From positions 2,356,001 to 2,420,000 of the forward strand of contig NZ_AUKG01000001.1 in assembly GCF_000424625.1 (NCBI RefSeq): a stretch of DNA of 64,000 nt, in the 5' to 3' direction. Origin of the DNA: Conexibacter woesei Iso977N. GTDB taxonomy: Bacteria; Actinomycetota; Thermoleophilia; Solirubrobacterales; Solirubrobacteraceae. Below the pieces are notes generated by a model that saw nothing but the letters and a program-made list of their open reading frames with translations, made no database searches and was not told the DNA's origin. Within the stretch, counting starts at the first letter, position 1. Every line of letters starts with the position of its first letter. Made by a program: the position numbers and the translations under genes. Positions 1-64,000 of this stretch are shown here, one piece after another.

Positions 1-1
1 C

Positions 2-922
2 AGCACGCAGGCCGGCGGCGGACGGCTCGACGTCGCCGGCTCGGTGCTGCTGTCGGTGGCGATCATCGCGCTGCTGCTGGCGATCGGCCAGGGCGCCGCG
101 TGGGGCTGGGGCTCGGCCCGGATCGTCCTGCTGTTCGCGGCCGCCGTCGTCCTGCTCGCGCTGTGGGTGCCGCAGCAGCTGCGCGCCGACGTGCCGCTGA
201 TCGAGCTGCGCCTGCTGCGCCATCGCGCGGTCCTGACCGCCGACGCGTCCGCGTTCGTCCTCGGCGCCGCGATGTACATGAACCTGTCGGCGGTGACCGC
301 GCTGGTCCAGGTCCCGAGCGGCACCGGCTACGGCTTCGGCGCGTCGGTCCTGACCGCGGGCCTGTGCCTGGTGCCGTTCTCGGTCACCAGCCTGCTCGCC
401 AGCCGCCTGCTGCCGGCCGCGACCCGCGCGCTGGGGGAGACCGGCGTGCTGCCGATCGGCTGCCTGGTCGTCGCGCTGGCGGCCGGGCTGTTCGCGCTGT
501 TCCACACCATGTTGTGGGAGGCGTTCGGGATGATGGCCCTGCTCGGCATCGGGATGGGCTTCACGTTCGCGGCGATCCCGGGCCTGATCGTCCGCGCCGT
601 CCCGAGCGAGGAGACCGGCAGCGCGATGGGCTTCTACCAGGTGGTCCGCTACATCGGCTTCTCGATCGGCTCGGCGCTGGCCGCGTCGGTCCTCGCCTCC
701 CACACGCCGCACGGCGCGCACCTGCCGGGCGAGAGCGGGTTCGCGGCGGCGCTGTGGATCGCGGCGGGCCTCTGCGTCGCCGCGGCGCTGGTCGCCTGGC
801 TGCTGCCGGGCCGGCGCAGCGGCACGACGACGCGCCCGCCGTCGCGCGCCGTCGAGGAGCTGGAGGTCGAGGAGGGCGAGCTGGGCACCGCCGGCGTCGT
901 CGGCCTGCACGACGCCGGCTAG
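2..922 (+). CDS. MFS drug-efflux transporter (DHA2/EmrB-QacA type), C-terminal part
   Basis: The reading frame is open from the first bases of the window, so the 5' part of the gene lies outside it; 306 residues are visible. It has about seven to eight hydrophobic membrane segments. A short LDVAG stretch near the visible start and the VPSEETGSAMGF segment at about residues 199-210 resemble the second half of 14-TM drug:H+ antiporters, which extrude toxic compounds from the cytoplasm. The tail is hydrophilic and acidic (EELEVEEGE). It precedes an ABC exporter on the same strand after a 98-bp gap that carries repeated TGTGAG motifs. The substrate cannot be inferred. Confidence 0.85.
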   Translation, partial: STQAGGGRLDVAGSVLLSVAIIALLLAIGQGAAWGWGSARIVLLFAAAVVLLALWVPQQLRADVPLIELRLLRHRAVLTADASAFVLGAAMYMNLSAVTALVQVPSGTGYGFGASVLTAGLCLVPFSVTSLLASRLLPAATRALGETGVLPIGCLVVALAAGLFALFHTMLWEAFGMMALLGIGMGFTFAAIPGLIVRAVPSEETGSAMGFYQVVRYIGFSIGSALAASVLASHTPHGAHLPGESGFAAALWIAAGLCVAAALVAWLLPGRRSGTTTRPPSRAVEELEVEEGELGTAGVVGLHDAG

Positions 923-950
923 GCGATCGCGCCCCGCCCGCGCGCCCGCG

Positions 951-1002
951 TGTGAGGCGGTGTGAGCCCGTGTGAGCGGCGTGTTCGCCCGCTGTGAGCG
1001 GC
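951..1002 (+). promoter_or_regulatory. TGTGAG direct-repeat array upstream of the ABC exporter
   Basis: TGTGAG occurs at 951, 961 and 971, exactly 10 bp apart, and again at 993. The copies at 971 and 993 extend to the identical 10-mer TGTGAGCGGC, which also occurs once at 6028 in front of the BTAD regulator. Face-of-helix direct repeats are how SARP/BTAD activators usually bind DNA. I infer a binding array for the neighbouring regulator. Confidence 0.5.
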
Positions 1003-1020
1003 GGCGCCGATGCTGGGGCC

Positions 1021-2024
<1,004 letters not shown>

Positions 2025-2028
<4 letters not shown>

Positions 2029-2789
2029 CCACCGCGCTCGGACGCCACAGCCTCGTGCTCGCCCAGCGCAGCCTCGTCAAGACCATGCGCACGCCGGAGG
2101 CGCTGATCGACGTGACGCTGCAGCCGGTCATCTTCCTCGCCCTGTTCACCTACGTCTTCGGCGGCGCGATCGCCGGCGGCTCGCAGCACGAGTACCTCCA
2201 GTACCTGCTGCCCGGCATCCTCGGTCAGACGATCGCGCTCGGCGGCGTGGCGATCGGCGTCAACCTCAACGAGGACGTCGGCAAGGGCGTCTTCGACCGC
2301 TTCCGCGCGCTGCCGATCGGGCGCTCGGCGCCGCTGGTCGGCGCGGTGCTGGCCGACATCGTCCGCTACGTGGTGGTCTTCGTCGTCACGCTCGCGATGG
2401 GCTACGCGCTCGGCTTCCGCGCGCAGACGTCGGTCCTGGACGTCGGCCTCGCCGGCCTGCTCGCGGTCAGCTTCGCGCTGTGCCTGTGCTGGGCGTCGGT
2501 CTTCGTCGGGATGGTCGCCCGGACGTCGGGCGCGGTGCAGGGCATCATGATGTTGATCCTCCTGCCGCTGAGCTTCGGCAGCTCGACGTTCGTCAAGAGC
2601 GACACGATGCCCGGCTGGCTGCAGGCGATCAGCGACAACAACCCGCTGACGCACCTGGTCGGCGCCGAGCGCGCGCTGCTGCTGGGCGACCCGATGGGCT
2701 CGCACCTGTGGCAGACGTTCGCCTGGATGGCCGGGTTGTTGGTGGTCTTCGTGCCGCTGGCGTTGCGCGCCTACGGCCGCAAGGCGTAG
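2025..2789 (+). CDS. ABC-2 type transporter permease (DrrB-like)
   Basis: This 254-residue integral membrane protein has about six hydrophobic segments. Near-terminal motifs such as NNPLTHLVGAERALL are characteristic of DrrB/ABC-2 permeases. The start ATG overlaps the stop of the ATPase gene, and a GGAGG ribosome-binding site lies about 8 nt upstream. It is expected to form the membrane channel for the preceding ATPase. The 3' end runs convergently into the tail of the BTAD regulator, and would overlap it by 19 bp if that gene's reading frame were restored. Confidence 0.92.
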
Positions 2790-2945
2790 CTCGCCGGGTC
2801 GAGCCGTGCGAGGGCCGCGTCGCGGTCCAGCGCCCGGCCGGCAGCGAACGCCGCCGCGAAGGTCGCGTCCCCCAGCTCACCGCGCAGCCGCGCGGTGAGC
2901 TGCGCGACGTGGGGGCTCGTGCGGTCGGCGGAGCCGCGCAGGCGC
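2771..2945 (-). other. Frame-shifted tail of the BTAD regulator
   Basis: Reading the minus strand through a GC-rich run at about 2936-2950, the annotated frame stops at 2877 after a low-complexity Arg/Ala tail. One base removed (or two added) in that run gives about 50 further residues, including SPHVAQLTARLRGELGD and ending PASYALRP with a TAG at 2771-2773. This matches the usual helical ending of LuxR/BTAD regulators. It is either a sequencing or assembly indel or a true truncation. Confidence 0.7.
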
Positions 2946-5900
2946 GCCGCCGAGCATCTCGGCGGCGCCGTTGGCGTCGCCGTCGTGGTGGGCGAGCGCC
3001 GCGACGCCGATCCCGACGAGCGCGACGACCGGCAGGTCCTCGGTGCCCACGGCCGCCGGCCAGGCGCCGGCCAGCAGCTCCCGCGCCACGTCGGCGCGGT
3101 CGTCGTCGAGCTCGATCAGCGCGGCGGTCCCGCGCACGAGCGCGTCGGCGTGGCCGCGCGGCCCGCGGCCTCGGCCGAGCCGGTCGACGGTCGCGACCGC
3201 GTGGGCCAGGACCTCGCGGGCCTCGTCGCGCTCGCCCAGCGACCAGAGCACGCGCGCCAGGCCGGCAGCGGTCATCGCCGACTCGTCGCCGCCGAGGTCG
3301 GTCGCGTCGCGTGCCAGCCGCGCGTGGTGCAGCGCGGCGGCCAGCTCGCCCTGGCGCTCGCGGACGTCGGCGAGGCGCATCTGCAGCATCGCCTGGTCGC
3401 CGTCGGCGCCGAGCTCGGCCATCAGCTCGCGCGCGTCCTCCAGCGCCTGCCCGGCGCCGTCGAGGTCCTCCTCCAGCAGGCAGAGCCCGCCGAGGCTGAT
3501 CAGCGTCGCGTTGATCGCCCAGCGCTCGCCGGTCGCGCGGTACGCCGCGAGCGCCGCGGTCAGGTGCTCGCGAACGGCCGCCAGCTCGCCGCGGTTCTCG
3601 GCGTCCTGGGCCAGGACCAGCGGGACGCTCGCGCGGACCCACGGGTCGGGATGCGCGCGGGCGGCGGCGAACAGCGCGTCGGCGCGCTCGCGGTCGCCGG
3701 TCACCCAGGCCAGGGCCGGCATCGCCGCGGTGACGACGGGGCGGGCGGACAGGTCGAGCGCGTCGAGGCGGTCCAGCAGCTCGCGCACGGCGTCGCGGAT
3801 CGCCTCCTCGCTCTCGCCGTCGTTGTCGGCCATCCCGAGCATCGCCTCGGCGAGCAGGCGGTCGAGCGGGTCGGCGTCGCCCGGGACCGCGGACGCGACG
3901 CGCAGCGCGGCCATCGCGTCGCTCTGGCTGCTGGCCAGCAGCCAGAACCAGCACGACGACACGGCCAGCCGCAGCGCCGCCGCGGCGTCGCCGGTCTCGG
4001 CCAGCCAGCGCAGCGCGCTGAGGACGTTCTCGCGCTCGGCCTGCAGGAGCCGGAACCACGTCAGCTGCTCGGCGCGCCGCAGGTGCGGCTCGGCCTCGTC
4101 GACCAGCGCGGCGAAGTGGCGCGCGTGCGCGGTCCGGACCGCGGCCAGCTCGCCGGCCTCGTCGAGGCGCTCGATCCCGTACTCGCGGATCGTCTCGAGC
4201 ATCCGGTAGCGGCCCTGGTCGCGGTCGACGAGCGTCAGCAGGGAGCGGTCGACGAGCGCCGCGAGCAGCTCCGGGACGTCGTCGGCGGCGACGTGCGCGC
4301 CGGTGCCGACCGCGGCGGCGCTGTCCGCGGTGACGCCCGCGGGGAAGACGGCGAGGCGGCGGGCCAGCGCGCGCTCGGGCTCGCTGAGCAGGTCCCAGCT
4401 CCAGTCGACGACGGCGCGCAGCGTGCGCTGGCGGGGGAGCGCGACGCGGCTCCCACCGGTCAGGAGGCGGAAGCGGTCGTCGAGACGCTCGGCGATCTGC
4501 GCGGCCGAGAGCGAGCGCAGGCGCGCGGCGGCCAGCTCGATCGCCAGCGGCAGGCCGTCGAGGCGGCGGCAGATCTCGACGACCGCGGCGACGGTGCTGT
4601 CGTCGACCGCGAAGTCCGGCGCCGCGGCCGCGGCGCGGTCGGCGAGCAGCCGGACCGCGGGGTGGGTCAGCGCCTCGTCGGCGGTCGCGCCCGCGGGCGG
4701 GAGGCCGAGCGGCGAGACCTGCGCGAGGTGCTCGCCGGCGATCCCGAGCGGCTCGCGGCTGGTCGCCAGGATCCGCAGCGCCGGGCAGCGGGCGAGCAGG
4801 AGGTCGGCGAGCACGGCCGCGGCGTCGAGCAGGTGCTCGCAGTTGTCGAGGATGATCAGCGTCTCGCGCTCGGCGAGGACATCGACCAGGTGCTCGGTCG
4901 GGTCGCCACCGCCGGCGGTCGTGGCCGCGCCGACCGGGGTGGACGCGGCGAGCAGCCGCGCCTCGCGCAGGCCGAGCGCGCCGAGGACGCTGGCGCCGAC
5001 GTCGCCGGGGTCGGTCGTCGCGGCCAGCTCGACCATCCACGCGCCGTCGGCGGTGGCCGCGAGGCGGCGGCCCGCGACCTCGCCCGCCAGCCGCGTCTTG
5101 CCGGCGCCGCCGGGGCCGATCAGCGTGACGAGGCGGTGCTCGTCCAGGAGCCCGGCGAGGCGGCCGACGTCGGCCTCGCGGCCGACGAAGCTCGTCACGC
5201 CCGCGCGCAGGTTGGAGCGGCGCGCGGCTGTTGTAGGGGCTGACGTTGTTGATGTGGTCGACGGTGCCGCCGTGACGATCGCCAGCTGCACGGCCTGCAG
5301 CTCCGGTGACGGGACGGCGCCGAGCTCGGCGTCGAGCCGGACGCGCAGCGCCTCGTAGGCCGCCAGCGCGTCGGCGGGCCGCCCGGCCGCCGCGAGCGCG
5401 CGCAGCCGCTGGCCGGCCAGCCGCTCGTGCAGCGGGTGCGCCGCGGTCAGCGCGTCGAGCTCGGCGACCAGCTCGCCGCCCGCGCCGAGCGCGAGGTCGG
5501 CCTCGATCCGGTCGGCGGTCGCGGCGAGGCGCAGGTCGTCCAGGCGGCTGCCGGCGAGCGTGGCGAAGCGCTGCGTGGCGGCCAGCTCGCCGAGCGCCGG
5601 GCCGCGCCAGAGCGCGAGCGCGTCGCGCAGGGTCGCCGCCGCGCGTCGCGGGTCGCCGTCGCGCAGCGCCGCCGCCCCGGCGGCCGCGAGCGTCTCGAAG
5701 CGCAGCGCGTCGACCGCGTCGGGATCGACCTGCAGCCGGTAGCCCGCGGTCCCGGAGACCAGCTCGCCGCCCGGATCGAGGACGCGCCGCAGCCGCGAGA
5801 CCAGCGCCTGCAGCGCATGGCCCGCATCGCGCGGGGGCTCGTCGTCCCAGACCGCGTCGATCAGCGTCGCGGGCGACAGGTCGCGCCCGGCATCCAGCGC

Positions 5901-5996
5901 CAGCCGCGCCAGCAACGCGCGCACGCGCGCGCCCGCGACCGGCACCGCGTCACCGCCACGGCGCAGCTCCAGCGTCCCGAGGATCGACACCTCCAC
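2877..5996 (-). CDS. AfsR-like BTAD / NB-ARC / TPR transcriptional regulator, 3' end frameshifted
   Basis: This 1039-residue regulator has an N-terminal OmpR-like winged helix (about residues 1-95), a bacterial transcriptional activation domain (96-245), a Ser/Thr/Ala linker, an STAND ATPase with P-loop GPGGAGKTR (294-302) and Walker B LIILDNCEHL, and helical TPR-like repeats to the end. Such proteins activate secondary-metabolite or transport genes. The GTG at 5996 starts the conserved VEVSILGTLEL; 5990 is an alternative GTG. The frame ends early: the family-typical ending (SADRTSPHVAQLT and onward) is encoded in another frame down to 2771. It lies next to the ABC exporter and shares a promoter 10-mer with it. 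Confidence 0.88.
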   Translation of the reverse strand: MEVSILGTLELRRGGDAVPVAGARVRALLARLALDAGRDLSPATLIDAVWDDEPPRDAGHALQALVSRLRRVLDPGGELVSGTAGYRLQVDPDAVDALRFETLAAAGAAALRDGDPRRAAATLRDALALWRGPALGELAATQRFATLAGSRLDDLRLAATADRIEADLALGAGGELVAELDALTAAHPLHERLAGQRLRALAAAGRPADALAAYEALRVRLDAELGAVPSPELQAVQLAIVTAAPSTTSTTSAPTTAARRSNLRAGVTSFVGREADVGRLAGLLDEHRLVTLIGPGGAGKTRLAGEVAGRRLAATADGAWMVELAATTDPGDVGASVLGALGLREARLLAASTPVGAATTAGGGDPTEHLVDVLAERETLIILDNCEHLLDAAAVLADLLLARCPALRILATSREPLGIAGEHLAQVSPLGLPPAGATADEALTHPAVRLLADRAAAAAPDFAVDDSTVAAVVEICRRLDGLPLAIELAAARLRSLSAAQIAERLDDRFRLLTGGSRVALPRQRTLRAVVDWSWDLLSEPERALARRLAVFPAGVTADSAAAVGTGAHVAADDVPELLAALVDRSLLTLVDRDQGRYRMLETIREYGIERLDEAGELAAVRTAHARHFAALVDEAEPHLRRAEQLTWFRLLQAERENVLSALRWLAETGDAAAALRLAVSSCWFWLLASSQSDAMAALRVASAVPGDADPLDRLLAEAMLGMADNDGESEEAIRDAVRELLDRLDALDLSARPVVTAAMPALAWVTGDRERADALFAAARAHPDPWVRASVPLVLAQDAENRGELAAVREHLTAALAAYRATGERWAINATLISLGGLCLLEEDLDGAGQALEDARELMAELGADGDQAMLQMRLADVRERQGELAAALHHARLARDATDLGGDESAMTAAGLARVLWSLGERDEAREVLAHAVATVDRLGRGRGPRGHADALVRGTAALIELDDDRADVARELLAGAWPAAVGTEDLPVVALVGIGVAALAHHDGDANGAAEMLGGAPARLRRPHEPPRRAAHRAAAR

Positions 5997-6027
5997 CTCG
6001 CACAGGGTATGTGGCCGCGTGCCGCCG

Positions 6028-6037
6028 TGTGAGCGGC
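6028..6037. promoter_or_regulatory. TGTGAGCGGC motif between the BTAD regulator and acyl-CoA dehydrogenase
   Basis: This 10-mer is identical to those at 971 and 993 before the ABC exporter. It lies 31 bp upstream of the BTAD start (5996, minus) and 28 bp upstream of the dehydrogenase start (6066, plus), so it could serve either gene. Autoregulation by the BTAD protein is an inference. Confidence 0.4.
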
Positions 6038-6065
6038 TGCGCCCGGCGGGTACGTGGCGTCGCAC

Positions 6066-7214
6066 ATGAGCACTCGTGAGCGTCTTGAGCCCGAGCAGTT
6101 GCGTGCGTCCGTGGAGGCGTTCGTCGACGACGTGGTGTTGCCGAACGTCGCGGCGTGGGATCGGGAGGATGAGCTGCCCGATGGCGTGTTGGGGCGGTTG
6201 GTCGAGCTGGGGATGACGGGCGCGCTCGTGCCGTCGGAGTACGGCGGTGGTGGGCTGGGCGTGGCGGACCTGTGGCCGGCGTGGCGGGTGCTGTCGCGCG
6301 GATGGATCTCGCTGACGGGCGCGATCAACCCCACCAACTTGGCGACGACGCTGCTCGTCCGCCACGGCACCGAGGCTCAGCGGGAACGATGGCTGCCCGG
6401 GATCGCGGCGGGGGCGGTGCTTGCGTCGTTCTCGATCACCGAGCCGCAGGCGGGCAGCGACCTGGGGCGCCTCGAGACGAGCGCGCGGAGGGCGGAGGAC
6501 GGCCGCGGCGGGCTCGTGCTCGACGGCGACAAGCGCTGGGTCGCGGGCGGCGTCTCCAGCGACGTGGTCTTCCTGATGGCCTCGGTCGGCGGCGACGAGA
6601 AGCCGTCGTGCGTGATCCTGCCGGCCGACGGCCGCGACTCGCCGTCGTGGCGGCTCGAGGAGATCGACAAGCTCGGCTACCGCGGCGTCGAGTCCGCCGC
6701 CTACGCCTTCACCGACCACCACGCGCCGGGCGCCGAGGTGCTCGGCGACGAGGCGGGCGCGGGCGCGCGGCAGATGCTCGACGCGCTCGACATCGGCCGC
6801 GTCAACGTCGCCTGCCGGGCGCTGGGGATCGTCGACCGGGCGCTGGCCTGCGCGGTGGAGGAGTCGACCGGCCGCGCGATCGGCGACGGCGTGCTGGGCG
6901 ACCACACGCACGCGCAGCTGCGCGTCGGTGAGCTGGTGGCGCGCCGCGCCGCGGTCGCCGCGCTGGTCGAGAGCGCGGCGCGCGCGGTCGACGCCGGCGC
7001 CGACACGGCGCGCGAGCTGTCGACCGCGGCCAAGGTCGTCGCCTCCGACACCGCGGTGTGGGCCGTCGACCGCGCCGCGCGGCTGGCCGCCAGCCGCTCC
7101 TTCGCCGCCGGCGACGAGCTCGCCCGGCTGCGCCGCGACGCCCCGCAGACCCAGATCGGCGAGGGCGCCAACGACGCGTTGTTGATGGCCTTGGCGAAGC
7201 CCGCGCTGGGCTGA
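6066..7214 (+). CDS. Acyl-CoA dehydrogenase family protein
   Basis: This 382-residue flavoenzyme has the usual length of the family. The helical N-terminal domain is followed by the FAD-contact motif SFSITEPQAGSD (residues 121-132) and later RRAEDGRGGLVLDGDKRWVAG strands. The C-terminal four-helix bundle ends in QTQIGEGANDALL, where the family contacts FAD. It would oxidise an acyl-CoA (fatty or branched-chain) in the cytoplasm and pass electrons to ETF. The ATG at 6066 was preferred to an upstream GTG at 6054. It is divergent from the BTAD gene and has no beta-oxidation partner nearby, so its substrate is unknown. Confidence 0.9.
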   Translation: MSTRERLEPEQLRASVEAFVDDVVLPNVAAWDREDELPDGVLGRLVELGMTGALVPSEYGGGGLGVADLWPAWRVLSRGWISLTGAINPTNLATTLLVRHGTEAQRERWLPGIAAGAVLASFSITEPQAGSDLGRLETSARRAEDGRGGLVLDGDKRWVAGGVSSDVVFLMASVGGDEKPSCVILPADGRDSPSWRLEEIDKLGYRGVESAAYAFTDHHAPGAEVLGDEAGAGARQMLDALDIGRVNVACRALGIVDRALACAVEESTGRAIGDGVLGDHTHAQLRVGELVARRAAVAALVESAARAVDAGADTARELSTAAKVVASDTAVWAVDRAARLAASRSFAAGDELARLRRDAPQTQIGEGANDALLMALAKPALG

Positions 7215-7220
7215 GCCGGG

Positions 7221-7304
7221 CTAGACGCGGCCGCGGCGGTTGTAGCCCCAGCCGCCGCCGGTCAGCAGCAGGATGACGACGACGACCAGCAGGATGGTGA
7301 GCAT
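7221..7304 (-). CDS. 27-residue single-pass membrane peptide
   Basis: This very small gene encodes MLTILLVVVVILLLTGGG followed by WGYNRRGRV: one hydrophobic helix and a short basic, glycine/aromatic tail. A GAAAGG ribosome-binding site stands 10 nt before the ATG, which supports translation. The layout resembles small DUF3309-like membrane proteins, which have no known function; that resemblance is a recollection. It sits convergently 6 bp after the acyl-CoA dehydrogenase stop. Confidence 0.6.
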   Translation of the reverse strand: MLTILLVVVVILLLTGGGWGYNRRGRV

Positions 7305-7442
7305 CGGTGAGACGCCTTTCGGGGTGGTGGTGCGCAGCCGGGACCGGCCTCGCCTGCCGAACGGCGTACCCGGAAAGCGTGCAGTGCAGGCGAGAATCGC
7401 GCCGCGCGCCGGGCCGGCACACGGCGAGCGGGGTCGCGCCGG

Positions 7443-7448
7443 TACGGT
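7443..7448 (+). promoter_or_regulatory. -10 element TACGGT placing the transcript start at the GTG of 7456
   Basis: TACGGT lies 7 nt upstream of the GTG start and no Shine-Dalgarno sequence is visible, so the mRNA is probably leaderless. The same hexamer and spacing recur elsewhere in the window (29958-29963, 62618-62623). Confidence 0.5.
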
Positions 7449-7455
7449 TCGCGCC

Positions 7456-7854
7456 GTGATCGATCCCGTCTTCCGCCTCGTCGCCCCTCCGTCCGCGCTC
7501 GCGGGCGCGCCCGCCGGCTGGGTCCCGGAGCTGTTGGAGCAGGGCGAGCTGGCGCTCGCCCCGGACGACGGCGGGCTGGACGCGATCGACGCCGTCGCGC
7601 GCGCCCTCGGCCGCCCGGCCGTCGCCGTCCTGCGGCGCGAGGAGACGCACGCGGCGGGGGAGACGTCGGTGCGCGAGTTCGCGAGCGACCTCGCGCTCGT
7701 CTGGATCGCGCCCTCCTTCGGCGACGACGCACGCGCCTGGGCCCGCGACCGCGCGCCGATGACGCTGCTCGTCGAGCACGACGGCGCGCTGCCCGAGAGC
7801 GAGCTGCGCCGAATCGAGCGCTTCGTCGCGATCCTCGGCCGCCAGGCCGAGTAG
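7456..7854 (+). CDS. Hypothetical protein, 132 residues
   Basis: I do not recognise a family. The predicted cytosolic protein has alternating hydrophobic strands and acidic helices (VPELLEQGELALAP, AVARALGRPAVAVLRREE) and ends in the helix ELRRIERFVAILGRQ. It has no signal peptide, membrane segment or cysteine pair. The GTG at 7456 was chosen because it follows a TACGGT -10 element at leaderless spacing; longer in-frame starts would run through that promoter. It is monocistronic, with a hairpin 18 bp after the stop. Confidence 0.65.
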   Translation: MIDPVFRLVAPPSALAGAPAGWVPELLEQGELALAPDDGGLDAIDAVARALGRPAVAVLRREETHAAGETSVREFASDLALVWIAPSFGDDARAWARDRAPMTLLVEHDGALPESELRRIERFVAILGRQAE

Positions 7855-7872
7855 CCCGCGCCGCACACGCGC

Positions 7873-7891
7873 GCCCCGCCGCGGCCGGGGC
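7873..7891 (+). terminator. Possible hairpin terminator without T-run
   Basis: The inverted repeat GCCCCG-7 nt-CGGGGC starts 18 bp after the preceding stop. No T tract follows, so its terminator function is uncertain in DNA this GC-rich. Confidence 0.3.
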
Positions 7892-7963
7892 ACAGGCGCG
7901 CACGCGCCAACAGGCATGTGCGCACCATTGCCCGCGCGCGCGCTCCCGGAGAGCCTCCGGCGC

Positions 7964-8380
7964 ATGATCCTCGCAGCCGATTACCCGTTCTTGGACATCT
8001 TGTGGACCATGTTGGTGTTCTTCCTGTGGGTGATGTGGTTCTGGTGCCTCATCATCGTCCTGGGGGACGTCTTCAGCCGTCGTGACATCGGCGGGTGGAG
8101 CAAGGCCGGCTGGACGACGATGCTGATCTTCGTCCCGGTGCTGGGCATGTTGATCTACTTGATCGCCCACGGCTCCGACATGGCCGAGCGCCGCGTCCAG
8201 GGCGCGCAGCAGGCGCAGTCGGCGATGGACGAGCACATCCGCACGGTCGCCACCGGCGGCTCGCACTCCAGCAACGGCGGCCCCGCGGGCGAGATCGCGC
8301 GGGCGAAGTCGCTGTTGGACTCCGGCGCGATCACGGCGCCCGAGTTCGAGCAGCTCAAGGCCCGCGCGCTGGCGACCTGA
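7964..8380 (+). CDS. Membrane protein with PLDc_N-like helices and C-terminal SHOCT domain
   Basis: This 138-residue protein has two N-terminal transmembrane helices (about residues 7-28 and 47-66). A charged linker follows, and a C-terminal SHOCT motif (EIARAKSLLDSGAITAPEFEQLKARAL) spans about residues 110-137. SHOCT is a short oligomerisation-type domain usually found at the end of small bacterial membrane proteins, with no defined biochemical role. The start at 7964 follows a GGAGAG element at about 10 nt spacing. It is followed after 3 bp by the universal stress gene and probably shares its transcript. Confidence 0.8.
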   Translation: MILAADYPFLDILWTMLVFFLWVMWFWCLIIVLGDVFSRRDIGGWSKAGWTTMLIFVPVLGMLIYLIAHGSDMAERRVQGAQQAQSAMDEHIRTVATGGSHSSNGGPAGEIARAKSLLDSGAITAPEFEQLKARALAT

Positions 8381-8383
8381 GCG

Positions 8384-8863
8384 ATGTCGCGTCCCGTCGT
8401 CGTCTCGTTCGACGGCTCGCCCCCGGCGGCGGCCGCGCTCACCGTCGCCGCCGGCGAGCTGCCCGGCCGCCACCTGCTGATCGTGTCGGTCTGGGAGCCG
8501 GGCTTCACGACTGCGATGCTGACCCCGACCGACGCGTCGGGCCTGTCGTTCACGGCCCCGGACCCGAACCAGGTCGTCGCGGTCGACCGCCTCCAGCGCG
8601 ACCACGCGACCCAGATCGCCGAGGCCGGCGTCGCGCTCGCCGAGCGCCTCGGCGCGACCGCCGAGGCGGTCCCCGCCCGCGACGAGGCGAGCGTCTCCGA
8701 GACGCTCTGCTCGATCGCCGACCACCACGACGCGGCGCTGATCGTCGTCGGCTCGCGCGGCCTGGGCGCGGTCAAGGCACGCCTGCTCGGCTCGACCACG
8801 CGGCGCCTGCTGCACGACGCCCGCCGCCCGGTCCTCGTGGTGCGCGATGGCGACGGCGAGTAG
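8384..8863 (+). CDS. Universal stress protein (UspA family)
   Basis: This 159-residue single Usp domain begins with a beta strand (RPVVVSFDGSP). It carries the ATP-binding signature GSRGLGAVKARLLGSTTRRLL near the C-terminus, matching G-2X-G-9X-G(S/T). It is cytosolic, and family members bind ATP and modulate survival under starvation or oxidative stress. It follows the SHOCT gene by 3 bp and overlaps the start of the MFS gene by 17 bp, so a three-gene operon is likely. Confidence 0.93.
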   Translation: MSRPVVVSFDGSPPAAAALTVAAGELPGRHLLIVSVWEPGFTTAMLTPTDASGLSFTAPDPNQVVAVDRLQRDHATQIAEAGVALAERLGATAEAVPARDEASVSETLCSIADHHDAALIVVGSRGLGAVKARLLGSTTRRLLHDARRPVLVVRDGDGE

Positions 8864-10514
8864 CGCGACGCCCGCACCCGTCCCCGCGCCGTCGGCGGCT
8901 GCGAACGCGAAGGCCGACGCGGGGATGCTGCCGATCCTCGTCCTCGCCGCCGCGCAGTTCGTGATGGTGCTGGACAGCAGCGTCATGAACGTGTCGATCT
9001 CGCAGATCGTCGCGGACCTCAACACGACCGTCCAGGGCGTCCAGGCCGCGATCACGTTCTACACCTTGGTCATGGCCGCGCTGATGCTGCTGGGCGCCAA
9101 GCTCGGCGACGTCCTCGGCCGCACCCGTGCGTTCTCGATCGGCCTGGCGATCTACGGCCTCGGCTCGCTGACCACCGCGCTGAGCCCGAACCTGGCCGTC
9201 CTGCTGATCGGCTGGTCGACGATCGAGGGCATCGGCGCCGCGCTGGTGATCCCGGCGATCATGGCGCTGATCGTCGCGACGTACTCGGGCAGGCGCCGCG
9301 CGACCGCGTTCGGGATCGTCGGCGGCGCGGCCGGCGCGGCGATCGCCACCGGCCCGCTGATCGGCGGCTGGGTCACGACCGAGCTGAGCTGGCGCTACGT
9401 CTTCGTCGGCGAGGTCGTCGTGGTCATCGGCGTCCTGATCGCGCGCCGCCGCGTCCTGCCCGACATCAGGCCCGTCAACCCGCCCAAGCTCGACCTGGTC
9501 GGCGCCGCGCTGGCCGGCGGCGGCCTCGCCCTCGCGGTCTTCGGGATCCTCAAGAGCTCGACCTGGGGCTGGGTCGAGCCGCTGGCGGTCCCGGAGATCG
9601 GCGGCCACGCGATCACGCCGCTCGGGTTCAGCGTCGTCCCGTTCCTGATCCTGGCCGGCATCGGCCTGCTGATGGGCTTCGCCGCCTGGGAGGAGCGCCA
9701 GGAACGCCTCAGGCGCGACCCGCTCCTGGACCGTAGGCTGCTGCGCATCCCGCCGCTGAGGGCCGGCCTCGCCGCGCTCGCCGCCCAGCAGCTGACGCTG
9801 CTCGGGACGTTCTTCGTGCTGCCGGTCTACCTCCAGCTCGTCCTCGGCCTCAACGCGTTCGACACCGGCAAGCGCCTGTTCCCGATGTCGGTGACGATGT
9901 TCGTCGCCGCGCTCGCCGGCCCGCGGCTGGCCGCGGGCTTCGCGCCCAAGCGCGTCGCGCAGGCCGGCTTCGCCGCGCTGGCCGCCGCTGCGTTCCTGCT
10001 GCTCGACACGATCGCGCCGGAGCTCGACGGCACCAGCTTCACGATCGCGCTGGCGCTGTTCGGCCTCGGCGCGGGCCTGCTGATCTCCCAGCTGGGCAAC
10101 ATCATCATGTCGTCCTCGCCCGAGGACAAGACCAACGAGACCGGCGGCCTGCAGGGCACCGCCCAGAACCTCGGCGCCTCGCTGGGCACCGCGCTGATCG
10201 GCTCGATCCTGATCGCGGCGCTGACCGCCGGCTTCACCTCCCGCGTCGAGCAGAACCCGAAGGTCCCGAAGGCCGCCCAGCAGCAGCTCGCCGAGACCGC
10301 GCGCGAGGGGATCCCCGTCGTGGCGACCGCCGAGGTGCAGGACGCGGCCCGCAGGGCCGGCGCGAGCGCCCGGCAGGCCGAGGCGATCGCGAGCGACTAC
10401 GCCGACGCCGAGCTCGACGCGCTGCGCCGCGCGCTGGGTGCCGTCGGCGCGTTGTCCCTGCTCTCGCTGTGGTTCACGCGGCGCCTGCCTGGTCGGACAA
10501 ACGAAAAACGGTGA
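8847..10514 (+). CDS. MFS transporter, DHA2 family (14 TM)
   Basis: This 555-residue polytopic membrane protein has about 14 hydrophobic segments. The N-terminal pattern FVMVLDSSVMNVSISQI is the DHA2 motif of EmrB/QacA drug antiporters, and the loop KLGDVLGRTRAF is the conserved motif A. The last 80 residues form a long Ala/Glu-rich loop (QQLAETAREGIPVV...) before the final helix. It is expected to extrude drugs by proton antiport. The ATG lies inside the 3' end of the universal stress gene, which implies coupling. Confidence 0.9.
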   Translation: MATASSATPAPVPAPSAAANAKADAGMLPILVLAAAQFVMVLDSSVMNVSISQIVADLNTTVQGVQAAITFYTLVMAALMLLGAKLGDVLGRTRAFSIGLAIYGLGSLTTALSPNLAVLLIGWSTIEGIGAALVIPAIMALIVATYSGRRRATAFGIVGGAAGAAIATGPLIGGWVTTELSWRYVFVGEVVVVIGVLIARRRVLPDIRPVNPPKLDLVGAALAGGGLALAVFGILKSSTWGWVEPLAVPEIGGHAITPLGFSVVPFLILAGIGLLMGFAAWEERQERLRRDPLLDRRLLRIPPLRAGLAALAAQQLTLLGTFFVLPVYLQLVLGLNAFDTGKRLFPMSVTMFVAALAGPRLAAGFAPKRVAQAGFAALAAAAFLLLDTIAPELDGTSFTIALALFGLGAGLLISQLGNIIMSSSPEDKTNETGGLQGTAQNLGASLGTALIGSILIAALTAGFTSRVEQNPKVPKAAQQQLAETAREGIPVVATAEVQDAARRAGASARQAEAIASDYADAELDALRRALGAVGALSLLSLWFTRRLPGRTNEKR

Positions 10515-10573
10515 GTTGGCGATCGACCGCTCAGTCATGCACACTGGCACTGCACGCACCTTGACTGGCGGCG

Positions 10574-12457
10574 GTGCACACCCACCACATGGACGTCGCA
10601 GCACCCCACGCCACCCACCTCGCCGGACGCCCGGTCGCGGGCACGCTGCGCACTGCGGCCGCGGTCTCCTGCGCGCTCGTCCTCGTGGCGGTCGCGGCGA
10701 CGCTCGGCGCCGGTGCCGCCACCGAGGACCAGGCGATCGCGGCGCTCCTGCGCGCCACGATGGTCGCCGCGCCGCTGGCCGCCGGCCTCTACGCGCGCCG
10801 CCTGGCGCCGTTCGAGCGCTTCTCGCGGCTGCTGCTCGCCGTCGGCGTCGTGTCGTTCCTCACGACGCTGTCCGAGAGCGACGACGCGGCGCTCTACAGC
10901 CTCGGGCGGGCCGCCGGCTGGACGCTCGAGCTGCTGCTCGTCGTGCTCGTCCTGGCGTTCCCCGACGGCCCGCTGCGCGGCCGCCCGGACCGCGTGCTGG
11001 CCGCTGCGATGGGCGCGGTCGTCGCGGTCTTCTACTTCCCGACGCTGATCCTCACCCAGCAGTTCCAGGTCCCCAGCCCGTACACGTCGTGCACCCACGA
11101 CTGCCCCGACAACGTGTTCTTCCCGTTCGGGACCGACCACCCCGGAGTCGGCAGGGCGTTCCTCGGCGCGGGCGCGCTGCTGGTCTTCATCATCATGTTG
11201 TTCGTGCTCGTGCGCCTGCGCGCGCGGATCGGCCACGCCAGCGCGATCCAGCGCCAGGCGCTGCTGCCGGTCCTCGCGCTCGGCGTGGTGCGCCAGGCGC
11301 TCGTCGGCGTCCTGATCGTCGCCCGCCAGGCCGACAGCACGATGGGCTTCGTCCCGACCGGCGCGACGCTGATCGCCTGGGCGACGCCCGCGATCGCGAT
11401 CGCGTTCCTGGTGGGGTTGGTCCGGATGCGGCTGGCCGCCGAGCGCTCGCTGCGCTCGCTGACGGCCGCCGTGCGCGGGACGCCGGACCTGCGCGCGCTG
11501 CGCCGGGCGGTCGCCGGCTCGTTCGACGACCCGACGCTGGTGCTGACCGTCGTGGGTCCGGACGGCCCGAGCTGCTGGCTCGACGTCCACGGCGCGCCCA
11601 CGCCGACGCCGGTGCAGGGCGAGGGCCGCTGCCTGACGCTCGTCCGCGACGGCCACGGCGTCCTGGCCGGCGCGCTGGACGCCGACGTCGCGCTCGCCGA
11701 CCGCCCGGAGCTGCTGGAGGCCGCCGCCGGCCTCGTGGCGATCGCGCTGACCAACGCGCGGCTGGAGGCCGAGGCCTTGGCCGCGGCCACCGAGGTGCGC
11801 GAGTCGCGCGCGCGGATCGCCGCGTCCGCCGACGAGGAGCGGCGCCGCATCGAGCGCGACCTCCACGACGGCGCCCAGCAGCGGCTGGTGGCGATGCGCA
11901 TCGAGCTGAGCATCGTGGAGGACATGGTCCAGGACGACCCCGCCGGGGCGGCCGCGCGGATCCGCGAGCTGGAGGCCTCGGCCGAGGAGGCGCTGGAGGA
12001 GCTGCGCTCGCTGGCCCACGGCGTCCGGCCGCCGCTGCTGGCCGACCGCGGGCTGCACGAGGCGCTGCGCTCCGCGATCGCCCGCTCCGGCCTGCCGGCG
12101 ACGCTGGCCGAGCAGAGCGTCCTGCGCTACCCGCCCGAGGTCGAGAGCGCTGTGTACTTCTGCGTGCTCGAGGCGCTGCAGAACGTCGCCAAGCACGCCC
12201 GCGGCGCCAGCCACGTCCGCCTCCGGATCGACGGCGACACGCGCGGCGAGCTGTGGTTCGACGTGCGCGACGACGGCGACGGCGCCGACGACGCCGCGCT
12301 GGTGGGCGGCGTCGGCATCACCAACATGCACGACCGTCTCGCCGCCGTTGGCGGCCACCTGCACGTGGTCTCACGTCGCGGGATCGGCACGTGCGTGTTC
12401 GGGCGCGTGCCGGCGACCGCCGTGAGCCAGCCACAGGCGGCGCAGCGTGCGCGGTGA
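10574..12457 (+). CDS. Membrane sensor histidine kinase (NarL/DesK type)
   Basis: This 627-residue kinase has six to seven N-terminal membrane helices (to about residue 290), a GAF-like linker, a HisKA_3 box EERRRIERDLHDGAQQRL with phospho-acceptor His431, and a HATPase_c domain (N-box NVAKHARG, G-box GGVGITNMHDRL). Kinases of this class phosphorylate NarL-type regulators such as the one at 12900-13619. The GTG at 10574 is given; an in-frame ATG at 10589 is equally possible. The 3' end overlaps the convergent receiver gene by 87 bp, and the final dozen residues extend past the usual domain end. Confidence 0.88.
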   Translation: MHTHHMDVAAPHATHLAGRPVAGTLRTAAAVSCALVLVAVAATLGAGAATEDQAIAALLRATMVAAPLAAGLYARRLAPFERFSRLLLAVGVVSFLTTLSESDDAALYSLGRAAGWTLELLLVVLVLAFPDGPLRGRPDRVLAAAMGAVVAVFYFPTLILTQQFQVPSPYTSCTHDCPDNVFFPFGTDHPGVGRAFLGAGALLVFIIMLFVLVRLRARIGHASAIQRQALLPVLALGVVRQALVGVLIVARQADSTMGFVPTGATLIAWATPAIAIAFLVGLVRMRLAAERSLRSLTAAVRGTPDLRALRRAVAGSFDDPTLVLTVVGPDGPSCWLDVHGAPTPTPVQGEGRCLTLVRDGHGVLAGALDADVALADRPELLEAAAGLVAIALTNARLEAEALAAATEVRESRARIAASADEERRRIERDLHDGAQQRLVAMRIELSIVEDMVQDDPAGAAARIRELEASAEEALEELRSLAHGVRPPLLADRGLHEALRSAIARSGLPATLAEQSVLRYPPEVESAVYFCVLEALQNVAKHARGASHVRLRIDGDTRGELWFDVRDDGDGADDAALVGGVGITNMHDRLAAVGGHLHVVSRRGIGTCVFGRVPATAVSQPQAAQRAR

Positions 12458-12778
12458 CAGGTCCTGCTTGCGGATGTGCGCCGCGGCGCCCGACTGCGTG
12501 ACCGCGGCCGGAAGGTCGACCATCGCCTCCAAGGACACCAACACGATGACGGCGTTGCGATCCTGATCGTGCAGACGTCGTGCGGTCTCGATGCCGTCCA
12601 TGCCCGGCATCCGCACGTCGACGAGGACGAGGTCGGGATGCAGCTCGGCGGCCAGCCGCAGCGCCTGCTCGCCCGTGGTGGCCTCCGCGACCTGCTGGAA
12701 CTCGTCGGTGGCGGCGATCAGCTCTCGGACGGTGTGCCGGAACACCGCCTGATCGTCGACCGCCAGCACCGTCACCAT
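12371..12778 (-). CDS. Stand-alone receiver (REC) domain response regulator
   Basis: This 135-residue protein is a single CheY-like domain. The acidic pair DD follows the first strand (VTVLAVDDQAVFRHTV), the phospho-acceptor Asp is in LVLVDVRMPGMDG, and the final helices carry the switch Lys in HIRKQDLSPRTL. There is no DNA-binding output domain, so it probably acts by protein interaction or as a phosphate sink. The ATG at 12778 starts the conserved strand and follows GGACGG. It lies between a kinase and a NarL-type regulator, and its last 29 codons are antisense to the kinase 3' end. Confidence 0.82.
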   Translation of the reverse strand: MVTVLAVDDQAVFRHTVRELIAATDEFQQVAEATTGEQALRLAAELHPDLVLVDVRMPGMDGIETARRLHDQDRNAVIVLVSLEAMVDLPAAVTQSGAAAHIRKQDLSPRTLRRLWLAHGGRRHAPEHARADPAT

Positions 12779-12864
12779 CCGTCCAGCATCCCGCGGGCGC
12801 AGCCGCCCGGCAAGGGCATGGCCCACCGCCCGGTGGGTGTGCACGCACCCGCTCCGAAGACGGG

Positions 12865-12893
12865 TTGACGGTCTGCCCCCGGCACGACAGAGT
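12865..12893 (+). promoter_or_regulatory. Promoter of the NarL-type regulator (TTGACG-17-CAGAGT)
   Basis: TTGACG at 12865-12870 is a good -35 element. CAGAGT at 12888-12893, 17 bp later, is a weak -10 element. Together they place the transcript start at about 12900, the A of the chosen ATG. Confidence 0.45.
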
Positions 12894-12899
12894 TGCCGC

Positions 12900-13619
12900 A
12901 TGCACGTGCACGGAGGCGTCGAGGACGGGATGGTCCGGACGGGCCCGCTGCGCGTCATCGTTGCCGACGACTCCTACCTCGTGCGCCAGGCGCTGGAGCA
13001 CGTGCTCGCGGACGCCGAGGGCATCGAGGTCGTCGCGGCGTGTGGCGACCGCGACACGGTGCTGCTGGCGATCGCCGCCCACCACCCCGACGTCGTCGTC
13101 AGCGACATCCGGATGCCACCGACCGAGACCGACGAGGGCATCATGATCGCCGCCAGGCTGCGCGAGACCGACCCGGAGATCGGCGTCGTGATCCTCAGCC
13201 AGTTCACCGACCCGCACTACGGCCTGGCGCTGCTGGAGTCCGGCTCCGACGGCCGCGCCTACCTGCTCAAGGAGCGCATCCGCTACCGCGGGCAGCTGGT
13301 TGCGGCGATCGAGTCGGTCGCCGAGGGCGGCAGCGTCATCGACGCGAAGGTCGTCGAAGCGCTGGTGACGGCTCGTCATCGGTCAGAGCACTCGCCGCTG
13401 AACCAGCTGACCGCGCGCGAGCTGGAGATCCTGACGTTCGTCGCGCGCGGGCACAGCAACCAGGCGATCGCCGACGAGCTGGTCCTGACCAAGCGCGCGG
13501 TCGAGAAGCACATCAACGCGATCTTCCCGAAGCTCGGGCTGACCGACGCGGGCGACGTGGCGCGGCGGGTCAAGGCGGCGCTGATCTACCTCAGCGAGCA
13601 GCAGGTCGCGCCGAGCTAG
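12900..13619 (+). CDS. NarL/LuxR-family response regulator
   Basis: This 239-residue transcription factor has an N-terminal receiver domain with Asp69 in VVVSDIRMP and a C-terminal LuxR helix-turn-helix (LTARELEILTFVARGHSNQAIADELVLTKRAVEKHINAIF, described by its ends, about residues 170-212). It is likely the DNA-binding partner of the kinase at 10574-12457. The ATG at 12900 fits the upstream promoter as a leaderless start. An in-frame ATG at 12930 has a better ribosome-binding site (GAGGACGG) and could be the real start. The stop shares CTAG with the convergent MalT-like gene. Confidence 0.9.
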   Translation: MHVHGGVEDGMVRTGPLRVIVADDSYLVRQALEHVLADAEGIEVVAACGDRDTVLLAIAAHHPDVVVSDIRMPPTETDEGIMIAARLRETDPEIGVVILSQFTDPHYGLALLESGSDGRAYLLKERIRYRGQLVAAIESVAEGGSVIDAKVVEALVTARHRSEHSPLNQLTARELEILTFVARGHSNQAIADELVLTKRAVEKHINAIFPKLGLTDAGDVARRVKAALIYLSEQQVAPS

Positions 13620-15676
13620 AGCAGGCCGAGCTCGGTGGCGCGGGCGACGGCGGTCGAGCGGGAGCTGACGCCGAGCTTGCGGTAGATCGCGTGGACCTGC
13701 GACTTGATGGTGTTGGCCGAGACGTGCTGCAGCGCGCCGATCTCGCGGCAGGACAGGTGGCTCGGCAGGCGCCGCAGGACGCGCAGCTCGGCGGGGGTGA
13801 GCGAGAGGTCGCCGGGGGCGTCGAGCGCGTCCAGCACGGCGGCGCTCTGCTCGCACCAGGCGTGCAGGGCGGCGGCGTCGGGCAGGCGCGCGGCGAGGCG
13901 GCGCGCCTCGGCGATCCGGGCGCGCGCGGCGGACGGGTCGTGCAGGCGCACCAGCGCGCGGCCGAGGGCGAGCGCGACCTGCGCGCCGAGCCACGGCGGG
14001 ACCGCGTCGCGCCCGGCCAGCAGCGCGGCGGCCGCCTCGGCGCCGGCGCGCGCGTCGTCGTAGCGCCCGGCCTGCGCGCGGGCCAGCGCCGTGACCGCGG
14101 CGACGAGCGCGAGCGCCGCGCGGTCGCCGAGCCCGTGGGCGGTGACGCGCGCGCTCGCGCGCTCGGCGCGGCGTAGGCCTTCATCTTGGTCGTCGTCGGG
14201 GCCGCACAGCGCGGCGAGCGCCAGCTCGGCCTCGCACAGCGCGGCGATCGCGGGCGCGGTGACGAACGCACGCCGGACCCCGTCCTCCAGCGGCGCCACC
14301 GCGCCCGCGGCGTCGTCGCCGAGCAGGCGGCCCGCGCCGGTCAGCAGCGCCGCCAGCGCGCGCGCTGGCTCGCCGTCGGCCGCGCCGGCCGCGGCGCGCT
14401 CGCCCGCGGCCTGCAGCGCGCCCGCGCCGGCGGTCCCGGACGTGAACGCGCGCAGCGCGTCCGCGCCCGCGCGCAGCGAGTCCACCAACTCGGCCGGCGC
14501 GCGCTGCAGCGTCACGTCCGCGGCGGCCAGCGCGCGGTCGGCGCGGCCCAGCGCGAGCCGCGGCGCGGCGTGCATCGCGACCGTCAGCGCAACGGTCGCG
14601 TGGCGCTCGGCGGCGCCGGGCGGCAGCGCGTCCAGCCAGCGCGCGAGGTCGGTCGCGCGGCCCTCCCACGCGTAGGCCGCGCCGCGCTGCCACAGCAACC
14701 CGCCCGCGCGCGCGACGTCGTGCACGGCGAGCGCGTGGCCGATCGCGGCCTCGACGTCGCCGCGCGCCTCGCACAGCCGCGAGGCGCGGCGGCGCAGCGC
14801 CGGCTCGGCGTCGGGCTCGCGGGCCCGGAGGTCGTCGCGCAGGACCGCCGCGGCCAGCGGGTGCAGGCACCAGCGCGGCGGCCCGGCGCGCTGCACGCGG
14901 GTCAGCGGCAGCCCGCGCGCCTGGGCCTCGGCCAGCAGCGCGGCGCCATCGCGGCCGCCGAGCAGCTCGTCGCAGCGGGTGGCGTCGAGGACGTCGAGCA
15001 GCGCGGCACGCCGAGCGAAGCGGGCGACGCGCGGTGGCAGCGGCGCGACGACCTCATCCAAGATGTAGTCGATGACATGTTGGTCGCCGGCGCCGAAGCG
15101 GCGGGCGGCGCTCGCCGGGTCCGGTGCCGCGGCGATCGCCTGCGCGGCCAGCGACAGGAGCGCGGGCCAGCCCTCGGCGACCGCCAACGGCGCCGCCAGC
15201 GCCGCGCCGCGGACCGGTGCGCCGGAGGCGGCCATCAGCGCGGCGGCCTCGCCGTGGGTCATGGCGAGGTCGGCGGGCCCGAGCTCCAGCACGTCGTGCT
15301 GCGCGCGCAGGCGGCCAAGGGGGACAGCCATGCGCGTGGCGATGACGAGCTGCGAACCCGGGCCCAGCCGGGCGGCCGGTCCCGCTGGATCCCCCAGGGC
15401 GGGGGCCGGCCAGCCGTCGAGGACGTGGACGCGGTCGCGCGCGCCGGTCACCGCGCCACCGGGGCGCAGCCACGCGAACGCGCGCGGGTCGCTGCGGGCC
15501 CACGCCGTCAAGATGGTGGTCTTGCCGTAGCCGGCGGGCGCGCGCAGCACGATCACCGGCTCGCGTGCCGCGAGCAGCCGTCGCGTCAGCCGCTCGCGCT
15601 CGACCTCACCGGCGCGGGGCGGCGCCGGTGCGGCGCGGAGCGGGAGGGCTGTCGCGGCGGCGGCCATGGGCGGCAC
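13616..15676 (-). CDS. MalT-like LuxR-family ATP-binding transcriptional regulator
   Basis: This 686-residue protein has an N-terminal P-loop APAGYGKTT (about residues 46-54). The following AAA-like region lacks obvious spacing anomalies, and long alanine/arginine-rich TPR-like helices come next. A C-terminal LuxR helix-turn-helix (LTPAELRVLRRLPSHL to KSQVHAIYRKLGV) fills the last 65 residues. LAL/MalT-type regulators are ATP-dependent activators switched by a ligand. The alternative start ATG at 15667 is nine bases downstream. No specific target is indicated; the next gene upstream is a SHOCT protein read in the same direction. Confidence 0.85.
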   Translation of the reverse strand: MPPMAAAATALPLRAAPAPPRAGEVERERLTRRLLAAREPVIVLRAPAGYGKTTILTAWARSDPRAFAWLRPGGAVTGARDRVHVLDGWPAPALGDPAGPAARLGPGSQLVIATRMAVPLGRLRAQHDVLELGPADLAMTHGEAAALMAASGAPVRGAALAAPLAVAEGWPALLSLAAQAIAAAPDPASAARRFGAGDQHVIDYILDEVVAPLPPRVARFARRAALLDVLDATRCDELLGGRDGAALLAEAQARGLPLTRVQRAGPPRWCLHPLAAAVLRDDLRAREPDAEPALRRRASRLCEARGDVEAAIGHALAVHDVARAGGLLWQRGAAYAWEGRATDLARWLDALPPGAAERHATVALTVAMHAAPRLALGRADRALAAADVTLQRAPAELVDSLRAGADALRAFTSGTAGAGALQAAGERAAAGAADGEPARALAALLTGAGRLLGDDAAGAVAPLEDGVRRAFVTAPAIAALCEAELALAALCGPDDDQDEGLRRAERASARVTAHGLGDRAALALVAAVTALARAQAGRYDDARAGAEAAAALLAGRDAVPPWLGAQVALALGRALVRLHDPSAARARIAEARRLAARLPDAAALHAWCEQSAAVLDALDAPGDLSLTPAELRVLRRLPSHLSCREIGALQHVSANTIKSQVHAIYRKLGVSSRSTAVARATELGLL

Positions 15677-15713
15677 CGAGCTTCACCCGGCACCGCCCGC
15701 CCGGCAAGGGCGC

Positions 15714-15742
15714 GTGCCCGCCTCCGTGCAGGAAGCGGGCAC
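15714..15742 (-). terminator. Hairpin downstream of the SHOCT gene
   Basis: The perfect 8-bp arms GTGCCCGC (15714-15721) and GCGGGCAC (15735-15742) enclose a 13-nt loop. They lie 8 bp past the stop of the SHOCT gene on the minus strand. It is probably a terminator or mRNA-stabilising hairpin between this gene and the MalT-like gene. Confidence 0.5.
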
Positions 15743-15749
15743 CAACGCG

Positions 15750-16034
15750 TCAGACCGCGTTCAGGATCTTGCTCTTCTGGATCGCGAACTCCTCGTCGGT
15801 CAGCACGCCCTGGTCGTGCAGCGCGCCGAGCTTCTGCAGCTGCTCGATCGGGTCGACCGCCGGGGCGGCGGGCGCGGGCGGCGGGGCGTACTGCTCCGGC
15901 GGCGCCTGGTCATAGCCGCCGCTGTCCTGCTGGGCCCAGCGGTTGGCCTGGCGGCGGGAGACGCGGTTGCTGACGGATGTCGCCGTTCCGGCGATCACCG
16001 CGGTGCGGGCCATCCCGCGCAGCAGTCCTGGCAT
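15750..16034 (-). CDS. SHOCT domain protein
   Basis: This small 94-residue protein has an N-terminal hydrophobic/basic segment (GMARTAVIAGTATSV), a Pro/Ala/Tyr-rich disordered linker and a C-terminal SHOCT motif (QLQKLGALHDQGVLTDEEFAIQK, about residues 64-88). GGAAGGA precedes the ATG by 7 nt. It lies 23 bp after the DUF6325 gene, a pairing I recall as common in actinobacteria, so the two are probably co-transcribed and may work together. The function is unknown. Confidence 0.85.
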   Translation of the reverse strand: MPGLLRGMARTAVIAGTATSVSNRVSRRQANRWAQQDSGGYDQAPPEQYAPPPAPAAPAVDPIEQLQKLGALHDQGVLTDEEFAIQKSKILNAV

Positions 16035-16057
16035 GTTGTCGTCCTTCCTGGTGGTTG

Positions 16058-16507
16058 TCAGGCCGACGCGGCTTCGAGCGCGTCGAGCGCCGCGATCAGC
16101 GCCTGGATCTCGATCCGCCCGTCGGCGAGCAGCAGCCCGCCCGAGCGGCGCAGCGCGATCGCCAGCGGCGCCGCCCAGCGGTTCTCGTAGACGAGGATCG
16201 CGGCGGAGTCGCCGGGATCCATCGCGGCCGCCGCCTCCTCGAGGTCGGCGTGGTCGACCAGGCCCGAGGCCGCGCCCGCGAAGACCGCGAACGGGCTGTC
16301 GGCGCCCAGGTGGTCGAGGTCGAGCGCCTCGACGGAGCCGTCGTCGCCCTTGGCCACGAACGCGATGTCCAGCACTCGGATGATCCCCCTGTCGGCCAGG
16401 TCCACGATCATCGGCGCCAGCTCACCGCCGTCCGGGCGCCTGCCCGGCCAGCCCAGCACGATCCAGTCGACCGGGCCCATGTCGTCAAGCTCGGCGTCAC
16501 CGCTCAT
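16058..16507 (-). CDS. DUF6325 family protein
   Basis: This 149-residue acidic protein contains the motifs MGPVDWIVLGWPG and GDSAAILVYENRWAAPLA, which I recognise as the DUF6325 family (uncharacterised, often next to SHOCT genes). It appears cytosolic or membrane-associated, with no signal sequence. The ATG at 16507 follows GAAGGGAG. It is the first gene of a two-gene operon with the SHOCT protein and is divergent from the coiled-coil gene at 16616. Confidence 0.82.
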   Translation of the reverse strand: MSGDAELDDMGPVDWIVLGWPGRRPDGGELAPMIVDLADRGIIRVLDIAFVAKGDDGSVEALDLDHLGADSPFAVFAGAASGLVDHADLEEAAAAMDPGDSAAILVYENRWAAPLAIALRRSGGLLLADGRIEIQALIAALDALEAASA

Positions 16508-16615
16508 CGCTGCTCCCTTCGTCGGTTAGGTGCCCCATGCTCCACCGCCCAACCGGCCCGCACATCGCCCGATCGGGATGACGCGCGCCGACGCGCCATC
16601 CCCGACGATCGCGCC

Positions 16616-17170
16616 ATGACCACCGCCGAGCCGTCCACGCCGCCCACGCCGCCGGCCGAGCCCAGGCACGGCCACAGCCCGTGGCTGTGGGTCTCGATCG
16701 CGCTCGTCGCCGCCTGCATCGGCCTGCTCGTCTGGGGCATCCACAAGAACAACGAGCTCGACGACGCCAACAGCGCGCACGCCCAGACCACCGCGGCGAT
16801 GACCGACGCCTACAGGGACGTCAACGACGAGCTGGGTCAGACCAACGACCAGCTCGACCAGGCCGGCAGCCAGGTCAGCCAGGCCCAGAGGACCGCCGAC
16901 CAGGCCCAGAGGGACGCCGACGCCGCCGAGCAGAAGGCGCAGAGCGCGAGCGACGCGCAGGCCAGGTCGCAGGCCGAGGCCGACGCCGCCCAGAGGCAGA
17001 TCGACGCCGCGCAGTCCAAGGCCGACGTCGTCAGGAGCTGCGCCTCCGCCTACGCCTCGGCGATCGGCACGCTGCTCGACGGCGACGACGTCAGCGCGCA
17101 GCTGACCAGGGTCAAGGCCCAGCTGAGGGACATCAGCGCCGAGTGCAGGGCCGCGCTCAGCGCCGAGTGA
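16616..17170 (+). CDS. Single-pass membrane protein with long coiled coil
   Basis: This 184-residue protein has a Pro-rich cytosolic N-terminus, one transmembrane helix (about residues 22-42) and then a heptad-like Gln/Ala/Asp-rich coiled coil. The coil continues to about residue 140, with a single Cys before and another near the C-terminus. All ten Arg codons are AGG, in sharp contrast with most neighbours. No family is recognised; the shape suggests an envelope-spanning or scaffold protein. The start is the first ATG after the intergenic region; no clear ribosome-binding site is visible. It ends 14 bp inside the convergent ThrE gene. Confidence 0.78.
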   Translation: MTTAEPSTPPTPPAEPRHGHSPWLWVSIALVAACIGLLVWGIHKNNELDDANSAHAQTTAAMTDAYRDVNDELGQTNDQLDQAGSQVSQAQRTADQAQRDADAAEQKAQSASDAQARSQAEADAAQRQIDAAQSKADVVRSCASAYASAIGTLLDGDDVSAQLTRVKAQLRDISAECRAALSAE

Positions 17171-18395
17171 TCGTCGCGCGCGTCGCGTCCAGGCCCTGGA
17201 ACAGCGTGACGCCGCAGAGGACGCCGAGGGCGACGGAGACGATCGAGCCGATCGGCTTGACGAGGTCGGCGGCGGTCGCCGAGGAGGGGTCGCCGACGAT
17301 GGTCGCCACGCCGATCAGGCCGAGCGCGCCGGGGACCAGGAGCCAGAAGGCGGGGAGGAAGGTGACCTGCGACGGCGGGCCTCCGGGGAGGCGGGCGATG
17401 GCCAGCGCGACCGGGGTCATGGCGAGGGCGCCGACGAAGCCGGACATGTCGGGCCCGATCAGCTCGCTGCCCAGCTGCTGGGCCAGCCACGCGACGACCA
17501 GCACCAGCAACAGCCAGGGCAGTGCGCCGCGCGGGGCGCTGAAGTAGGCGGCGGCCGCGCAGCCGAACACCAGCACGCCGAGCCACGGCGCCCAGCCGCC
17601 GAGCAGGTTGGCGTGGGCGTCGGCGACCGCCGCCGCGCGCGGCAGCCCGGCGATCTCGGCGCCCGCGACGATCCCGAAGGCCAGCAGCAGCAGGCTCACG
17701 GCACCGGAGACGAGGCGGCTGGCGCCGGCCATCATCTGCCCGGAGGCCAGCTCGACGATCCCGGTCGTCAGCATCCCGCCCGGCAGGAACGTGATCAGCG
17801 GGGCGATCAGCGTGCGCAGCCCGGCGTCGTCGGCGATGCCGCGGGAGATCAGCTCGAAGCTCAGCGCCGACACCAGCGTCGCGCACAGCGCGGGCACGAG
17901 GATCGTCAGCGCGTGATGCCCGCGCGAGACCAGCAGCAGCACCCCGACCACCAACCCCAACAACGCCGAGAGCGCGACGTCGACCGGCGTCGGCTGCAGC
18001 ACCAGGCACAGCCCGACGGTCAGCATCGTGTAGGCCAGCACCTGCACGAGCGCGCCGCGCCGCGGCGGCAGCGCCCGGATCCGCCGCACCTCCGCCAGGC
18101 CCGCCTCCGGCCCGACGTCGCCGCGCTCCGCCGCCTCGACGAGCGCGTACAGCTCGGAGATCTGGTCGAGCCGCAGGTCCGAGGCCAGCGACGGGATCGT
18201 GTCGGCCGTCGCCCACGCCCCGGGGCCCGACGACACGATCAGCGCCGTCGGGAACACGAGGATCCGCGCGTCGCCGTCGCCGGCGGCGGCGGCGACGCGC
18301 AGCAGGCGCTCCTGCACCTCGGCGACGCCGGCGCCCGCGAGGATCAGCGCGCCGCCGAGCTCCAGCAGGAACGCCTCGCGCTCAGCGTCGCCCAC
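17157..18395 (-). CDS. Threonine/serine exporter family protein (ThrE type)
   Basis: This 412-residue protein fuses the N-terminal DUF1212-like domain (LELGGALILAGAGVAEVQERL, ALIVSSGPGAW) to two sets of about five membrane helices. The conserved loops LITFLPGGMLTTG and FLPAFWLLVPGALGLIG match the ThrE exporter halves. ThrE proteins export threonine and serine across the cytoplasmic membrane. The GTG at 18395 lies within the end of the upstream DUF7144 gene (14-bp overlap), so the two are coupled. Confidence 0.88.
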   Translation of the reverse strand: MGDAEREAFLLELGGALILAGAGVAEVQERLLRVAAAAGDGDARILVFPTALIVSSGPGAWATADTIPSLASDLRLDQISELYALVEAAERGDVGPEAGLAEVRRIRALPPRRGALVQVLAYTMLTVGLCLVLQPTPVDVALSALLGLVVGVLLLVSRGHHALTILVPALCATLVSALSFELISRGIADDAGLRTLIAPLITFLPGGMLTTGIVELASGQMMAGASRLVSGAVSLLLLAFGIVAGAEIAGLPRAAAVADAHANLLGGWAPWLGVLVFGCAAAAYFSAPRGALPWLLLVLVVAWLAQQLGSELIGPDMSGFVGALAMTPVALAIARLPGGPPSQVTFLPAFWLLVPGALGLIGVATIVGDPSSATAADLVKPIGSIVSVALGVLCGVTLFQGLDATRATITRR

Positions 18396-18810
18396 CGTGC
18401 GCGATCAGCGCGTAGAGCACCAGGATGTCGAGGCCGAACAGCGTGATCGCCAGGAACGGGTAGCCGGGGATCGCCAGCAGCTGCGCGATCCCGTTGAGCG
18501 CCACGCAGCCGATCGCGAACCAGCGCCCGACCTGCCCGCCCGCCCAGATCGAGAACGCGGCGATGAACTGCGCGCCGCCGAGGATCGCGGCGACCCAGCC
18601 CCACGTGTTCAGGTCGCTGATCACGTAGTGGGCGTCCGAGATGTAGAAGTTGGCCGAGTCGATCGCGGCGATCCCGTAGATGATGTTGATGACGCCCAAC
18701 ATCATCAACATGACGCCGGCGAACGTCGTCCAGGCGCGGCCGTCCTCCTCGACGGCGGCCTGCGCGCGGGCACCGGGCCGTTGCGGTTCCGATGAGAAAG
18801 TGGTCGACAT
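18382..18810 (-). CDS. DUF7144 family membrane protein
   Basis: This 142-residue protein has four predicted membrane helices. The pattern WTTFAGVMLMMLGVINIIYG, NTWGWVAAILGGAQF and PGYPFLAITLFGLDILVLYAL matches the actinobacterial DUF7144 family of unknown function. The ATG at 18810 lies 7 nt from a TAGCGT -10 element and has no ribosome-binding site, which indicates a leaderless message. It is the first gene of an operon with the ThrE exporter and diverges from the arginine deiminase operon. Confidence 0.88.
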   Translation of the reverse strand: MSTTFSSEPQRPGARAQAAVEEDGRAWTTFAGVMLMMLGVINIIYGIAAIDSANFYISDAHYVISDLNTWGWVAAILGGAQFIAAFSIWAGGQVGRWFAIGCVALNGIAQLLAIPGYPFLAITLFGLDILVLYALIAHGGRR

Positions 18811-18817
18811 GGTCGCG

Positions 18818-18827
18818 ACGCTACGGT
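18818..18827. promoter_or_regulatory. Bidirectional -10 element between DUF7144 and the arginine deiminase operon
   Basis: The sequence ACGCTACGGT reads TAGCGT on the minus strand (18823-18818, 7 nt before the DUF7144 ATG) and TACGGT on the plus strand (18822-18827). The central TA is shared. The forward start would leave a leader of about 60 nt before the gene at 18898. Confidence 0.45.
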
Positions 18828-18897
18828 CGCCGCGCGGCCGCGCCATCGTCCGAACGGGGTGATGCGCCCGCGCCGCGCCGGCCGGAGACTCGCCGCG

Positions 18898-20463
18898 ATG
18901 GCCGCGGACGACCACGACGACGCCGCCGCGCCCGCGGACCCGCAGCCGCGCGCCCCGAGCCTGCTCGACGCGCTCGCGCCGGTCGTCGTCCTGATCGCGC
19001 TGATCGCGCTGACGATCGGCCTCTTCGGCGTCAGCGCCACCGACGGCCCGCTGCAGGTCGCCCTGCTGCTCAGCGCCGCGTTCGCCGCGCTCGTCGCCTT
19101 CAAGAACGGCTTCACGGTCGCCGCGGTCTCCGAGGCCGCGGTCGGCGGTGTGACGACCGCCGTCAGCGCGATCTTCATCCTGCTGGCCGTCGGCTCGCTG
19201 ATCGGCACGTGGAACATGTGCGGGACGATCCCGACCGTCGTCGACTGGGGCATCCGGCTCCTGAACCCGTCGATCTTCTACCTGGCGACGTGCGCGATCT
19301 GCGCGCTCGTCGGCATGGTCACCGGCAGCTCCTGGACGACCGCGGGCACGCTCGGCGTCGCGTTCGTCGGGATGAGCAAGGTGATGGGGTTGAGCGAGGC
19401 GACCGCCGCGGGCGCCGTCATCTCCGGCGCCTACTTCGGCGACAAGATGACGCTGCTGAGCGAGACCACCATCCTGGTCCCGAAGCTCGTCGGCCGCGGG
19501 CTGACCGTCGGCCAGCACATCAAGAACATGCTGTGGGTCTCCGGCCCCGCGCTGGCGATCAGCCTCGTGCTGTTCCTGATCCTCGGCCTCGGCGCCGACA
19601 CCAGCGCCGCGCAGTCGACCGACGAGGCGCTGAAGGTCCTCAACAGCGCCTTCAACATCTCGGTGCTCAACCTGCTGCCGCTGGCGTTGTTGGTGTGCTT
19701 CACGGTCAAGAAGGCGCCGCCGTTCCTGGCGATCATCGGCTCCTCGCTGTGCGCCGGGATCCTCGCCTGCTTCACGCAGTGGGACAACGTGAAGGCCTTC
19801 GTCGACGAGCCCGGCCTGTCGCCGCTCGGCGTCGGCATCAAGGGCATCTACGCCGCGATGGCGACCGGCTACGTGTCGAAGACCGGCAACGACGCGATCG
19901 ACGCGCTGTTCTCCCGCGGCGGGATGGCGAGCCTGCTGACGACGGTCTGGCTCGTGCTCGCCGCGCTGTCCTACGCGGCGATCCTGGAGCGCGCCGGCTT
20001 CCTGGAGCGGCTGCTGCGCCCGATCGTCGCTCGCGCGCGCTCGCGCGGAACGCTGATCGCCGCGGTCAACGCCAGCGGCATCGGCCTCAACGCGATCGCC
20101 GGCGACCAGTACGTCGCCGACGTCCTGCCCGCGCGCATGTACCGCGACGAGTTCGCCCGCCGCGGGATCGCGCCCGAGGTGCTCTCGCGCGCGGTCGAGG
20201 ACTCCGGGACCGTGACGTCGGTGCTGATCCCGTGGAACACGTGCGGGGCCTACATCTCGGGCGTGCTCGGCGTCTCGACCGCCTCCTATCTGCCGTATTG
20301 CTTCTTCAACCTCGCCAGCCCGATCCTCGACGTCCTCTACGGCTTCGTCGGCTTCAAGGTGCGCGAGGTCCCGCCCGAGGATCCGGCGTCGTGCCCGCCT
20401 CCGGAGAACGGGGTGTCGGCGCCCTTGCCCGTCAACCCCCTGCCGACGACGGTGAAGCCCTGA
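18898..20463 (+). CDS. NhaC-family Na+/H+ antiporter-like transporter
   Basis: This 521-residue polytopic protein has about 11-12 helices. Motifs include MVTGSSWTTAGTLGVAF, GAYFGDKMTLLSETTILVP and ISGVLGVSTASYLPYCFFNL, typical of NhaC antiporters and their amino-acid-exchanging relatives. The ATG at 18898 follows GGAG in the leader. Its stop overlaps the next gene by one base (TGATG), and it opens an operon with arcA-arcB-arcC. In that setting it may move arginine/ornithine or balance protons and sodium. I infer this from context; the sequence alone gives only the family. Confidence 0.85.
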   Translation: MAADDHDDAAAPADPQPRAPSLLDALAPVVVLIALIALTIGLFGVSATDGPLQVALLLSAAFAALVAFKNGFTVAAVSEAAVGGVTTAVSAIFILLAVGSLIGTWNMCGTIPTVVDWGIRLLNPSIFYLATCAICALVGMVTGSSWTTAGTLGVAFVGMSKVMGLSEATAAGAVISGAYFGDKMTLLSETTILVPKLVGRGLTVGQHIKNMLWVSGPALAISLVLFLILGLGADTSAAQSTDEALKVLNSAFNISVLNLLPLALLVCFTVKKAPPFLAIIGSSLCAGILACFTQWDNVKAFVDEPGLSPLGVGIKGIYAAMATGYVSKTGNDAIDALFSRGGMASLLTTVWLVLAALSYAAILERAGFLERLLRPIVARARSRGTLIAAVNASGIGLNAIAGDQYVADVLPARMYRDEFARRGIAPEVLSRAVEDSGTVTSVLIPWNTCGAYISGVLGVSTASYLPYCFFNLASPILDVLYGFVGFKVREVPPEDPASCPPPENGVSAPLPVNPLPTTVKP

Positions 20464-21992
20464 TGTCGACGGACGTCCACGAGCCGCCGGTCGCGACGGT
20501 CCCGCCGCCGGAGGAGCGCAAGCCGTTCAGGTTCCCGACCGCGTTCACGGTCCTCGCCGCGGTCCTGCTGCTCGTCTGGGTCGCGACGTTCTTCGTCCCC
20601 GCCGGCGCCTACCAGCTCGACAAGGCCGGCGGCCCGAAGCCGGGCACCTACCACCGGCTTAGGTCCTGCAGCGACGTCGAGCCCGGCGTGCAGTGCGTCA
20701 ACACGTCGTTCACGTTCCGCTTCAAGCAGCTCTGGGACGCGCCGCCGCACGGCCTCTACGGCGTCGAGAACAGCAGGGGCCTGGTCGGCGCCGACGAGTC
20801 CGGGTTCCTGTACGGGTCGGCCCCGATCTTCCTGTTCGTGCTCGCCGTCGGCGCCTTCATCACGGTGACGATGAAGACCGAGGCGATCCAGACCGGCATC
20901 GGCCGCCTGGCGCTGCGCTTCCGCCACAGCGGCTCGGTGCTGATCGCGATCCTGATGCTGGTGTTCGCGCTCGGCGGGACCTCCTACGGCATGTGGGAGG
21001 AGTCGCTCGGGTTCTTCGCCCTGCTCGTGCCGCTGGCGCTCGCGCTCGGCTATGACCGCATGACCGGCGCGGCGATCATCTTCCTCGGCGCCGGGACCGG
21101 CGTCATCTGCTCGACCGTCAACCCGTTCGCGACCGGCGTCGCCTCCGACGCCGCGGGCGTCAGCCTCGGCGACGGCATCGGCCTGCGCATCGCGATGTGG
21201 ATCGTTCTGGTCGCCTGCGCGATCGGCTACGTGATCCTGCACGCGCGGAGGGTGCGCAGGGAGCCGTCGGAGGACGAGGACGTCGCCGAGGTGCCGCGGC
21301 TCGGCGGGCGCCAGAAGGTCGTGCTCGCCATCTTCGCGCTGGCGTTCATCATCATGATCTACGGGTTCATCCCGTGGGACGACCTCTGGCAGGAGGGCTG
21401 GAACACGGACTTCCCGCTGCCGACGTTCGGGAACTTCTACTTCCCCGAGGCCGCCGCGCTGTTCCTGGTGATGTCGGTCGTCGTCGGGATGATCGCCAAG
21501 CTCGGCGAGGAGGAGACGGTCAACACGATCGTCGCCGGCGCGGGCGACTTCCTGTCGGCCGCGCTGATCGTCGTCTTCGCGCGCGGGATCACGGTCGTCA
21601 TGAAGAACTCCTACATGACGGACACGATCCTGCACTCGATGGAGAAGGCGGTGTCCGGCACCTCCTCCAGCGGCTTCGCGGTCCTCGCCTTCATCGTCAA
21701 CCTGCCGATCGCCTTCCTGGTGCCGTCGTCCTCGGGCCACGCGGCGCTGGTGATGCCGATCCTCGCGCCGCTGGCCGGCTTCGCGGGCGTGCCGCGCGAG
21801 CTCGCGGTCACCGCCTACCAGTCGGCGTCCGGGCTCGTGAACCTCGTGACCCCGACGTCGGCCGTGATCATGGGCGGCCTGACGCTGTCCAAGGTCGGCT
21901 ACGACAAGTACCTCAAGTTCGTCTGGCCCTACCTGCTCCTCGTCTTCGTCGTCGTGTGCGCCTTCCTCGGCGTCGCGGCGGCGACGAGCTGA
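20463..21992 (+). CDS. YfcC-family transporter, probable arginine/ornithine exchanger
   Basis: This 509-residue transporter has about 12 helices. It shows YfcC/ArcD-like motifs: FVPAGAYQL after helix 1, ALGGTSYGMWEESLGFFALLVP, GAGTGVICSTVNPFATGVAS and PSSSGHAALVMPILAPLA. YfcC-type proteins sit beside arginine deiminase genes in many bacteria and are thought to exchange basic amino acids. An extracytoplasmic loop carries a Cys pair (SCSDVEPGVQC) that could form a disulfide. It is coupled to the upstream NhaC gene by TGATG and followed by arcA after 18 bp. Confidence 0.88.
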   Translation: MSTDVHEPPVATVPPPEERKPFRFPTAFTVLAAVLLLVWVATFFVPAGAYQLDKAGGPKPGTYHRLRSCSDVEPGVQCVNTSFTFRFKQLWDAPPHGLYGVENSRGLVGADESGFLYGSAPIFLFVLAVGAFITVTMKTEAIQTGIGRLALRFRHSGSVLIAILMLVFALGGTSYGMWEESLGFFALLVPLALALGYDRMTGAAIIFLGAGTGVICSTVNPFATGVASDAAGVSLGDGIGLRIAMWIVLVACAIGYVILHARRVRREPSEDEDVAEVPRLGGRQKVVLAIFALAFIIMIYGFIPWDDLWQEGWNTDFPLPTFGNFYFPEAAALFLVMSVVVGMIAKLGEEETVNTIVAGAGDFLSAALIVVFARGITVVMKNSYMTDTILHSMEKAVSGTSSSGFAVLAFIVNLPIAFLVPSSSGHAALVMPILAPLAGFAGVPRELAVTAYQSASGLVNLVTPTSAVIMGGLTLSKVGYDKYLKFVWPYLLLVFVVVCAFLGVAAATS

Positions 21993-22010
21993 ACCCGGAA
22001 AGGAACCCCG

Positions 22011-23246
22011 ATGACCGCCGACAAGGTCCTCACCACCAACGCCCTCGGCGTCCACTCCGAGGTCGGGACGCTGCACACCGTCATGGTGCACCGCCCGGAC
22101 CTCGCCCACGAGCGGCTCTCGCCGTCCAACTGCCACGAGCTGCTGTTCGACGACGTGATCTGGGTCCGGCGCGCGCGCCAGGAGCACGACGCGTTCGTCG
22201 ACCTGATGCGCGAGCGCGGCGTCGAGGTGCTGCTGTTCCACGACATGTTGACCGAGACGCTCGCCGACCCCGAGGCGCGCGAGTGGGTCCTGTCGCGGCG
22301 GCTGCGCCCGGAGGACGTCACGACGATGTTCGCCGACGAGATCAGCGCGTGGATGACGGCGATGCCCGCCGACGAGCTGGCGACGCGGCTGACCGGCGGC
22401 GTGACCGTGCAGGAGCTGCCGGGCGAGCTGGCGACGACCGTCGGGCGCGCGCTGGCGCCGACCGACTTCGTGATCGCGCCGCTGCCCAACACGTTGTTCA
22501 TGCGTGACACCAGCGCGTGGATCTACGGCGGGGTCTCGATCTCCTCCATGTACTGGCCCGCGCGCCAGAAGGAGACGCTGAACCTCGAGGCCGTCTACCG
22601 CTTCCACCCGCGCTTCAAGGGCACCAGGATCTGGTTCGGCGGCGTCGACCACGACTGGGGCGGCGCGACCGTCGAGGGCGGCGACGTGATGCCGGCCGGC
22701 GAGGGCGTCGTGCTGATCGGCCAGGGCGAGCGCTCCAACGCGCGCGCGGTCTCGATCCTCGCCAAGGAGCTGTTCAGGGAGGGCGCGGCGCGCCTGGTCA
22801 TCGGCGCGCTGATGCCCAAGGACCGCGCGGCGATGCACCTCGACACGGTGTTCACCTTCTGCGATCGCAACGTGGTCACGGTGTTCGAGCCGGTCGTCTC
22901 GCAGATCAAGCCGATCCGCTACTTCCCCGACGGCGACGGCGGCGTGCGCGCCGAGATCAGCGAGCGCTCGTTCCTGGACGAGGTCCGCGACGAGCTCGGC
23001 GTCGAGGCGCTGACGGTCGTGGCGACCGGCGGCGACGAGTTCGAGGCCGAGCGCAACCAGTGGGACGACGGCAACAACGTCGTCGCGCTGGCGCCGGGCG
23101 TGATCGTCGCCTACGAGCGCAACGAGGCCACCAACTTCAAGCTCAGCCGCGCCGGCGTGGAGGTCCACGCGATCGCGGGGCAGGAGCTGGGACGCGGGCG
23201 CGGCGGCGGGCACTGCATGACCTGCCCGGTCGTCCGGGACAACTAA
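22011..23246 (+). CDS. arcA: Arginine deiminase
   Basis: This 411-residue cytosolic enzyme hydrolyses arginine to citrulline and ammonia, the first step of the arginine deiminase pathway. The guanidine-modifying fold is evident from [18 protein letters not shown], the MHLDTVFTF histidine motif and the C-terminal GGGHCMTCP with catalytic Cys402. A strong GGAAAGGAA ribosome-binding site precedes the ATG. Its place between a YfcC transporter and arcB/arcC confirms a catabolic role. Confidence 0.97.
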
Positions 23247-23267
23247 GACCAACCCAAGGACCATGAC

Positions 23268-24275
23268 ATGAGCACCGTCGTCGACCTCCACGGCCGCCAC
23301 CTCCTCACCCTCAACGACTACTCGGCCGCCGAGATCACCTACCTGCTCGACCTCGCCGCCGAGCTGAAGGCCGCCAAGCGCGACGGCCGCGAGGAGCAGC
23401 GGCTGGTGGGCAAGGAGATCGCGCTGATCTTCGAGAAGGACTCGACCCGGACGCGCTGCGCGTTCGAGGTCGCCGCCTACGACCAGGGCGCGCACGTCAC
23501 CTACCTCGGTCCCGGCGGCTCGCACATGGGCCACAAGGAGACCGTCAAGGACACCGCGCGCGTGCTCGGGCGGATGTACGACGCGATCGAGTACCGCGGC
23601 TTCGCCGAGACCGCGGCCGACGAGCTGGCGCAGTGGGCGGGCGTCCCGGTCTACAACGGGCTGACCGACGAGTGGCACCCGACGCAGATCCTCGCGGACT
23701 TCCTGACGATGCGCGAGCACGTCGACAAGCCGCTGCAGCAGGTGTCGTTCTGCTACCTCGGCGACGCGCGCTTCAACATGGCCGACTCGTACCTGACCGG
23801 CGGCGCCAAGCTCGGCATGGACGTCCGGATCGCCTCGCCCAGGAGCCTCTGGCCGGCGCCGGAGATCCTCGACCTCGCGCGCACGTTCGCGGCCGAGAGC
23901 GGCGGGCACGTGCTGGTGACCGAGGACGTCGCCGAGGCCGTCAAGGGCTGCGACGTCCTGCTCACCGACGTGTGGGTGTCGATGGGGGAGCCCAGGGAGG
24001 TCTGGGCCGAGCGCATCGCGTTGTTGAAGAACTACCAGGTCAACAGCAAGGTGATGGCCCTGACCGGCAACCCCGACGTCAAGTTCATGCACTGCCTCCC
24101 GGCCTTCCACAACACCGAGACCGCGGTCGGCAGGCAGATCTTCGACGACCACGGCATGGAGGCGCTGGAGGTCACCGACGACGTCTTCGAGTCCCCGGCG
24201 TCGGTCGTCTTCGACGAGGCCGAGAACCGCATGCACACGATCAAGGCGGTCATGGTCGCCACGCTGGGGGCCTGA
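23268..24275 (+). CDS. arcB: Ornithine carbamoyltransferase (catabolic)
   Basis: This 335-residue enzyme phosphorolyses citrulline to ornithine and carbamoyl phosphate in the deiminase pathway. The carbamoyl-phosphate motif STRTR (residues 59-63), HPTQILADF, and the ornithine-side HCLP (275-278) are present, and the length is that of the family. AAGGA lies upstream of the ATG at 23268, 21 bp after arcA. Anabolic ArgF has the same motifs; the assignment as arcB rests on the operon context. Confidence 0.95.
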
Positions 24276-24278
24276 GCG

Positions 24279-25223
24279 ATGCGCGCGGTCGTCGCCCTCG
24301 GCGGGAACGCGCTGCTGCGCCGCGGGCAGCCGCTCACGGCCGACAACCAGCGCGAGAACGCGCGGGCGGCGTGCCGCGCGCTGGCGCCGGTGGCGGCGTC
24401 GACCGAGTTGGTGGTCTCGCACGGCAACGGCCCTCAGGTCGGGCTGCTCGCCCTGCAGGGCGCGGCGTACACGGCGGTCGACACCTACCCGCTGGACGTC
24501 CTCGGCGCCCAGACCGAGGGGATGATCGGCTACATCCTCGAGCAGGAGCTCGGCAACGAGCTGCCCGCCGAGCGCCAGCTGGTCGCGATGCTCACGCAGA
24601 TCGAGGTCGACCCCGACGACCCGGCGTTCAGGCGGCCGACGAAGCCGATCGGGCCGCAGTACTCCGACGGCGAGGCCGCGAGGCTGGCCGAGGAGAAGGG
24701 CTGGGCGTTCGCGCGCGACGGGTCGTCGATGCGCCGCGTCGTGCCCTCGCCGCTGCCGCAGAGGATCTACGGCGTCGAGCCCGTCAAGCTGCTGCTGGAG
24801 GCCGGCTGCGTCGTGATCTGCGCGGGCGGCGGCGGGATCCCGGTGATGCATGTCGATGAAGACGCCGTCCCGGGCAAGCGACTTGTCGGGGTCGAGGCGG
24901 TCATCGACAAGGACCTGGCGAGCGCGCTGCTGGCCGAGGCGCTGGGCGCCGACGTCCTGGCGCTGGTCACCGACGTGGACGCCGTCTACCGCGGCTGGGA
25001 CACGCCGGAGCAGGAGGCGATCGCCACGGCGACGCCGGAGCAGCTGAGCGGCGACGAGTTCGCCGAAGGCTCGATGGGCCCGAAGGTCCGCGCGGCGTGT
25101 GCGTTCGTGGAGCGCACCGGCCGCCGCGCGGCGATCGGGTCGATCGAGGACACCGCGGCGCTCGTGCGCGGGGAGGCGGGCACGCGGATCGCGCTCGCCG
25201 CCACCGCGGCGGGCACACGTTGA
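24279..25223 (+). CDS. arcC: Carbamate kinase
   Basis: This 314-residue amino-acid-kinase-fold enzyme makes ATP from carbamoyl phosphate and ADP, the energy-yielding step of the pathway. Family motifs seen are ALGGNALL at the N-terminus, [16 protein letters not shown], the substrate-binding [21 protein letters not shown] and the C-terminal [13 protein letters not shown]. Only 3 bp separate it from arcB, and 21 bp separate it from the following P-type ATPase, so all are expected on one transcript. Confidence 0.96.
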
Positions 25224-25244
25224 CCGAAGGACATCGAGAACGTC

Positions 25245-27980
25245 ATGGCGACCATCCCGGCACCCGCACCCCCCGAGGCGCACCCGACCTGGCACATGCT
25301 CAGCGGCGAGGGCGTCGCCGAGGAGCTGCACGTCGAGCCCGCGCAGGGCCTGACGTCGGCCGAGGCCGAGGCGCGGCTGGCGCAGTACGGCCCCAACAGA
25401 TTCGCGGAGGCCAGGTCCGAGCCGCGCTGGCACGCGTTCGTGCGCCAGTACCAGGACCCGATGCAGTTGGTGCTCTTGGGCGCCGGCATCGTGTCGATCT
25501 GGCCGGTCAGGCAGGCGGGCACCGGCATCGTGATCCTGCTGCTGACGGTGCTCAACGCCGTCCTGGGGCTCAACCAGGAGGGCAAGGCGGCGGCCGCGGT
25601 GGCGGCGCTGGCCAAGATGATGATCGTCAAGGCGCGCGTGCGGCGCGACGGCGCGCTGGCGCAGGTGCCGTCCGAGCAGCTCGTCCCGGGCGACGTCGTC
25701 GCGGTCGAGGCCGGCGACGTCGTGTCGGCCGACGGGCGGCTGCTGGCGACCGCGACGCTGGAGGTCGCCGAGGCGGCGCTGACCGGCGAGAGCCTGCCGG
25801 TCTCCAAGGGCGTCAACGCCGTCGCCGAGCCCGAGGCGCCGCTGGGCGACCGGACCGACATGGTGTACATGAACACCAACGTGACGCGCGGCACCGGCGA
25901 GTTCGTCGTGACCGCGACGGGGATGGAGACCGAGGTCGGCCACATCTCCGGGATGCTCCAGCAGCAGGACGACTCCAAGTCGCCGCTGACCGTCCAGCTG
26001 GAGCGCCTGACCAAGCAGCTCGTGACGATCGCCGGCCTGGCGCTGGTGGCGAGCGTGGCCATCAACATGGCCCGCGGCCAGTCGTTCAGGGACGTGTTCA
26101 CGGTCGCGGTGGCGTTCGCGATCGCGGCGATCCCGACGGGGCTGCCCGCGGTCGTGACGACCATCCTGTCGCGCGGCACGCGGCTGCTGGCCGACGCGAG
26201 CGCGATCGTCAAGCGGCTGCGCTCGACCGAGACGCTCGGCGCGACGTCGGCGATCTGCTCCGACAAGACCGGGACGCTGACGCTCAACCAGATGACGGCG
26301 ACCGAGCTGGTGATCCCGGGGCGGCGCTACACGATCTCCGGCAGCGGCTACTCGACCGAGGGACATGTCCAACATGCCTACGGCGATCCCGACGTGCCGC
26401 TGGAGCAGTTCATGCTCCCGTGCGCGCTCGCCTGCGACGCGGTCGTGACGGCCGGCGGCGAGATGATCGGCGACCCGACCGAGGGCGCGCTCGTGGTCCT
26501 GGCCGCCAAGGGCGGGCTCGACGTCACGGCGACGCGCGAGCGCTACCCGCGCGTCGCGGAGCTGCCGTTCGACACGGCCTACAAGTTGATGGCGACGTTC
26601 CACGGGATGCCCGACGAGCACGGGCGCGACGTGGTGCGCTGCTTCGTCAAGGGCGCGCCGGACCAGCTGCTGGCGCGGTCCGGGTCGCACCTGGATCCGT
26701 CGCTGGTCGCCGCGCCGGTCGACGACGCGTTCCGCGAGCGTTACCTGAGCGAGAACGAGCGCCTGGCCGCGCAGGGCCTGCGCGTGATGGCGACCGCTCG
26801 GCGCGACTTCGACCCGGCGACGTTCGACCCGGCGACCGACCTGTTGGCCTTGATGGACGACCTCACGATGTTGTCCTTGGTCGGCATCGTCGACCCGCCG
26901 CGGCCGGCCGCCAAGGCGGCGATCGCGACGGCGCGCGAGGCGGGCGTGCAGGTCCGGATGATCACCGGCGACCACGCGATCACCGCAGGGGCGATCGCCA
27001 GGGAGCTCGGGATCCCGGGCCGCGCGATCTCCGGCGCGCAGTTCGCCGAGATGGACGACGAGCAGGCCGACCGCGAGATCGACGAGATCGGCGTGATCGC
27101 GCGCGTGACGCCGGAGCAGAAGGTCCGGCTCGTGGACATCCTGAAGCGGCGCGGGCACGTCGTTGCGATGACCGGCGACGGCGTCAACGACGCGCCGGCG
27201 CTCAAGCAGGCCGACATCGGCATCGCGATGGGCATCACCGGCACCGAGGTCTCCAAGGAGGCCGCGGCGATGATCCTCACCGACGACAACTTCGCGACGA
27301 TCGTCAAGGCCGTCGAGATGGGCCGCGGGTTGTACGACAACCTGGTCAAGTACATCCGCTTCCAGATGGGCGTGCTGGCCGGGATGATCGTGACGTTCCT
27401 GGGATCCAGCATCCTCAACATCGTGGCGGGCGTGCCGTTCCTGCCGCTGCAGACGCTGTGGGTGAACTTCACCACGCAGGTCTTCCAATCGGTCGGGCTC
27501 GGCTACGGCAAGCCGTCCGAGGGGCTGATGGAGCGCTCGCCGCGCAGGCCGGAGGCGCCGATCCTCGACACCAGGAGCACGCGCTGGTTCATCATCGCCG
27601 GGTTGGTCATGGGCGCCTCGACGCTGGCCGTCGCGGCCGGTGCCGAGCACGACCACGGGCTCGGCCTGGCGCGCACGATGGCGCTGACGACGTTCGCGAT
27701 CAGCAACCTGGTGTTCTCGTTCACCGCCCGCGACGAGCTGCGCTCGATGCTGAGCCTGGAGACGTTCGCCGACCGCCAGTTCGTCGTGACGTCGCTGATG
27801 TCGGCGGTGTCGATCATCCTGATGACCGAGACCGGGTTCCTGCAGCGGGTCCTGGACACCGTCGAGCTGAGCGGCAACCAGTGGCTGATCTGCATCGCCG
27901 GCGGCCTGGTGATCGGCGTGGCGTCGGAGATCCGCAAGCTGCTCCTGCGTCGCTCGGTCGCCGCGACCGCGGCCGGGTGA
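25245..27980 (+). CDS. P2-like P-type cation-transporting ATPase with non-canonical ion site
   Basis: This 911-residue pump has the standard order: N-terminal cation domain, actuator loop with TGES, the phosphorylation motif DKTGT (Asp340), hinge TGDGVNDAPAL and C-terminal helices, about 9-10 TM in all. Compared by eye with SERCA-type Ca2+ pumps, the M4 motif is PTGLP (297-301) instead of PEGLP. The M5 acidic ligand appears absent, and M6 reads N741-FTTQ with Gln745 in place of the ligand Asp. The ion specificity is therefore open. It sits 21 bp after arcC, so ATP from arginine catabolism may drive it. Confidence 0.88.
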   Translation: MATIPAPAPPEAHPTWHMLSGEGVAEELHVEPAQGLTSAEAEARLAQYGPNRFAEARSEPRWHAFVRQYQDPMQLVLLGAGIVSIWPVRQAGTGIVILLLTVLNAVLGLNQEGKAAAAVAALAKMMIVKARVRRDGALAQVPSEQLVPGDVVAVEAGDVVSADGRLLATATLEVAEAALTGESLPVSKGVNAVAEPEAPLGDRTDMVYMNTNVTRGTGEFVVTATGMETEVGHISGMLQQQDDSKSPLTVQLERLTKQLVTIAGLALVASVAINMARGQSFRDVFTVAVAFAIAAIPTGLPAVVTTILSRGTRLLADASAIVKRLRSTETLGATSAICSDKTGTLTLNQMTATELVIPGRRYTISGSGYSTEGHVQHAYGDPDVPLEQFMLPCALACDAVVTAGGEMIGDPTEGALVVLAAKGGLDVTATRERYPRVAELPFDTAYKLMATFHGMPDEHGRDVVRCFVKGAPDQLLARSGSHLDPSLVAAPVDDAFRERYLSENERLAAQGLRVMATARRDFDPATFDPATDLLALMDDLTMLSLVGIVDPPRPAAKAAIATAREAGVQVRMITGDHAITAGAIARELGIPGRAISGAQFAEMDDEQADREIDEIGVIARVTPEQKVRLVDILKRRGHVVAMTGDGVNDAPALKQADIGIAMGITGTEVSKEAAAMILTDDNFATIVKAVEMGRGLYDNLVKYIRFQMGVLAGMIVTFLGSSILNIVAGVPFLPLQTLWVNFTTQVFQSVGLGYGKPSEGLMERSPRRPEAPILDTRSTRWFIIAGLVMGASTLAVAAGAEHDHGLGLARTMALTTFAISNLVFSFTARDELRSMLSLETFADRQFVVTSLMSAVSIILMTETGFLQRVLDTVELSGNQWLICIAGGLVIGVASEIRKLLLRRSVAATAAG

Positions 27981-27985
27981 CGCGG

Positions 27986-28609
27986 TCAGGATCCCGCGAT
28001 CGACGCCCTGCACCTGGGGGCGAGCGCCCTGATCTCGTCGACGGCCGTGGCCAGGCCCTCGTCGAGGCTGGGCGCCTTCGGGATCTCGGCGACGACCTCG
28101 AGGATCGCCCTGCCGCAGGCGGCCGCGGCCTCGGCCCTGGAGGCGGACTCGCGCGCCTGCGCGTCGGCCTCGGCGGCCTTGGCCTCCGCGGCCTTCGCGT
28201 CGGCCTCGGCGGCGGCGACCTTGGCGTCGGCCTCGGCGTCCGAGCCCGCTTCCGCGGCCGTCCTCTGCGCGGCGGCCGCCTGCTCCTGCGCGGTCTCGGC
28301 CGCGGCGTGCGCGGCCCTGGCGTCGGCCTGGGCCTTCGCGGCGTCGGCCTCGGCCTGCTCGGCCTGGGCCTCGAGCTCGGCGACCGTCTCGTCGCGGCGG
28401 TTCAGCTGCCTGCGGACGAGCAGCAGGCCGGCGCCGGCGGCGGCGACCCTGCGGGCGTCGATGCCCTCGTCGCTGGTGGTGGACGTCGACGTCGCCGTCG
28501 TGGTCTGCGCGACGGTCGTGGTCGTGTCGTCGTCATCGCCGCAGGCGCTCAGGCCGAGCGCGAGCGCGATCCCGGCGAGGGCCGCTGCTGAGGTTCGGTG
28601 CCGTGGCAT
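27986..28609 (-). CDS. Lipoprotein with alanine-rich coiled coil
   Basis: This 207-residue exported protein has a signal peptide ending in the lipobox LSAC, an Asp/Thr/Ser spacer, and then a long Ala/Glu/Gln coiled coil to about residue 165. The C-terminal domain has two cysteines (AAACGRAI, APRCRAS). It resembles the coiled-coil protein at 16616 in composition and in use of AGG arginine codons. The ATG at 28609 was chosen because GGAAG precedes it by 9 nt; starts at 28615, 28618 and 28636 are in frame. It overlaps the permease 3' end by 77 bp. Its role is unknown, perhaps envelope structure. Confidence 0.75.
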   Translation of the reverse strand: MPRHRTSAAALAGIALALGLSACGDDDDTTTTVAQTTTATSTSTTSDEGIDARRVAAAGAGLLLVRRQLNRRDETVAELEAQAEQAEADAAKAQADARAAHAAAETAQEQAAAAQRTAAEAGSDAEADAKVAAAEADAKAAEAKAAEADAQARESASRAEAAAACGRAILEVVAEIPKAPSLDEGLATAVDEIRALAPRCRASIAGS

Positions 28610-29951
28610 GTTCATCATCTTCCGGGTTCGCGGCATCGGGTGTGTGGTGACGAGTGGTCAGGAAGTCGAGCAGGACGGCGAGCAGGCCGATCGCCAGGAT
28701 CGCCCCGAACGTCGCGCGGTCGTTCTGCCACGTGTCGACCGCGAAGAAGCCGAGCACGATCACGGCGACCGCGATCGCCGCGGCCGTCAGGACCGTGCTC
28801 GCGCCCGTCTCGGACCGGCGCCGCCAGCCCGCGATCCCGACGAGGACGAACACGACGAGCGCGATCGCGCTGCCGACCGAGGCGATGGCCGAGAGGTCGA
28901 CGAGGTTGGCGATCACCAGCACGGTCCCGGCGGTGAGCAGCAGCCCGACGTGCGCGCTGCCGATCCCGCGGCGCCCGAAGAACGCGGGGAACTGGCCGGA
29001 CTGCGCGAGCGAGCGCGTCAGGCCGCCGGAGGCGTAGAGCGTGGCGTTCAGCGACGACGCGGTCGCCAGGACCGCGGCGAGCGCCATCATCACGAAGCCG
29101 GTCTCGCCCAGCGCGGGGCGCGCGGCCTCGGCGATCGCGGTCTCCCCGTAGCGCGTGACGTCGGTCACCGAGAGCGTCCCGAACACGCCGAGCGCGATCA
29201 GGACGTAGAGCGCGGCGGTGATGCCGATCGCGCCGGACATCGCGCGCGGGAGGCCGTGCGCGGGGTCGCGCAGGTCGCCGACCGAGAAGCTGATGACGCT
29301 GAAGCCCAGGAACGCGAAGAACGTCAACGCGACGCTCGCGACGATGTCCGAGACCGACGGGTAGCCGCTGAACGCGAGCAGGCTCCAGTCGGCGTCGCCG
29401 ACCGTCACGACGATGAACACCGTGAAGACCGCGAGCTCGATCAGGACGATCGCCGACTGCGCGCGGTCGACGAGCCGCGACCCCATCATGTTGATCCCGA
29501 GCGTGAGCAGGACGACGAACGACGTGAACACGTTGTCCCATCCCGCCGCCGCGTCCCTGCCGACGAACAGCGACGTCGCGTAGCTGCCGAACGAGACGGC
29601 GACCATCGCGCCGACGATGACGATCGCCGAGACGTAGCCGAGCCACGAGGCGATCCCGACCAGGCGGCCCTTGCCGAAGCCCGCGACGAGGTAGGCGATC
29701 AGGCCGCCCGAGGACGGGTAGCGCACGCCGAGCTTGACGACCGTGTAGCCGAGCAGGCCCGCGACGATCCCGGCCAGCAGGAACGAGATCCACACCGCCG
29801 CGCCCGCGACCGCGCCGGCCTCGCCCAGCAGCGCGAAGATGCCGGCGCCGACCATCGAGCCGATGCCCAGGAACGTCGCGCCCCTGACGCTCATCGTTGC
29901 CCGGACCGGCTCGGCGACCGCCTCCGGCTCGTCGGTGGGTGGCACGCTCAC
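28533..29951 (-). CDS. APC-family amino acid permease
   Basis: This 472-residue permease has about 12 helices. The first helix motif GIGSMVGAGIFALLG and the loop SFSVGDLRDPAHGLPRAM are diagnostic of the amino acid-polyamine-organocation superfamily. It imports an amino acid by cation symport or exchange. The GTG at 29951 lies 6 nt after a TACGGT -10 element, consistent with a leaderless mRNA. The hydrophilic C-terminal tail overlaps the start of the lipoprotein gene, so the two may be co-expressed. The substrate cannot be read from sequence. Confidence 0.9.
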   Translation of the reverse strand: MSVPPTDEPEAVAEPVRATMSVRGATFLGIGSMVGAGIFALLGEAGAVAGAAVWISFLLAGIVAGLLGYTVVKLGVRYPSSGGLIAYLVAGFGKGRLVGIASWLGYVSAIVIVGAMVAVSFGSYATSLFVGRDAAAGWDNVFTSFVVLLTLGINMMGSRLVDRAQSAIVLIELAVFTVFIVVTVGDADWSLLAFSGYPSVSDIVASVALTFFAFLGFSVISFSVGDLRDPAHGLPRAMSGAIGITAALYVLIALGVFGTLSVTDVTRYGETAIAEAARPALGETGFVMMALAAVLATASSLNATLYASGGLTRSLAQSGQFPAFFGRRGIGSAHVGLLLTAGTVLVIANLVDLSAIASVGSAIALVVFVLVGIAGWRRRSETGASTVLTAAAIAVAVIVLGFFAVDTWQNDRATFGAILAIGLLAVLLDFLTTRHHTPDAANPEDDEHATAPNLSSGPRRDRARARPERLRR

Positions 29952-29957
29952 CGGTCG

Positions 29958-29963
29958 ACCGTA
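29958..29963 (-). promoter_or_regulatory. -10 element TACGGT of the amino acid permease
   Basis: TACGGT reads toward the permease with 6 nt between it and the GTG start. It is the same hexamer as at 7443 and 62618. Confidence 0.45.
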
Positions 29964-30036
29964 CGGCGCGTCGGCACCCGCCGCGAGGAGGCGCACACCA
30001 CCGTCGCCGCGTGCCCGCAGCCGGAAACGCGGCGGC

Positions 30037-30699
30037 TCAGCGCAGCTCGTAGCCGACGCCGCGGCGGGTGCGCAGCGCCTCGGGCGCGCCGGCCGCGCGG
30101 AGCTTGCGGCGGATGCGCGCCACGTAGGCGTCGAGCGTGTTGTCGCTGACGGTCGCGCCGTCGGGCCAGCCCGCGGCGACGAGCTGCGCGCGCTCGATCA
30201 GCTCGCCGCGGTGGCCGGCGAGCAGGGCGAGCAGGCGGAACTCGGTGGGGGTGAGGTCGACGCGGCCGGCCGCGGCGGTCACCGACATCGTCGCGGTGTC
30301 GAGCCGCGCGTGGGCCGAGACCGGCGCGGGCCCGATCAGTCCGCCGACGCGCACGAGCAGCTCGGCCAGCATGAACGGCTTGACGAGGTAGTCGTCGCCG
30401 CCCGCCGCAGTGGCCGCGCGGCGGGAGGCGACGTCCGGGTCCCTGGAGGTGAACAGCACCGGCGTCGCGACGCCGCGGTCGCGCAGCCGGCGGCAGACGT
30501 CGCGGCCGTCGGCGCCCGGCAGGTCGATGTCGACGATCAGGACGTCCGGCGGCGCGGCGCCGAACGCCAGCTCGGCATCGGGCCCGGTCGCGACCGCGGT
30601 CGTCTCGAACCCACCCTGCGTCAGCGCACGCCGCAGCGCATCGCGCAACGCATCGTCGTGCTCGCAGATCCCGGCCCGCAGCGGCGGCGCGTCGCTCAT
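30037..30699 (-). CDS. OmpR-family response regulator (no adjacent kinase)
   Basis: This 220-residue protein has a receiver domain with Asp57 in VLIVDIDLPGADG and switch Lys in DDYLVKPF. A winged helix follows (LTPTEFRLLALLAGHRGELI to YVARIRRKLRAAG). No histidine kinase is next to it, so it is an orphan. Upstream lie two copies of a TCAGG direct repeat with 11-bp pitch, also found before the COG4705 gene at 31622 and the PAP2 gene at 32994. This is the arrangement expected for an autoregulated OmpR regulator. It follows a COG4705 gene on the same strand after 63 bp. Confidence 0.92.
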   Translation of the reverse strand: MSDAPPLRAGICEHDDALRDALRRALTQGGFETTAVATGPDAELAFGAAPPDVLIVDIDLPGADGRDVCRRLRDRGVATPVLFTSRDPDVASRRAATAAGGDDYLVKPFMLAELLVRVGGLIGPAPVSAHARLDTATMSVTAAAGRVDLTPTEFRLLALLAGHRGELIERAQLVAAGWPDGATVSDNTLDAYVARIRRKLRAAGAPEALRTRRGVGYELR

Positions 30700-30722
30700 C
30701 AGGACCCACCATGCCCTGCGGC

Positions 30723-30741
30723 ACCTGACACGTTCCTGAAC
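30723..30741 (-). promoter_or_regulatory. OmpR-type operator copy 1 (before the OmpR regulator gene)
   Basis: Read on the minus strand this is GTTCAGGAA-CGT-GTCAGGT, with TCAGG units 11 bp apart. It lies 24 bp upstream of the regulator ATG and belongs to a four-copy family in 2.3 kb. Confidence 0.6.
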
Positions 30742-30760
30742 GCGCGCGCCGATGCGTGAC

Positions 30761-30778
30761 GTTCAGGTTGCGGTCAGG
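30761..30778 (+). promoter_or_regulatory. OmpR-type operator copy 2
   Basis: GTTCAGGTT-GCG-GTCAGG on the plus strand has TCAGG units 11 bp apart. It overlaps the last codons of the COG4705 gene (stop at 30763) and faces copy 1 at 20 bp distance, making a paired site in front of the OmpR regulator. Confidence 0.5.
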
Positions 30779-31530
30779 CTCGCCGACTGGTCCTTCCTCG
30801 TGATCGTCAGGTAGGCGACGAGCGCCAGGATGCAGCCGAGGAAGATGTAGGACGTGCCGGTCGTGCCGAGGCCGAGGCCGCCGTACTTGTGGCTCTTCTG
30901 CGACATCTCGTCGCCGATCGAGGCGCCCAGCGGGCGGGTCAGGATGTAGGCCAGCCAGAACGACAGGATGGCGTTCATCTTGAACACGTAGTGCGCGAAG
31001 GTGACGGCCGCGATCGCGCCGCCGAAGATCGCGATCGAGACGGCGTAGCCGAGGTCGGCCTTCTCGGCCAGGAGGTCGCCGGCGGCCGTGCCGAGCGCGA
31101 AGGTGAACAGGATCGCCAGCCAGTAGAACGCCTCGCGGCGGGTGGTGACGATCGTGTGGATCGACAGCGTGCGCTCGACCGCGTACCAGACCCCGAAGAC
31201 CACGGCGAGGATGACGGCGAAGATCGGCGTCGTCGTGGTCAGCGCGACGTTGTGGCCGTCGGTCAGGTTGTCGGTGATGAGCGTGCCGAACACGGAGATG
31301 ACGACGACGACCGCCCAGTAGGCCACCGGCACGTAGCGGCGCAGCTGGAACTGGACGATCAGCAGCACGGCGAGCAGACCACCGGTCACGTAGGTCGTGT
31401 TGGTCAGCCCGAAGCCGAGGTTGTCGTTGAGGTAGTCGGCCGCCGTCTCGCCGACGGTCGTGCACATGATCTTGATCACCCAGAAGAAGAGCGTGACCTC
31501 TGGGACCTTGTTGAGCATCTTGCGGGTCAT
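30763..31530 (-). CDS. COG4705 membrane protein, copy A
   Basis: This 255-residue protein has about eight membrane helices. The conserved opening KVPEVTLFFWVIKIMCTTVGE and the motifs FALGTAAGDL and LTRPLGASIGDEMSQ mark the COG4705 family of unknown function. The ATG at 31530 is preferred to an upstream TTG. A paralog lies divergently at 31622, about half identical by eye. Being the gene just upstream of the OmpR regulator, it is probably part of the same regulon. Confidence 0.85.
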   Translation of the reverse strand: MTRKMLNKVPEVTLFFWVIKIMCTTVGETAADYLNDNLGFGLTNTTYVTGGLLAVLLIVQFQLRRYVPVAYWAVVVVISVFGTLITDNLTDGHNVALTTTTPIFAVILAVVFGVWYAVERTLSIHTIVTTRREAFYWLAILFTFALGTAAGDLLAEKADLGYAVSIAIFGGAIAAVTFAHYVFKMNAILSFWLAYILTRPLGASIGDEMSQKSHKYGGLGLGTTGTSYIFLGCILALVAYLTITRKDQSASLTAT

Positions 31531-31578
31531 GGCGCCCAACGGTGGCGATCGAACCTTGCAACGTCCTGACTGCTCGCC

Positions 31579-31597
31579 GTTCAGGAAGCCGTCAGGT
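31579..31597 (+). promoter_or_regulatory. OmpR-type operator copy 3 (before COG4705 copy B)
   Basis: GTTCAGGAA-GCC-GTCAGGT has TCAGG units 11 bp apart. It ends 9 bp before the TACGTT -10 element, covering the -35 region, as activating PhoB/OmpR sites do. Confidence 0.6.
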
Positions 31598-31606
31598 AGC
31601 GCGGAC

Positions 31607-31612
31607 TACGTT
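31607..31612 (+). promoter_or_regulatory. -10 element TACGTT of COG4705 copy B
   Basis: TACGTT lies 9 nt before the ATG at 31622, and no -35 match is seen. The operator at 31579-31597 occupies that position, which suggests activator-dependent transcription. Confidence 0.5.
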
Positions 31613-31621
31613 GCCGCGACG

Positions 31622-32434
31622 ATGAGCCGACCCACCTCTTCCCCCACGAAGCTCCCCTCGAAGTTCGCCCCGAAGGTGCCCGAGATCACGGCGCTGTTCT
31701 GGGTCATCAAGATCCTGACGACCGGCATGGGCGAGTCCGCCTCGGACTTCCTCGGCCAGCAGTCGGTGCCGCTGGCGGGCGCGATCGGCGTCTTCGGCCT
31801 GTGGTTCGCGCTGCGGCTGCAGCTGCGCCAGACCAGGTACCGGGCGCCGGTCTACTGGTTCGCCGTGCTGATGGTCGCCGTGTTCGGGACGATGGCCGCC
31901 GACGGCATCCACGACGGCGCGTCGCTGCCCTACAGCGTCACCACCGCCTTCTACGCCGCGGTCGTCGGCGCGATCTTCTTCTTCTGGCACCGCTCGGAGG
32001 GCACGGTCGACATCCACTGCATCGACACGCCGAGGCGCGAGAAGTTCTACTGGGGCGCGGTCCTGGCGACGTTCGCGCTCGGCACCGCGGCGGGCGACCT
32101 GACGGCGATGCCGCTCAACCTGGGGTTCTTCGACTCCGCGCTGCTGTTCGGCGGGATCATCCTGGTGCCGGCGCTGGCGTGGTGGAAGTTGGGGTTGAAC
32201 CCGGTCGTCGGGTTCTGGGCCTCCTACGTCGTGACCCGGCCGCTGGGCGCCTCGTTCGCCGACTGGTTCGGCAAGCCGGTCAGCCAGACCGGCCTCGGCC
32301 TCGGCGACGGCACGGTGACGGGCCTGGCGCTGATCGTGTTCATCGCCCTGGTCGCCTACACCGCGATCGCCAGGAACGACATCCAGGGCCGGGCGACCCG
32401 TCCGGTCCTGCGCCCGCAGCCCTCCGAGGGCTAG
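31622..32434 (+). CDS. COG4705 membrane protein, copy B
   Basis: This 270-residue paralog of the divergent gene at 30763-31530 has a short hydrophilic N-terminus and then KVPEITALFWVIKILTTGMGES, FALGTAAGDLTAMP and VTRPLGASFADWFGKP, with about eight helices. The conserved charged residues inside helices (GES, GDL, RPLGAS) suggest a transport or sensing role, but none is established. The ATG follows a TACGTT -10 element and an OmpR-type operator. Its TAG stop shares CTAG with the convergent PAP2 gene. Confidence 0.86.
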   Translation: MSRPTSSPTKLPSKFAPKVPEITALFWVIKILTTGMGESASDFLGQQSVPLAGAIGVFGLWFALRLQLRQTRYRAPVYWFAVLMVAVFGTMAADGIHDGASLPYSVTTAFYAAVVGAIFFFWHRSEGTVDIHCIDTPRREKFYWGAVLATFALGTAAGDLTAMPLNLGFFDSALLFGGIILVPALAWWKLGLNPVVGFWASYVVTRPLGASFADWFGKPVSQTGLGLGDGTVTGLALIVFIALVAYTAIARNDIQGRATRPVLRPQPSEG

Positions 32435-32994
32435 GCGACGCGGCGGCGCAGCAGCGGGAGGTCGCCGGCGCGGTCGGCGAGGCGATCGGTGAGCGCGCGG
32501 GCGCGTGGGGCGTTGACGGCCAGCGCGGTCGCCGCGCCGAGCGCCGCGCCGGCGAGCACGTCGGTCGGGTAGTGGATGCCCATCGCCACGCGGGTGACCG
32601 CCAGGACCGTCGCGGCGACGAGGGCGACGATGCCCGCGCGGCGGTCGTGGAGCAGCAGCGCGGTGGCGATCGCGAAGGCGGCGGTCGCGTGATCGCTCGG
32701 GAAGCCGGGATCGGCCGCGTGGGCGGCGAAGAGGTGCACGCCGTGCGGGTCGGCGACGAACGGCCGCGGCCGGTCGACGACGCGCGCGACGATCCCGGCG
32801 AGCGCGAGCGCCACCCCGGCGCTCAGCCCCGCCGAGACGACCGCGCGCCGCGCCGCGCCGAACAGCGCGAAGGCGACCAGCAGCGCGCCGAGGAACAGCG
32901 CCTCGGACAGGTTGGCGTACAACACCAACATGTCCTCCAGGCCGTCCACGTGGAGGAAGAGGTGGTTGAGGTCCTTGACGAGCGAGAGGTCCAT
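32431..32994 (-). CDS. PAP2-family membrane phosphatase
   Basis: This 187-residue protein has about five to six helices and the three acid-phosphatase motifs: RVVDRPRP, FPSDHATA and TRVAMGIHYPTDVLAG. The second is PSDH, a common variant of PSGH. Such enzymes remove phosphate from undecaprenyl diphosphate or phosphatidic acid at the outer face of the membrane. GGAG precedes the ATG at 32994. The OmpR-type operator at 33019-33037 is 24 bp upstream, exactly the distance seen before the OmpR gene, so the regulon probably touches cell-envelope lipids. Confidence 0.9.
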   Translation of the reverse strand: MDLSLVKDLNHLFLHVDGLEDMLVLYANLSEALFLGALLVAFALFGAARRAVVSAGLSAGVALALAGIVARVVDRPRPFVADPHGVHLFAAHAADPGFPSDHATAAFAIATALLLHDRRAGIVALVAATVLAVTRVAMGIHYPTDVLAGAALGAATALAVNAPRARALTDRLADRAGDLPLLRRRVA

Positions 32995-33018
32995 GCACGC
33001 TCCATGGTGCGCCGCGGC

Positions 33019-33037
33019 ACCTGACGGATTCCTGAAC
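33019..33037 (-). promoter_or_regulatory. OmpR-type operator copy 4 (before the PAP2 phosphatase)
   Basis: Read on the minus strand this is GTTCAGGAA-TCC-GTCAGGT. Flanking bases (GCGGCACC, CGCG) also match the copy at 30723, so about 30 bp are conserved. It is 24 bp from the PAP2 ATG. Confidence 0.6.
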
Positions 33038-33067
33038 GGGCGCGGCGTCTCCTACACGCCCGGTGGT

Positions 33068-33475
33068 TCAGGACTCGCGGCGCAGCGTGCGGCGGGCGTC
33101 GGTCGCGTAGAGCGCCCAGGCGATCAGGGCCGGCTGGAAGAGCAGGCGGACGGCGCGCTTGGTGTCGGTGTCGAGGCCGAAGGCGTCGCGGTGGTTGGTC
33201 AGCTGGGCGAGGTTGCCGGGGAAGACGGCGATGAAGAGCGCGGCGGTCGCGGCGCCGACGGCGGCGCGGCGGGGCTGCTTCCACGTGGTGAGCAGCGCGG
33301 TCGCGAAGCTCAGCTCGACGACGCCCGAGAGCAGGACCGTCGTGTCCTTGTCCAGCGGCACCCAGTTCGGGACCTGCGCCTGGAACTCCTGGCGCGCGAA
33401 CGTCAGGTGCCCGGTGCCCGCGACCAGCAGGAAGCTGCCCAGCGTGAGCTGCGCGGCGGTGCGCAGGCGGCCCAT
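33068..33475 (-). CDS. DoxX-family membrane protein
   Basis: This 135-residue protein has four predicted helices and the DoxX-like pattern LLVAGTGHLTFARQEF, LLSGVVELSFATALL and AVFPGNLAQLTNHRDAFG. DoxX proteins are small membrane proteins tied to quinone or redox processes; the exact role here is unknown. Its ATG overlaps the stop of the STAS gene by one base (TGATG), making it the last gene of the stressosome operon. Confidence 0.82.
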   Translation of the reverse strand: MGRLRTAAQLTLGSFLLVAGTGHLTFARQEFQAQVPNWVPLDKDTTVLLSGVVELSFATALLTTWKQPRRAAVGAATAALFIAVFPGNLAQLTNHRDAFGLDTDTKRAVRLLFQPALIAWALYATDARRTLRRES

Positions 33476-33801
33476 CAGGCCGTCGCCTCGGCGAACCGGA
33501 ACACCGTGGTCAGCCCGGTCAGCTCGAACGTCCGATGCACCTCGGGCCGGCCCGGGATCAACACGTAGGACGAGCCCGACGACTCGGCGTTGTTGTGGAC
33601 GTCGATCAGCGCCCGCAGCCCGGAGGAGTCGATGAAGCTCAGGTCGCGCAGGTCGATCTCGAGGCGGCCGCCGCCGGCCCATGCCTCCTGGACGGCCTCG
33701 CGCAGCTGCGCCACGCGCGCGAGGTCCAGCTCGCCCGTAAGGCGCAGGCGCGCGACGTCGTCCTCACGCTCGACGGTGATCTCGAAGCTTCCTGCATCCA
33801 T
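33475..33801 (-). CDS. STAS-domain anti-sigma factor antagonist (RsbV-like)
   Basis: This 108-residue single STAS domain has the phospho-acceptor motif DLSFIDSSGLRALI, with the conserved serine pair at about residues 57-58. Dephosphorylated proteins of this type bind an anti-sigma kinase and release a sigma factor. The PP2C enzyme encoded 24 bp upstream is the natural phosphatase. A TAGAAT -10 element lies 10 nt before the ATG, so the gene may also have its own promoter. No sigma gene is nearby. Confidence 0.93.
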   Translation of the reverse strand: MDAGSFEITVEREDDVARLRLTGELDLARVAQLREAVQEAWAGGGRLEIDLRDLSFIDSSGLRALIDVHNNAESSGSSYVLIPGRPEVHRTFELTGLTTVFRFAEATA

Positions 33802-33811
33802 GACCGCGCGG

Positions 33812-33817
33812 ATTCTA
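33812..33817 (-). promoter_or_regulatory. -10 element TAGAAT before the STAS gene
   Basis: TAGAAT is the most A/T-rich hexamer in the 24-bp gap between the PP2C and STAS genes. It lies 10 nt from the ATG and could give an internal start within the stressosome operon. Confidence 0.45.
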
Positions 33818-33825
33818 GTTCAACC

Positions 33826-35232
33826 TCAGCGGCGCCGGGCCATCAGCAGCGCCACGTCGTCGCGCAGCGAGGAGGTGTCGACGAGGCTGCGGACGAGGCG
33901 GCCGCGCAGCTCCTCAAGCTCCTCGCCGCCGGCCTCGGCCGCCGCCGTCACCATCCGCGCCAGCGAGTCGTCGATGATCTCCCCGGGCCGCTCGATCAGG
34001 CCGTCGGTGTACAACACCAAACGATCACCGCTCCTGAACGGCACCTCGTACTCACTGCACCTCGCGCCCACCACACCGAGCACGACGCCGGTCGGCCCGT
34101 CGGCCAGCCGCGGCGCGCCGTCGCCCGGCAGCAGCAGCGGCGGCGGGTGCCCGGCCCGGACGACCCGGACCCTCTCCGCGTCGTGGTCGATCGCCACCAC
34201 GCACATCGTCGCCATCTCGGTCAGCTCGGCGGCGGTCACCAGCTCGTTGAGGCGGTGCACGGTCTCCAGCGGCGTGAAGCCCTCGTTGGCGTACACGCGC
34301 AGGCTGTGGCGCAGCTGGCCGGCCTGCGCGGCGGCGGCCACCCCGTGCCCGGCGATGTCGGCGATCACCAGCCACACGCTGCCCTCGGTCTCGACGACGT
34401 CGTACCAGTCGCCGCCGACGATCAGCTCGCGCTCGGCGGCGACGTGCCACGCGTGCAGCTCCAGCTCCGGCCGTCGCGGCAGCCGCTCGGGCAGCAGGCT
34501 CTGCTGCAGCGCGCGCGAGATCGTCCGCTCGGTCGCCAGCGCCAGCTTGCTCGCCGTCACGTCGCTGAGCGTCACGACCGTGCGCGCGATGCTCGCGGGG
34601 TCGGAGGGATCGGGGGCGACGGGGTCGACCCGGACCCGGAACACGCGGTCGCCGAGCGTCACCTCGTCGCCCGCCGCCGGATCGGCCAGCGCGTCGATCC
34701 GCGTCCCGTCGATCGCCTCGCCGAACAGCGCCCGGAACGTGCGGTTGGCGCGCTCGATCGCGCCGTCGGCGTTCAGGACCGCGACCGCGTCGGTGATCGC
34801 GTCGAACGTCGTGCGCCACTCGCGCGCGGCCAGCCGGACCTCGGCCTCGGCCGAGCGGGCGCGCAGCAGCGACCGGATCGTCGCCGCGAGCACCGGCGCC
34901 TCGACCGGCTGCGTGAGGTAGGCGTCGGCGCCGGTCTCCAGGCCCTCGACCTGCGCCTCGGTCTCCAGGAACGTGGCGGACAGCAGCAGCACCGGGATGT
35001 GCCGCGTCGGCTCGCTGGACTTCAGCCTCCGGCACGCCTCGAAGCCGTTGAGGCCGGGCATCTTGACGTCGAGCACGGCGAGGTCGGGCGGCGCCTGCAG
35101 CGCCTCGGCGACCGCCTGGTCGCCGTCGGCCGCCTCGCGCACGGCGAAGCCCGCGCGCCGCAGCATCGTCGCGATCACGTACCGGCCGACGTCGTCGTCG
35201 TCGGCGAGCAGGATGACGGGCTCACTGGCCAT
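33826..35232 (-). CDS. REC-PAS-PP2C (SpoIIE/RsbU-like) phosphatase
   Basis: This 468-residue signalling phosphatase has a receiver domain (about 1-125, Asp55 in LAVLDVKMPG), a PAS-like domain (about 140-240) and a SpoIIE-type PP2C catalytic domain. The metal-binding motifs of the last are GGDWYDV, IADIAGHG and SSLRDDVALL. It would dephosphorylate a STAS antagonist such as the next gene product. The ATG at 35232 is set by GGAGG 5 nt upstream; a GTG at 35238 is in frame. It overlaps the hybrid kinase by 11 bp, which is its probable phosphodonor. Confidence 0.92.
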   Translation of the reverse strand: MASEPVILLADDDDVGRYVIATMLRRAGFAVREAADGDQAVAEALQAPPDLAVLDVKMPGLNGFEACRRLKSSEPTRHIPVLLLSATFLETEAQVEGLETGADAYLTQPVEAPVLAATIRSLLRARSAEAEVRLAAREWRTTFDAITDAVAVLNADGAIERANRTFRALFGEAIDGTRIDALADPAAGDEVTLGDRVFRVRVDPVAPDPSDPASIARTVVTLSDVTASKLALATERTISRALQQSLLPERLPRRPELELHAWHVAAERELIVGGDWYDVVETEGSVWLVIADIAGHGVAAAAQAGQLRHSLRVYANEGFTPLETVHRLNELVTAAELTEMATMCVVAIDHDAERVRVVRAGHPPPLLLPGDGAPRLADGPTGVVLGVVGARCSEYEVPFRSGDRLVLYTDGLIERPGEIIDDSLARMVTAAAEAGGEELEELRGRLVRSLVDTSSLRDDVALLMARRR

Positions 35233-36949
35233 CGGCACCTCCGGTGACTCGGTTCAAGACCTCCAACAACTCCGCGCGCGACGTCGTCGACTTGTCGATC
35301 GTCGCGGCGCCCAGCTCCGCGATCCGGGCCCGCGCGCGCTCGTCCAGCAGCCGCGAGGTGTGGATCACGACCGGCAGCGCGCTCGCGTCCAGGCCGGCGT
35401 CCTCGCGCAGCCGCCGCAGGACCTCCAGCCCGTCGAGGCCCGGCATCGACAGGTCGAGCACGATCGCCGCGGGCCGGGCCAGCGCGACGGCGGCCAGCGC
35501 GGCCTCGCCGTCGCCGACCATCGTCACGCGCCAGGCGCTGTCGCGCAGGTGCGCCTCGACCACGTAGCGCGCGGTCTCGTCGTCGTCGACGACCAGGACC
35601 GAGCCGCCGACGTCCGGGATCGGCGGCGCCTCGGGGTCGGCGGTCGACGGCATCCGGACGGTGAACGTCGTGCCCGCGCCGACCTCGCTGGTGACGTCGA
35701 TCGTGCCGCCCAGGACGCCGACGAGCTTGCGCGCCAGCGGCAGCCCGAGGCCGGTGCCCTTGCGCCGCCGCTGCAGCTCGCCGGGGATCTGGACGAACTC
35801 GTCGAAGACGCGCGCGAGGTCGGTCGCGGCGATCCCGATGCCGGTGTCGACGACGCGGAAGACGACGACGCGCCCCTCGGCGACCGCCGAGACGACGACC
35901 TGCCCGCCGGGCGTGAACTTCAGCGCGTTGGACACCAGGTTGCGCAGGACCTGCGTCAGCTTGCCCTCGTCGGTGTGCAGCACCGGCAGGTCCGGGCCGG
36001 CGTCGAAGCGCAGGTCGACGCTGCCGTCGAGCGCCAGCGGCCGCAGTTGGCCGCGCAACATGGTGAAGAGCTCGGCGGCCGAGACGTCGGCCAGCTCCAG
36101 CTCGAGGTGACCGGCCTCGATCTTGGCGATGTCGAGCAGGTCGCCGACGACGCGCAGCTGCTCGTCGGCCATCTGCCGGACGAACCCGACCTGCGTGACC
36201 TGCTCGCCGACCAGCGCCGGCTCGCCGCTGAGCAGCAGTTCGGTCAGCGCGACGATCGAGTTCAGCGGCGTGCGCAGCTCGTGGCTCATGTCGGCCAGGA
36301 AGCGCGACTTGCGGTCGTCGGCGTCGCGCAGCCGCTCGGCGCGGTCGTCGAGCTCGGCGTAGAGCGCGACGACGCCGCGGTTGGTGTCCTCCAGCTCGCG
36401 GTTGAGCGCGACCAGCTCCTGCTGGCGCGCCCGGACCTCGCCGAGCGCCTGCAGCAGCTCCTCGTTCTGGCGCGTGACCTCGTCGTAGGGGTTGTGCGCC
36501 CCGCGCCGGGTCAGCGCGTCGCGCAGCTCGCGGACCGGCGGCGCGGCGCGCCCGGCCGGCAGCCGCTTGGACACCGTCACGCGCGTGCCGCGGCCGGGCG
36601 TCGTCTCGATCGCGAAGTCGTCCATCAGCAACCGGACGCCGACGAGCCCGCGGCCCATCCCGGTCCTCGACACGTAGCGGCCGTCGAGCACCTCGTCGAG
36701 GTGCGGGATCCCGTCGCCCTGATCGGCGACCTCGATCTCCAGTCGCTCCGGATGGCGGAGCAGTCGCACACGCCCACCGGTCGCGTAGCGGTGCGCGTTG
36801 CGCGCCAGCTCGGAGACCGCGGTGGCGATCCGCGTCTGCTCCATGCGGTCGAAGCCGAGCAGGTCGGCGACGTCGCGCGCGCTCTGGCGCGCGGTCACGA
36901 CGGCCTCGTCGTGGCGCAGCTCGACGCGGGTGATCTCCTCGCCGCTCAC
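35222..36949 (-). CDS. Hybrid kinase: RsbW-like ATPase + HisKA/HATPase + REC
   Basis: This 575-residue protein has an unusual domain order. Residues 1-130 form an RsbT/RsbW-like serine-kinase ATPase (N-box VSELARNAHRYA, G-boxes DQGDGIP and GMGRGLVG). A coiled coil (150-212), a HisKA domain with His223 in ADMSHELRTPLNS and a second ATPase (NLVSNALKFTPGG, KGTGLGLPLA) follow. A C-terminal receiver has Asp499 in IVLDLSMPG. Two catalytic ATPase modules in one chain could connect Ser/Thr partner switching with His-Asp phosphorelay. Its ATG overlaps the preceding stop (ATGA). Confidence 0.93.
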   Translation of the reverse strand: MSGEEITRVELRHDEAVVTARQSARDVADLLGFDRMEQTRIATAVSELARNAHRYATGGRVRLLRHPERLEIEVADQGDGIPHLDEVLDGRYVSRTGMGRGLVGVRLLMDDFAIETTPGRGTRVTVSKRLPAGRAAPPVRELRDALTRRGAHNPYDEVTRQNEELLQALGEVRARQQELVALNRELEDTNRGVVALYAELDDRAERLRDADDRKSRFLADMSHELRTPLNSIVALTELLLSGEPALVGEQVTQVGFVRQMADEQLRVVGDLLDIAKIEAGHLELELADVSAAELFTMLRGQLRPLALDGSVDLRFDAGPDLPVLHTDEGKLTQVLRNLVSNALKFTPGGQVVVSAVAEGRVVVFRVVDTGIGIAATDLARVFDEFVQIPGELQRRRKGTGLGLPLARKLVGVLGGTIDVTSEVGAGTTFTVRMPSTADPEAPPIPDVGGSVLVVDDDETARYVVEAHLRDSAWRVTMVGDGEAALAAVALARPAAIVLDLSMPGLDGLEVLRRLREDAGLDASALPVVIHTSRLLDERARARIAELGAATIDKSTTSRAELLEVLNRVTGGADGQ

Positions 36950-37944
36950 GCGTTCGCCCGCGCCGTGCGCGCGACCACCACGCTGACGTCGTCGCGGCCG
37001 CGCTCGAAGTCGCGGATCAGCAGCGCGGCGACGACCAGCGGGTCACGGCGCTGCGCGCCCGGGTAGCGCGACAGGTCCCAGCCCGACCGGCAGCCGTCGG
37101 AGTGCAGGACAAGCAGCGCGCCCGGCGGGACCTCCTGCGGGAACGAGCGGAAGCGCGCGACGCGGTGGCCGAGCGTCCCGGGCATCGAGGCCAGCGACCT
37201 GGTCGTCGCGCCGTCGACGATCGTCGCCGCGATGTTCCCGATGCCCGCGAAGTCCAGCGCGCCGGTCCGCAGGTTCAGCCGCGCGACCGCGGCTGCGGCG
37301 CCGCGCGTGGGCTGCAGCGCGGCGTGCATGCGCTGGACCAGCGCCTCGGCGGTCAGCCCGGTCCGGACCTCGCGGACCGCGGCGTGGGCGGCCTGCGCGG
37401 CGTCGGGGCCGTGGCCGAGGCCGTCGGCGAGCAGGATCGTCACGAGGTCGCCCTCGCGCACCTGCGTCCACGCGTCGCCGCAGGCCGTCTCGCCGGCCAT
37501 CGCCAGCGCCAGGCCGTCGACCGCGGGCTCGTCCGCCGCCACCGCCTCGCCGACGCGCGCGACGACCACCGTGCCCTGCTCGGCGGCGGCCTGGAGGTCG
37601 AGCGTCCCGGACAGCCGGCCGATCGCGCCCAGGCCGGTCCCGGCGCCGCCCGCGGTCGAGAACCCGTCCCCGCGCGCACGCGCGAGGTTCGCGATCCCAG
37701 GACCGTGGTCGAGGGCGATCGCGTCGAGCGCGGCGCTGCCGTCCGGGGCCGCGCGCAGGACGATCTCGCCGCCGCCGGCGTGGCGGACCAGGTTGGTGGC
37801 CAACTCGGTGACGACGATCGCGGCCTCGCCGCGCAGCTGCTCGTCGAAGCCGAGGTCGGTGGCGATCTTCTCCGCGGCGCGGCGTGCGGGGGCGACGCCG
37901 CTCGGGTCCTCGACGCGCAGGCGCTGGGGGATCGTCAGCGCCAT
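36946..37944 (-). CDS. Fused RsbW-like ATPase and RsbX-like PP2C phosphatase
   Basis: This 332-residue protein has an N-terminal HATPase_c domain (about 1-125; VVTELATNLVRHAGGG, DHGPGIAN, GAGTGLGAI). A SpoIIE-like PP2C domain follows (about 145-330; LADGLGHGPDAAQAA, VLHSDGC, DDVSVVVA). In stressosome systems RsbX resets RsbR and RsbS by dephosphorylation; here the phosphatase is fused to an anti-sigma-type kinase. It overlaps rsbT by 10 bp and the hybrid kinase by 4 bp, which implies tight co-translation. Confidence 0.92.
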   Translation of the reverse strand: MALTIPQRLRVEDPSGVAPARRAAEKIATDLGFDEQLRGEAAIVVTELATNLVRHAGGGEIVLRAAPDGSAALDAIALDHGPGIANLARARGDGFSTAGGAGTGLGAIGRLSGTLDLQAAAEQGTVVVARVGEAVAADEPAVDGLALAMAGETACGDAWTQVREGDLVTILLADGLGHGPDAAQAAHAAVREVRTGLTAEALVQRMHAALQPTRGAAAAVARLNLRTGALDFAGIGNIAATIVDGATTRSLASMPGTLGHRVARFRSFPQEVPPGALLVLHSDGCRSGWDLSRYPGAQRRDPLVVAALLIRDFERGRDDVSVVVARTARANA

Positions 37945-38339
37945 GTGGTCACGCGGACGGTCGTCCCCTCGCCGGGCGCGGTGCGGACGTCGAACTCGTG
38001 GACCAGGCGCTTGGCGCCGCCGAAGCCGAGGCCGAGGCCCTGGCCGGTCGTGAAGCCCTCGGAGAGCGCCTGCTGCAGGTCGGCGATGCCGGGGCCCTCG
38101 TCGGAGAACTCCGCCCACACGCCGGTCCGGGTGCCGTCGGTCGCGATCCCGGCGGTCATCGCCCCGCCGCCGCCGTGGACGACCGTGTTGCGCGCCAGCT
38201 CGCTGACGGCCGTGACGATCTTGGTCTGGTCGATCAGCCGCAGGCCGGCCTCGACGGCCAGCTCGCGGACGCGGTGCCGCGCGCGGACGACGTCCTCGTC
38301 GGAGCGCAGCGGCAGCGCGCCCTCAGCCGTCGCCGACAG
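37935..38339 (-). CDS. rsbT: RsbT-type switch kinase, probable CTG start
   Basis: This GHKL serine kinase of about 134 residues has the RsbT features SDEDVVRARHRVRELA, DQTKIVTAVSELARNT, VHGGGG, DEGPGI and GLGLGFGGAKRLV. It phosphorylates RsbS and RsbR and, when released, activates a PP2C phosphatase. No ATG, GTG or TTG exists between the in-frame upstream stop and the conserved N-terminus. The CTG at 38339 has GGAGG 9 nt upstream and gives a full-length protein. The first ATG (38159) would delete the first ATP-binding box. It overlaps rsbS by 17 bp. Confidence 0.85.
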   Translation of the reverse strand: MSATAEGALPLRSDEDVVRARHRVRELAVEAGLRLIDQTKIVTAVSELARNTVVHGGGGAMTAGIATDGTRTGVWAEFSDEGPGIADLQQALSEGFTTGQGLGLGFGGAKRLVHEFDVRTAPGEGTTVRVTTWR

Positions 38340-38739
38340 CGTCCTCGGCCTCCTCGTCGGCCTCGGGACCGAGGCGGTCGGTCGGCGCCGGGAGCATCGC
38401 CATGCCGCGCTCGACGGTCAGCGCGGTCTGCACGCCGGGCAGCGAGAGGCCGAGCTCGACGAGCGTGATCGCGACCGCGGGGCGCATCCCGACGACGACG
38501 GTCTCGGCGTCCAGGACGCGGGCGATCCCGGCGATGTCGGCCAGCATGCGCCCGATGAACGAGTCGACGAGCTCGAGGCCGGAGATGTCGATCAGCACGC
38601 CGCGGGCGCCGGTCTGGACGATGCGCTCGGCGAGGTCCTCCTGCAGCGCGAGCGCCATCCGGTCGTGCATGTCGACCTGGATGCTGACCAGCAGCAGGTG
38701 GCCGAGCTTGAGGACCGGGATGCGGTTGCCCGTGTCCAC
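38323..38739 (-). CDS. rsbS: RsbS-type STAS stressosome scaffold protein
   Basis: This 138-residue STAS protein has IPVLKLGHLLLVSIQVDM at the N-terminus and the motif VLIDISGLELVDSFIGRML, whose serines are the RsbT target in RsbS. It forms the stressosome core together with RsbR. The C-terminal tail is acidic (EADEEAEDAVGDG). The GTG at 38739 follows the rsbR stop after only 2 bp, so it is translated by coupling. The order rsbR-rsbS-rsbT is that of known stressosome operons. Confidence 0.93.
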   Translation of the reverse strand: MDTGNRIPVLKLGHLLLVSIQVDMHDRMALALQEDLAERIVQTGARGVLIDISGLELVDSFIGRMLADIAGIARVLDAETVVVGMRPAVAITLVELGLSLPGVQTALTVERGMAMLPAPTDRLGPEADEEAEDAVGDG

Positions 38740-38741
38740 GG

Positions 38742-39614
38742 CTAGCCCAGCTTGGTGCGGCGGCGTGTGATCTCGAAGCCGGTGCGCTCCAGGGCGACGA
38801 CGACCGCGTCGGCCAGGCTGGACTTCGTGATGACCTCGGAGAGGTCGAGGCCGAGGTGGACGATCGTCTGCGCGATCTGCGGGCGGATGCCGCTGACGAT
38901 GCAGTCGGCGCCCATCAGGCGCGCGGCGGCGACGGTCTTCAGGAGGTGCTGGGCGACGAGCGTGTCGACGGTCGGCACGCCGGTGATGTCGATGATCGCG
39001 ATCGTCGAGTCGGTCTCGACGATGCGCTCCAGCAGGCTCTCCATGACGACCTGCGTACGGGCAGAGTCCAGGGTGCCGATCAGCGGCAGCGCGACGACGC
39101 CGTCCCAGAGCTTGACGACCGGGGTGGAGAGCTCGATCAGCTCGTCCTGCTGGCGGCGGATGACCTCCTCGCGCGAGCGCAGGTACGCCTCGGAGGTGAA
39201 CAGGCCGAGCGCGTCGATCAGCTCGGTGGCCTGCCAGAGCGCGGCGGTCAGCGCTGCGGAGTCGTCCGGCGCCTGCGCCTGGACCGCTCCGAACAGCGGC
39301 TGCTTGAAGGAGAAGACGAACGTCGCGGTCTCGGTCGGTGAGAAGCCCTGCGTGGCGCGCGAGCGCGACAGGTCGGTCAGCAGCCCGCGGACGGTCGCCC
39401 AGTCCGGGCCGCTGACGTCGGCCGACGCGCTGTCGGCCGTGACCGCGTCGGAGAGGGCGGTGAGGAAGCGGTCGCTGTCGACGCGCAGCTCGCGCTCGGA
39501 GATCAGGTCGGTCCGGACGCCGGGCGCGCTCAGCTGCGCGGCGACCCATGCATCCAGCAGGGCTGCGCGCTGATCGCGCAGGATCGTTTCGATGACCGAC
39601 GTTGGCTCGTCCAT
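38742..39614 (-). CDS. rsbR: RsbR-type stressosome sensor (N-terminal sensor + STAS)
   Basis: This 290-residue protein has an N-terminal helical RsbR sensor domain (about 1-150) joined through a linker helix (SREEVIRRQQDELIELSTPV, the typical RsbR junction) to a C-terminal STAS domain. That domain carries the phosphorylatable threonines in IIDITGVPTVDT. It senses stress and holds RsbT in the stressosome. GAGGAG precedes the ATG at 39614 by 2-3 nt. It is the first gene of the operon; the input signal is unknown. Confidence 0.93.
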   Translation of the reverse strand: MDEPTSVIETILRDQRAALLDAWVAAQLSAPGVRTDLISERELRVDSDRFLTALSDAVTADSASADVSGPDWATVRGLLTDLSRSRATQGFSPTETATFVFSFKQPLFGAVQAQAPDDSAALTAALWQATELIDALGLFTSEAYLRSREEVIRRQQDELIELSTPVVKLWDGVVALPLIGTLDSARTQVVMESLLERIVETDSTIAIIDITGVPTVDTLVAQHLLKTVAAARLMGADCIVSGIRPQIAQTIVHLGLDLSEVITKSSLADAVVVALERTGFEITRRRTKLG

Positions 39615-39641
39615 GGCTCCTCGTTGACCGGTGGGACAAGG

Positions 39642-39647
39642 ACCCTA
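39642..39647 (-). promoter_or_regulatory. Possible -10 element TAGGGT of the stressosome operon
   Basis: TAGGGT reads toward rsbR with about 27 nt to the ATG. No clear -35 element is seen, and an alternative sigma factor could be used. Confidence 0.3.
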
Positions 39648-39694
39648 TCCGAGGGGGCTTGGACCCATGAGATGCCCGCGCCTGCGGGCTGCGC

Positions 39695-41287
39695 TCAGCG
39701 GCGCGGGGCGAACGCGTCCGGGTCGGCGCGCTCCCAGTCGACGGCCCACGCGGCGGGCGGCTCGTCGAGCAGCTGGTCGGGTTCGAGCCACTCGTACAGC
39801 TCGGCGTAGCTGCGGGTGTGGACGTGGTCGATGCGGCGCATGAGGTTGTGCGGGGTGACCGCCTGCGGGTCGCGCAGGCCCATGGACCCCAACATGCGCT
39901 GGGCCTCGGCGACGGTGGCCGCCTGGTAGCGCTGCACGCGCTGCGTCTTGTCGGCGACGTCGAGCGCGCGGGCGCGCTTGGGGTCCTGCGTGGCGACGCC
40001 GACCGGGCACTCGTTCGTGTGGCAGCGCTGGGACATGATGCAGCCGGTGGCCATCATCATCGCCCGCGCGGCGTTGGTGTAGTCGGCGCCCTGGGCGAGG
40101 CGCTTGACGATGTCCGAGCCGGTGGCGACCTTGCCGCTGGCACCGATCCGGATCCGGTCGCGCAGGCCGGTCCCGACCAGCGCGTTGTGCACCATGATGA
40201 GCCCCTCGGTCAGCGGCGTGCCCATGTGGTCCTCGTACTCGGCGGGCGCCGCGCCGGTCCCGCCCTCGGCGCCGTCGACCGTGATGAAGTCCGGAGTCAC
40301 GTTCTCCTCGACCATCGCCTTGCAGATGGCCAGCAGCTCGTGGCGCGCGCCGACGCAGAGCTTGAAGCCCGTCGGCTTGCCGCCGGCCAGCTCGCGCATG
40401 TGCGCGATGAACCGGACCAGCTCGCGCGGGGTGGAGAAGACCTTGTGCGACGGGGGAGACACGCACGTCTCCCCGGCCGGGACGTCGCGGGCCCTGGCGA
40501 TCTCGTCGGTGACCTTCGGGCCGGGCAGGACGCCGCCGATCCCGGGCTTGGCGCCCTGGCTCAGCTTCAACGACACCATCTTGACCTGGTCGTGCGCGGC
40601 CTTGTCCCGGAACTTGGCCTCGTCGAAGCCGCCGTCCCTGGTGCGGCAGCCGAAGTAGCCGGTCCCGATCTCCCAGACCAGGTCGCCGCCGTGGAGGTGG
40701 TGCTCGGTCAGCCCGCCCTCGCCGGTGTCGTGCGCGAAGCCGCCGGCGGCCGCGCCGCGGTTGAGCGCGGTGATCGCGTTGGCGCTCAGCGCGCCGAAGC
40801 TCATCGCCGACACGTTCAACAACGCCATGTCATAGGGCTTGGTGCAGTCCGGGCCGCCGATCCGGACGCGCGGCGGCGGCGCGTCCTTGGGCGGGTCGAC
40901 CGGCGCGCTGGAGTGCAGGAGCCACTCGTAGCCGGGCTCGGCGACGTCGCGCTCGGTCCCGTAGGCCTGCTCGTCCTTGAGGCCCTTGGCGCGCTCGTAG
41001 ATCGCCGTGCGGGTGTCGCGGTCGTAGGGGCGCCCGTCGTAGTTGCGCTCGATGAAGTACTGCTGCAGCTCGGGCCGGACGGTCTCGAGCGCGAAGCGCG
41101 CGTGGCCCAGGATCGGGTAGTTGCGCAGGATCGAGTGGCGCCGCTGGATCAGGTCGTGGATCCCGACGAGCAGCGGGACCGCGAGCACCACGGCGACGAC
41201 GATCCAGCCGATCGCGCCGGTCAGCAGCGCCAGCGCGAGCGCGGCGGCGAAGAGGAGGATCGACAGGATCAGGGCGGCAAAACGCAT
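39695..41287 (-). CDS. FMN-binding glutamate synthase family protein, membrane-anchored
   Basis: This 530-residue protein has two N-terminal hydrophobic helices (about 1-45). A glutamate-synthase central/FMN domain follows: MSFGALSANAITALNRGA, SLKLSQGAKPGIGG, DGAEGGTGAAP and GASGKVATGSDIVKR. A cysteine cluster CIMSQRCHTNECPVG would bind a 3Fe-4S centre. It lacks the glutaminase domain of true GltB, so it is a stand-alone GltS-like flavoprotein whose reaction is not established. It diverges from the TPP enzyme across only 45 bp. Confidence 0.9.
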   Translation of the reverse strand: MRFAALILSILLFAAALALALLTGAIGWIVVAVVLAVPLLVGIHDLIQRRHSILRNYPILGHARFALETVRPELQQYFIERNYDGRPYDRDTRTAIYERAKGLKDEQAYGTERDVAEPGYEWLLHSSAPVDPPKDAPPPRVRIGGPDCTKPYDMALLNVSAMSFGALSANAITALNRGAAAGGFAHDTGEGGLTEHHLHGGDLVWEIGTGYFGCRTRDGGFDEAKFRDKAAHDQVKMVSLKLSQGAKPGIGGVLPGPKVTDEIARARDVPAGETCVSPPSHKVFSTPRELVRFIAHMRELAGGKPTGFKLCVGARHELLAICKAMVEENVTPDFITVDGAEGGTGAAPAEYEDHMGTPLTEGLIMVHNALVGTGLRDRIRIGASGKVATGSDIVKRLAQGADYTNAARAMMMATGCIMSQRCHTNECPVGVATQDPKRARALDVADKTQRVQRYQAATVAEAQRMLGSMGLRDPQAVTPHNLMRRIDHVHTRSYAELYEWLEPDQLLDEPPAAWAVDWERADPDAFAPRR

Positions 41288-41332
41288 CGGCAGCCTGCAT
41301 TACCCGCCGCGCCGCTTGGGTAGGCAACCTGC

Positions 41333-43120
41333 ATGGCTCAGACCACCGCCGAGTTCCTCCTCGACCGCCTCGCCGACGACTGGGGCGTCAGGCGCGTGTA
41401 CGGCTACCCGGGCGACGGGATCGGTGGGCTGACCGGCGCGTTCCACGAGGTCGGCGACCGCTTGGCGTTCACGCAGGTGCGCCACGAGGAGATCGCCGCG
41501 TTCGCCGCGACCGCGCACGCGAAGCTGACCGGCGAGGTCGGCGTCTGCCTCGCGACGTCCGGGCCGGGCGCGATCCACCTGCTCAACGGGCTCTACGACG
41601 CCAAGCTCGACCACCAGCCGGTGCTGGCGATCGTCGGCCAGCAGGCGCGGATGTCGCTGGGCTCCGACTACCAGCAGGAGGTCGACCTCGTCTCGCTGTT
41701 CAAGGACGTCGCGGGCGCGTTCGTCCAGGTCTGCATGGTCCCCGAGCAGGCGCCGCACCTGCTGGACCGCGCGATGCGGATCGCCAAGGCGACGCGCTCG
41801 CCGACCTGCATCATCATCCCCAACGACGTCCAGGAGCTGCCGTACAGCGCGCCGCCGCGCGCCCACGGCGCGGTGCCGTCGTCGAGCGCCGGGATCCGCA
41901 GGCCGGTCGTCGTGCCCGACTCCTACGCCTTGGCCGAGGCGGCGGCGGTGTTGAACGCCGGGGAGCGCGTGGCGATCCTCGTCGGCGCGGGGGCGAGGGG
42001 CGCGGTCGCGGAGATCACGGAGGTCGCCGAGCTGCTCGGCGCCGGCGCGGCGCGCGCGCTCAACGGCCGCGCGGTCCTGCCCGACGACCTGCCGTGGGTG
42101 ACCGGCTCGATCGGCCTGCTCGGGACGCGGCCGTCCTATGACCTGATGGAGGGCTGCGACACGCTGTTGATGGTCGGGTCGAGCTTCCCGTACTCCGAGT
42201 GGCTGCCGGAGCCCGGCAAGGCGCGCGGCGTCCAGATCGACCTCGATGCCCGGCTGATCGGGACGCGCTACCCGATGGAGGTCAACCTCGTCGGCGACGC
42301 GGCCGACACGCTGCGCGCGCTGATCCCGCTGCTGACGCGCAGGGAGGACCGCGCGTGGCGCGGCGAGATCGAGGACGGCGTCGCGCGCTGGTGGAAGGTG
42401 CTCGACGAGCAGGCGCAGATCCCGGCCGACCCGATCAACCCGCAGCTCGTCTACCACGAGCTCAGCCCGCGGCTGCCCGACGGCGCGATCCTGACCGCCG
42501 ACACCGGCTCGGTCACCGACTGGTGGGCGCGGCACCTGAAGGTCCGGGCCGGGATGGACGCGATCGTCAGCGGGACGCTGGCCTCGATGGGGCCGGGCGT
42601 GCCCTACGCGCTGGCCGCCAAGTTCGCGTTCCCGGACCGGCCGGTGATCTCCGTCGTCGGCGACGGCGCGATGCAGATGCTCGGGATGAACGCGCTGATC
42701 GACCTCGCGCACTACTCGAAGACCTGGAGCGACCAGCGCTGCGTCATCTGCGTGCTCGACAACCGCGACCTCAATCAGGTCACGTGGGAGCAGCGCGTGA
42801 TGTCCGGCGACCCGAAGCTCGACGCGTCGCAGATCCTGCCCGCGGTCGACTACGCGGGCTACGCGAGGTTGCTGGGGCTGCACGGCGAGCAGGTCGAGAC
42901 GCCCGAGGAGGTCGGCCCGGCGTGGGACCGCGCGCTGGCCGCCGGGCGCCCGGCGGTCGTCTCGTTCCACACCGACCCCGAGGTCCCGCCGCTGCCGCCG
43001 CACATCACGTTCGAGCAGGCCAAGGCGATCGGCCACGCGATCCTCGAGGGCGACCCGGCCGCCCCGCGGTTCATGAAGCAGTCGCTGCGCGGCAAGCTCA
43101 GCGAGCTGCTGACCCGTTGA
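41333..43120 (+). CDS. Thiamine-diphosphate-dependent enzyme (pyruvate oxidase/acetolactate synthase-like)
   Basis: This 595-residue protein has the three-domain TPP fold. The catalytic Glu52 (RHEE) is in the pyrimidine domain, LATSGPGAIHLLNGLYDAKL follows, the central domain has GAGARGAVAEI, and the PP domain carries GDGAMQMLGMN with the later Asn of the GDG-N motif. It is likely a pyruvate oxidase or related decarboxylating enzyme. The C-terminus ends FMKQSLRGKLSELL, perhaps membrane-interacting as in PoxB. A TAGGCA -10-like element lies 6 nt before the ATG. The 3' end overlaps the convergent gene by 23 bp. Confidence 0.9.
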   Translation: MAQTTAEFLLDRLADDWGVRRVYGYPGDGIGGLTGAFHEVGDRLAFTQVRHEEIAAFAATAHAKLTGEVGVCLATSGPGAIHLLNGLYDAKLDHQPVLAIVGQQARMSLGSDYQQEVDLVSLFKDVAGAFVQVCMVPEQAPHLLDRAMRIAKATRSPTCIIIPNDVQELPYSAPPRAHGAVPSSSAGIRRPVVVPDSYALAEAAAVLNAGERVAILVGAGARGAVAEITEVAELLGAGAARALNGRAVLPDDLPWVTGSIGLLGTRPSYDLMEGCDTLLMVGSSFPYSEWLPEPGKARGVQIDLDARLIGTRYPMEVNLVGDAADTLRALIPLLTRREDRAWRGEIEDGVARWWKVLDEQAQIPADPINPQLVYHELSPRLPDGAILTADTGSVTDWWARHLKVRAGMDAIVSGTLASMGPGVPYALAAKFAFPDRPVISVVGDGAMQMLGMNALIDLAHYSKTWSDQRCVICVLDNRDLNQVTWEQRVMSGDPKLDASQILPAVDYAGYARLLGLHGEQVETPEEVGPAWDRALAAGRPAVVSFHTDPEVPPLPPHITFEQAKAIGHAILEGDPAAPRFMKQSLRGKLSELLTR

Positions 43121-43628
43121 GCGCCGCGGGCGCGGCGGCCTGGCCGCCGCGCAGCCAGGCGTTGAGGCGGTCGAGGCTCATGCCGCGCTCGTCGATCAGC
43201 GAGGCGGCGAAGCGCCAGTAGCGGACGCGGTCGGGCGCGAAGTCGCCGTAGTTGGCGACGTAGGCGGCCAGCGCCGCGACCTGGTGGCCGAGCCACGCGT
43301 CGCTGCCGTCGTCGCCCGGCGCGCCGGCGTCCTGTCCCGCGGCGCGCGCGTAGACGTTCGACATGTGGTGGATGTAGGTCCGCCCGTGCAGCGCGTCGCA
43401 CAGCTCGAAGTAGGCGCGCGTCTCCAGGATCCACAGGTGCCAGACGTCGTCGATCTCGCGCGTGACCGGGATGTCGCCGCTGAGGTGCGTCGCCATGTTG
43501 AGGAACTTGAGCGTCTCCTCGACACGGACGAGCACCTCGCCGGGTGGCACCTCGGGGAGCTTCTGCTCGAAGTAGGACAGCATCGCGGGCGGCAGGAACG
43601 CCTCCCGCAGTTGCTCGTCGGTGATCAT
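43098..43628 (-). CDS. DUF1399/GRDP-like protein paired with a cysteine-rich peptide
   Basis: This 176-residue protein carries the motif REIDDVWHLWILETRAYFELC and then GRTYIHHM. It resembles the conserved core of the glycine-rich-domain protein family (DUF1399/PF07173) as I remember it. The His, Trp and Cys residues of that core could bind metal. No enzyme function is known. It starts 3 bp after the small Cys-rich gene, so the two are a translational unit. An Ala-rich tail overlaps the TPP enzyme 3' end. Confidence 0.7.
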   Translation of the reverse strand: MITDEQLREAFLPPAMLSYFEQKLPEVPPGEVLVRVEETLKFLNMATHLSGDIPVTREIDDVWHLWILETRAYFELCDALHGRTYIHHMSNVYARAAGQDAGAPGDDGSDAWLGHQVAALAAYVANYGDFAPDRVRYWRFAASLIDERGMSLDRLNAWLRGGQAAAPAALNGSAAR

Positions 43629-43631
43629 CGC

Positions 43632-43868
43632 TCAGTCGGACTCGACGGTGACCTCGAACCTCCTGGCGTTCACGCAGCACGTGCCGCCGTCGGGCCTGCA
43701 GCAGTTCGCCCGCATCGACGGCTGCAGCTCGGCCGCGTTGACCTTGTGCGTCTGCAGGTGGTCCAGCACCTGCCAGTCGACCAGCAGCGACCGGACGAGC
43801 ACCACGGTCTCGCTCGTGGTCGCCGGTTCCGTCGGCAGCTTGCCGGCGGCACGTTCCTCGTCACTCAC
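43632..43868 (-). CDS. 78-residue protein with twin CC motif
   Basis: This small protein has an acidic N-terminal half, a helical middle (VVLVRSLLVDWQVLDHL) and a C-terminal core NCCRPDGGTCCVN with four cysteines, followed by a short charged tail. The paired CC...CC spacing suits a metal site, disulfides or a modified peptide. No family is recognised. Translation is supported by AAAGGA 8 nt before the GTG, and transcription by the best sigma-70-like promoter in the window (43904-43933). It is co-transcribed with the DUF1399-like gene. Confidence 0.7.
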   Translation of the reverse strand: MSDEERAAGKLPTEPATTSETVVLVRSLLVDWQVLDHLQTHKVNAAELQPSMRANCCRPDGGTCCVNARRFEVTVESD

Positions 43869-43903
43869 AACGCGTCCTTTCGTCTCGAAGACCGTCGCGG
43901 GCG

Positions 43904-43933
43904 ATCATACGCTGAGCACTCCAAACCCGTCAA
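43904..43933 (-). promoter_or_regulatory. Promoter TTGACG-18-TATGAT of the Cys-rich gene pair
   Basis: On the minus strand, TTGACG (43933-43928) and TATGAT (43909-43904) are 18 bp apart. This predicts a start near 43897 and a leader of about 29 nt with a ribosome-binding site. The -35 element overlaps the stop of the upstream GDPD gene. Confidence 0.65.
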
Positions 43934-46389
43934 CCAACGCTGCCGCTGCCCGAGACCGGCTGCCCGAGCTTCAGCACGATGAGCTCGTTGTCGTCGGGCG
44001 CTCCGGAGCCGGTGTGGCGGCCGAGGCTGAACGGGAAGTTGTTGTCGTTGGCGATCAGGACGTGGTCGCGGTCGAGGACGACGATCGTCTCGATCGTCTG
44101 GAACGGGAACGCGAACGTGCTCCCGAGGCCGACGTCGCCGGGGGTCGGCTGCGTGATGCCGCCGGGATCGGAGATGTGGATCAGGTCGGCGGCGAGCGCC
44201 TTGGTCACCGGCCGGCCCGGCCCTTTGAGCGTGACCTGCTCCAGCGCCTTGAACCCGTTCAGGTCGCCCTGGGTGTTGTCGCGCTCCAGCGTCAGGCCGT
44301 GGGTGCGGTCGACCATCTGGAAGTCCGCGACCGACACGCCCTTGGGGTCGTAGTTGTAGGTGTAGGTCTGACCGGTGTAGCGCTTGGTGCGCAGGTCGAA
44401 GGCGTAGGCCTTGGTCTGCCCGGCCGGGCCGCCGACGAGCGGCTTCTCGAGCATCGGCAGGAGCGTCCGGTGGTCGCTGGTCAGGGCCATCGACTCGAAG
44501 CCACCGCTGGTCTGGACCTTGAACGGCGTGTCCTGCGCGGTCTCGCGGTAGGGCCAGTAGAGGCCCGCGAGCCAGCGCGTGTTGGGCTCGTCGCCCTGCG
44601 GCTGCAGGTTGGTGCCGTCGTTGTCGACCGCGTCGTTGGTGGCCGGCGTGTCGCCCCACAGCGCGACGGTCGGCAGGTCCGGGAACTCGCGGTGCGTGAT
44701 CCGCAGGGTCCGGAAGTCGAAGGACTGGATGTCGCTGCGCCCGGCCATGCCGTTGCGCTCGATCACGCCCGCGACCGCGCGGGTGATGACCTCCGGCGAC
44801 GGCGTCCGGTCGGCGTACACGTTGCCGAGCACGTCCTTGTCGGTGCGCGGGTTGAGCTTGGTCTCGATGTTGAAGCGGACGCGCTGGGCCTCGGCGGCCT
44901 TGGCGGGGTCGGAGTTCTTGTAGTAGTCGGCGTAGAACTTCACGAAGTCGAACAGCTGCTGCGTGCTCGGGATGACGTAGGGGTCGCTCAGGCCCGCCTG
45001 CCTGGCGAACGCCACGGCGGCGGGGGAGAGCGCGGGGTCGTTGGTCTGCGGCGTGCCGGTGCGGATGATCCCGTCGCAGACGAACTGCGACTGGAGCTGC
45101 TTCAGCGTCAGCGACTCGATCAACACCTGGTCCTTGGTGCCGTACGGCGTGCCGTCGGTGCGGCGGCACTTGCCGGTGTCGACGTAGGGGTCGTGCGACA
45201 GGACCGGGACACCGTCCTTGGTGAGGTGCTGGTCGGTCTCCAGCGTCGTCGCCAGCTCGTCCATGCCGACCTCCATCGAGGGCAGCGTGTTCTCCGGGCG
45301 CAGGTCGCGGCCGCCGCGGTGGGCCTCGGCGTCGAAGCCGGCCTTGACCGTGCCGTCGGCGTCGAGCCTGCCCTTCTGGCCGAGGACGTCGTGCAGGAGG
45401 TCCGGGCGGTCGGTGATCAGGCCGTCGACGCCGAGGTCGATCAGCTTGGCCATCGTCGCCGCGTCGTCGACCGTGTAGGGCACCACCTTGAAGCCGGCGG
45501 CGTGCAGCGAGGCGATGTTGAAGATCTCGCTCGACGCCCTCGGCAGGCCGGCGGGCGGCGTGACGCGCGGCGGCGCGGCGGTCGCCGGGTCGCCGTCGTC
45601 GATCAGGTCGGAGTCGGGCGAGACGACCGGCGTGTTGTGGTCGCCGTGCTGCTGGGCGTCGCCGCGCAGCGCGTTCATGACGCGGAGGACCGAGGACTCC
45701 TCGGAGTACGGGTTCTGCGCCGCGCGCAGCTCGTGGCCGGGGTTGTCGGGGTCCGGGAGCGGATACGGCGCGTGCAGGACCTTGCCGTCGCCGTCGGTGT
45801 GGATCAGGAACGGGCCGAACTCGTCGCCGAACCAGAGCGTGCCGTCGTCGGCGCGCTGGACCGACTCGAGGTCGAAGTCCGCTCCAGTCAGGACACGGTC
45901 CTTGGTCCACGTGTTGACGATCGCGAACGGGATCCGGTGGTCGGGGTCGTGGAGCTGGATGAAGCGCTTGACCTGGACGTCGCCGGCGCCGCCATGCGCG
46001 GTCCGGTAGCGCGGCTGGATCAGGTACATGCGGAGGTTGAAGTCCGCGGAGTTCTCGATCGACCCGTAGCCGTTGTCGGGCATGATCCAGTACTGGCCGT
46101 GGCCGGCCGGCAGCGCCGCCGAGACGCCCTGCACGGGCTGGCTCGGGAACGGCGGCGTGATGCCGTTGGCCGCCGTGATGTAGTTGCCCGACGACGGTCC
46201 GGGGGCGAACGTCTGCGCGGGCAGGACGGCGCGGCCGAGCAGGGTGGAGGACCCGGCGGCGGGCGGCGGCGGGGGCTTCGGGTGGTGGTGGTGGTGGTGG
46301 TGCGGACCGCGATGCGCGGCGGCGGGTGCCGCGGCGATCAGCGCGGCCGCCGCGGCGGTGGCCGCGGCGGAGACGAGGGAGCGTCGCAC
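43930..46389 (-). CDS. Secreted phytase-like esterase with inserted, rearranged GDPD domain
   Basis: This 819-residue exported protein has a signal peptide (about 1-25), then seven consecutive His (30-36) and a Pro run. A phytase-like beta-propeller N-part follows (YWIMPDNGYGS, LWFGDEFGPFLI). Next is a glycerophosphodiester phosphodiesterase region: first a typical GDPD ending (VVPYTVDDAATMAKLIDLGVDG, ITDRPDLL), then a GDPD beginning (AHRGGRDLRPENT, SHDPYVD, FNIETKL). The phytase-like C-part closes the chain (FESMALTSDHRTLL, LIANDNNFPFS). It probably releases phosphate from organic phosphoesters outside the cell. GTG at 46389 has AAGGAGG 8 nt upstream. Confidence 0.85.
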   Translation of the reverse strand: MRRSLVSAAATAAAAALIAAAPAAAHRGPHHHHHHHPKPPPPPAAGSSTLLGRAVLPAQTFAPGPSSGNYITAANGITPPFPSQPVQGVSAALPAGHGQYWIMPDNGYGSIENSADFNLRMYLIQPRYRTAHGGAGDVQVKRFIQLHDPDHRIPFAIVNTWTKDRVLTGADFDLESVQRADDGTLWFGDEFGPFLIHTDGDGKVLHAPYPLPDPDNPGHELRAAQNPYSEESSVLRVMNALRGDAQQHGDHNTPVVSPDSDLIDDGDPATAAPPRVTPPAGLPRASSEIFNIASLHAAGFKVVPYTVDDAATMAKLIDLGVDGLITDRPDLLHDVLGQKGRLDADGTVKAGFDAEAHRGGRDLRPENTLPSMEVGMDELATTLETDQHLTKDGVPVLSHDPYVDTGKCRRTDGTPYGTKDQVLIESLTLKQLQSQFVCDGIIRTGTPQTNDPALSPAAVAFARQAGLSDPYVIPSTQQLFDFVKFYADYYKNSDPAKAAEAQRVRFNIETKLNPRTDKDVLGNVYADRTPSPEVITRAVAGVIERNGMAGRSDIQSFDFRTLRITHREFPDLPTVALWGDTPATNDAVDNDGTNLQPQGDEPNTRWLAGLYWPYRETAQDTPFKVQTSGGFESMALTSDHRTLLPMLEKPLVGGPAGQTKAYAFDLRTKRYTGQTYTYNYDPKGVSVADFQMVDRTHGLTLERDNTQGDLNGFKALEQVTLKGPGRPVTKALAADLIHISDPGGITQPTPGDVGLGSTFAFPFQTIETIVVLDRDHVLIANDNNFPFSLGRHTGSGAPDDNELIVLKLGQPVSGSGSVG
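46282..46302 (-). repeat. (CAC)7 run encoding seven histidines
   Basis: Seven identical CAC codons follow the signal peptide cleavage region of the phytase/GDPD gene. It is a microsatellite that may vary in length, and a possible metal-binding tag. Confidence 0.8.
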
Positions 46390-46521
46390 GGGAGATGCCT
46401 CCTTGGAAGGCGTCGGGAGAGAGGGCAGAGCCAAGACGCCCCTCCCATTCCCATCAGCGCGGGGTCAAACGTGAACGTTCGGTGTCCGCGGTCCGGACAT
46501 CGCTCGACCGGCGCTTCCGCG

Positions 46522-46580
46522 GGCGCCACGCACGAGAGGGCGGCCCGGGGTTCGGGGGCCGCCCTCTCGTGGCGGGCGCC
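46522..46580 (-). terminator. Strong hairpin terminator of the dodecin gene
   Basis: A perfect 16-bp stem (46531-46546 with 46556-46571) around a 9-nt loop is flanked by GGCGCC at both outer ends. It lies 64 bp past the dodecin stop and before the GDPD gene. No T-run follows. Confidence 0.75.
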
Positions 46581-46643
46581 GGGTTCAAAGCACCGCTACC
46601 CGGCGGCCCCGCCCGCATGCACACGAGTTGGGGCGCGTTGTCC

Positions 46644-46856
46644 TCAGCTCTCCAGCTTGAAGCCGATCTTCATCGTCACCTGGAAGTGGGCGATCTCGCC
46701 GTCCTCGACGTGGCCGCGGATCCCGGTGACCTCGATCCAGTCGACGCCGCGCAGCGTCGCGTTCGCGCGCTCGACGCCGGAGCGCATCGCCTCGGTGACG
46801 CCGTCCGGCGAGGTCCCGGCCAGCTCGACGATCTTGTAGGTGTCGTTCTCTGCCAT
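46644..46856 (-). CDS. Dodecin family flavin-binding protein
   Basis: This 70-residue protein matches dodecins in length and pattern: YKIVELAGTSPDGVTEAM, VDWIEVTGIRGHVEDGEI and FQVTMKIGFKLE, where the Trp stacks on flavin. Dodecins assemble into hollow dodecamers that store riboflavin, FMN or FAD (or CoA) in the cytoplasm. It is monocistronic with a strong hairpin downstream. It lies 3 kb from the FMN-protein/ApbE module, but a link is only suggestive. Confidence 0.95.
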   Translation of the reverse strand: MAENDTYKIVELAGTSPDGVTEAMRSGVERANATLRGVDWIEVTGIRGHVEDGEIAHFQVTMKIGFKLES

Positions 46857-46976
46857 GGGCCGGACCCTGCCCGCGGGCGGCGCCGGTCATCCCGGCGGGC
46901 GGCGGTCTTGGCGCGTAGGCGCGCCGGGGCGTGAGCCCGCGTGTCCTCGGGGCCACGCGGCGGGTAGGACAGCGCC

Positions 46977-48119
46977 ATGGACCCCGACGCGCTGCGCGCC
47001 GCCTTCGCCGTGGGCCGGTCGGGCACCGTCGGGCTCGAGGAGGAGCTGATGCTCCTGGACCCGGACACGCTCGACCTCACGCCGCGCGCCGCCGCCGTGC
47101 TCGCGCGCCTGGACGGCGACCCGCGCTTCAAGCCCGAGCTGCCCGCCGCGCAGTTCGAGATCGCCGGAGCGCCGGAGGCCTCGGTGCCCGCGGCGGCCGC
47201 CGCGCTGCTCGACGCGCGGCGGGAGGCGGTCCGCGCCGCGGAGGGCCTGGCGCTGCTCGGCGGCGCTGGCGTGCACCCGTTCGCCGCGGGTCTCGGAGCG
47301 CTCAGCGCCGGAGAGCACTACGACCTGCTGCGGGAGGAGTACGCCGCGGTCGCCCACCGCCAGCTGGCGTTCGGCCTCCACGTCCACGTCGCGATCGACG
47401 GTCCGGAGCGCGCGCTGGCCGTCTACAACGCGATCCGCGAGCACCTGCCGGTCATCGCCGCGCTCGGCGCGGCGTCGCCGTTCTACGAGGGGCGCGACAG
47501 CGGCCTGGCGTCGGTCCGCCCCAAGCTCGCCGAGCTGCTCCCGCGCCAGGGGATCCCGCCCGCCTTCGCCGCTTGGGACGACTACGCCCGGGCGCTGGGC
47601 TGGGGCGGCAACGCGGCCGCCTTCCCGGACGCGCGCTGGTGGTGGGAGGCGCGGCTGCACCCGGTCCACGGCACGCTCGAGGTCCGCGTCGCCGACGCGC
47701 AGGCGACCACCGCCGGCAGCGCCGCGCTCGCCGCGGTCATCCACGCGCTGGCCGAGACGCTCGGCGCGCGCCACGACGCGGGCGAGCTGCAGGCACCGGC
47801 CGAGAGCTGGAAGATCGCCGAGAACCGCTGGTCGGCCGCGCGCCACGGCGTCTGCGGGCGCTGGACCGATGTCCGCAGCGGCCGCGTGCGTGCGACGCGC
47901 GAGCACATCGGCGAGCTGCTGCGCGAGCTGGAGCCCGCCGCCGCGCGCCTGAGCTGCGCGGCCGAGCTGGCCGCCGCCGCTGCGCGCCTCGACGACCCGC
48001 CGCACGAGCGCGCCCGCCTCGCCGGGCCGCACGGGCTGGCCGCGTCGCTGGCCGAGCACTTCCTGGACGTCGCCGGCGTCCCCGGTCCCGGCGCATGGGC
48101 CGCGCCGGATCGTGGGTAG
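46977..48119 (+). CDS. YbdK-type carboxylate-amine ligase (glutamate-cysteine ligase-like)
   Basis: This 380-residue enzyme belongs to the GCS2/YbdK family. It has the opening TVGLEEELMLLD with metal-binding glutamates, FKPELPAAQFEIAG, FGLHVHVAID, GTLEVRVADAQ and WKIAENRWSAARHG. Family members ligate a carboxylate to an amine with ATP, and some make gamma-glutamylcysteine. The specificity here is unknown. A TAGGAC -10-like element lies 6 nt before the ATG. The downstream hypothetical gene begins 9 bp after its stop. Confidence 0.9.
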   Translation: MDPDALRAAFAVGRSGTVGLEEELMLLDPDTLDLTPRAAAVLARLDGDPRFKPELPAAQFEIAGAPEASVPAAAAALLDARREAVRAAEGLALLGGAGVHPFAAGLGALSAGEHYDLLREEYAAVAHRQLAFGLHVHVAIDGPERALAVYNAIREHLPVIAALGAASPFYEGRDSGLASVRPKLAELLPRQGIPPAFAAWDDYARALGWGGNAAAFPDARWWWEARLHPVHGTLEVRVADAQATTAGSAALAAVIHALAETLGARHDAGELQAPAESWKIAENRWSAARHGVCGRWTDVRSGRVRATREHIGELLRELEPAAARLSCAAELAAAAARLDDPPHERARLAGPHGLAASLAEHFLDVAGVPGPGAWAAPDRG

Positions 48120-48128
48120 CGCGGCGGT

Positions 48129-48554
48129 GTGAGCAGCCTCGACGACGCGCACGCCCGGCCCGACGGCGCGCCCGATGCCGCGGTCGTGGCGGCGGGCGAC
48201 ATGAGCGAGGCGCTGGAGGTCGTCGAGCGCGCACGCGGCCACCTGTACGCCTTCCACCAGCTGATCGGTGAAGCGGATCTCAAGCTGGACGATGTCCTAC
48301 ATGGGCTCGAGGACCTCGGCCGCGACGACCTCGCGGCGCCGCTGCGCGACGAGCTGTTGGGGCGTAACGTCATCCCGGGGCGCTGGACGTTCCAGGTCGT
48401 CGAGGAGTTCGACGACGGCTACTGGTCGGTCTTCCGCGCCCACGAGCGCGCGCTGCGCGAGGCGCTGACCGATGGGCGCCGGCACGTCCACGAGGCCGAG
48501 ATGAAGGAGCGCCGCCGCACGCACGGCGCGCCCGGCCACGACGCGACGCCCTGA
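48129..48554 (+). CDS. Conserved actinobacterial protein of unknown function
   Basis: This 141-residue cytosolic protein has a helical N-terminal half (HLYAFHQLIGEADLKLDDVL) and a conserved block RNVIPGRWTFQVVEEFDDGY, ending HEAEMKERRRTHG. I recall the same block in many actinobacterial proteins without assigned function. The GTG at 48129 was chosen from operon spacing; a TAGCGC element lies 6 nt upstream. It sits between the YbdK ligase and a CHAD protein on the same strand. Confidence 0.7.
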   Translation: MSSLDDAHARPDGAPDAAVVAAGDMSEALEVVERARGHLYAFHQLIGEADLKLDDVLHGLEDLGRDDLAAPLRDELLGRNVIPGRWTFQVVEEFDDGYWSVFRAHERALREALTDGRRHVHEAEMKERRRTHGAPGHDATP

Positions 48555-48597
48555 GCCCGCGCGTATGCGCGGGGGCGCAGTGGGAACACCGAGGGCC

Positions 48598-49497
48598 ATG
48601 AGCCGCTACCGCCTGGACTGGGACCGCCCGTTGGACGACGACATCCGCGCGGTCGCCGCGGCGCGGCTGGAGCACGCCGCGGACGGTCTCGGCGACGCGT
48701 CCGCCGACCGCGGCGCGGCGATCCACGGCGCGCGCAAGGACATCAAGAAGACGCGCGCGCTGCTGCGGCTCGCGCGGCCGGGGTTGAAGGACAAGGCCTA
48801 CCGGCGCGAGAACGACGCGCTGCGCGACACCGGCCGCTCGCTGTCGGCCGCGCGCGACGCGCAGGTGCTGCTGGAGACGCTCGACGGGCTGCGCGAGCGC
48901 GCGGCCGGTCAGGTCCCGGAGGCCGCGTTCGACGGGGTCCGGGCGGTCGTCGCCGAGCGCGGCGCCGCGGCCGCCCAGGACGCCGCGCCGGACGTCGCGG
49001 GCGCCGTCGAGCGGTTGGGCGCCGCCGCGGCGCGGGCCGAGCGCTGGCCGCTGCGGATCGGCGACGGCGACGTCGCGTCCGCCATCGCCACCGCCTACGC
49101 GCGCGGTCGCGCAGCGATGAGGCAGGCGGAGAGGTCCGGCGAGGCCGAGGACTTCCACCAGTGGCGCAAGCGCGTCAAGGACCTCTGGTACCACCAGCGG
49201 TTGTTGAAGGACACGTTCCCGGAGCTGCTGCCCGCGCAGGCCAAGGCCACCAAGGAGCTCTCCGAGCTGCTCGGCGACGACCACGACCTCGCGGTCCTGC
49301 GCGAGCTGCTGTGCAGCGACCCCGCGCTCGCCCTGCCCGCGCTGCTGGACGTCATCGACGAGCGCCGCGCCGCGCTGCAGGCCGACGCGTTCCGGCTCGG
49401 CCATCGCCTCTATGCCGAGCGGCCGAAGGCGTTCCGGCGCCGCTTCACCCGCTACCTCGGCACCGCTCGCAGCGCGCCGCTGGCTCCGGCGTCATGA
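48598..49497 (+). CDS. CHAD domain protein
   Basis: This 299-residue all-helical protein has paired His/Lys/Arg motifs typical of CHAD domains (IHGARKDIKKTRALLRLARP, DFHQWRKRVKDLWYHQRLL, LGDDHDLAVLREL). These basic grooves bind inorganic polyphosphate. The ATG at 48598 has GAGG just upstream. Its stop overlaps the start of a STAS gene (ATGA). The pairing suggests a link between polyphosphate and partner-switch signalling, which is my inference. Confidence 0.92.
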   Translation: MSRYRLDWDRPLDDDIRAVAAARLEHAADGLGDASADRGAAIHGARKDIKKTRALLRLARPGLKDKAYRRENDALRDTGRSLSAARDAQVLLETLDGLRERAAGQVPEAAFDGVRAVVAERGAAAAQDAAPDVAGAVERLGAAAARAERWPLRIGDGDVASAIATAYARGRAAMRQAERSGEAEDFHQWRKRVKDLWYHQRLLKDTFPELLPAQAKATKELSELLGDDHDLAVLRELLCSDPALALPALLDVIDERRAALQADAFRLGHRLYAERPKAFRRRFTRYLGTARSAPLAPAS

Positions 49498-49850
49498 TGT
49501 CGGCCGTGCCCGCACCAGGAACCCTCACCATCGCCGTCGAGAGCGACGACACCGCCCACGTGGTCCGCCTCGCGGGCGAGCTGGACCTCAACACCCGCGC
49601 CGAGCTGGACGCCGCGCTGGCGGCGCTGTCCAAGCCGCCGCAGATCGTCATCCTCGACGCCGCGCAGCTGATCTTCGCCGACTCGACCGGCCTGAAGTCG
49701 ATCCTCACCGAGCACCGCCGGGCGCGCGAGGAGGGCTACGAGTTCGTCATCGCCGGCGCCGCCGGACCGGTGCGCGAGACGCTCCGCCTCACGGCGCTCG
49801 ACCTCACGCTGCCGCTGGCCGCCAGCGTCGAGGACGTCCTCGGCCGCTGA
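49494..49850 (+). CDS. STAS-domain anti-sigma factor antagonist
   Basis: This 118-residue single STAS domain has the LAGELDLNTRAELDAAL strand-helix and the motif LIFADSTGLKSIL with the phospho-acceptor serine. It probably binds an anti-sigma serine kinase and frees a sigma factor. It is a different paralog from the STAS proteins of the stressosome operon. The ATG overlaps the CHAD stop, with a second in-frame ATG at 49497. Confidence 0.92.
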   Translation: MMSAVPAPGTLTIAVESDDTAHVVRLAGELDLNTRAELDAALAALSKPPQIVILDAAQLIFADSTGLKSILTEHRRAREEGYEFVIAGAAGPVRETLRLTALDLTLPLAASVEDVLGR

Positions 49851-49866
49851 GGCGCGGCGCCCGGGC

Positions 49867-50442
49867 TCAGCCCTGCGGCGGCGTGAAGCCGGGCGGGACG
49901 CCGCCGTCGCCGCCGTTGGGGCCGCCGTGGTCGTCGTGCTCCTCGACGTCCGGGATCGTCGAGGTGCCGCGTGAGCCGTCGGCGGCCCTGAAGCCGGCCT
50001 TGTCGAGCGCGGACTGCAGCGAGGCCTCGTAGGACGCCGAGGTGATCGTGGCGCCGGAGACGGCGTCGATCGCGGCCGACTGCTTCTGCAGCGCCTCCTG
50101 CTGGAGGATCGGCTCGGCCTGGCCGGAGATCTGGACCGACTTGGGTTCGTTGGCCTGCAGCTGCAGCGCCTGGATGGCGGTGATCCTGCCGTCCTTGATC
50201 GTGACCTTGACCTGGGCGTTGCCGTAACGCGTGGCGATCGCGTTGCCGGTGACGGTCTTGGTGATCCTGGAGCTGCTGCTGCTGCTGCTCCTGCTGCTCC
50301 TGCTGCTGCCGCCCGACGACGGCTCCGGCGGCGTGGCGGCGGTCGCCGAGGGCAGCGACGGCTCGTGCGGCTTGAAGCTCAGCACGGCGGCCATGCCCGC
50401 GACGGTGGCGGCGATGACGAGGGGTGCGCGACGCAACTTCAT
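49867..50442 (-). CDS. Membrane-anchored FMN-binding protein (ApbE substrate)
   Basis: This 191-residue exported protein has an N-terminal signal/anchor helix (about 5-25), a Ser-rich linker (about 42-58) and an FMN-binding domain. The flavinylation motif is DAVSGAT (126-132), matching Dxx(S/T)GAT with Thr132 as the FMN attachment point. Such proteins carry covalent FMN outside the cytoplasmic membrane as electron carriers. The ferric-reductase-like gene just upstream and apbE beyond it complete the pathway: electrons in through the membrane flavoprotein, FMN attached by ApbE. Confidence 0.92.
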   Translation of the reverse strand: MKLRRAPLVIAATVAGMAAVLSFKPHEPSLPSATAATPPEPSSGGSSRSSRSSSSSSSRITKTVTGNAIATRYGNAQVKVTIKDGRITAIQALQLQANEPKSVQISGQAEPILQQEALQKQSAAIDAVSGATITSASYEASLQSALDKAGFRAADGSRGTSTIPDVEEHDDHGGPNGGDGGVPPGFTPPQG

Positions 50443-50457
50443 GTCCTTGGTCTCTTC

Positions 50458-51906
50458 CTAGAGGGCGAACGACTCGTGGTGGATGCGGTCCCTGGCGACG
50501 CCCGCGCGCCGCGCCTGCGCGGCGACGTGCTCCGAGAAGCCGTCCGGCCCGCACAGGTAGACGTCGCGCTGGGCGATGTCCGGGACCAGCGCGCGCAGCG
50601 CGGCGGCGTCCAGCGGGACCTGCTCGCGCGGCCCGACCAGCTCGTGGACGCGCCCGCCGCGGCGGGCGACCTGGCTGCGGACCTCGTCGGCGAGCACGAC
50701 GTCGCCGGGCGCCGAGGCGCGCAGCACGACCTCGACGTCGACGCCGCGCTCGGGCAGCTCCTGCAGCAGCGCCCGGATCGGGGTGATCCCGACGCCCGCG
50801 CCGATCAACACCACCATGTCGCCCTGGCGCGCGTCGGCGGTGAACGCGCCGTAGGGCCCCTCGATCGCCACGCGCGTCCCGGGCGCGAGCGACGCCAGCG
50901 CGCGCGAGTGGTCGCCGAGGTCCTTGACCGTGATCCGCAGGTGGCGCCCGGTCGGCGCGGCGCTCAGCGAGTAGGGGTGCGCCTGCCACCACAGCCCGCG
51001 CCGCAGGAAGCGCCACTGCAGGAACTGGCCCCCGGCGATCGGCAGGCGGTCCAGGCGCCGGCCCTCGAGCAGGATCGAGTACATGTCCTTGCCCTCGGGA
51101 TGGATCCCGACGACCTTGACCTGATGGCGCACTGAGCGCCAGAGCGGCAGCGCGACGCGGCAGCCGACGACCAGGACCAGCGCGCCGATCCACAGCGCCG
51201 TCCACCACGTCTTCGCCCACGGGTGGCCGACGAAGGACTCGCCCGTGTCGACCTGGTGCGAGAAGGCCAGGAACAACGCCAAGTACGTGTACAAGTGCAC
51301 CGACCACCACGTCTCGTAGGCGAGACGGCGACGGGCCTTGCGGTAGGACGTCACGCCGGCGGCGATCAGCAGGACGAACGCGACGGTCGACGCGAGGATC
51401 CCGGGGTAGGTCCAGATCAGCTGGCCGAGCTGGTGCAGCAGGCCGTCGTGCGCGGCCTGGCTGTAGCCGACGACGATCAGGGTCGCGTGCGCGCAGAGCA
51501 GGTAGAGGGGGTACGGGCCGAGCCTGCGGTGCCAGGCGACCAGGCGGTCCTGGCCGACCGCGCGCTCCAGCGGCGGGCAGCGCGCGACGAGCACGACGAC
51601 GACGAGCATCGCGTAGGCGGCGCCCAGCCCGGCGAGGCGCCCGCCCGCGGTCGCCCAGCCGCCGGCGGCGCGCAGCGAGCCGGCCGACTCGGCGTTGACG
51701 CCGAGCGCGAGCGTCGCGCCGAGGCCGAGGCCCGCGGCGACGGCCAGCGCGTCGACGGCGCGCGGGCGCTGGCGCGCGGGCAGGCGGCGGCGGGGCCGCT
51801 CGGCCGCGACGGGCGCCGGTGCGGCGGCGGGCGCGGCCTCGGGCGGCGCCGCGGCGGCTGCCGGGGCGGCCTCGGGCTCGCGGTGGTCGACCCACAGGCT
51901 CTCCAT
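50458..51906 (-). CDS. Ferric-reductase-like membrane flavoprotein with FNR domain
   Basis: This 482-residue protein has a Pro/Ala-rich N-terminus and then six helices (about 50-240) with heme-ligand-type histidines (WHRRLGPYPLY, CAHATLIV, WWSVHLYTYLAL, FSHQVD). A ferredoxin-NADP reductase module follows (HPYSLSAAP for FAD, GAGVGITPIRALLQ and CGPDGFSEHV for NAD(P)H). It should move electrons from cytosolic NAD(P)H across the membrane. It is 15 bp upstream of the FMN-binding protein gene and divergent from apbE, so it is likely the electron donor to the covalent FMN. Confidence 0.92.
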   Translation of the reverse strand: MESLWVDHREPEAAPAAAAAPPEAAPAAAPAPVAAERPRRRLPARQRPRAVDALAVAAGLGLGATLALGVNAESAGSLRAAGGWATAGGRLAGLGAAYAMLVVVVLVARCPPLERAVGQDRLVAWHRRLGPYPLYLLCAHATLIVVGYSQAAHDGLLHQLGQLIWTYPGILASTVAFVLLIAAGVTSYRKARRRLAYETWWSVHLYTYLALFLAFSHQVDTGESFVGHPWAKTWWTALWIGALVLVVGCRVALPLWRSVRHQVKVVGIHPEGKDMYSILLEGRRLDRLPIAGGQFLQWRFLRRGLWWQAHPYSLSAAPTGRHLRITVKDLGDHSRALASLAPGTRVAIEGPYGAFTADARQGDMVVLIGAGVGITPIRALLQELPERGVDVEVVLRASAPGDVVLADEVRSQVARRGGRVHELVGPREQVPLDAAALRALVPDIAQRDVYLCGPDGFSEHVAAQARRAGVARDRIHHESFAL

Positions 51907-51930
51907 CGGCGCTCAAGATGCCGCGTCTCC

Positions 51931-51993
51931 CTGAGCGGACGCTGAGCGTGGCAGCGCTCTCAGCCCTCGCTCAGGATCGGCGCCGATCCTGAG
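51931..51993. promoter_or_regulatory. Divergent promoter with two 11-bp direct repeats and a 24-bp palindrome
   Basis: CTGAG occurs at 51931 and 51942, and CTCAG at 51959 and 51970; both pairs have 11-bp pitch and opposite orientation. From 51970 to 51993 the sequence is a perfect 24-bp palindrome centred on GGCGCC. The array fills the 90 bp between the reductase and apbE starts, as expected for a shared OmpR-type operator. Confidence 0.6.
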
Positions 51994-51996
51994 CCC

Positions 51997-52752
51997 GTGC
52001 GCCACGTCCATGTCGAGCACGTGATGGGCACCGCGGTCTCGCTCGACGTCCGCGGGGCCGCGCCCGCGCGCGCCCGTGCGGCGACCGACCGGCTCGTCGC
52101 CTGGCTGCACGACGCCGACGCGCGCTTCAGCCCCTACCGCGACGACAGCGAGATCGTCCGGATCGACCGCGGCGAGCTCGACGTCGCCGACGCGAGCCCC
52201 GATGTCCGCGAGATCCTCGACCGCTGCGAGCGCCTGCGCGCGCAGACCGGCGGCGCGTTCGACGCCCGCGCGCGCGGGCGGCTGGACCCGAGCGCGCTCG
52301 TCAAGGGCTGGGCGGCCCAGCGCGGCGCCGACCTGCTGGCTGCCGCGGGCCTCACCGACTTCTGCCTCAACGCGGGCGGCGACTGCGCGGTGCGCGGCGG
52401 CGCGCTCCCGCACGACGCGTGGCGGATCGGCATCCGCCATCCGCGCGACCCGCAGGCGATCGCCCGCGCCTTCGCGCTGACCGACGCGGCGGTCGCGACG
52501 TCCGGCCTCTACGAGCGCGGCGACCACCTCGTCGATCCCGCGACCGGCGCGGCGCCGGAGGGCGTCCTGTCGGTCACGGTCGTCGGCCCCGACCTGGGCC
52601 TGGCCGACGCCTACTCGACCGCCGCCTTCGCCCTCGGCCCCGCCGGCCCCGAGTGGACCCTCGGCCTCAGCGCCGACGGCTACGAGGCGATGACGGTCCT
52701 GGCTCCGGACCGTGTGCTGCTGACACCCGGCTTCCCACCCGCCGTCGCCTAG
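51997..52752 (+). CDS. apbE: FAD:protein FMN transferase
   Basis: This 251-residue enzyme attaches FMN from FAD to a threonine of target proteins. ApbE signatures are present: HVEHVMGTAVSLD at the N-terminus, DPSALVKGWAA, LNAGGD and the metal-binding DAYSTAAFALG. There is no lipobox, so the protein appears cytosolic or depends on the substrate for export. It is shorter than many ApbEs (about 300-350). The GTG at 51997 starts three bases after the palindromic operator. The FMN protein at 49867 is the obvious substrate. Confidence 0.93.
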   Translation: MRHVHVEHVMGTAVSLDVRGAAPARARAATDRLVAWLHDADARFSPYRDDSEIVRIDRGELDVADASPDVREILDRCERLRAQTGGAFDARARGRLDPSALVKGWAAQRGADLLAAAGLTDFCLNAGGDCAVRGGALPHDAWRIGIRHPRDPQAIARAFALTDAAVATSGLYERGDHLVDPATGAAPEGVLSVTVVGPDLGLADAYSTAAFALGPAGPEWTLGLSADGYEAMTVLAPDRVLLTPGFPPAVA

Positions 52753-54254
52753 CGCGGGAGCGGAAGCGTGACGCGGACCCTGCTGGTCCCGACCTGGAGG
52801 ACGACGGGCAGCGTCGTGACGTGGCCCTTGCGCAGGACGCGGCCGACGCCGCGCAGCCAGGACGGCGCCGTGATCGTCGCGCGGTAGTGGCCGGGCGTGC
52901 CGGTCGCGCGGAGCTTGGTCCTCAGCGCGGGGAGTGCCAGCGCGGTGCGCTTGAGCAGCCACTGCACCGAGGCCGACGCGGGCCTGCGCCTGGCGACGGC
53001 CGCCGACGCGGTCGCGGTCGACCTGGTGGCCTTGGTCCTGACGAGCGGGTCGAAGGGCGTGTGGACGTCGCCGGCCACCCGCTGCATGGTGGTCTGCATC
53101 TGCTGGACCTTCTGCTGGTTCAGCTCGGCGAGGAAGGCGAGGATCGCTGCCATCATCGCCTTGATCGCCTCGACCTGGGCCTGCGCGGCGTCGTCGGCCG
53201 AGCCGGCCTCGCCCGCATCGGCGGTGGACTTCTCCGCTTCCAGCTGCTTGAGCAGGCTCTGGGCGTCGCCGAGCGTCGGCCTCTGGCCGGCCAGCGCGGC
53301 GGCGACCTGCTTGACGGTCGCGTTCGCGAGCCTGCTGCTCGTGACGGTCTTCGTCCACGGGGTCGGCGGCGGCTGCGGGACCACGGTGGTGCCCGCGGAA
53401 CAGCCGGACGGGCACGTGAAGTCGATCGCGATCCTGCCGCCGGACTGCAGCTGGGGCTTCGTGCCGGTGATCGTGGGCGCGGCAGGCGCCGGGGCGGGAG
53501 CGGGCGCCGGGGCCGGAGCGGGTGCCGGGGCGGGCGCGGGAGTGGGATCGGGCGTCGGCCCGGGCGCGGCGCCGGTCGTCGTGTCGACGCCGTTGACGAT
53601 CTCGCAGCCCGTCCACGTGTCGACGCCCGCGCGCGCAAGCAGCGTGTCGGTGCCGTCGCCGCAGTCGACGGCGTCGGCCGCGCCGCCACCGGCGGTCACG
53701 TCGACGTGGTCGTCGCCCGCGCCCGCGACGATCGCCTCGGCCGGGGCGGCACCCGTGAAGCTGTCGGCGAACGGCGTCCCGACGATCCGCCCGACGCCGG
53801 ACAGCGTGTCGGTGACGCCCGCGACGGTCGCCGACGCCGGCGTCCCGCCCGTGTAGGTCAGCGCGCTGAGGGCGCTCGCGTAGGTCGCGGTGACGGTCCC
53901 GACGCCGGTCGCGCCCGGCTGGACGGTCAGCGTGTCGGCGCCGTCGCCGAGGCCGGCGACCACGTCGGCCGTCGTCGGCAGCGCGTGCCCGGCGAGGTCG
54001 CAGTGCAGCAGCTGCTGGGTGGCCGTGCAGACGCCCGACGGGTCCGCGGCGAAGCCGGTGTTGGCGTCGTTGCGGACGTAGACGACGCCGGCCTGCCCGC
54101 CGGCGGTGAGCGTCAGCGCGTCGGCGCCCGCCGTCCCGGAGATCGCGACCTGGCCGCCGGCGTAGGTCACGGAGACCGGGTCGGCGGCCGCGGCGGAGGC
54201 GGTGAAGGCGAGCGTGGACAGGACGGCCAGCACGGCCACGGGAACGGAGCGCAC
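52749..54254 (-). CDS. Secreted protein with RTX-like N-part, Pro-Ala linker and basic C-part
   Basis: This 501-residue protein has a signal peptide (about 1-24) and a beta-rich region with calcium-repeat-like glycine/aspartate motifs (GLGDGADTL, GAGDDHVDV, CGDGTDTL). An alternating Pro-Ala linker follows (about residues 235-255). A CPSGC disulfide-like pair, a helical stretch and a basic beta-strand tail (TLRKG-type) close the chain. No enzyme motif is seen; an extracellular adhesin or matrix protein is plausible. TAGCAT lies 6 nt before the GTG. The stop shares CTAG with apbE. Confidence 0.72.
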   Translation of the reverse strand: MRSVPVAVLAVLSTLAFTASAAAADPVSVTYAGGQVAISGTAGADALTLTAGGQAGVVYVRNDANTGFAADPSGVCTATQQLLHCDLAGHALPTTADVVAGLGDGADTLTVQPGATGVGTVTATYASALSALTYTGGTPASATVAGVTDTLSGVGRIVGTPFADSFTGAAPAEAIVAGAGDDHVDVTAGGGAADAVDCGDGTDTLLARAGVDTWTGCEIVNGVDTTTGAAPGPTPDPTPAPAPAPAPAPAPAPAPAPAAPTITGTKPQLQSGGRIAIDFTCPSGCSAGTTVVPQPPPTPWTKTVTSSRLANATVKQVAAALAGQRPTLGDAQSLLKQLEAEKSTADAGEAGSADDAAQAQVEAIKAMMAAILAFLAELNQQKVQQMQTTMQRVAGDVHTPFDPLVRTKATRSTATASAAVARRRPASASVQWLLKRTALALPALRTKLRATGTPGHYRATITAPSWLRGVGRVLRKGHVTTLPVVLQVGTSRVRVTLPLPR

Positions 54255-54323
54255 GCCCGAATGCTAAGGGACCTCGCGGCGTAGCGAAATGGCGCTGGAC
54301 GCCCTGCGCCCTGCACCGTGCGA

Positions 54324-54728
54324 TCAGGTCTTCGCCGCCGGCTCCAGCCGTCCGGTGAGCACGCCCATGCGCTGCGAGGCGCGGCGCATGGCGCCGGGCA
54401 GCTCGCCGGGCGCGGCGTCGCTGACGACGCGGGGCGCGCTGAGCGCGTAGTGCCGACCGCCGCGGACGACCTCCGCGCCACCGGCCGCCAGGACGTTCTT
54501 GACCCACTGCGCGCCGGCGCCGTAGGGGAGGGCGATCGCGAGCGCGTCGCCGTCGCGCTGGGCCAGGACGGGCGTCTTGTAGGTCTTGCCCGACCGGCGG
54601 CCGGTGTGGACGATCAGCGCGTAGGGCGGCAGGTACGGCGCCCACAACCTCTGCACCGGGTTGTTGACCCGCTCGTTGAACGCCGGCAGCCAGGCGGGCA
54701 TGCGGGACATGTTGATGTCCTTGGGCAT
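54324..54728 (-). CDS. Deazaflavin (F420)-dependent nitroreductase-family protein
   Basis: This 134-residue protein has the DUF385/Ddn pattern: PVQRLWAPYL, LIVHTGRRSGKTYKTPVLA, DALAIALPYGAGAQWVKNVLAAG and RHYALSAPRVV. Family members bind coenzyme F420 (or other cofactors) in actinobacteria and reduce quinones or nitro compounds. It is preceded by a hypothetical gene on the same strand with 3 bp between them, so the two are co-transcribed. Confidence 0.9.
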   Translation of the reverse strand: MPKDINMSRMPAWLPAFNERVNNPVQRLWAPYLPPYALIVHTGRRSGKTYKTPVLAQRDGDALAIALPYGAGAQWVKNVLAAGGAEVVRGGRHYALSAPRVVSDAAPGELPGAMRRASQRMGVLTGRLEPAAKT

Positions 54729-54731
54729 GGG

Positions 54732-55304
54732 CTAGGCCGACGCTGCGGGCAGCGGCCAGATCAGGCCGAGGTCGAGCACGCGGCGCTCGCTGGTGCCGTC
54801 GTGCAGGAGCGGTGGAGCGGGGCGGAGGGGGCGGGTGCCGGTCCCGGCCTGGCGCAGCCACTCGGCGACCAGGCCGAGGGCGACGTCGTCGGCGGTCGAG
54901 CCGTCGTCGGTCGGGCGTGTGCTGAAGAGCGGGTCGGCGATGACGCGGGGCGTCTTCGCGCCGGCGGTTGTGGACGCCCCGTAGGGCAGCGGCAGCAGGA
55001 CCGCGGCGCGCGATCCCTCCGGCAGCCTGCGCGGCCAGCCGGAGGTCGTGAAGCTGCCGCCTTCGGCGCGCCAGGTCCTCTCGCGCGCGTCGCGCCAGCG
55101 CGCGTAGCCCGCGGCGTCGCTGACCTGGACGACGAGCTGGACGTCGATCGGCTCGGCCTCCGGCGCCTCGGCGAGCCTCTTGAGCTGGGCGAGCGCGGTC
55201 GTGGCCCGCACGACGTGCGGCGAGCGGTCCGGCTCGCCGCTGATGCGGACGCTGCCGTCGCCGCCGCGTCGCAGGGTGATCCTGCCGGGGTGGGGAAGGG
55301 GCAT
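54732..55304 (-). CDS. Hypothetical protein, 190 residues
   Basis: I do not recognise a family. The protein is soluble, with strands ITLRRGGDGSVRISG, helices ATTALAQLKRLAEAP and DVALGLVAEWLRQAG, and a Pro-rich C-terminus. There is no signal peptide or cysteine. The ATG at 55304 lies 7 nt after a TAGCCT -10 element and lacks a ribosome-binding site, as do the two genes upstream. It is followed after 3 bp by the Ddn-like gene. Confidence 0.62.
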   Translation of the reverse strand: MPLPHPGRITLRRGGDGSVRISGEPDRSPHVVRATTALAQLKRLAEAPEAEPIDVQLVVQVSDAAGYARWRDARERTWRAEGGSFTTSGWPRRLPEGSRAAVLLPLPYGASTTAGAKTPRVIADPLFSTRPTDDGSTADDVALGLVAEWLRQAGTGTRPLRPAPPLLHDGTSERRVLDLGLIWPLPAASA

Positions 55305-55314
55305 GCCGAGGAGG

Positions 55315-56085
55315 CTACGGCAGGATGTGGTTGACGTAGCCACCGTCGACCCGCAGCGCCCCGCCGGTCGTCGCCGAGGACTCCTCGGAGGCGAGGTAGG
55401 CGACGAGCGACGCGATCTCGGCGGGCTCGATCAGGCGGCCGATCAGCGACGTCGGGCGGTGCTCGGCGATGAACTTCCGCTGCGCCTCGTCCCACGGCAG
55501 CTCGTCGCCGACGAGCGAGCGGACGAAGTCCTCGACGCCCTCGGTGTGGGTCGGGCCGGCCATGACGGTGTTGGCGGTCACGCCGGTCCCGGCGAACGTC
55601 TGCGCGAAGCCGCGCGACACCGCGAGCAGCGCGGTCTTCGTCACGCCGTAGTGCACCATCTCGGTCGGCGTCACGACCGCGGAGTCCGAGGCCAGGAACA
55701 ACAGCCGGCCCCAGCCGCGGTCGCGCATCCCGGGCGCGTACGCGCGCGAGAGCCGGACGGCCGACATCACGTTGACGTCCCAGAACCGCTGCCAGGCGTC
55801 GTCCTCGATCTCCAGCAGCGGCGTCGCGGCGAAGATCCCGAGGTTGTTGACCAACACGTCGATCTCGGGCAGCTCGGCCACGACCGCCGCCACGCCCTCC
55901 GGCGTCGAGACGTCGGCCGCGATCCCGGAGACGCCGAGCTCGGCGGCGACCGCGCCGACCTTGCCCTCCTCGCGCCCGTTGACCCACACCTGCGCGCCGT
56001 CCGCGGCGAGGCGCTCCGCGATCGCCCGTCCGATCCCCTGCGTCGAACCGCTGACGAACGCGCGCTTGCCCTCGAGGCTGCTCAT
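55315..56085 (-). CDS. Short-chain dehydrogenase/reductase
   Basis: This 256-residue Rossmann-fold oxidoreductase has the cofactor motif GSTQGIGRA, NNLGIF (the NNAG-type motif), the catalytic Ser in ASDSAVV and Tyr/Lys in YGVTKTA, with GALRVDGGYVNHI at the end. The NADP-type specificity is suggested by VNGREEGK. It reduces or oxidises an unknown alcohol or ketone. The ATG overlaps the histidine kinase stop (ATGA) and also lies 7 nt after TAGCCT, so it may be both coupled and separately transcribed. Confidence 0.92.
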   Translation of the reverse strand: MSSLEGKRAFVSGSTQGIGRAIAERLAADGAQVWVNGREEGKVGAVAAELGVSGIAADVSTPEGVAAVVAELPEIDVLVNNLGIFAATPLLEIEDDAWQRFWDVNVMSAVRLSRAYAPGMRDRGWGRLLFLASDSAVVTPTEMVHYGVTKTALLAVSRGFAQTFAGTGVTANTVMAGPTHTEGVEDFVRSLVGDELPWDEAQRKFIAEHRPTSLIGRLIEPAEIASLVAYLASEESSATTGGALRVDGGYVNHILP

Positions 56086-57170
56086 GCCTCCGAGGCTAGC
56101 CGCACGGTCGCGCGCAGGCCGCCGCCCGGGCGGGCGGTCAGCGTCAGCGTGCCGCCGTGGGCCTCGGCGATGCTCTTGACGATCGCCAGGCCGAGGCCGA
56201 CGCCGGCGTGGTCGGTCCGGATCCGCGCCGTCCCGCGGCGGAAGGGCTCGGCGAGCGTCGCGACCAACTGCGGTGACAACGCCGGGCCGGTGTTCTCCAC
56301 CGTCAACTCGACGTGCCCGTCGCCGTCGCCGCCGGTCGTGACCCAGACCCGGCCGTCGCCCGCGTTGTGGACGATCGCGTTGTGCACCAGGTTGGTCGTC
56401 AGCTGCAGGAGCAACGTGTAGGACCCGAGCGCGGGCGCCGCGCCACCGGCGGTCTCGACCGCGATCCCGCGCTCCTCGGCCAGCGGCAGCAGCGTCTCGG
56501 TCGCCTCCTCGGCGGCCAGCGACAGGTCGACCGGCTCGCGCGCGAACGCGCGCTGGTCGGCGCGGCTGAGCAACAGCAAGGCCTCGGTCAGGTCGATCGC
56601 GCGGCTGTTGACGACGTGCAGGCGCTCGACCAGCTCGCCGTCGCCCGCCGCGGTCCGTGCCGGGTCCCTGGCGGCGACCTCCAGCAGCGTCTGGGTGATC
56701 GCCAGCGGCGTGCGCAGCTCGTGCGACGCGTTGGCGGCGAAGCGCTGCTGCTCGGCGACGTGCGCCTCGAGCCGCGCCAACATGGTGTCGAACGCGTCGG
56801 CCAGCTCGCGGAACTCGTCGCTGCGACCGGGCAGCGCGATCCGGTGCGCCAGCGAGCCGGTCGCCGCGACGCGCGTCGCGGCCGTGATCCGGTCCAGCGG
56901 CTCGAGCACGCGGCCGGCCAGGAGCCACCCGCCGGCCAGGCCGAAGACGAGCAGGAACCCCATCACGGCGGCGGCCATCGGCGCGAACGAGCGCCAGAGC
57001 GCGCCGTGGCTCTCGGCCAGGAACAGCACGCCGGGGTGCACGCCGCGCGACAGCGAGAAGTAGCCGACGACGAGCAGCACGGCGCCCGCGAGCATCACGA
57101 ACCCCGCGTAGCTGAGCGTCAGCTTCATCCGGACGCTGAGGCCGCGCGCTCTAGCCACGGTCAGCACCAC
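56082..57170 (-). CDS. Sensor histidine kinase (EnvZ/TCS class)
   Basis: This 362-residue membrane kinase has two helices (about 20-37 and 62-85) flanking a short extracytoplasmic loop. A HAMP domain (GRVLEPLDRITAATR), HisKA with RFAANASHELRTPLA and HATPase motifs (NLVHNAIVHNAG, AGVGLGLAIVK) follow. It should phosphorylate the OmpR regulator whose gene overlaps its start. The GTG at 57170 is given; GTG 57158 is an alternative. The short sensor loop suggests sensing within the membrane or of envelope stress. Confidence 0.92.
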   Translation of the reverse strand: MVLTVARARGLSVRMKLTLSYAGFVMLAGAVLLVVGYFSLSRGVHPGVLFLAESHGALWRSFAPMAAAVMGFLLVFGLAGGWLLAGRVLEPLDRITAATRVAATGSLAHRIALPGRSDEFRELADAFDTMLARLEAHVAEQQRFAANASHELRTPLAITQTLLEVAARDPARTAAGDGELVERLHVVNSRAIDLTEALLLLSRADQRAFAREPVDLSLAAEEATETLLPLAEERGIAVETAGGAAPALGSYTLLLQLTTNLVHNAIVHNAGDGRVWVTTGGDGDGHVELTVENTGPALSPQLVATLAEPFRRGTARIRTDHAGVGLGLAIVKSIAEAHGGTLTLTARPGGGLRATVRLASEA

Positions 57171-57831
57171 CCGTCGTGTCGATCCGGTACCCCGCGCCGG
57201 GCACGGTGGCGATCAGCCACGGCTCGCCGAGCCGCCTGCGCAACCCGGACACCGTGATCCGGACCGCGTTGGTGAACGGGTCGGCGTGCTCGTCCCACGC
57301 GCGCTCCAGCAGCGCCTCGGCGCTGACGACGCCACCGTCGGCCTCCATCAAGACCTCAAGCACTGCGAACTGCTTTCTGGTCAGCGCCACGTACTTTTCG
57401 TCGCGGTAGACCTCGCGCCGGAACGGGTCCAGGCGCAGGCCCGCGAGCTCCCGGACCGGCGGGCGGCTGTGGCCGCGGCGGCGGTCCAGCGCGCGCAGCC
57501 GCAGGACCAGCTCCTGCAGCTCGAACGGCTTGGTCAGGTAGTCGTCGGCGCCCAGCTCGAAGCCCGACGCCTTGTCGTCCAGCCGGTCGGCCGCGGTCAG
57601 CATCAGGATCGGCATGCCGCTGCCCGACGCCACGATCCGGCGCGCGATCTCGTCGCCGCTCGGCCCCGGGATGTCGCGGTCGAGCACGGCGATGTCATAG
57701 CTGTTGACGGTCAGCAGCGCCAGCGCGGTGTCGCCGTCGCCGGCGACGTCGGCGGCGATCGCCTCCAGGCGCAGGCCGTCGCGGATCGCGTCCGCCATGT
57801 AGGGCTCGTCCTCGACGAGCAGCACGCGCAT
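57151..57831 (-). CDS. OmpR-family response regulator
   Basis: This 226-residue regulator has MRVLLVEDEPYMADAI, the phospho-acceptor Asp in IAVLDRDIPGPSG and DDYLTKPF. A winged helix (ALTRKQFAVLEVLMEADGG to VRITVSGLRRRLG, ending GAGYRID) follows. The ATG at 57831, not the longer frame to 57867, is supported by TAGCCT exactly 7 nt upstream. A GATAT direct repeat with 11-bp pitch covers the -35 region, so the gene is probably autoregulated. It pairs with the overlapping kinase and may control the divergent VanY/export operon. Confidence 0.93.
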   Translation of the reverse strand: MRVLLVEDEPYMADAIRDGLRLEAIAADVAGDGDTALALLTVNSYDIAVLDRDIPGPSGDEIARRIVASGSGMPILMLTAADRLDDKASGFELGADDYLTKPFELQELVLRLRALDRRRGHSRPPVRELAGLRLDPFRREVYRDEKYVALTRKQFAVLEVLMEADGGVVSAEALLERAWDEHADPFTNAVRITVSGLRRRLGEPWLIATVPGAGYRIDTTGGADRG

Positions 57832-57838
57832 GCCGTCA

Positions 57839-57870
57839 AGGCTACGGGCCGCGTATATCGCCGGCATATC
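57839..57870 (-). promoter_or_regulatory. Regulator promoter: GATAT direct repeat and TAGCCT -10
   Basis: On the minus strand GATAT begins at 57870 and 57859 (11-bp pitch) and TAGCCT spans 57844-57839. The repeats replace a -35 element, the typical place for an OmpR-family activator. Confidence 0.55.
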
Positions 57871-57918
57871 GAAAACGTCATACGGAGCCGCAACGCCCGC
57901 ACCCGTTCACTGCGCGGC

Positions 57919-58551
57919 GTGACCTACCACCGGACCCGGATCCGCCGACGCCGCGCCGCCGCGCTGCTCGCCGTCCTCGGCGCGGTCGCAGCGCTGATCG
58001 GCCACCGCTCGCCGCCGCCGATCCCGTCGCCGACGACGCTCGCCCGGCAGCTGACCGTCGCCGCGGGCGACCACTTCCACCGTGAGCCCGGCAGCGGTGC
58101 GCTCGGCACCGCGGGCGGCGCGCTGCCCGACGACGCTTCGGTGTTCGACGACAACTACCCCGGCATCACGAGGCTCGACCCGGACCTGCTGAGCGCGCTG
58201 CGCCGCGCGGCCACCGACGCGGGCGCGATCAGGTTCGTCGTCAACAGCGGCTGGCGCTCGCCGGCCTACGAGGACGAGCTGCGCAGGCAGGCGGTCGCCA
58301 AGTACGGCTCCGAGCAGGAGGCCGCGCGCTGGGTGGCGACCGGGACGACCTCGGCGCACGTCTCCGGCGACGCGGTCGACGTCGGGCCGACCGCCGCCGA
58401 CTCCTGGCTGGCCCAGCACGGCGCCGCCTACGGCCTCTGCCAGATCTACGCCAACGAGCCCTGGCACTACGAGCTGCGCGACGGCGCGGCGACCCAAGGC
58501 TGCCCGCAGATGTACGCCGACCCCACCCACGACCCACGGATGCAGAAGTGA
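57919..58551 (+). CDS. VanY-like D-alanyl-D-alanine carboxypeptidase
   Basis: This 210-residue protein has an N-terminal basic/hydrophobic signal anchor (RRRRAAALLAVLGAVAALIG). A VanY/M15 peptidase domain follows: VVNSGWRSPAYEDEL, zinc ligands in TSAHVSGDAVDVGP and the final EPWHYEL. It trims the terminal D-Ala from peptidoglycan stem peptides in the cell wall. The GTG at 57919 is the first start after the divergent regulator promoter. The stop overlaps the lipoprotein start (GTGA), so it heads a five-gene operon with an ABC exporter. Confidence 0.9.
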   Translation: MTYHRTRIRRRRAAALLAVLGAVAALIGHRSPPPIPSPTTLARQLTVAAGDHFHREPGSGALGTAGGALPDDASVFDDNYPGITRLDPDLLSALRRAATDAGAIRFVVNSGWRSPAYEDELRRQAVAKYGSEQEAARWVATGTTSAHVSGDAVDVGPTAADSWLAQHGAAYGLCQIYANEPWHYELRDGAATQGCPQMYADPTHDPRMQK

Positions 58552-59042
58552 CCAACCCCATGAACAAGCTCACGTTCCCCATCATCTTGGCGCTCGTAGC
58601 CCTGACCGCCGCGGGCTGCGGCTCGTCCGGCGACGGCTCCGCGAGCACGGCCGGGTCCGCGACCTTGGCGCGTGCGAGGGCGGTCAGGTTCTCGGCCTGC
58701 ATGCGCACGCACGGCGTCGCCGACTTCCCGGACCCCAACAAGGACAACGACTTCGACTACGGCATCAGCGTCAGCGGCGTCGTCTGGACGAGGGCCGTCA
58801 GCGCCTGCAGGGCCTGGCAGCCGCCCGGGACGCTGAGCGCGAGGCGGACCCCGGCGCAGCAGTCGAGGACGCTGAGGTTCGCCGCGTGCATCCGCGCGCA
58901 CGGCGTCAAGGACTTCCCGGACCCCGTCAACGGCGAGCCGGTCATCGACACCAACAAGATCCCGTCGGCCAACCGGCCCGGCGGCATGACGATCCTCAAC
59001 GCCGCGACCGCCAAGTGCGCCGCGTACGGGCCGAAGCGGTGA
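58548..59042 (+). CDS. Lipoprotein with duplicated CxRxHGVxDFPDP motif
   Basis: This 164-residue exported lipoprotein has a signal peptide and lipobox (LTAAGC). Two copies of a motif follow: VRFSACMRTHGVADFPDP and LRFAACIRAHGVKDFPDP, about 57 residues apart, with two further cysteines (SACRAW, AKCAAYG). The conserved Cys and His suggest metal or disulfide chemistry, but no function is known. It uses AGG for most of its arginines. The GTG at 58548 overlaps the VanY stop; an ATG at 58560 is an alternative. Confidence 0.8.
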   Translation: MTNPMNKLTFPIILALVALTAAGCGSSGDGSASTAGSATLARARAVRFSACMRTHGVADFPDPNKDNDFDYGISVSGVVWTRAVSACRAWQPPGTLSARRTPAQQSRTLRFAACIRAHGVKDFPDPVNGEPVIDTNKIPSANRPGGMTILNAATAKCAAYGPKR

Positions 59043-60054
59043 GACCGCGCTGGGTGGTCGCGGCGGCCGTGCCCGTCGCGGCGGTGGCGATCGCCGTGGC
59101 CGTGTCCGCTTCCGGCGGGCACAGCGCCGCCGCCGCGCAGGAGCCCGCGGTCAGCACCGCGCCGGTGACGCGCGGCGCGCTGAACGACATGGTGTCCTTG
59201 ACCGGGATCCTGACCCGCGCCGCGCAACCGGACGTCGTCGGCCGCGCGCGCGGGACCTACACCGCGCTGCCCGCGGCCGGCGCGACCGTCGGCTGCGGCG
59301 GCACGCTCTACCGCGTCGACGACGCGCCGGTGCTCCTGCTCTGCGGCGGCGTCCCGGCCTACCGGACCCTGCGCCTGGGCGACCACGGGCGCGACGTCCG
59401 CGTGCTCAACCGCGCGCTGCGCGTCCACGACGGCACCGCGTTCACGGAGCGGACCCGGCGCGCGCTGCAACGGCTGCAGCGCCGCAAGGACATGAAGATC
59501 ACCGGCACGCTCCCGCTCGGCGCCGCGGTCGTCCTGCCGGGGAGCGTCCGGATCGCCAAGGTCGCCGCGCAGCTCGGCGCGCCCGCCCGCCCCGGCGCGG
59601 TCGTGCTCGGCACGACGTCCGACACGCTCGGCGTCGCGGCGAGCCTCGACGCCTCCCGGCAGGGCGCGGTCGCCGCCGGCGACCGCGTCCGGATCACGCT
59701 CCCGGACAACCGCACCGCGCGCGGGCGCGTGACGCGGCTCGGCGCGGTCGTCACCCGCGCGGGCGACGCGACGATCCCGGCGTCGATCGCGCTGGACCGC
59801 CCGCGCGCGGCGCGCGGGCTCGACCAGGCGCCGGTCGCGGTCGACGTCACGACGCACGGCGTCGACGACGTCCTCAGCGTCCCGGTCACCGCGCTGGCCG
59901 GCCGCGACGGCGGCGGCTACGCGGTCGAGGTCGTGCGCCCCGGCGGGCGCCGTGACCAGGTCGCCGTCAAGTTGGGGTTGTTCGACACCGCGGCCGGGCG
60001 CGTCCAGGTCGACGGTGCGCTGCGCGCGGGTGACCGCGTGGTGGTCCCGGCCGG

Positions 60055-60058
<4 letters not shown>
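59039..60058 (+). CDS. HlyD-like periplasmic adaptor with peptidoglycan-binding-like segment
   Basis: This 339-residue protein has an N-terminal signal anchor (about 5-25). Beta-rich adaptor motifs follow ([48 protein letters not shown]), and a central helix-turn typical of PG_binding_1 domains ([17 protein letters not shown] to [12 protein letters not shown]). It links the MacB-type ABC permease to the wall or an outer partner. The start overlaps the lipoprotein stop (GTGA), and the stop overlaps the ATPase start (ATGA). Confidence 0.87.
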
Positions 60059-60728
<670 letters not shown>

Positions 60729-60732
<4 letters not shown>

Positions 60733-61934
60733 GCGGCGCGGCCGCGGCCCAGCGCCTGGCCCCGCGCGACGCGCTGCGCGTCGCGAGCACCGGCCTGCGC
60801 GCCCGCCCGCTGCGCGCCGCGCTGTCGGCGCTCGGCATCGCGATCGGGACCGCGGCGATCGTCGCCGTGCTCGGCCTGTCGTCGTCCTCGCAGGCCGGGC
60901 TGCTGGCCGAGATCGACCGGCTCGGCACGAACCTCCTGACCGTCGAGGCGGGGGAGAGCCTGACCGGCGCGCCCGCCCGGCTCCCGCAGGAGGCACCCGC
61001 CCGGATCGGCCTGCTGCACGACGTCTCGGCGGTCGCCGCCACCGCGCAGCTCAAGGACGCCAGGGTCTACCGCAGCCCGCTGATCCCCGCCGCCGACAGC
61101 GGCGGCATCACGGTCCGCGCCGCGAGCCTCGGCCTGCCCGCGGTGCTCGGGACCGGCGTCGCGCGCGGCGCGTGGCTGAACGCCGGCACGGCGCGCGAGC
61201 CGGTCGTCGTGCTCGGCGCGGGCGCCGCGGCACAGCTCGGGATCGACCGCGTCCTGCCCGGCCGCCGGATCTGGCTCGGCGGGCAGTGGTTCGGCGTCGC
61301 CGGGATCCTGCGTCACGCGCCGCTGGCGCCCGACGTCGACACGAGCGCGTTCGTCGGCGCGCCCGCCGCGCGCACCTACCTCAACACCTACAACCTGACC
61401 CCGAGCACGATCTACGTGCGCGCCGCGACCGGCCACGAGGCCGCGGTCCAGGCGCTGCTGGCGCGCACCGCCGACCCGCAGGCGCCCGACGAGGCCGACG
61501 TCAGCCAGCCGTCCGACGTCCTCACCGCGCGCGCCGCCGCGGCGGGCGCGTTCGACAGCCTGTTCCTCGGCCTCGGGATCGTCGCGCTGATCGTCGGCGC
61601 GGTCGGCGTCGCCAACATCATGATCATCTCGGTCCTCGAGCGCCGGTCGGAGATCGGCCTGCGCCGCGCGCTCGGCGCGACCCGCGGCCAGGTCCGCACG
61701 CAGTTCCTCGCCGAGTCGATCCTGCTGGCGGTGATCGGCGGCGTCGTGGGCGTCCTGGCGGGCGCCGCGGCGACCGCGATCTACGCGAGCACGAAGGGCT
61801 GGGCGGTCGTGATCCCGCCCCAGGCCTGGGCCGGCGGCATCGGCGCCGCGCTGCTGATCGGCGCGGTCGCGGGCCTGCTCCCGGCGCTGCGCGCCTCGCG
61901 CCTCCCGCCGACCGTCGCGCTGCGGACGGTCTAG
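60729..61934 (+). CDS. MacB-type ABC transporter permease
   Basis: This 401-residue membrane protein has one N-terminal helix ([20 protein letters not shown]), a large extracytoplasmic MacB periplasmic core domain and three C-terminal helices. The FtsX-like signature [22 protein letters not shown] is present. Together with the ATPase and adaptor it forms an exporter of a peptide, antibiotic or lipid. The GTG overlaps the ATPase stop (GTGA). The TAG shares CTAG with the convergent TetR gene. Confidence 0.93.
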
Positions 61935-62554
61935 CGACGCTCGTCCTCGCGCAGCAGGAGCGACACGATGGTCTTGGCGCTCGCCGGGTCCGGGTTGAGC
62001 TCGGGGTCGCCGCCGTGGTGCAGGAAGCGCTCGCCGAGCGAGACGATCCCGTCGGCGAGCACCGGCGGCGGGGCGGGCGCGGCGTAGGCGCCCGCCGCGA
62101 CGTCGGCCTCGATCTCGGCGGCCAGCCGCGCGACCAGGCGCGGGCGGATCGGGCCGCGTGGCGCGGTCAGCAGCCGCAGGCCCGACGCGCCCTCGTTGGC
62201 CAGCAGCGCCCGGACCGCCGACTGGTCGGAGACGAGGTCGAGGAAGCGGTGGCAGGCCTGCTCGATCCGGGCGACGCCGGGCGGCGCGGTCGCACTCGCC
62301 GAGCTGGCGTCGGCGATCAGCGCGAGGTCGGCCCAGACGACGTCGCCGAGCAGGCGGTCGCGGTCGCCGGTCCAGCGGTAGAGCGTGTTGCGGGAGACGC
62401 CGAGCGCGGCGGCCAAGGCGGCCATGTCGAGGCGGCGCCCGGCGCGGACCCAGTCGCGCGCCAGCGCGAAGGCGGCGCCGGGCGTCGGCCGCGGCGCGGG
62501 CGGGGCGGCGGCGAGGGCCTCGCGGGCGGCGGGCGTGAGGTCGTCGACGGGCAC
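61931..62554 (-). CDS. QsdR/TetR-family transcriptional repressor
   Basis: This 207-residue regulator has an N-terminal helix-turn-helix (LDMAALAAALGVSRNTLYRWTGDRD, about 42-66) of the QsdR type and an all-helical ligand-binding C-domain. Two GTGACAC-N10 inverted repeats lie directly upstream (62558-62581, 62587-62610), the second over the -35 of the divergent glycosidase gene. It therefore probably represses itself and that gene until an inducer binds. The GTG at 62554 is followed by PVDDLTP; no ribosome-binding site is evident. Confidence 0.88.
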   Translation of the reverse strand: MPVDDLTPAAREALAAAPPAPRPTPGAAFALARDWVRAGRRLDMAALAAALGVSRNTLYRWTGDRDRLLGDVVWADLALIADASSASATAPPGVARIEQACHRFLDLVSDQSAVRALLANEGASGLRLLTAPRGPIRPRLVARLAAEIEADVAAGAYAAPAPPPVLADGIVSLGERFLHHGGDPELNPDPASAKTIVSLLLREDERR

Positions 62555-62557
62555 GAG

Positions 62558-62581
62558 GTGACACTACAGCACCGTTGTCTC
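62558..62581. promoter_or_regulatory. TetR/QsdR operator O1 (imperfect)
   Basis: GTGACAC, 10 nt and TTGTCTC form an imperfect inverted repeat 3 bp upstream of the repressor GTG. Arm length and spacing equal those of O2, 29 bp away. Confidence 0.55.
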
Positions 62582-62586
62582 GACAT

Positions 62587-62610
62587 GTGACACTTGCGCT
62601 TCTGTGTCAC
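62587..62610. promoter_or_regulatory. TetR/QsdR operator O2 (perfect)
   Basis: GTGACAC-N10-GTGTCAC has perfect 7-bp arms. The spacer holds the TTGCGC -35 of the glycosidase promoter, so binding would block transcription of that gene. Confidence 0.7.
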
Positions 62611-62623
62611 GTTCGGCTACGGT
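62594..62623 (+). promoter_or_regulatory. Promoter of the GH1 gene (TTGCGC-18-TACGGT)
   Basis: A -35-like TTGCGC is followed 18 bp later by TACGGT (62618-62623), which is 8 nt before the ATG. The message would be leaderless or nearly so. Confidence 0.55.
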
Positions 62624-62631
62624 GCCCGCCC

Positions 62632-63975
62632 ATGTCCCGGGTCACGTCGCTCGTCCTCCTGCTGCTGGTCGCGCTGTGCTGCGCCGCCGCGAACGCGTCG
62701 GCGCAGTTCATCGTCGCGCCGCCGAGGCCGCTGCCCAGGAGCTTCCTCTGGGGCGTCTCCGCCTCGGCGTTCCAGAGCGAGGGCCACACGACCGGCGCCA
62801 ACTGGAACACCTACATCGCCCGCGACTCCAGGCCGGGCGCGGCGTCGCCGAAAGAGGCCTACAGGAACTCGGTCGACTTCTACACGCGCTACCGCTCCGA
62901 CATCGGCCTCGCCGCCGGGCTCGGGGTCAACACCTACCGGATCTCGATCAACTGGACGCGCGTCGAGCCGCGGCCCGGCGTCTTCTCCGCCAAGGGCCTG
63001 GCGTTCTACACCAACGTGGTCCGGGCGATGCGCGCCAAGGGCATCCAGCCGCTGATCACGCTCAACCACTGGGACTACCCGCAGTGGGTCCTGGACCAGG
63101 GCGGTTGGACGAGCACCAGGACCGTCGACGACTTCGCGGCGATGACGCAGGAGGTCGTCGACCGCCTCGGCACGCAGGTCCACCTCTGGCTCACGTTCAA
63201 CGAGGAGTTCTTCTACGAGTTCGTCGAGCAGGGCAACAACGACCTCAACCCGGTGCAGGTCCAGCAGGTCCGGGCCAACCTGATCGCGGCGCACGACCGC
63301 GCCTACGACATCATCCACAAGGGGTCGCCCGGCGCCAAGGTGTCGTCGAACTACGCGTGGCCGGGCAACGGCGCGCTGGCGAGCTTCGCGACCGACCCCT
63401 TCACCAACGCGGTCGCCGGGAAGCTCGACTACCTGGCGCTGGACTACTACTACCCGGCCTACGACCAGGCCAGGACGTTGTTGAACATCTCGGCGGGCAC
63501 GTCCTACAACATCGCGCTCGACCCGTTCGGGATCTACACCGCGCTGCGCCAGATGCACGCGCGCTACCCGTCCAAGCCGATCCTGATCAGCGAGAACGGG
63601 ATGCCGACCAGGAACGGCACGCGCGCCGACGGCGTGTCGCGGTCCAGGGCGCTGACCGACACCGTCTACTGGGTCCAGCGCGCGCGGGCGGCCGGCGTGC
63701 CCGTGTTCGGCTACCTGTACTGGGGCCTGACCGACTCCTATGAGTGGGGCAGCTACACGCCGCGCTTCGGCCTCTACCGGGTCGACGTCGACAAGGACCC
63801 CAGCTTGAAGCGCCGCCCGACGGCGGCGGTCCCGGTGTTCCGCGCGGTCGTGCGCGACCGCGGCGTGCCGAGCACCTACAGGTTGTCGCTGAAGCCGAAG
63901 GCCGCCAACTGCGAGACGACCGCGGTGGCCGCGGCCGACAAGGCGACCTGCCGGGCGGCGGCCGCGCGCGGGTAG
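62632..63975 (+). CDS. Secreted glycoside hydrolase family 1 enzyme
   Basis: This 447-residue protein has a signal peptide (about 1-24) and a GH1 barrel: FLWGVSASAFQSEG, TLNHWDYPQWV, the acid/base Glu in TFNEE (family norm TFNEP) and the nucleophile Glu in ISENGMP. A C-terminal segment has two cysteines (NCETTAVAAADKATC). Family enzymes cleave beta-glucosides or similar sugars; most are cytosolic, so secretion is notable. The ATG at 62632 starts the signal peptide and fits the TACGGT promoter. A QsdR-type operator upstream indicates substrate- or signal-induced expression. Confidence 0.9.
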   Translation: MSRVTSLVLLLLVALCCAAANASAQFIVAPPRPLPRSFLWGVSASAFQSEGHTTGANWNTYIARDSRPGAASPKEAYRNSVDFYTRYRSDIGLAAGLGVNTYRISINWTRVEPRPGVFSAKGLAFYTNVVRAMRAKGIQPLITLNHWDYPQWVLDQGGWTSTRTVDDFAAMTQEVVDRLGTQVHLWLTFNEEFFYEFVEQGNNDLNPVQVQQVRANLIAAHDRAYDIIHKGSPGAKVSSNYAWPGNGALASFATDPFTNAVAGKLDYLALDYYYPAYDQARTLLNISAGTSYNIALDPFGIYTALRQMHARYPSKPILISENGMPTRNGTRADGVSRSRALTDTVYWVQRARAAGVPVFGYLYWGLTDSYEWGSYTPRFGLYRVDVDKDPSLKRRPTAAVPVFRAVVRDRGVPSTYRLSLKPKAANCETTAVAAADKATCRAAAARG

Positions 63976-63985
63976 GCTTGGCGGC

Positions 63986-64000
63986 GTGCCGGACGCCCCG
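63986..64000 (+). CDS. Start of a further gene (partial)
   Basis: TAGGCT at 63973-63978 followed by 7 nt and a GTG at 63986 repeats the leaderless start pattern of this window. Only five codons are visible. The call is a prediction from the promoter pattern; the product is unknown. Confidence 0.4.

What the first reader, a model, noticed from the sequence alone, without database searches (positions are those of the whole stretch)
30723..33037. Four-copy OmpR-type operator defines a small regulon of an orphan response regulator
GTTCAGGAA-N3-GTCAGGT (TCAGG units 11 bp apart) occurs at 30723-30741 and 33019-33037 (both minus), 31579-31597 (plus) and, slightly degenerate, 30761-30778 (plus). Sites stand before the OmpR regulator gene itself, a COG4705 membrane protein and a PAP2 phosphatase. 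The distance to the ATG is 24 bp for both the OmpR and PAP2 genes. At 31579 the site takes the place of a -35 element. The inference is one regulon joining two uncharacterised COG4705 proteins with an envelope lipid phosphatase.
Basis: partly seen in the sequence, partly recalled or inferred. Interest (0 to 1): 0.72.

Follow-up and report, generated by a model that had tools for sequence, protein, structure and literature searches.

The report
Conserved envelope-lipid regulon with duplicate regulator
Four neighbouring genes of this actinobacterium share a switch-like promoter built on a tandem TCAGG repeat; the same promoter recurs in related bacteria before genes linked to recycling of the cell-wall carrier lipid and before uncharacterised DUF347 membrane proteins, which makes the function of DUF347 testable.

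Summary
The sites are real and above chance: the exact motif occurs 3 times in the 5.70 Mb genome, all in this locus. The core is TCAGG-N6-TCAGG. In 30 of 30 promoters of recognisable regulon genes (5 from this genome, 25 from relatives), a -10-like NANNNT starts 9 or 10 nt after the box and ends 6-9 nt before ATG: apparently leaderless promoters whose box covers the -35 position.

The regulon is larger than reported. This genome adds a DedA-UppP operon, an ApbE/ferric-reductase operon, perhaps a second UppP, and a complete RR-HK pair on another contig. In relatives one RR clade and its kinase often lie near DUF347, DedA, UppP or PAP2 genes.

So the window regulator does not define the regulon. 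It is a fast-evolving paralogue of RR2, found in 1 of 7 genomes of the genus, with His in place of an acidic-pocket Asp.

Best reading: a PhoB/OmpR-type two-component system for undecaprenyl-phosphate recycling and envelope upkeep, with DUF347 as a core member. The kind is known; regulon and DUF347 link appear new in the library searched. Binding and stimulus are untested.

The parts
30037..30699 (-). OmpR/PhoB-family response regulator (window RR), no kinase gene beside it
   Evidence: Pfam Response_reg and Trans_reg_C; tree and pocket residues
30723..30741 (-). exact box GTTCAGGAACGTGTCAGGT of the RR promoter
30708..30713 (-). -10-like CATGGT, 10 nt after the box, 8 nt before ATG 30699
   Evidence: inferred from the fixed spacing in 30 of 30 promoters
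30761..30779 (+). inverted box GTTCAGGTTGCGGTCAGGC, 61 nt upstream of the RR start and inside the 3' end of the minus DUF347 gene; possible auxiliary operator
   Evidence: similar placing before UppP in L218
30763..31530 (-). DUF347/COG4705 protein a, 255 aa, predicted 8 helices
   Evidence: PF03988, 4 repeats; AlphaFold2 pLDDT 94
31554..31570 (-). degenerate box GTCAGG-N5-GCAAGG of the DUF347a promoter, a variant also seen in relatives
31539..31544 (-). -10-like CACCGT, 9 nt after the box, 8 nt before ATG 31530
31579..31597 (+). exact box GTTCAGGAAGCCGTCAGGT of the DUF347b promoter
31607..31612 (+). -10-like TACGTT, 10 nt after the box, 9 nt before ATG 31622
31622..32434 (+). DUF347/COG4705 protein b, 270 aa, 41% identical to a
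   Evidence: PF03988
32431..32994 (-). PAP2-family phosphatase; nearest NCBIfam models are undecaprenyl-diphosphate phosphatases, below their cut-offs
33019..33037 (-). exact box GTTCAGGAATCCGTCAGGT of the PAP2 promoter
33004..33009 (-). -10-like CACCAT, 10 nt after the box, 9 nt before ATG 32994

Best explanation
The sites are operators of a conserved PhoB/OmpR-type two-component system. Inferred mechanism: the phosphorylated response regulator binds two TCAGG half-sites 11 bp apart that cover the -35 region, recruits RNA polymerase to a -10 element 9-10 nt downstream, and starts a leaderless mRNA at or next to the ATG. The regulon renews undecaprenyl phosphate and maintains the envelope: UppP and PAP2 phosphatases, a DedA-family protein, DUF347 membrane proteins, and (in this genus) an ApbE/ferric-reductase operon. 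In this genome the full system is RR2-HK2 on contig C2. The window RR is a recent, box-preceded paralogue of RR2 with an altered phosphorylation pocket. Having kept most of the recognition helix, it probably binds the same boxes and modulates or competes with RR2. Shown: boxes, promoter geometry, co-occurrence, kinship. Inferred: binding, activation, leaderless start, physiological role.
For: Promoter grammar in 30 of 30 classified promoters (hexamer at 10 nt in 22, at 9 nt in 8); shuffled spacers have a NANNNT 6-9 nt before ATG in 7.6% on average, 40% at most, none of 2000 reach 100%. The 10 promoters of a lipoprotein family, not among the 30, all obey it too. Order scan: 88 matches in 52 of 232 genomes against 4 control matches. 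Phylum sample: 31 matches in 26 of 396 genomes against 0 control matches. Targets among 88 box-ATG pairs, this genome included: 18 DUF347, 6 DedA, 3 ApbE-operon leaders, 2 RR, 1 PAP2; in the phylum sample DedA 3 and DUF347 2 plus one weak. Own-genome DedA-BacA/UppP operon and UppP. DedA, UppP or PAP2 near RR, HK or DUF347 in relatives. RR clade of 36, support 100/100. Exact box before DUF347 in 17 of 22 loci with a clade RR, 4 of 56 without. Phylum: 8 of 9 genomes with the RR have the grammar, 18 of 387 without. HK2 has HisKA and HATPase_c and is 65% identical to the relatives' kinase. Pocket E-H instead of E-D only in the window RR. Window RR in 1 of 7 genus genomes.
Against: No binding, expression or start-site data. 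58 of 88 order-level pairs are not in these families; 10 of them precede one lipoprotein family and 22 have reading frames under 60 aa. Of 25 phylum matches outside this genome that I looked at, 10 have frames under 60 aa and 3 precede RRs outside the clade, so chance matches remain and other regulators may use a similar box. Only 3 of 8 clade-RR loci fetched by RR alone have a core box within about 1.5 kb (2 of 21 for others). Among GC-rich loci the RR-box association is weaker (17 of 22 against 4 of 18, p 0.001). RR2's own box lies 33 nt before a GTG, not 21-25 before an ATG. Of the 12 core boxes in the genome, 4 were not assigned to a gene. The PAP2 and DedA proteins miss the cut-offs of the undecaprenyl-specific models.
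Confidence: 0.72

Rival explanations
1. One reading: the window RR is the regulator of a small local regulon, activated by a distant kinase or without phosphorylation.
For: Its own promoter and two neighbours carry the only exact GTTCAGGAANNNGTCAGGT boxes of the genome; its recognition helix is close to RR2's.
Against: Genus relatives carry the boxes before DUF347, DedA and the ApbE operon without a seen orthologue of this RR; boxes also lie far away in this genome; a pocket Asp is replaced.
Confidence: 0.15
2. The sites are repressor operators: the box overlaps the -35 region and a bound regulator blocks polymerase.
For: The boxes overlap the promoter.
Against: Box-to-(-10) spacing is fixed at 9-10 nt in 30 of 30, as expected where the regulator contacts polymerase; by counting, the usual -35 position falls inside the box. 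No search for separate -35 elements was made.
Confidence: 0.1
3. Chance or promoter duplication: similar short sequences copied with the promoters, without a regulator.
For: RR and PAP2 promoters share TGCCGC after the box.
Against: Whole-genome count, controls and recurrence before unrelated genes in many genomes.
Confidence: 0.02

Closest known systems
PhoB/OmpR-family two-component systems with direct-repeat boxes (PhoB, PmrA; C. glutamicum MtrA and PhoR)
   Same: Winged-helix RR with membrane histidine kinase; tandem repeat with 11-bp period. PMC3353115 (passages seen) gives 8-bp repeats with a 3-bp linker for MtrA and PhoR. Box close to the -10 as in pho boxes (recalled).
   Different: Other half-site (TCAGG); apparently leaderless starts; other regulon. 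MtrA and PhoR repeats there are (A/G)TAACAAT and CCTGTGAA.
ColRS of Pseudomonas putida
   Same: Works alike: OmpR-type RR for membrane lipids; PAP2 and DgkA among its targets (PMC2689224, passages seen).
   Different: Different binding motif (ACGNNTTTTTNAC at first); Gram-negative. RR kinship to ColR not tested.
DUF347/UppP operons named in the Frankia metal paper
   Same: PMC4531530 (passages seen) reports three paralogous operons with UppP and DUF347 up-regulated under lead stress and proposes export with precipitation.
   Different: No regulator or box in the passages seen; box in Frankia not checked here.
CutRS of Streptomyces
   Same: Actinobacterial two-component system for secretion stress outside the membrane.
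   Different: CutR binds TAWATAAA (PMC12802291, passages seen).

Membership tests
OmpR/PhoB response regulator | Receiver plus Trans_reg_C winged helix | tested here: met
   window RR: PF00072 70.7 bits, PF00486 74.8 bits
OmpR/PhoB response regulator | Acidic pocket pair, phospho-Asp, Thr/Ser and Lys in the receiver | tested here: inconclusive
   Asp, Ser and Lys present; second acidic residue is His in the window RR, Asp in RR2
Complete two-component system (window RR) | Histidine kinase gene beside the RR | tested here: not met
   neighbours are an amino-acid permease and DUF347
Complete two-component system (RR2-HK2, contig C2) | Histidine kinase gene beside the RR | tested here: met
   HK2 directly downstream, HisKA 50.2 and HATPase_c 61.1 bits
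Complete two-component system (RR2-HK2, contig C2) | Phosphotransfer from HK to RR | not testable with these tools
   needs biochemistry
PhoB-type direct-repeat operator | Tandem half-sites about 11 bp apart close to a -10 | tested here: met
   spacer 6 gives 31 matches against 0-7 for the other spacers 0-20, apart from 14 at spacer 19, mostly DUF347 coding sequence
PhoB-type direct-repeat operator | Regulator binding | not testable with these tools
   EMSA or ChIP needed
DUF347 (PF03988) | DUF347 repeats over the cut-off | tested here: met
   212.8 and 144.3 bits, cut-off 28.2, 4 repeats each; only two DUF347 genes found in the genome, both here
UppP/BacA | Equivalog model over its cut-off | tested here: met
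   L218 gene 348.7 bits against 308; the copy behind DedA in L217 passes Pfam BacA only
UptA undecaprenyl-phosphate transporter | Equivalog model over its cut-off | tested here: not met
   DedA-family protein of L217: best model UptA, 136 bits against 250; VTT domain met, 78.6 bits

The most novel reading that the evidence does not exclude
DUF347 is an undiscovered part of the undecaprenyl-phosphate cycle, for example a carrier-lipid translocase or a transporter coupled to phosphate released by UppP/PAP2. The window RR would be a phosphorylation-blind duplicate that tunes the whole regulon by competing for its boxes.
Probability: 0.15. Interest if true: 0.85.

Novelty: new member of a known kind. 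Interest (0 to 1): 0.6.

Why it matters
It gives a precise, searchable promoter grammar for a two-component regulon in non-model Actinobacteria and ties a widespread protein family of unknown function (DUF347, in bacterial and archaeal records) to carrier-lipid recycling. That turns an open question, what DUF347 does, into direct tests: mutant phenotypes with drugs that trap the carrier lipid, metals, and lipid-carrier assays. It also offers a natural case of a duplicated regulator that kept its DNA contacts but lost a phosphorylation-pocket residue.

Tried and rejected
The relaxed core is what is conserved.

A second peak at spacer 19 (14 matches) proved mostly antisense DUF347 coding sequence.

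An earlier count said the -10 starts at 10 nt in 24 and 9 nt in 6 promoters; the recount is 22 and 8.

CutRS was considered as a namesake and dropped: other motif. The MprA box (a TCAG-type repeat, recalled) could not be checked: no paper holds the phrase, and the papers that mention MprA were not opened.

DUF347 fold: model confident (pLDDT 94). Foldseek against PDB gave nothing better than E 0.18; the second look gave Z at most 6.8, HGSNAT and MFS chains, not informative for a helical bundle. No PDB sequence relative of DUF347a at E up to 1.

Searches whose listings showed no paper on this box, regulon or the regulation of DUF347: 25 of 43 papers listed; 15 of 38 listed; only an open-licence library was searched, and of the papers found I saw passages of four.

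Pfam on a stretch of L337, given as 1110-1500 minus without checking its frame, found nothing.
Full report
What is there. The window (73.8% GC) lies on contig C1 of a 5.70 Mb genome; the closest named DUF347a relative is in a Conexibacter MAG (88%). The locus holds, on the minus strand, an OmpR-family response regulator (RR, 30037-30699), a DUF347 gene (a, 30763-31530), a PAP2 gene (32431-32994), and on the plus strand a second DUF347 gene (b, 31622-32434). These two are the only DUF347 genes found in the genome.

Is it more than chance. TTCAGGAANNNGTCAGG has 3 exact matches in the genome, all here, and one further match with one mismatch. That one lies 21 nt before the predicted start of a small Ser/Thr-rich protein followed by ApbE and a ferric-reductase-like membrane protein. 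The core TCAGG-N6-TCAGG gives 12 matches against 2 control matches. Of the 12, three are the exact window promoters, one is the inverted window site, one precedes DedA-UppP, one the ApbE operon, one RR2, one lies inverted upstream of UppP, and four were not assigned.

Promoter grammar. In the order, boxes that stand 20-25 nt before an ATG number 88 in 52 of 232 genomes, with 4 control matches. I looked at 87 of these 88 (88 box-ATG pairs, one box having two ATGs); the one left out precedes the lipoprotein family named below. The downstream protein was similar to a window-regulon protein in 30 of 88 pairs, 5 of them from this genome. In all 30 a NANNNT hexamer starts exactly 10 nt (22 cases) or 9 nt (8 cases) after the second TCAGG and ends 6-9 nt before the ATG. 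Shuffled spacers have a hexamer ending 6-9 nt before the ATG in 7.6% on average, 40% at most; none of 2000 shuffles reached 100%. The hexamer was not part of the search pattern. The 10 promoters of the lipoprotein family, outside these 30, show the same spacing, 10 of 10. Shine-Dalgarno-like words occur in 2 of 30. This fits class II activation with a start at the ATG (inference from known promoter geometry). The window promoters obey it: RR 10 and 8 nt, PAP2 10 and 9, DUF347b 10 and 9, and DUF347a with the degenerate box GTCAGG-N5-GCAAGG 9 and 8. The same GCAAGG variant stands before DUF347a relatives in L097, L102, L105, L115, L120 and L126. A genome search with the second half-site relaxed finds 7 places against 0 control matches: the four window promoters, DedA, the ApbE operon, and one before a protein of unknown function with a signal-like N-terminus.

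The regulon. Among the 88 pairs: DUF347 18, DedA 6, Ser/Thr-rich leader of the ApbE operon 3, RR 2, PAP2 1, unclassified 58. Of the unclassified, 10 precede one lipoprotein family without a Pfam match in the member tested; singles include a phosphatidylglycerol lysyltransferase-like protein, an MGDG-synthase-like glycosyltransferase, an acyltransferase and a trypsin-like protease; 22 have frames under 60 aa and may be chance. In G001 and G005 ApbE and ferric-reductase genes also follow the small protein. In this genome DedA overlaps a BacA/UppP-like gene in one operon, and a clear UppP (348.7 bits, cut-off 308) has an inverted box 57 nt upstream of its start. In relatives DedA, UppP or PAP2 genes lie near RR, HK or DUF347 genes (for example L100, L103, L104, L106, L107, L113, L115, L135, L275, L292, L298), and DedA is followed by UppP or PAP2 behind the box in L297 and L311. 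Loci had been chosen by DUF347 or by the box, so this is not a frequency. Characterised UppP, PAP2 and DedA proteins act in the undecaprenyl-phosphate cycle (established knowledge), hence the assignment; the PAP2 and DedA proteins here miss the cut-offs of the specific models. A phylum sample of 396 genomes has the grammar 31 times in 26 genomes and no control match. Of 25 of the 26 matches outside this genome: DedA 3, DUF347 2 plus one weak, lipoprotein family 2, RRs outside the clade 3, frames under 60 aa 10 (the weak DUF347 one among them), the rest unclassified.

Which regulator. In many relatives an RR of one clade with an adjacent kinase accompanies DUF347. A tree of 69 RRs gives a clade of 36 (100/100) that holds the window RR. 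In the same genome a kinase 65% identical to the relatives' kinase lies on contig C2 directly behind its own RR (RR2), with a box upstream. Window RR and RR2 are sisters (96/86), 56% identical over 227 columns, but the window RR has the far longer branch (0.8 against 0.23). Among the 35 clade rows with that region aligned it alone has His at the second acidic-pocket position, the others Asp; the alignment to PrrA agrees. In the genus search its best outside matches are 61% (G001) and 59% (G003), both closer to RR2 (82.5% and 68%), so an orthologue was seen in 1 of 7 genomes; three of the seven are only 65-81% complete. DUF347 genes with boxes are present in 4 of the 6 others (G001, G002, G003, G005). 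So the box does not depend on the window RR.

Tests of the RR-box link. Among 78 DUF347a genes from the named collection, an exact box within 150 nt upstream is present in 17 of 22 with a clade RR (by a signature pattern) in the locus and 4 of 56 without; restricted to GC-rich loci, 17 of 22 against 4 of 18, p 0.001. Loci chosen by DUF347 may bias this, so I also searched the phylum sample by RR2: 9 of 396 genomes hold a clade RR (54% identity or more, next 47%; at most 7 candidates a genome were scored, so some may be missed), and 8 of 9 have the grammar against 18 of 387 (p 1e-9; outside the own order 6 of 7 against 17 of 375, p 2e-7). Against: only 3 of 8 of those RR loci have a core box within about 1.5 kb (2 of 21 non-clade loci), and the signature pattern missed 2 of the 8. 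Of 38 clade RR genes, 22 have a core box within 260 nt upstream, 8 in direct and 17 in inverted orientation, some in both; inverted ones may serve a divergent neighbour. The inverted window site at 30761 fits this habit but is unproven.

Mechanism. Kinase HK2 senses an unknown envelope signal; RR2 activates the leaderless promoters. The window RR gene is itself behind a box. With its recognition helix largely kept and its pocket altered it may bind regardless of phosphorylation, as partial activator or competitor. These steps are inference.

DUF347. The model has eight helices; 28 positions are invariant in 90 sequences, among them acidic E28, D32, D87, E133, D152 and D207. No PDB chain matches with confidence. 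PMC4531530 (passages seen) reports UppP-DUF347 operons up-regulated under lead stress, an independent sign that the two work together.

Known or new. OmpR-type systems with 11-bp direct repeats are well known; ColRS is a functional analogue that includes PAP2. The listings showed no paper on this box, this regulon or the regulation of DUF347.

Noticed in passing
L038 6094-8022 (G000:C1:1872093-1874021): Box-driven operon of a Ser/Thr-rich protein without Pfam match, ApbE and a ferric-reductase-like membrane protein; box and gene order recur in G001 and G005. It hints at flavinylation outside the membrane without a recognisable FMN-binding-domain protein in the operon.
   Followed up: partly
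L053, L251, L254, L276, L279, L280, L282, L283, L284, L312, L313, L344, L345: A lipoprotein family (SAATGDIPDNQNFL...YPEGW...DKNNLVRI) repeatedly stands behind the same promoter, also outside the order; no Pfam match in the member tested.
   Followed up: partly
L327, L328, L338: Response regulators outside the clade also have the promoter grammar before them, so the TCAGG repeat may be used by more than one OmpR-type subfamily.
   Followed up: no
L289 and L337: By eye, similar secreted beta-propeller proteins (L289: YNCE in Pfam) behind the box in two genomes of different families.
   Followed up: no
window 33475-36949: STAS protein, SpoIIE phosphatase with receiver, and a hybrid kinase with a second HATPase_c_2 domain form a partner-switching-like cluster next to the regulon.
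   Followed up: no
L140: Record titled Bifidobacterium breve MAG, but the contig has the same length and DUF347 locus as G015:C3 of this window's own family, so the organism name looks wrong.
   Followed up: no
L106 12436-12463, L107 4543-4516: Three TCAGG units in a row at 11-bp spacing upstream of DedA-UppP gene pairs.
   Followed up: no
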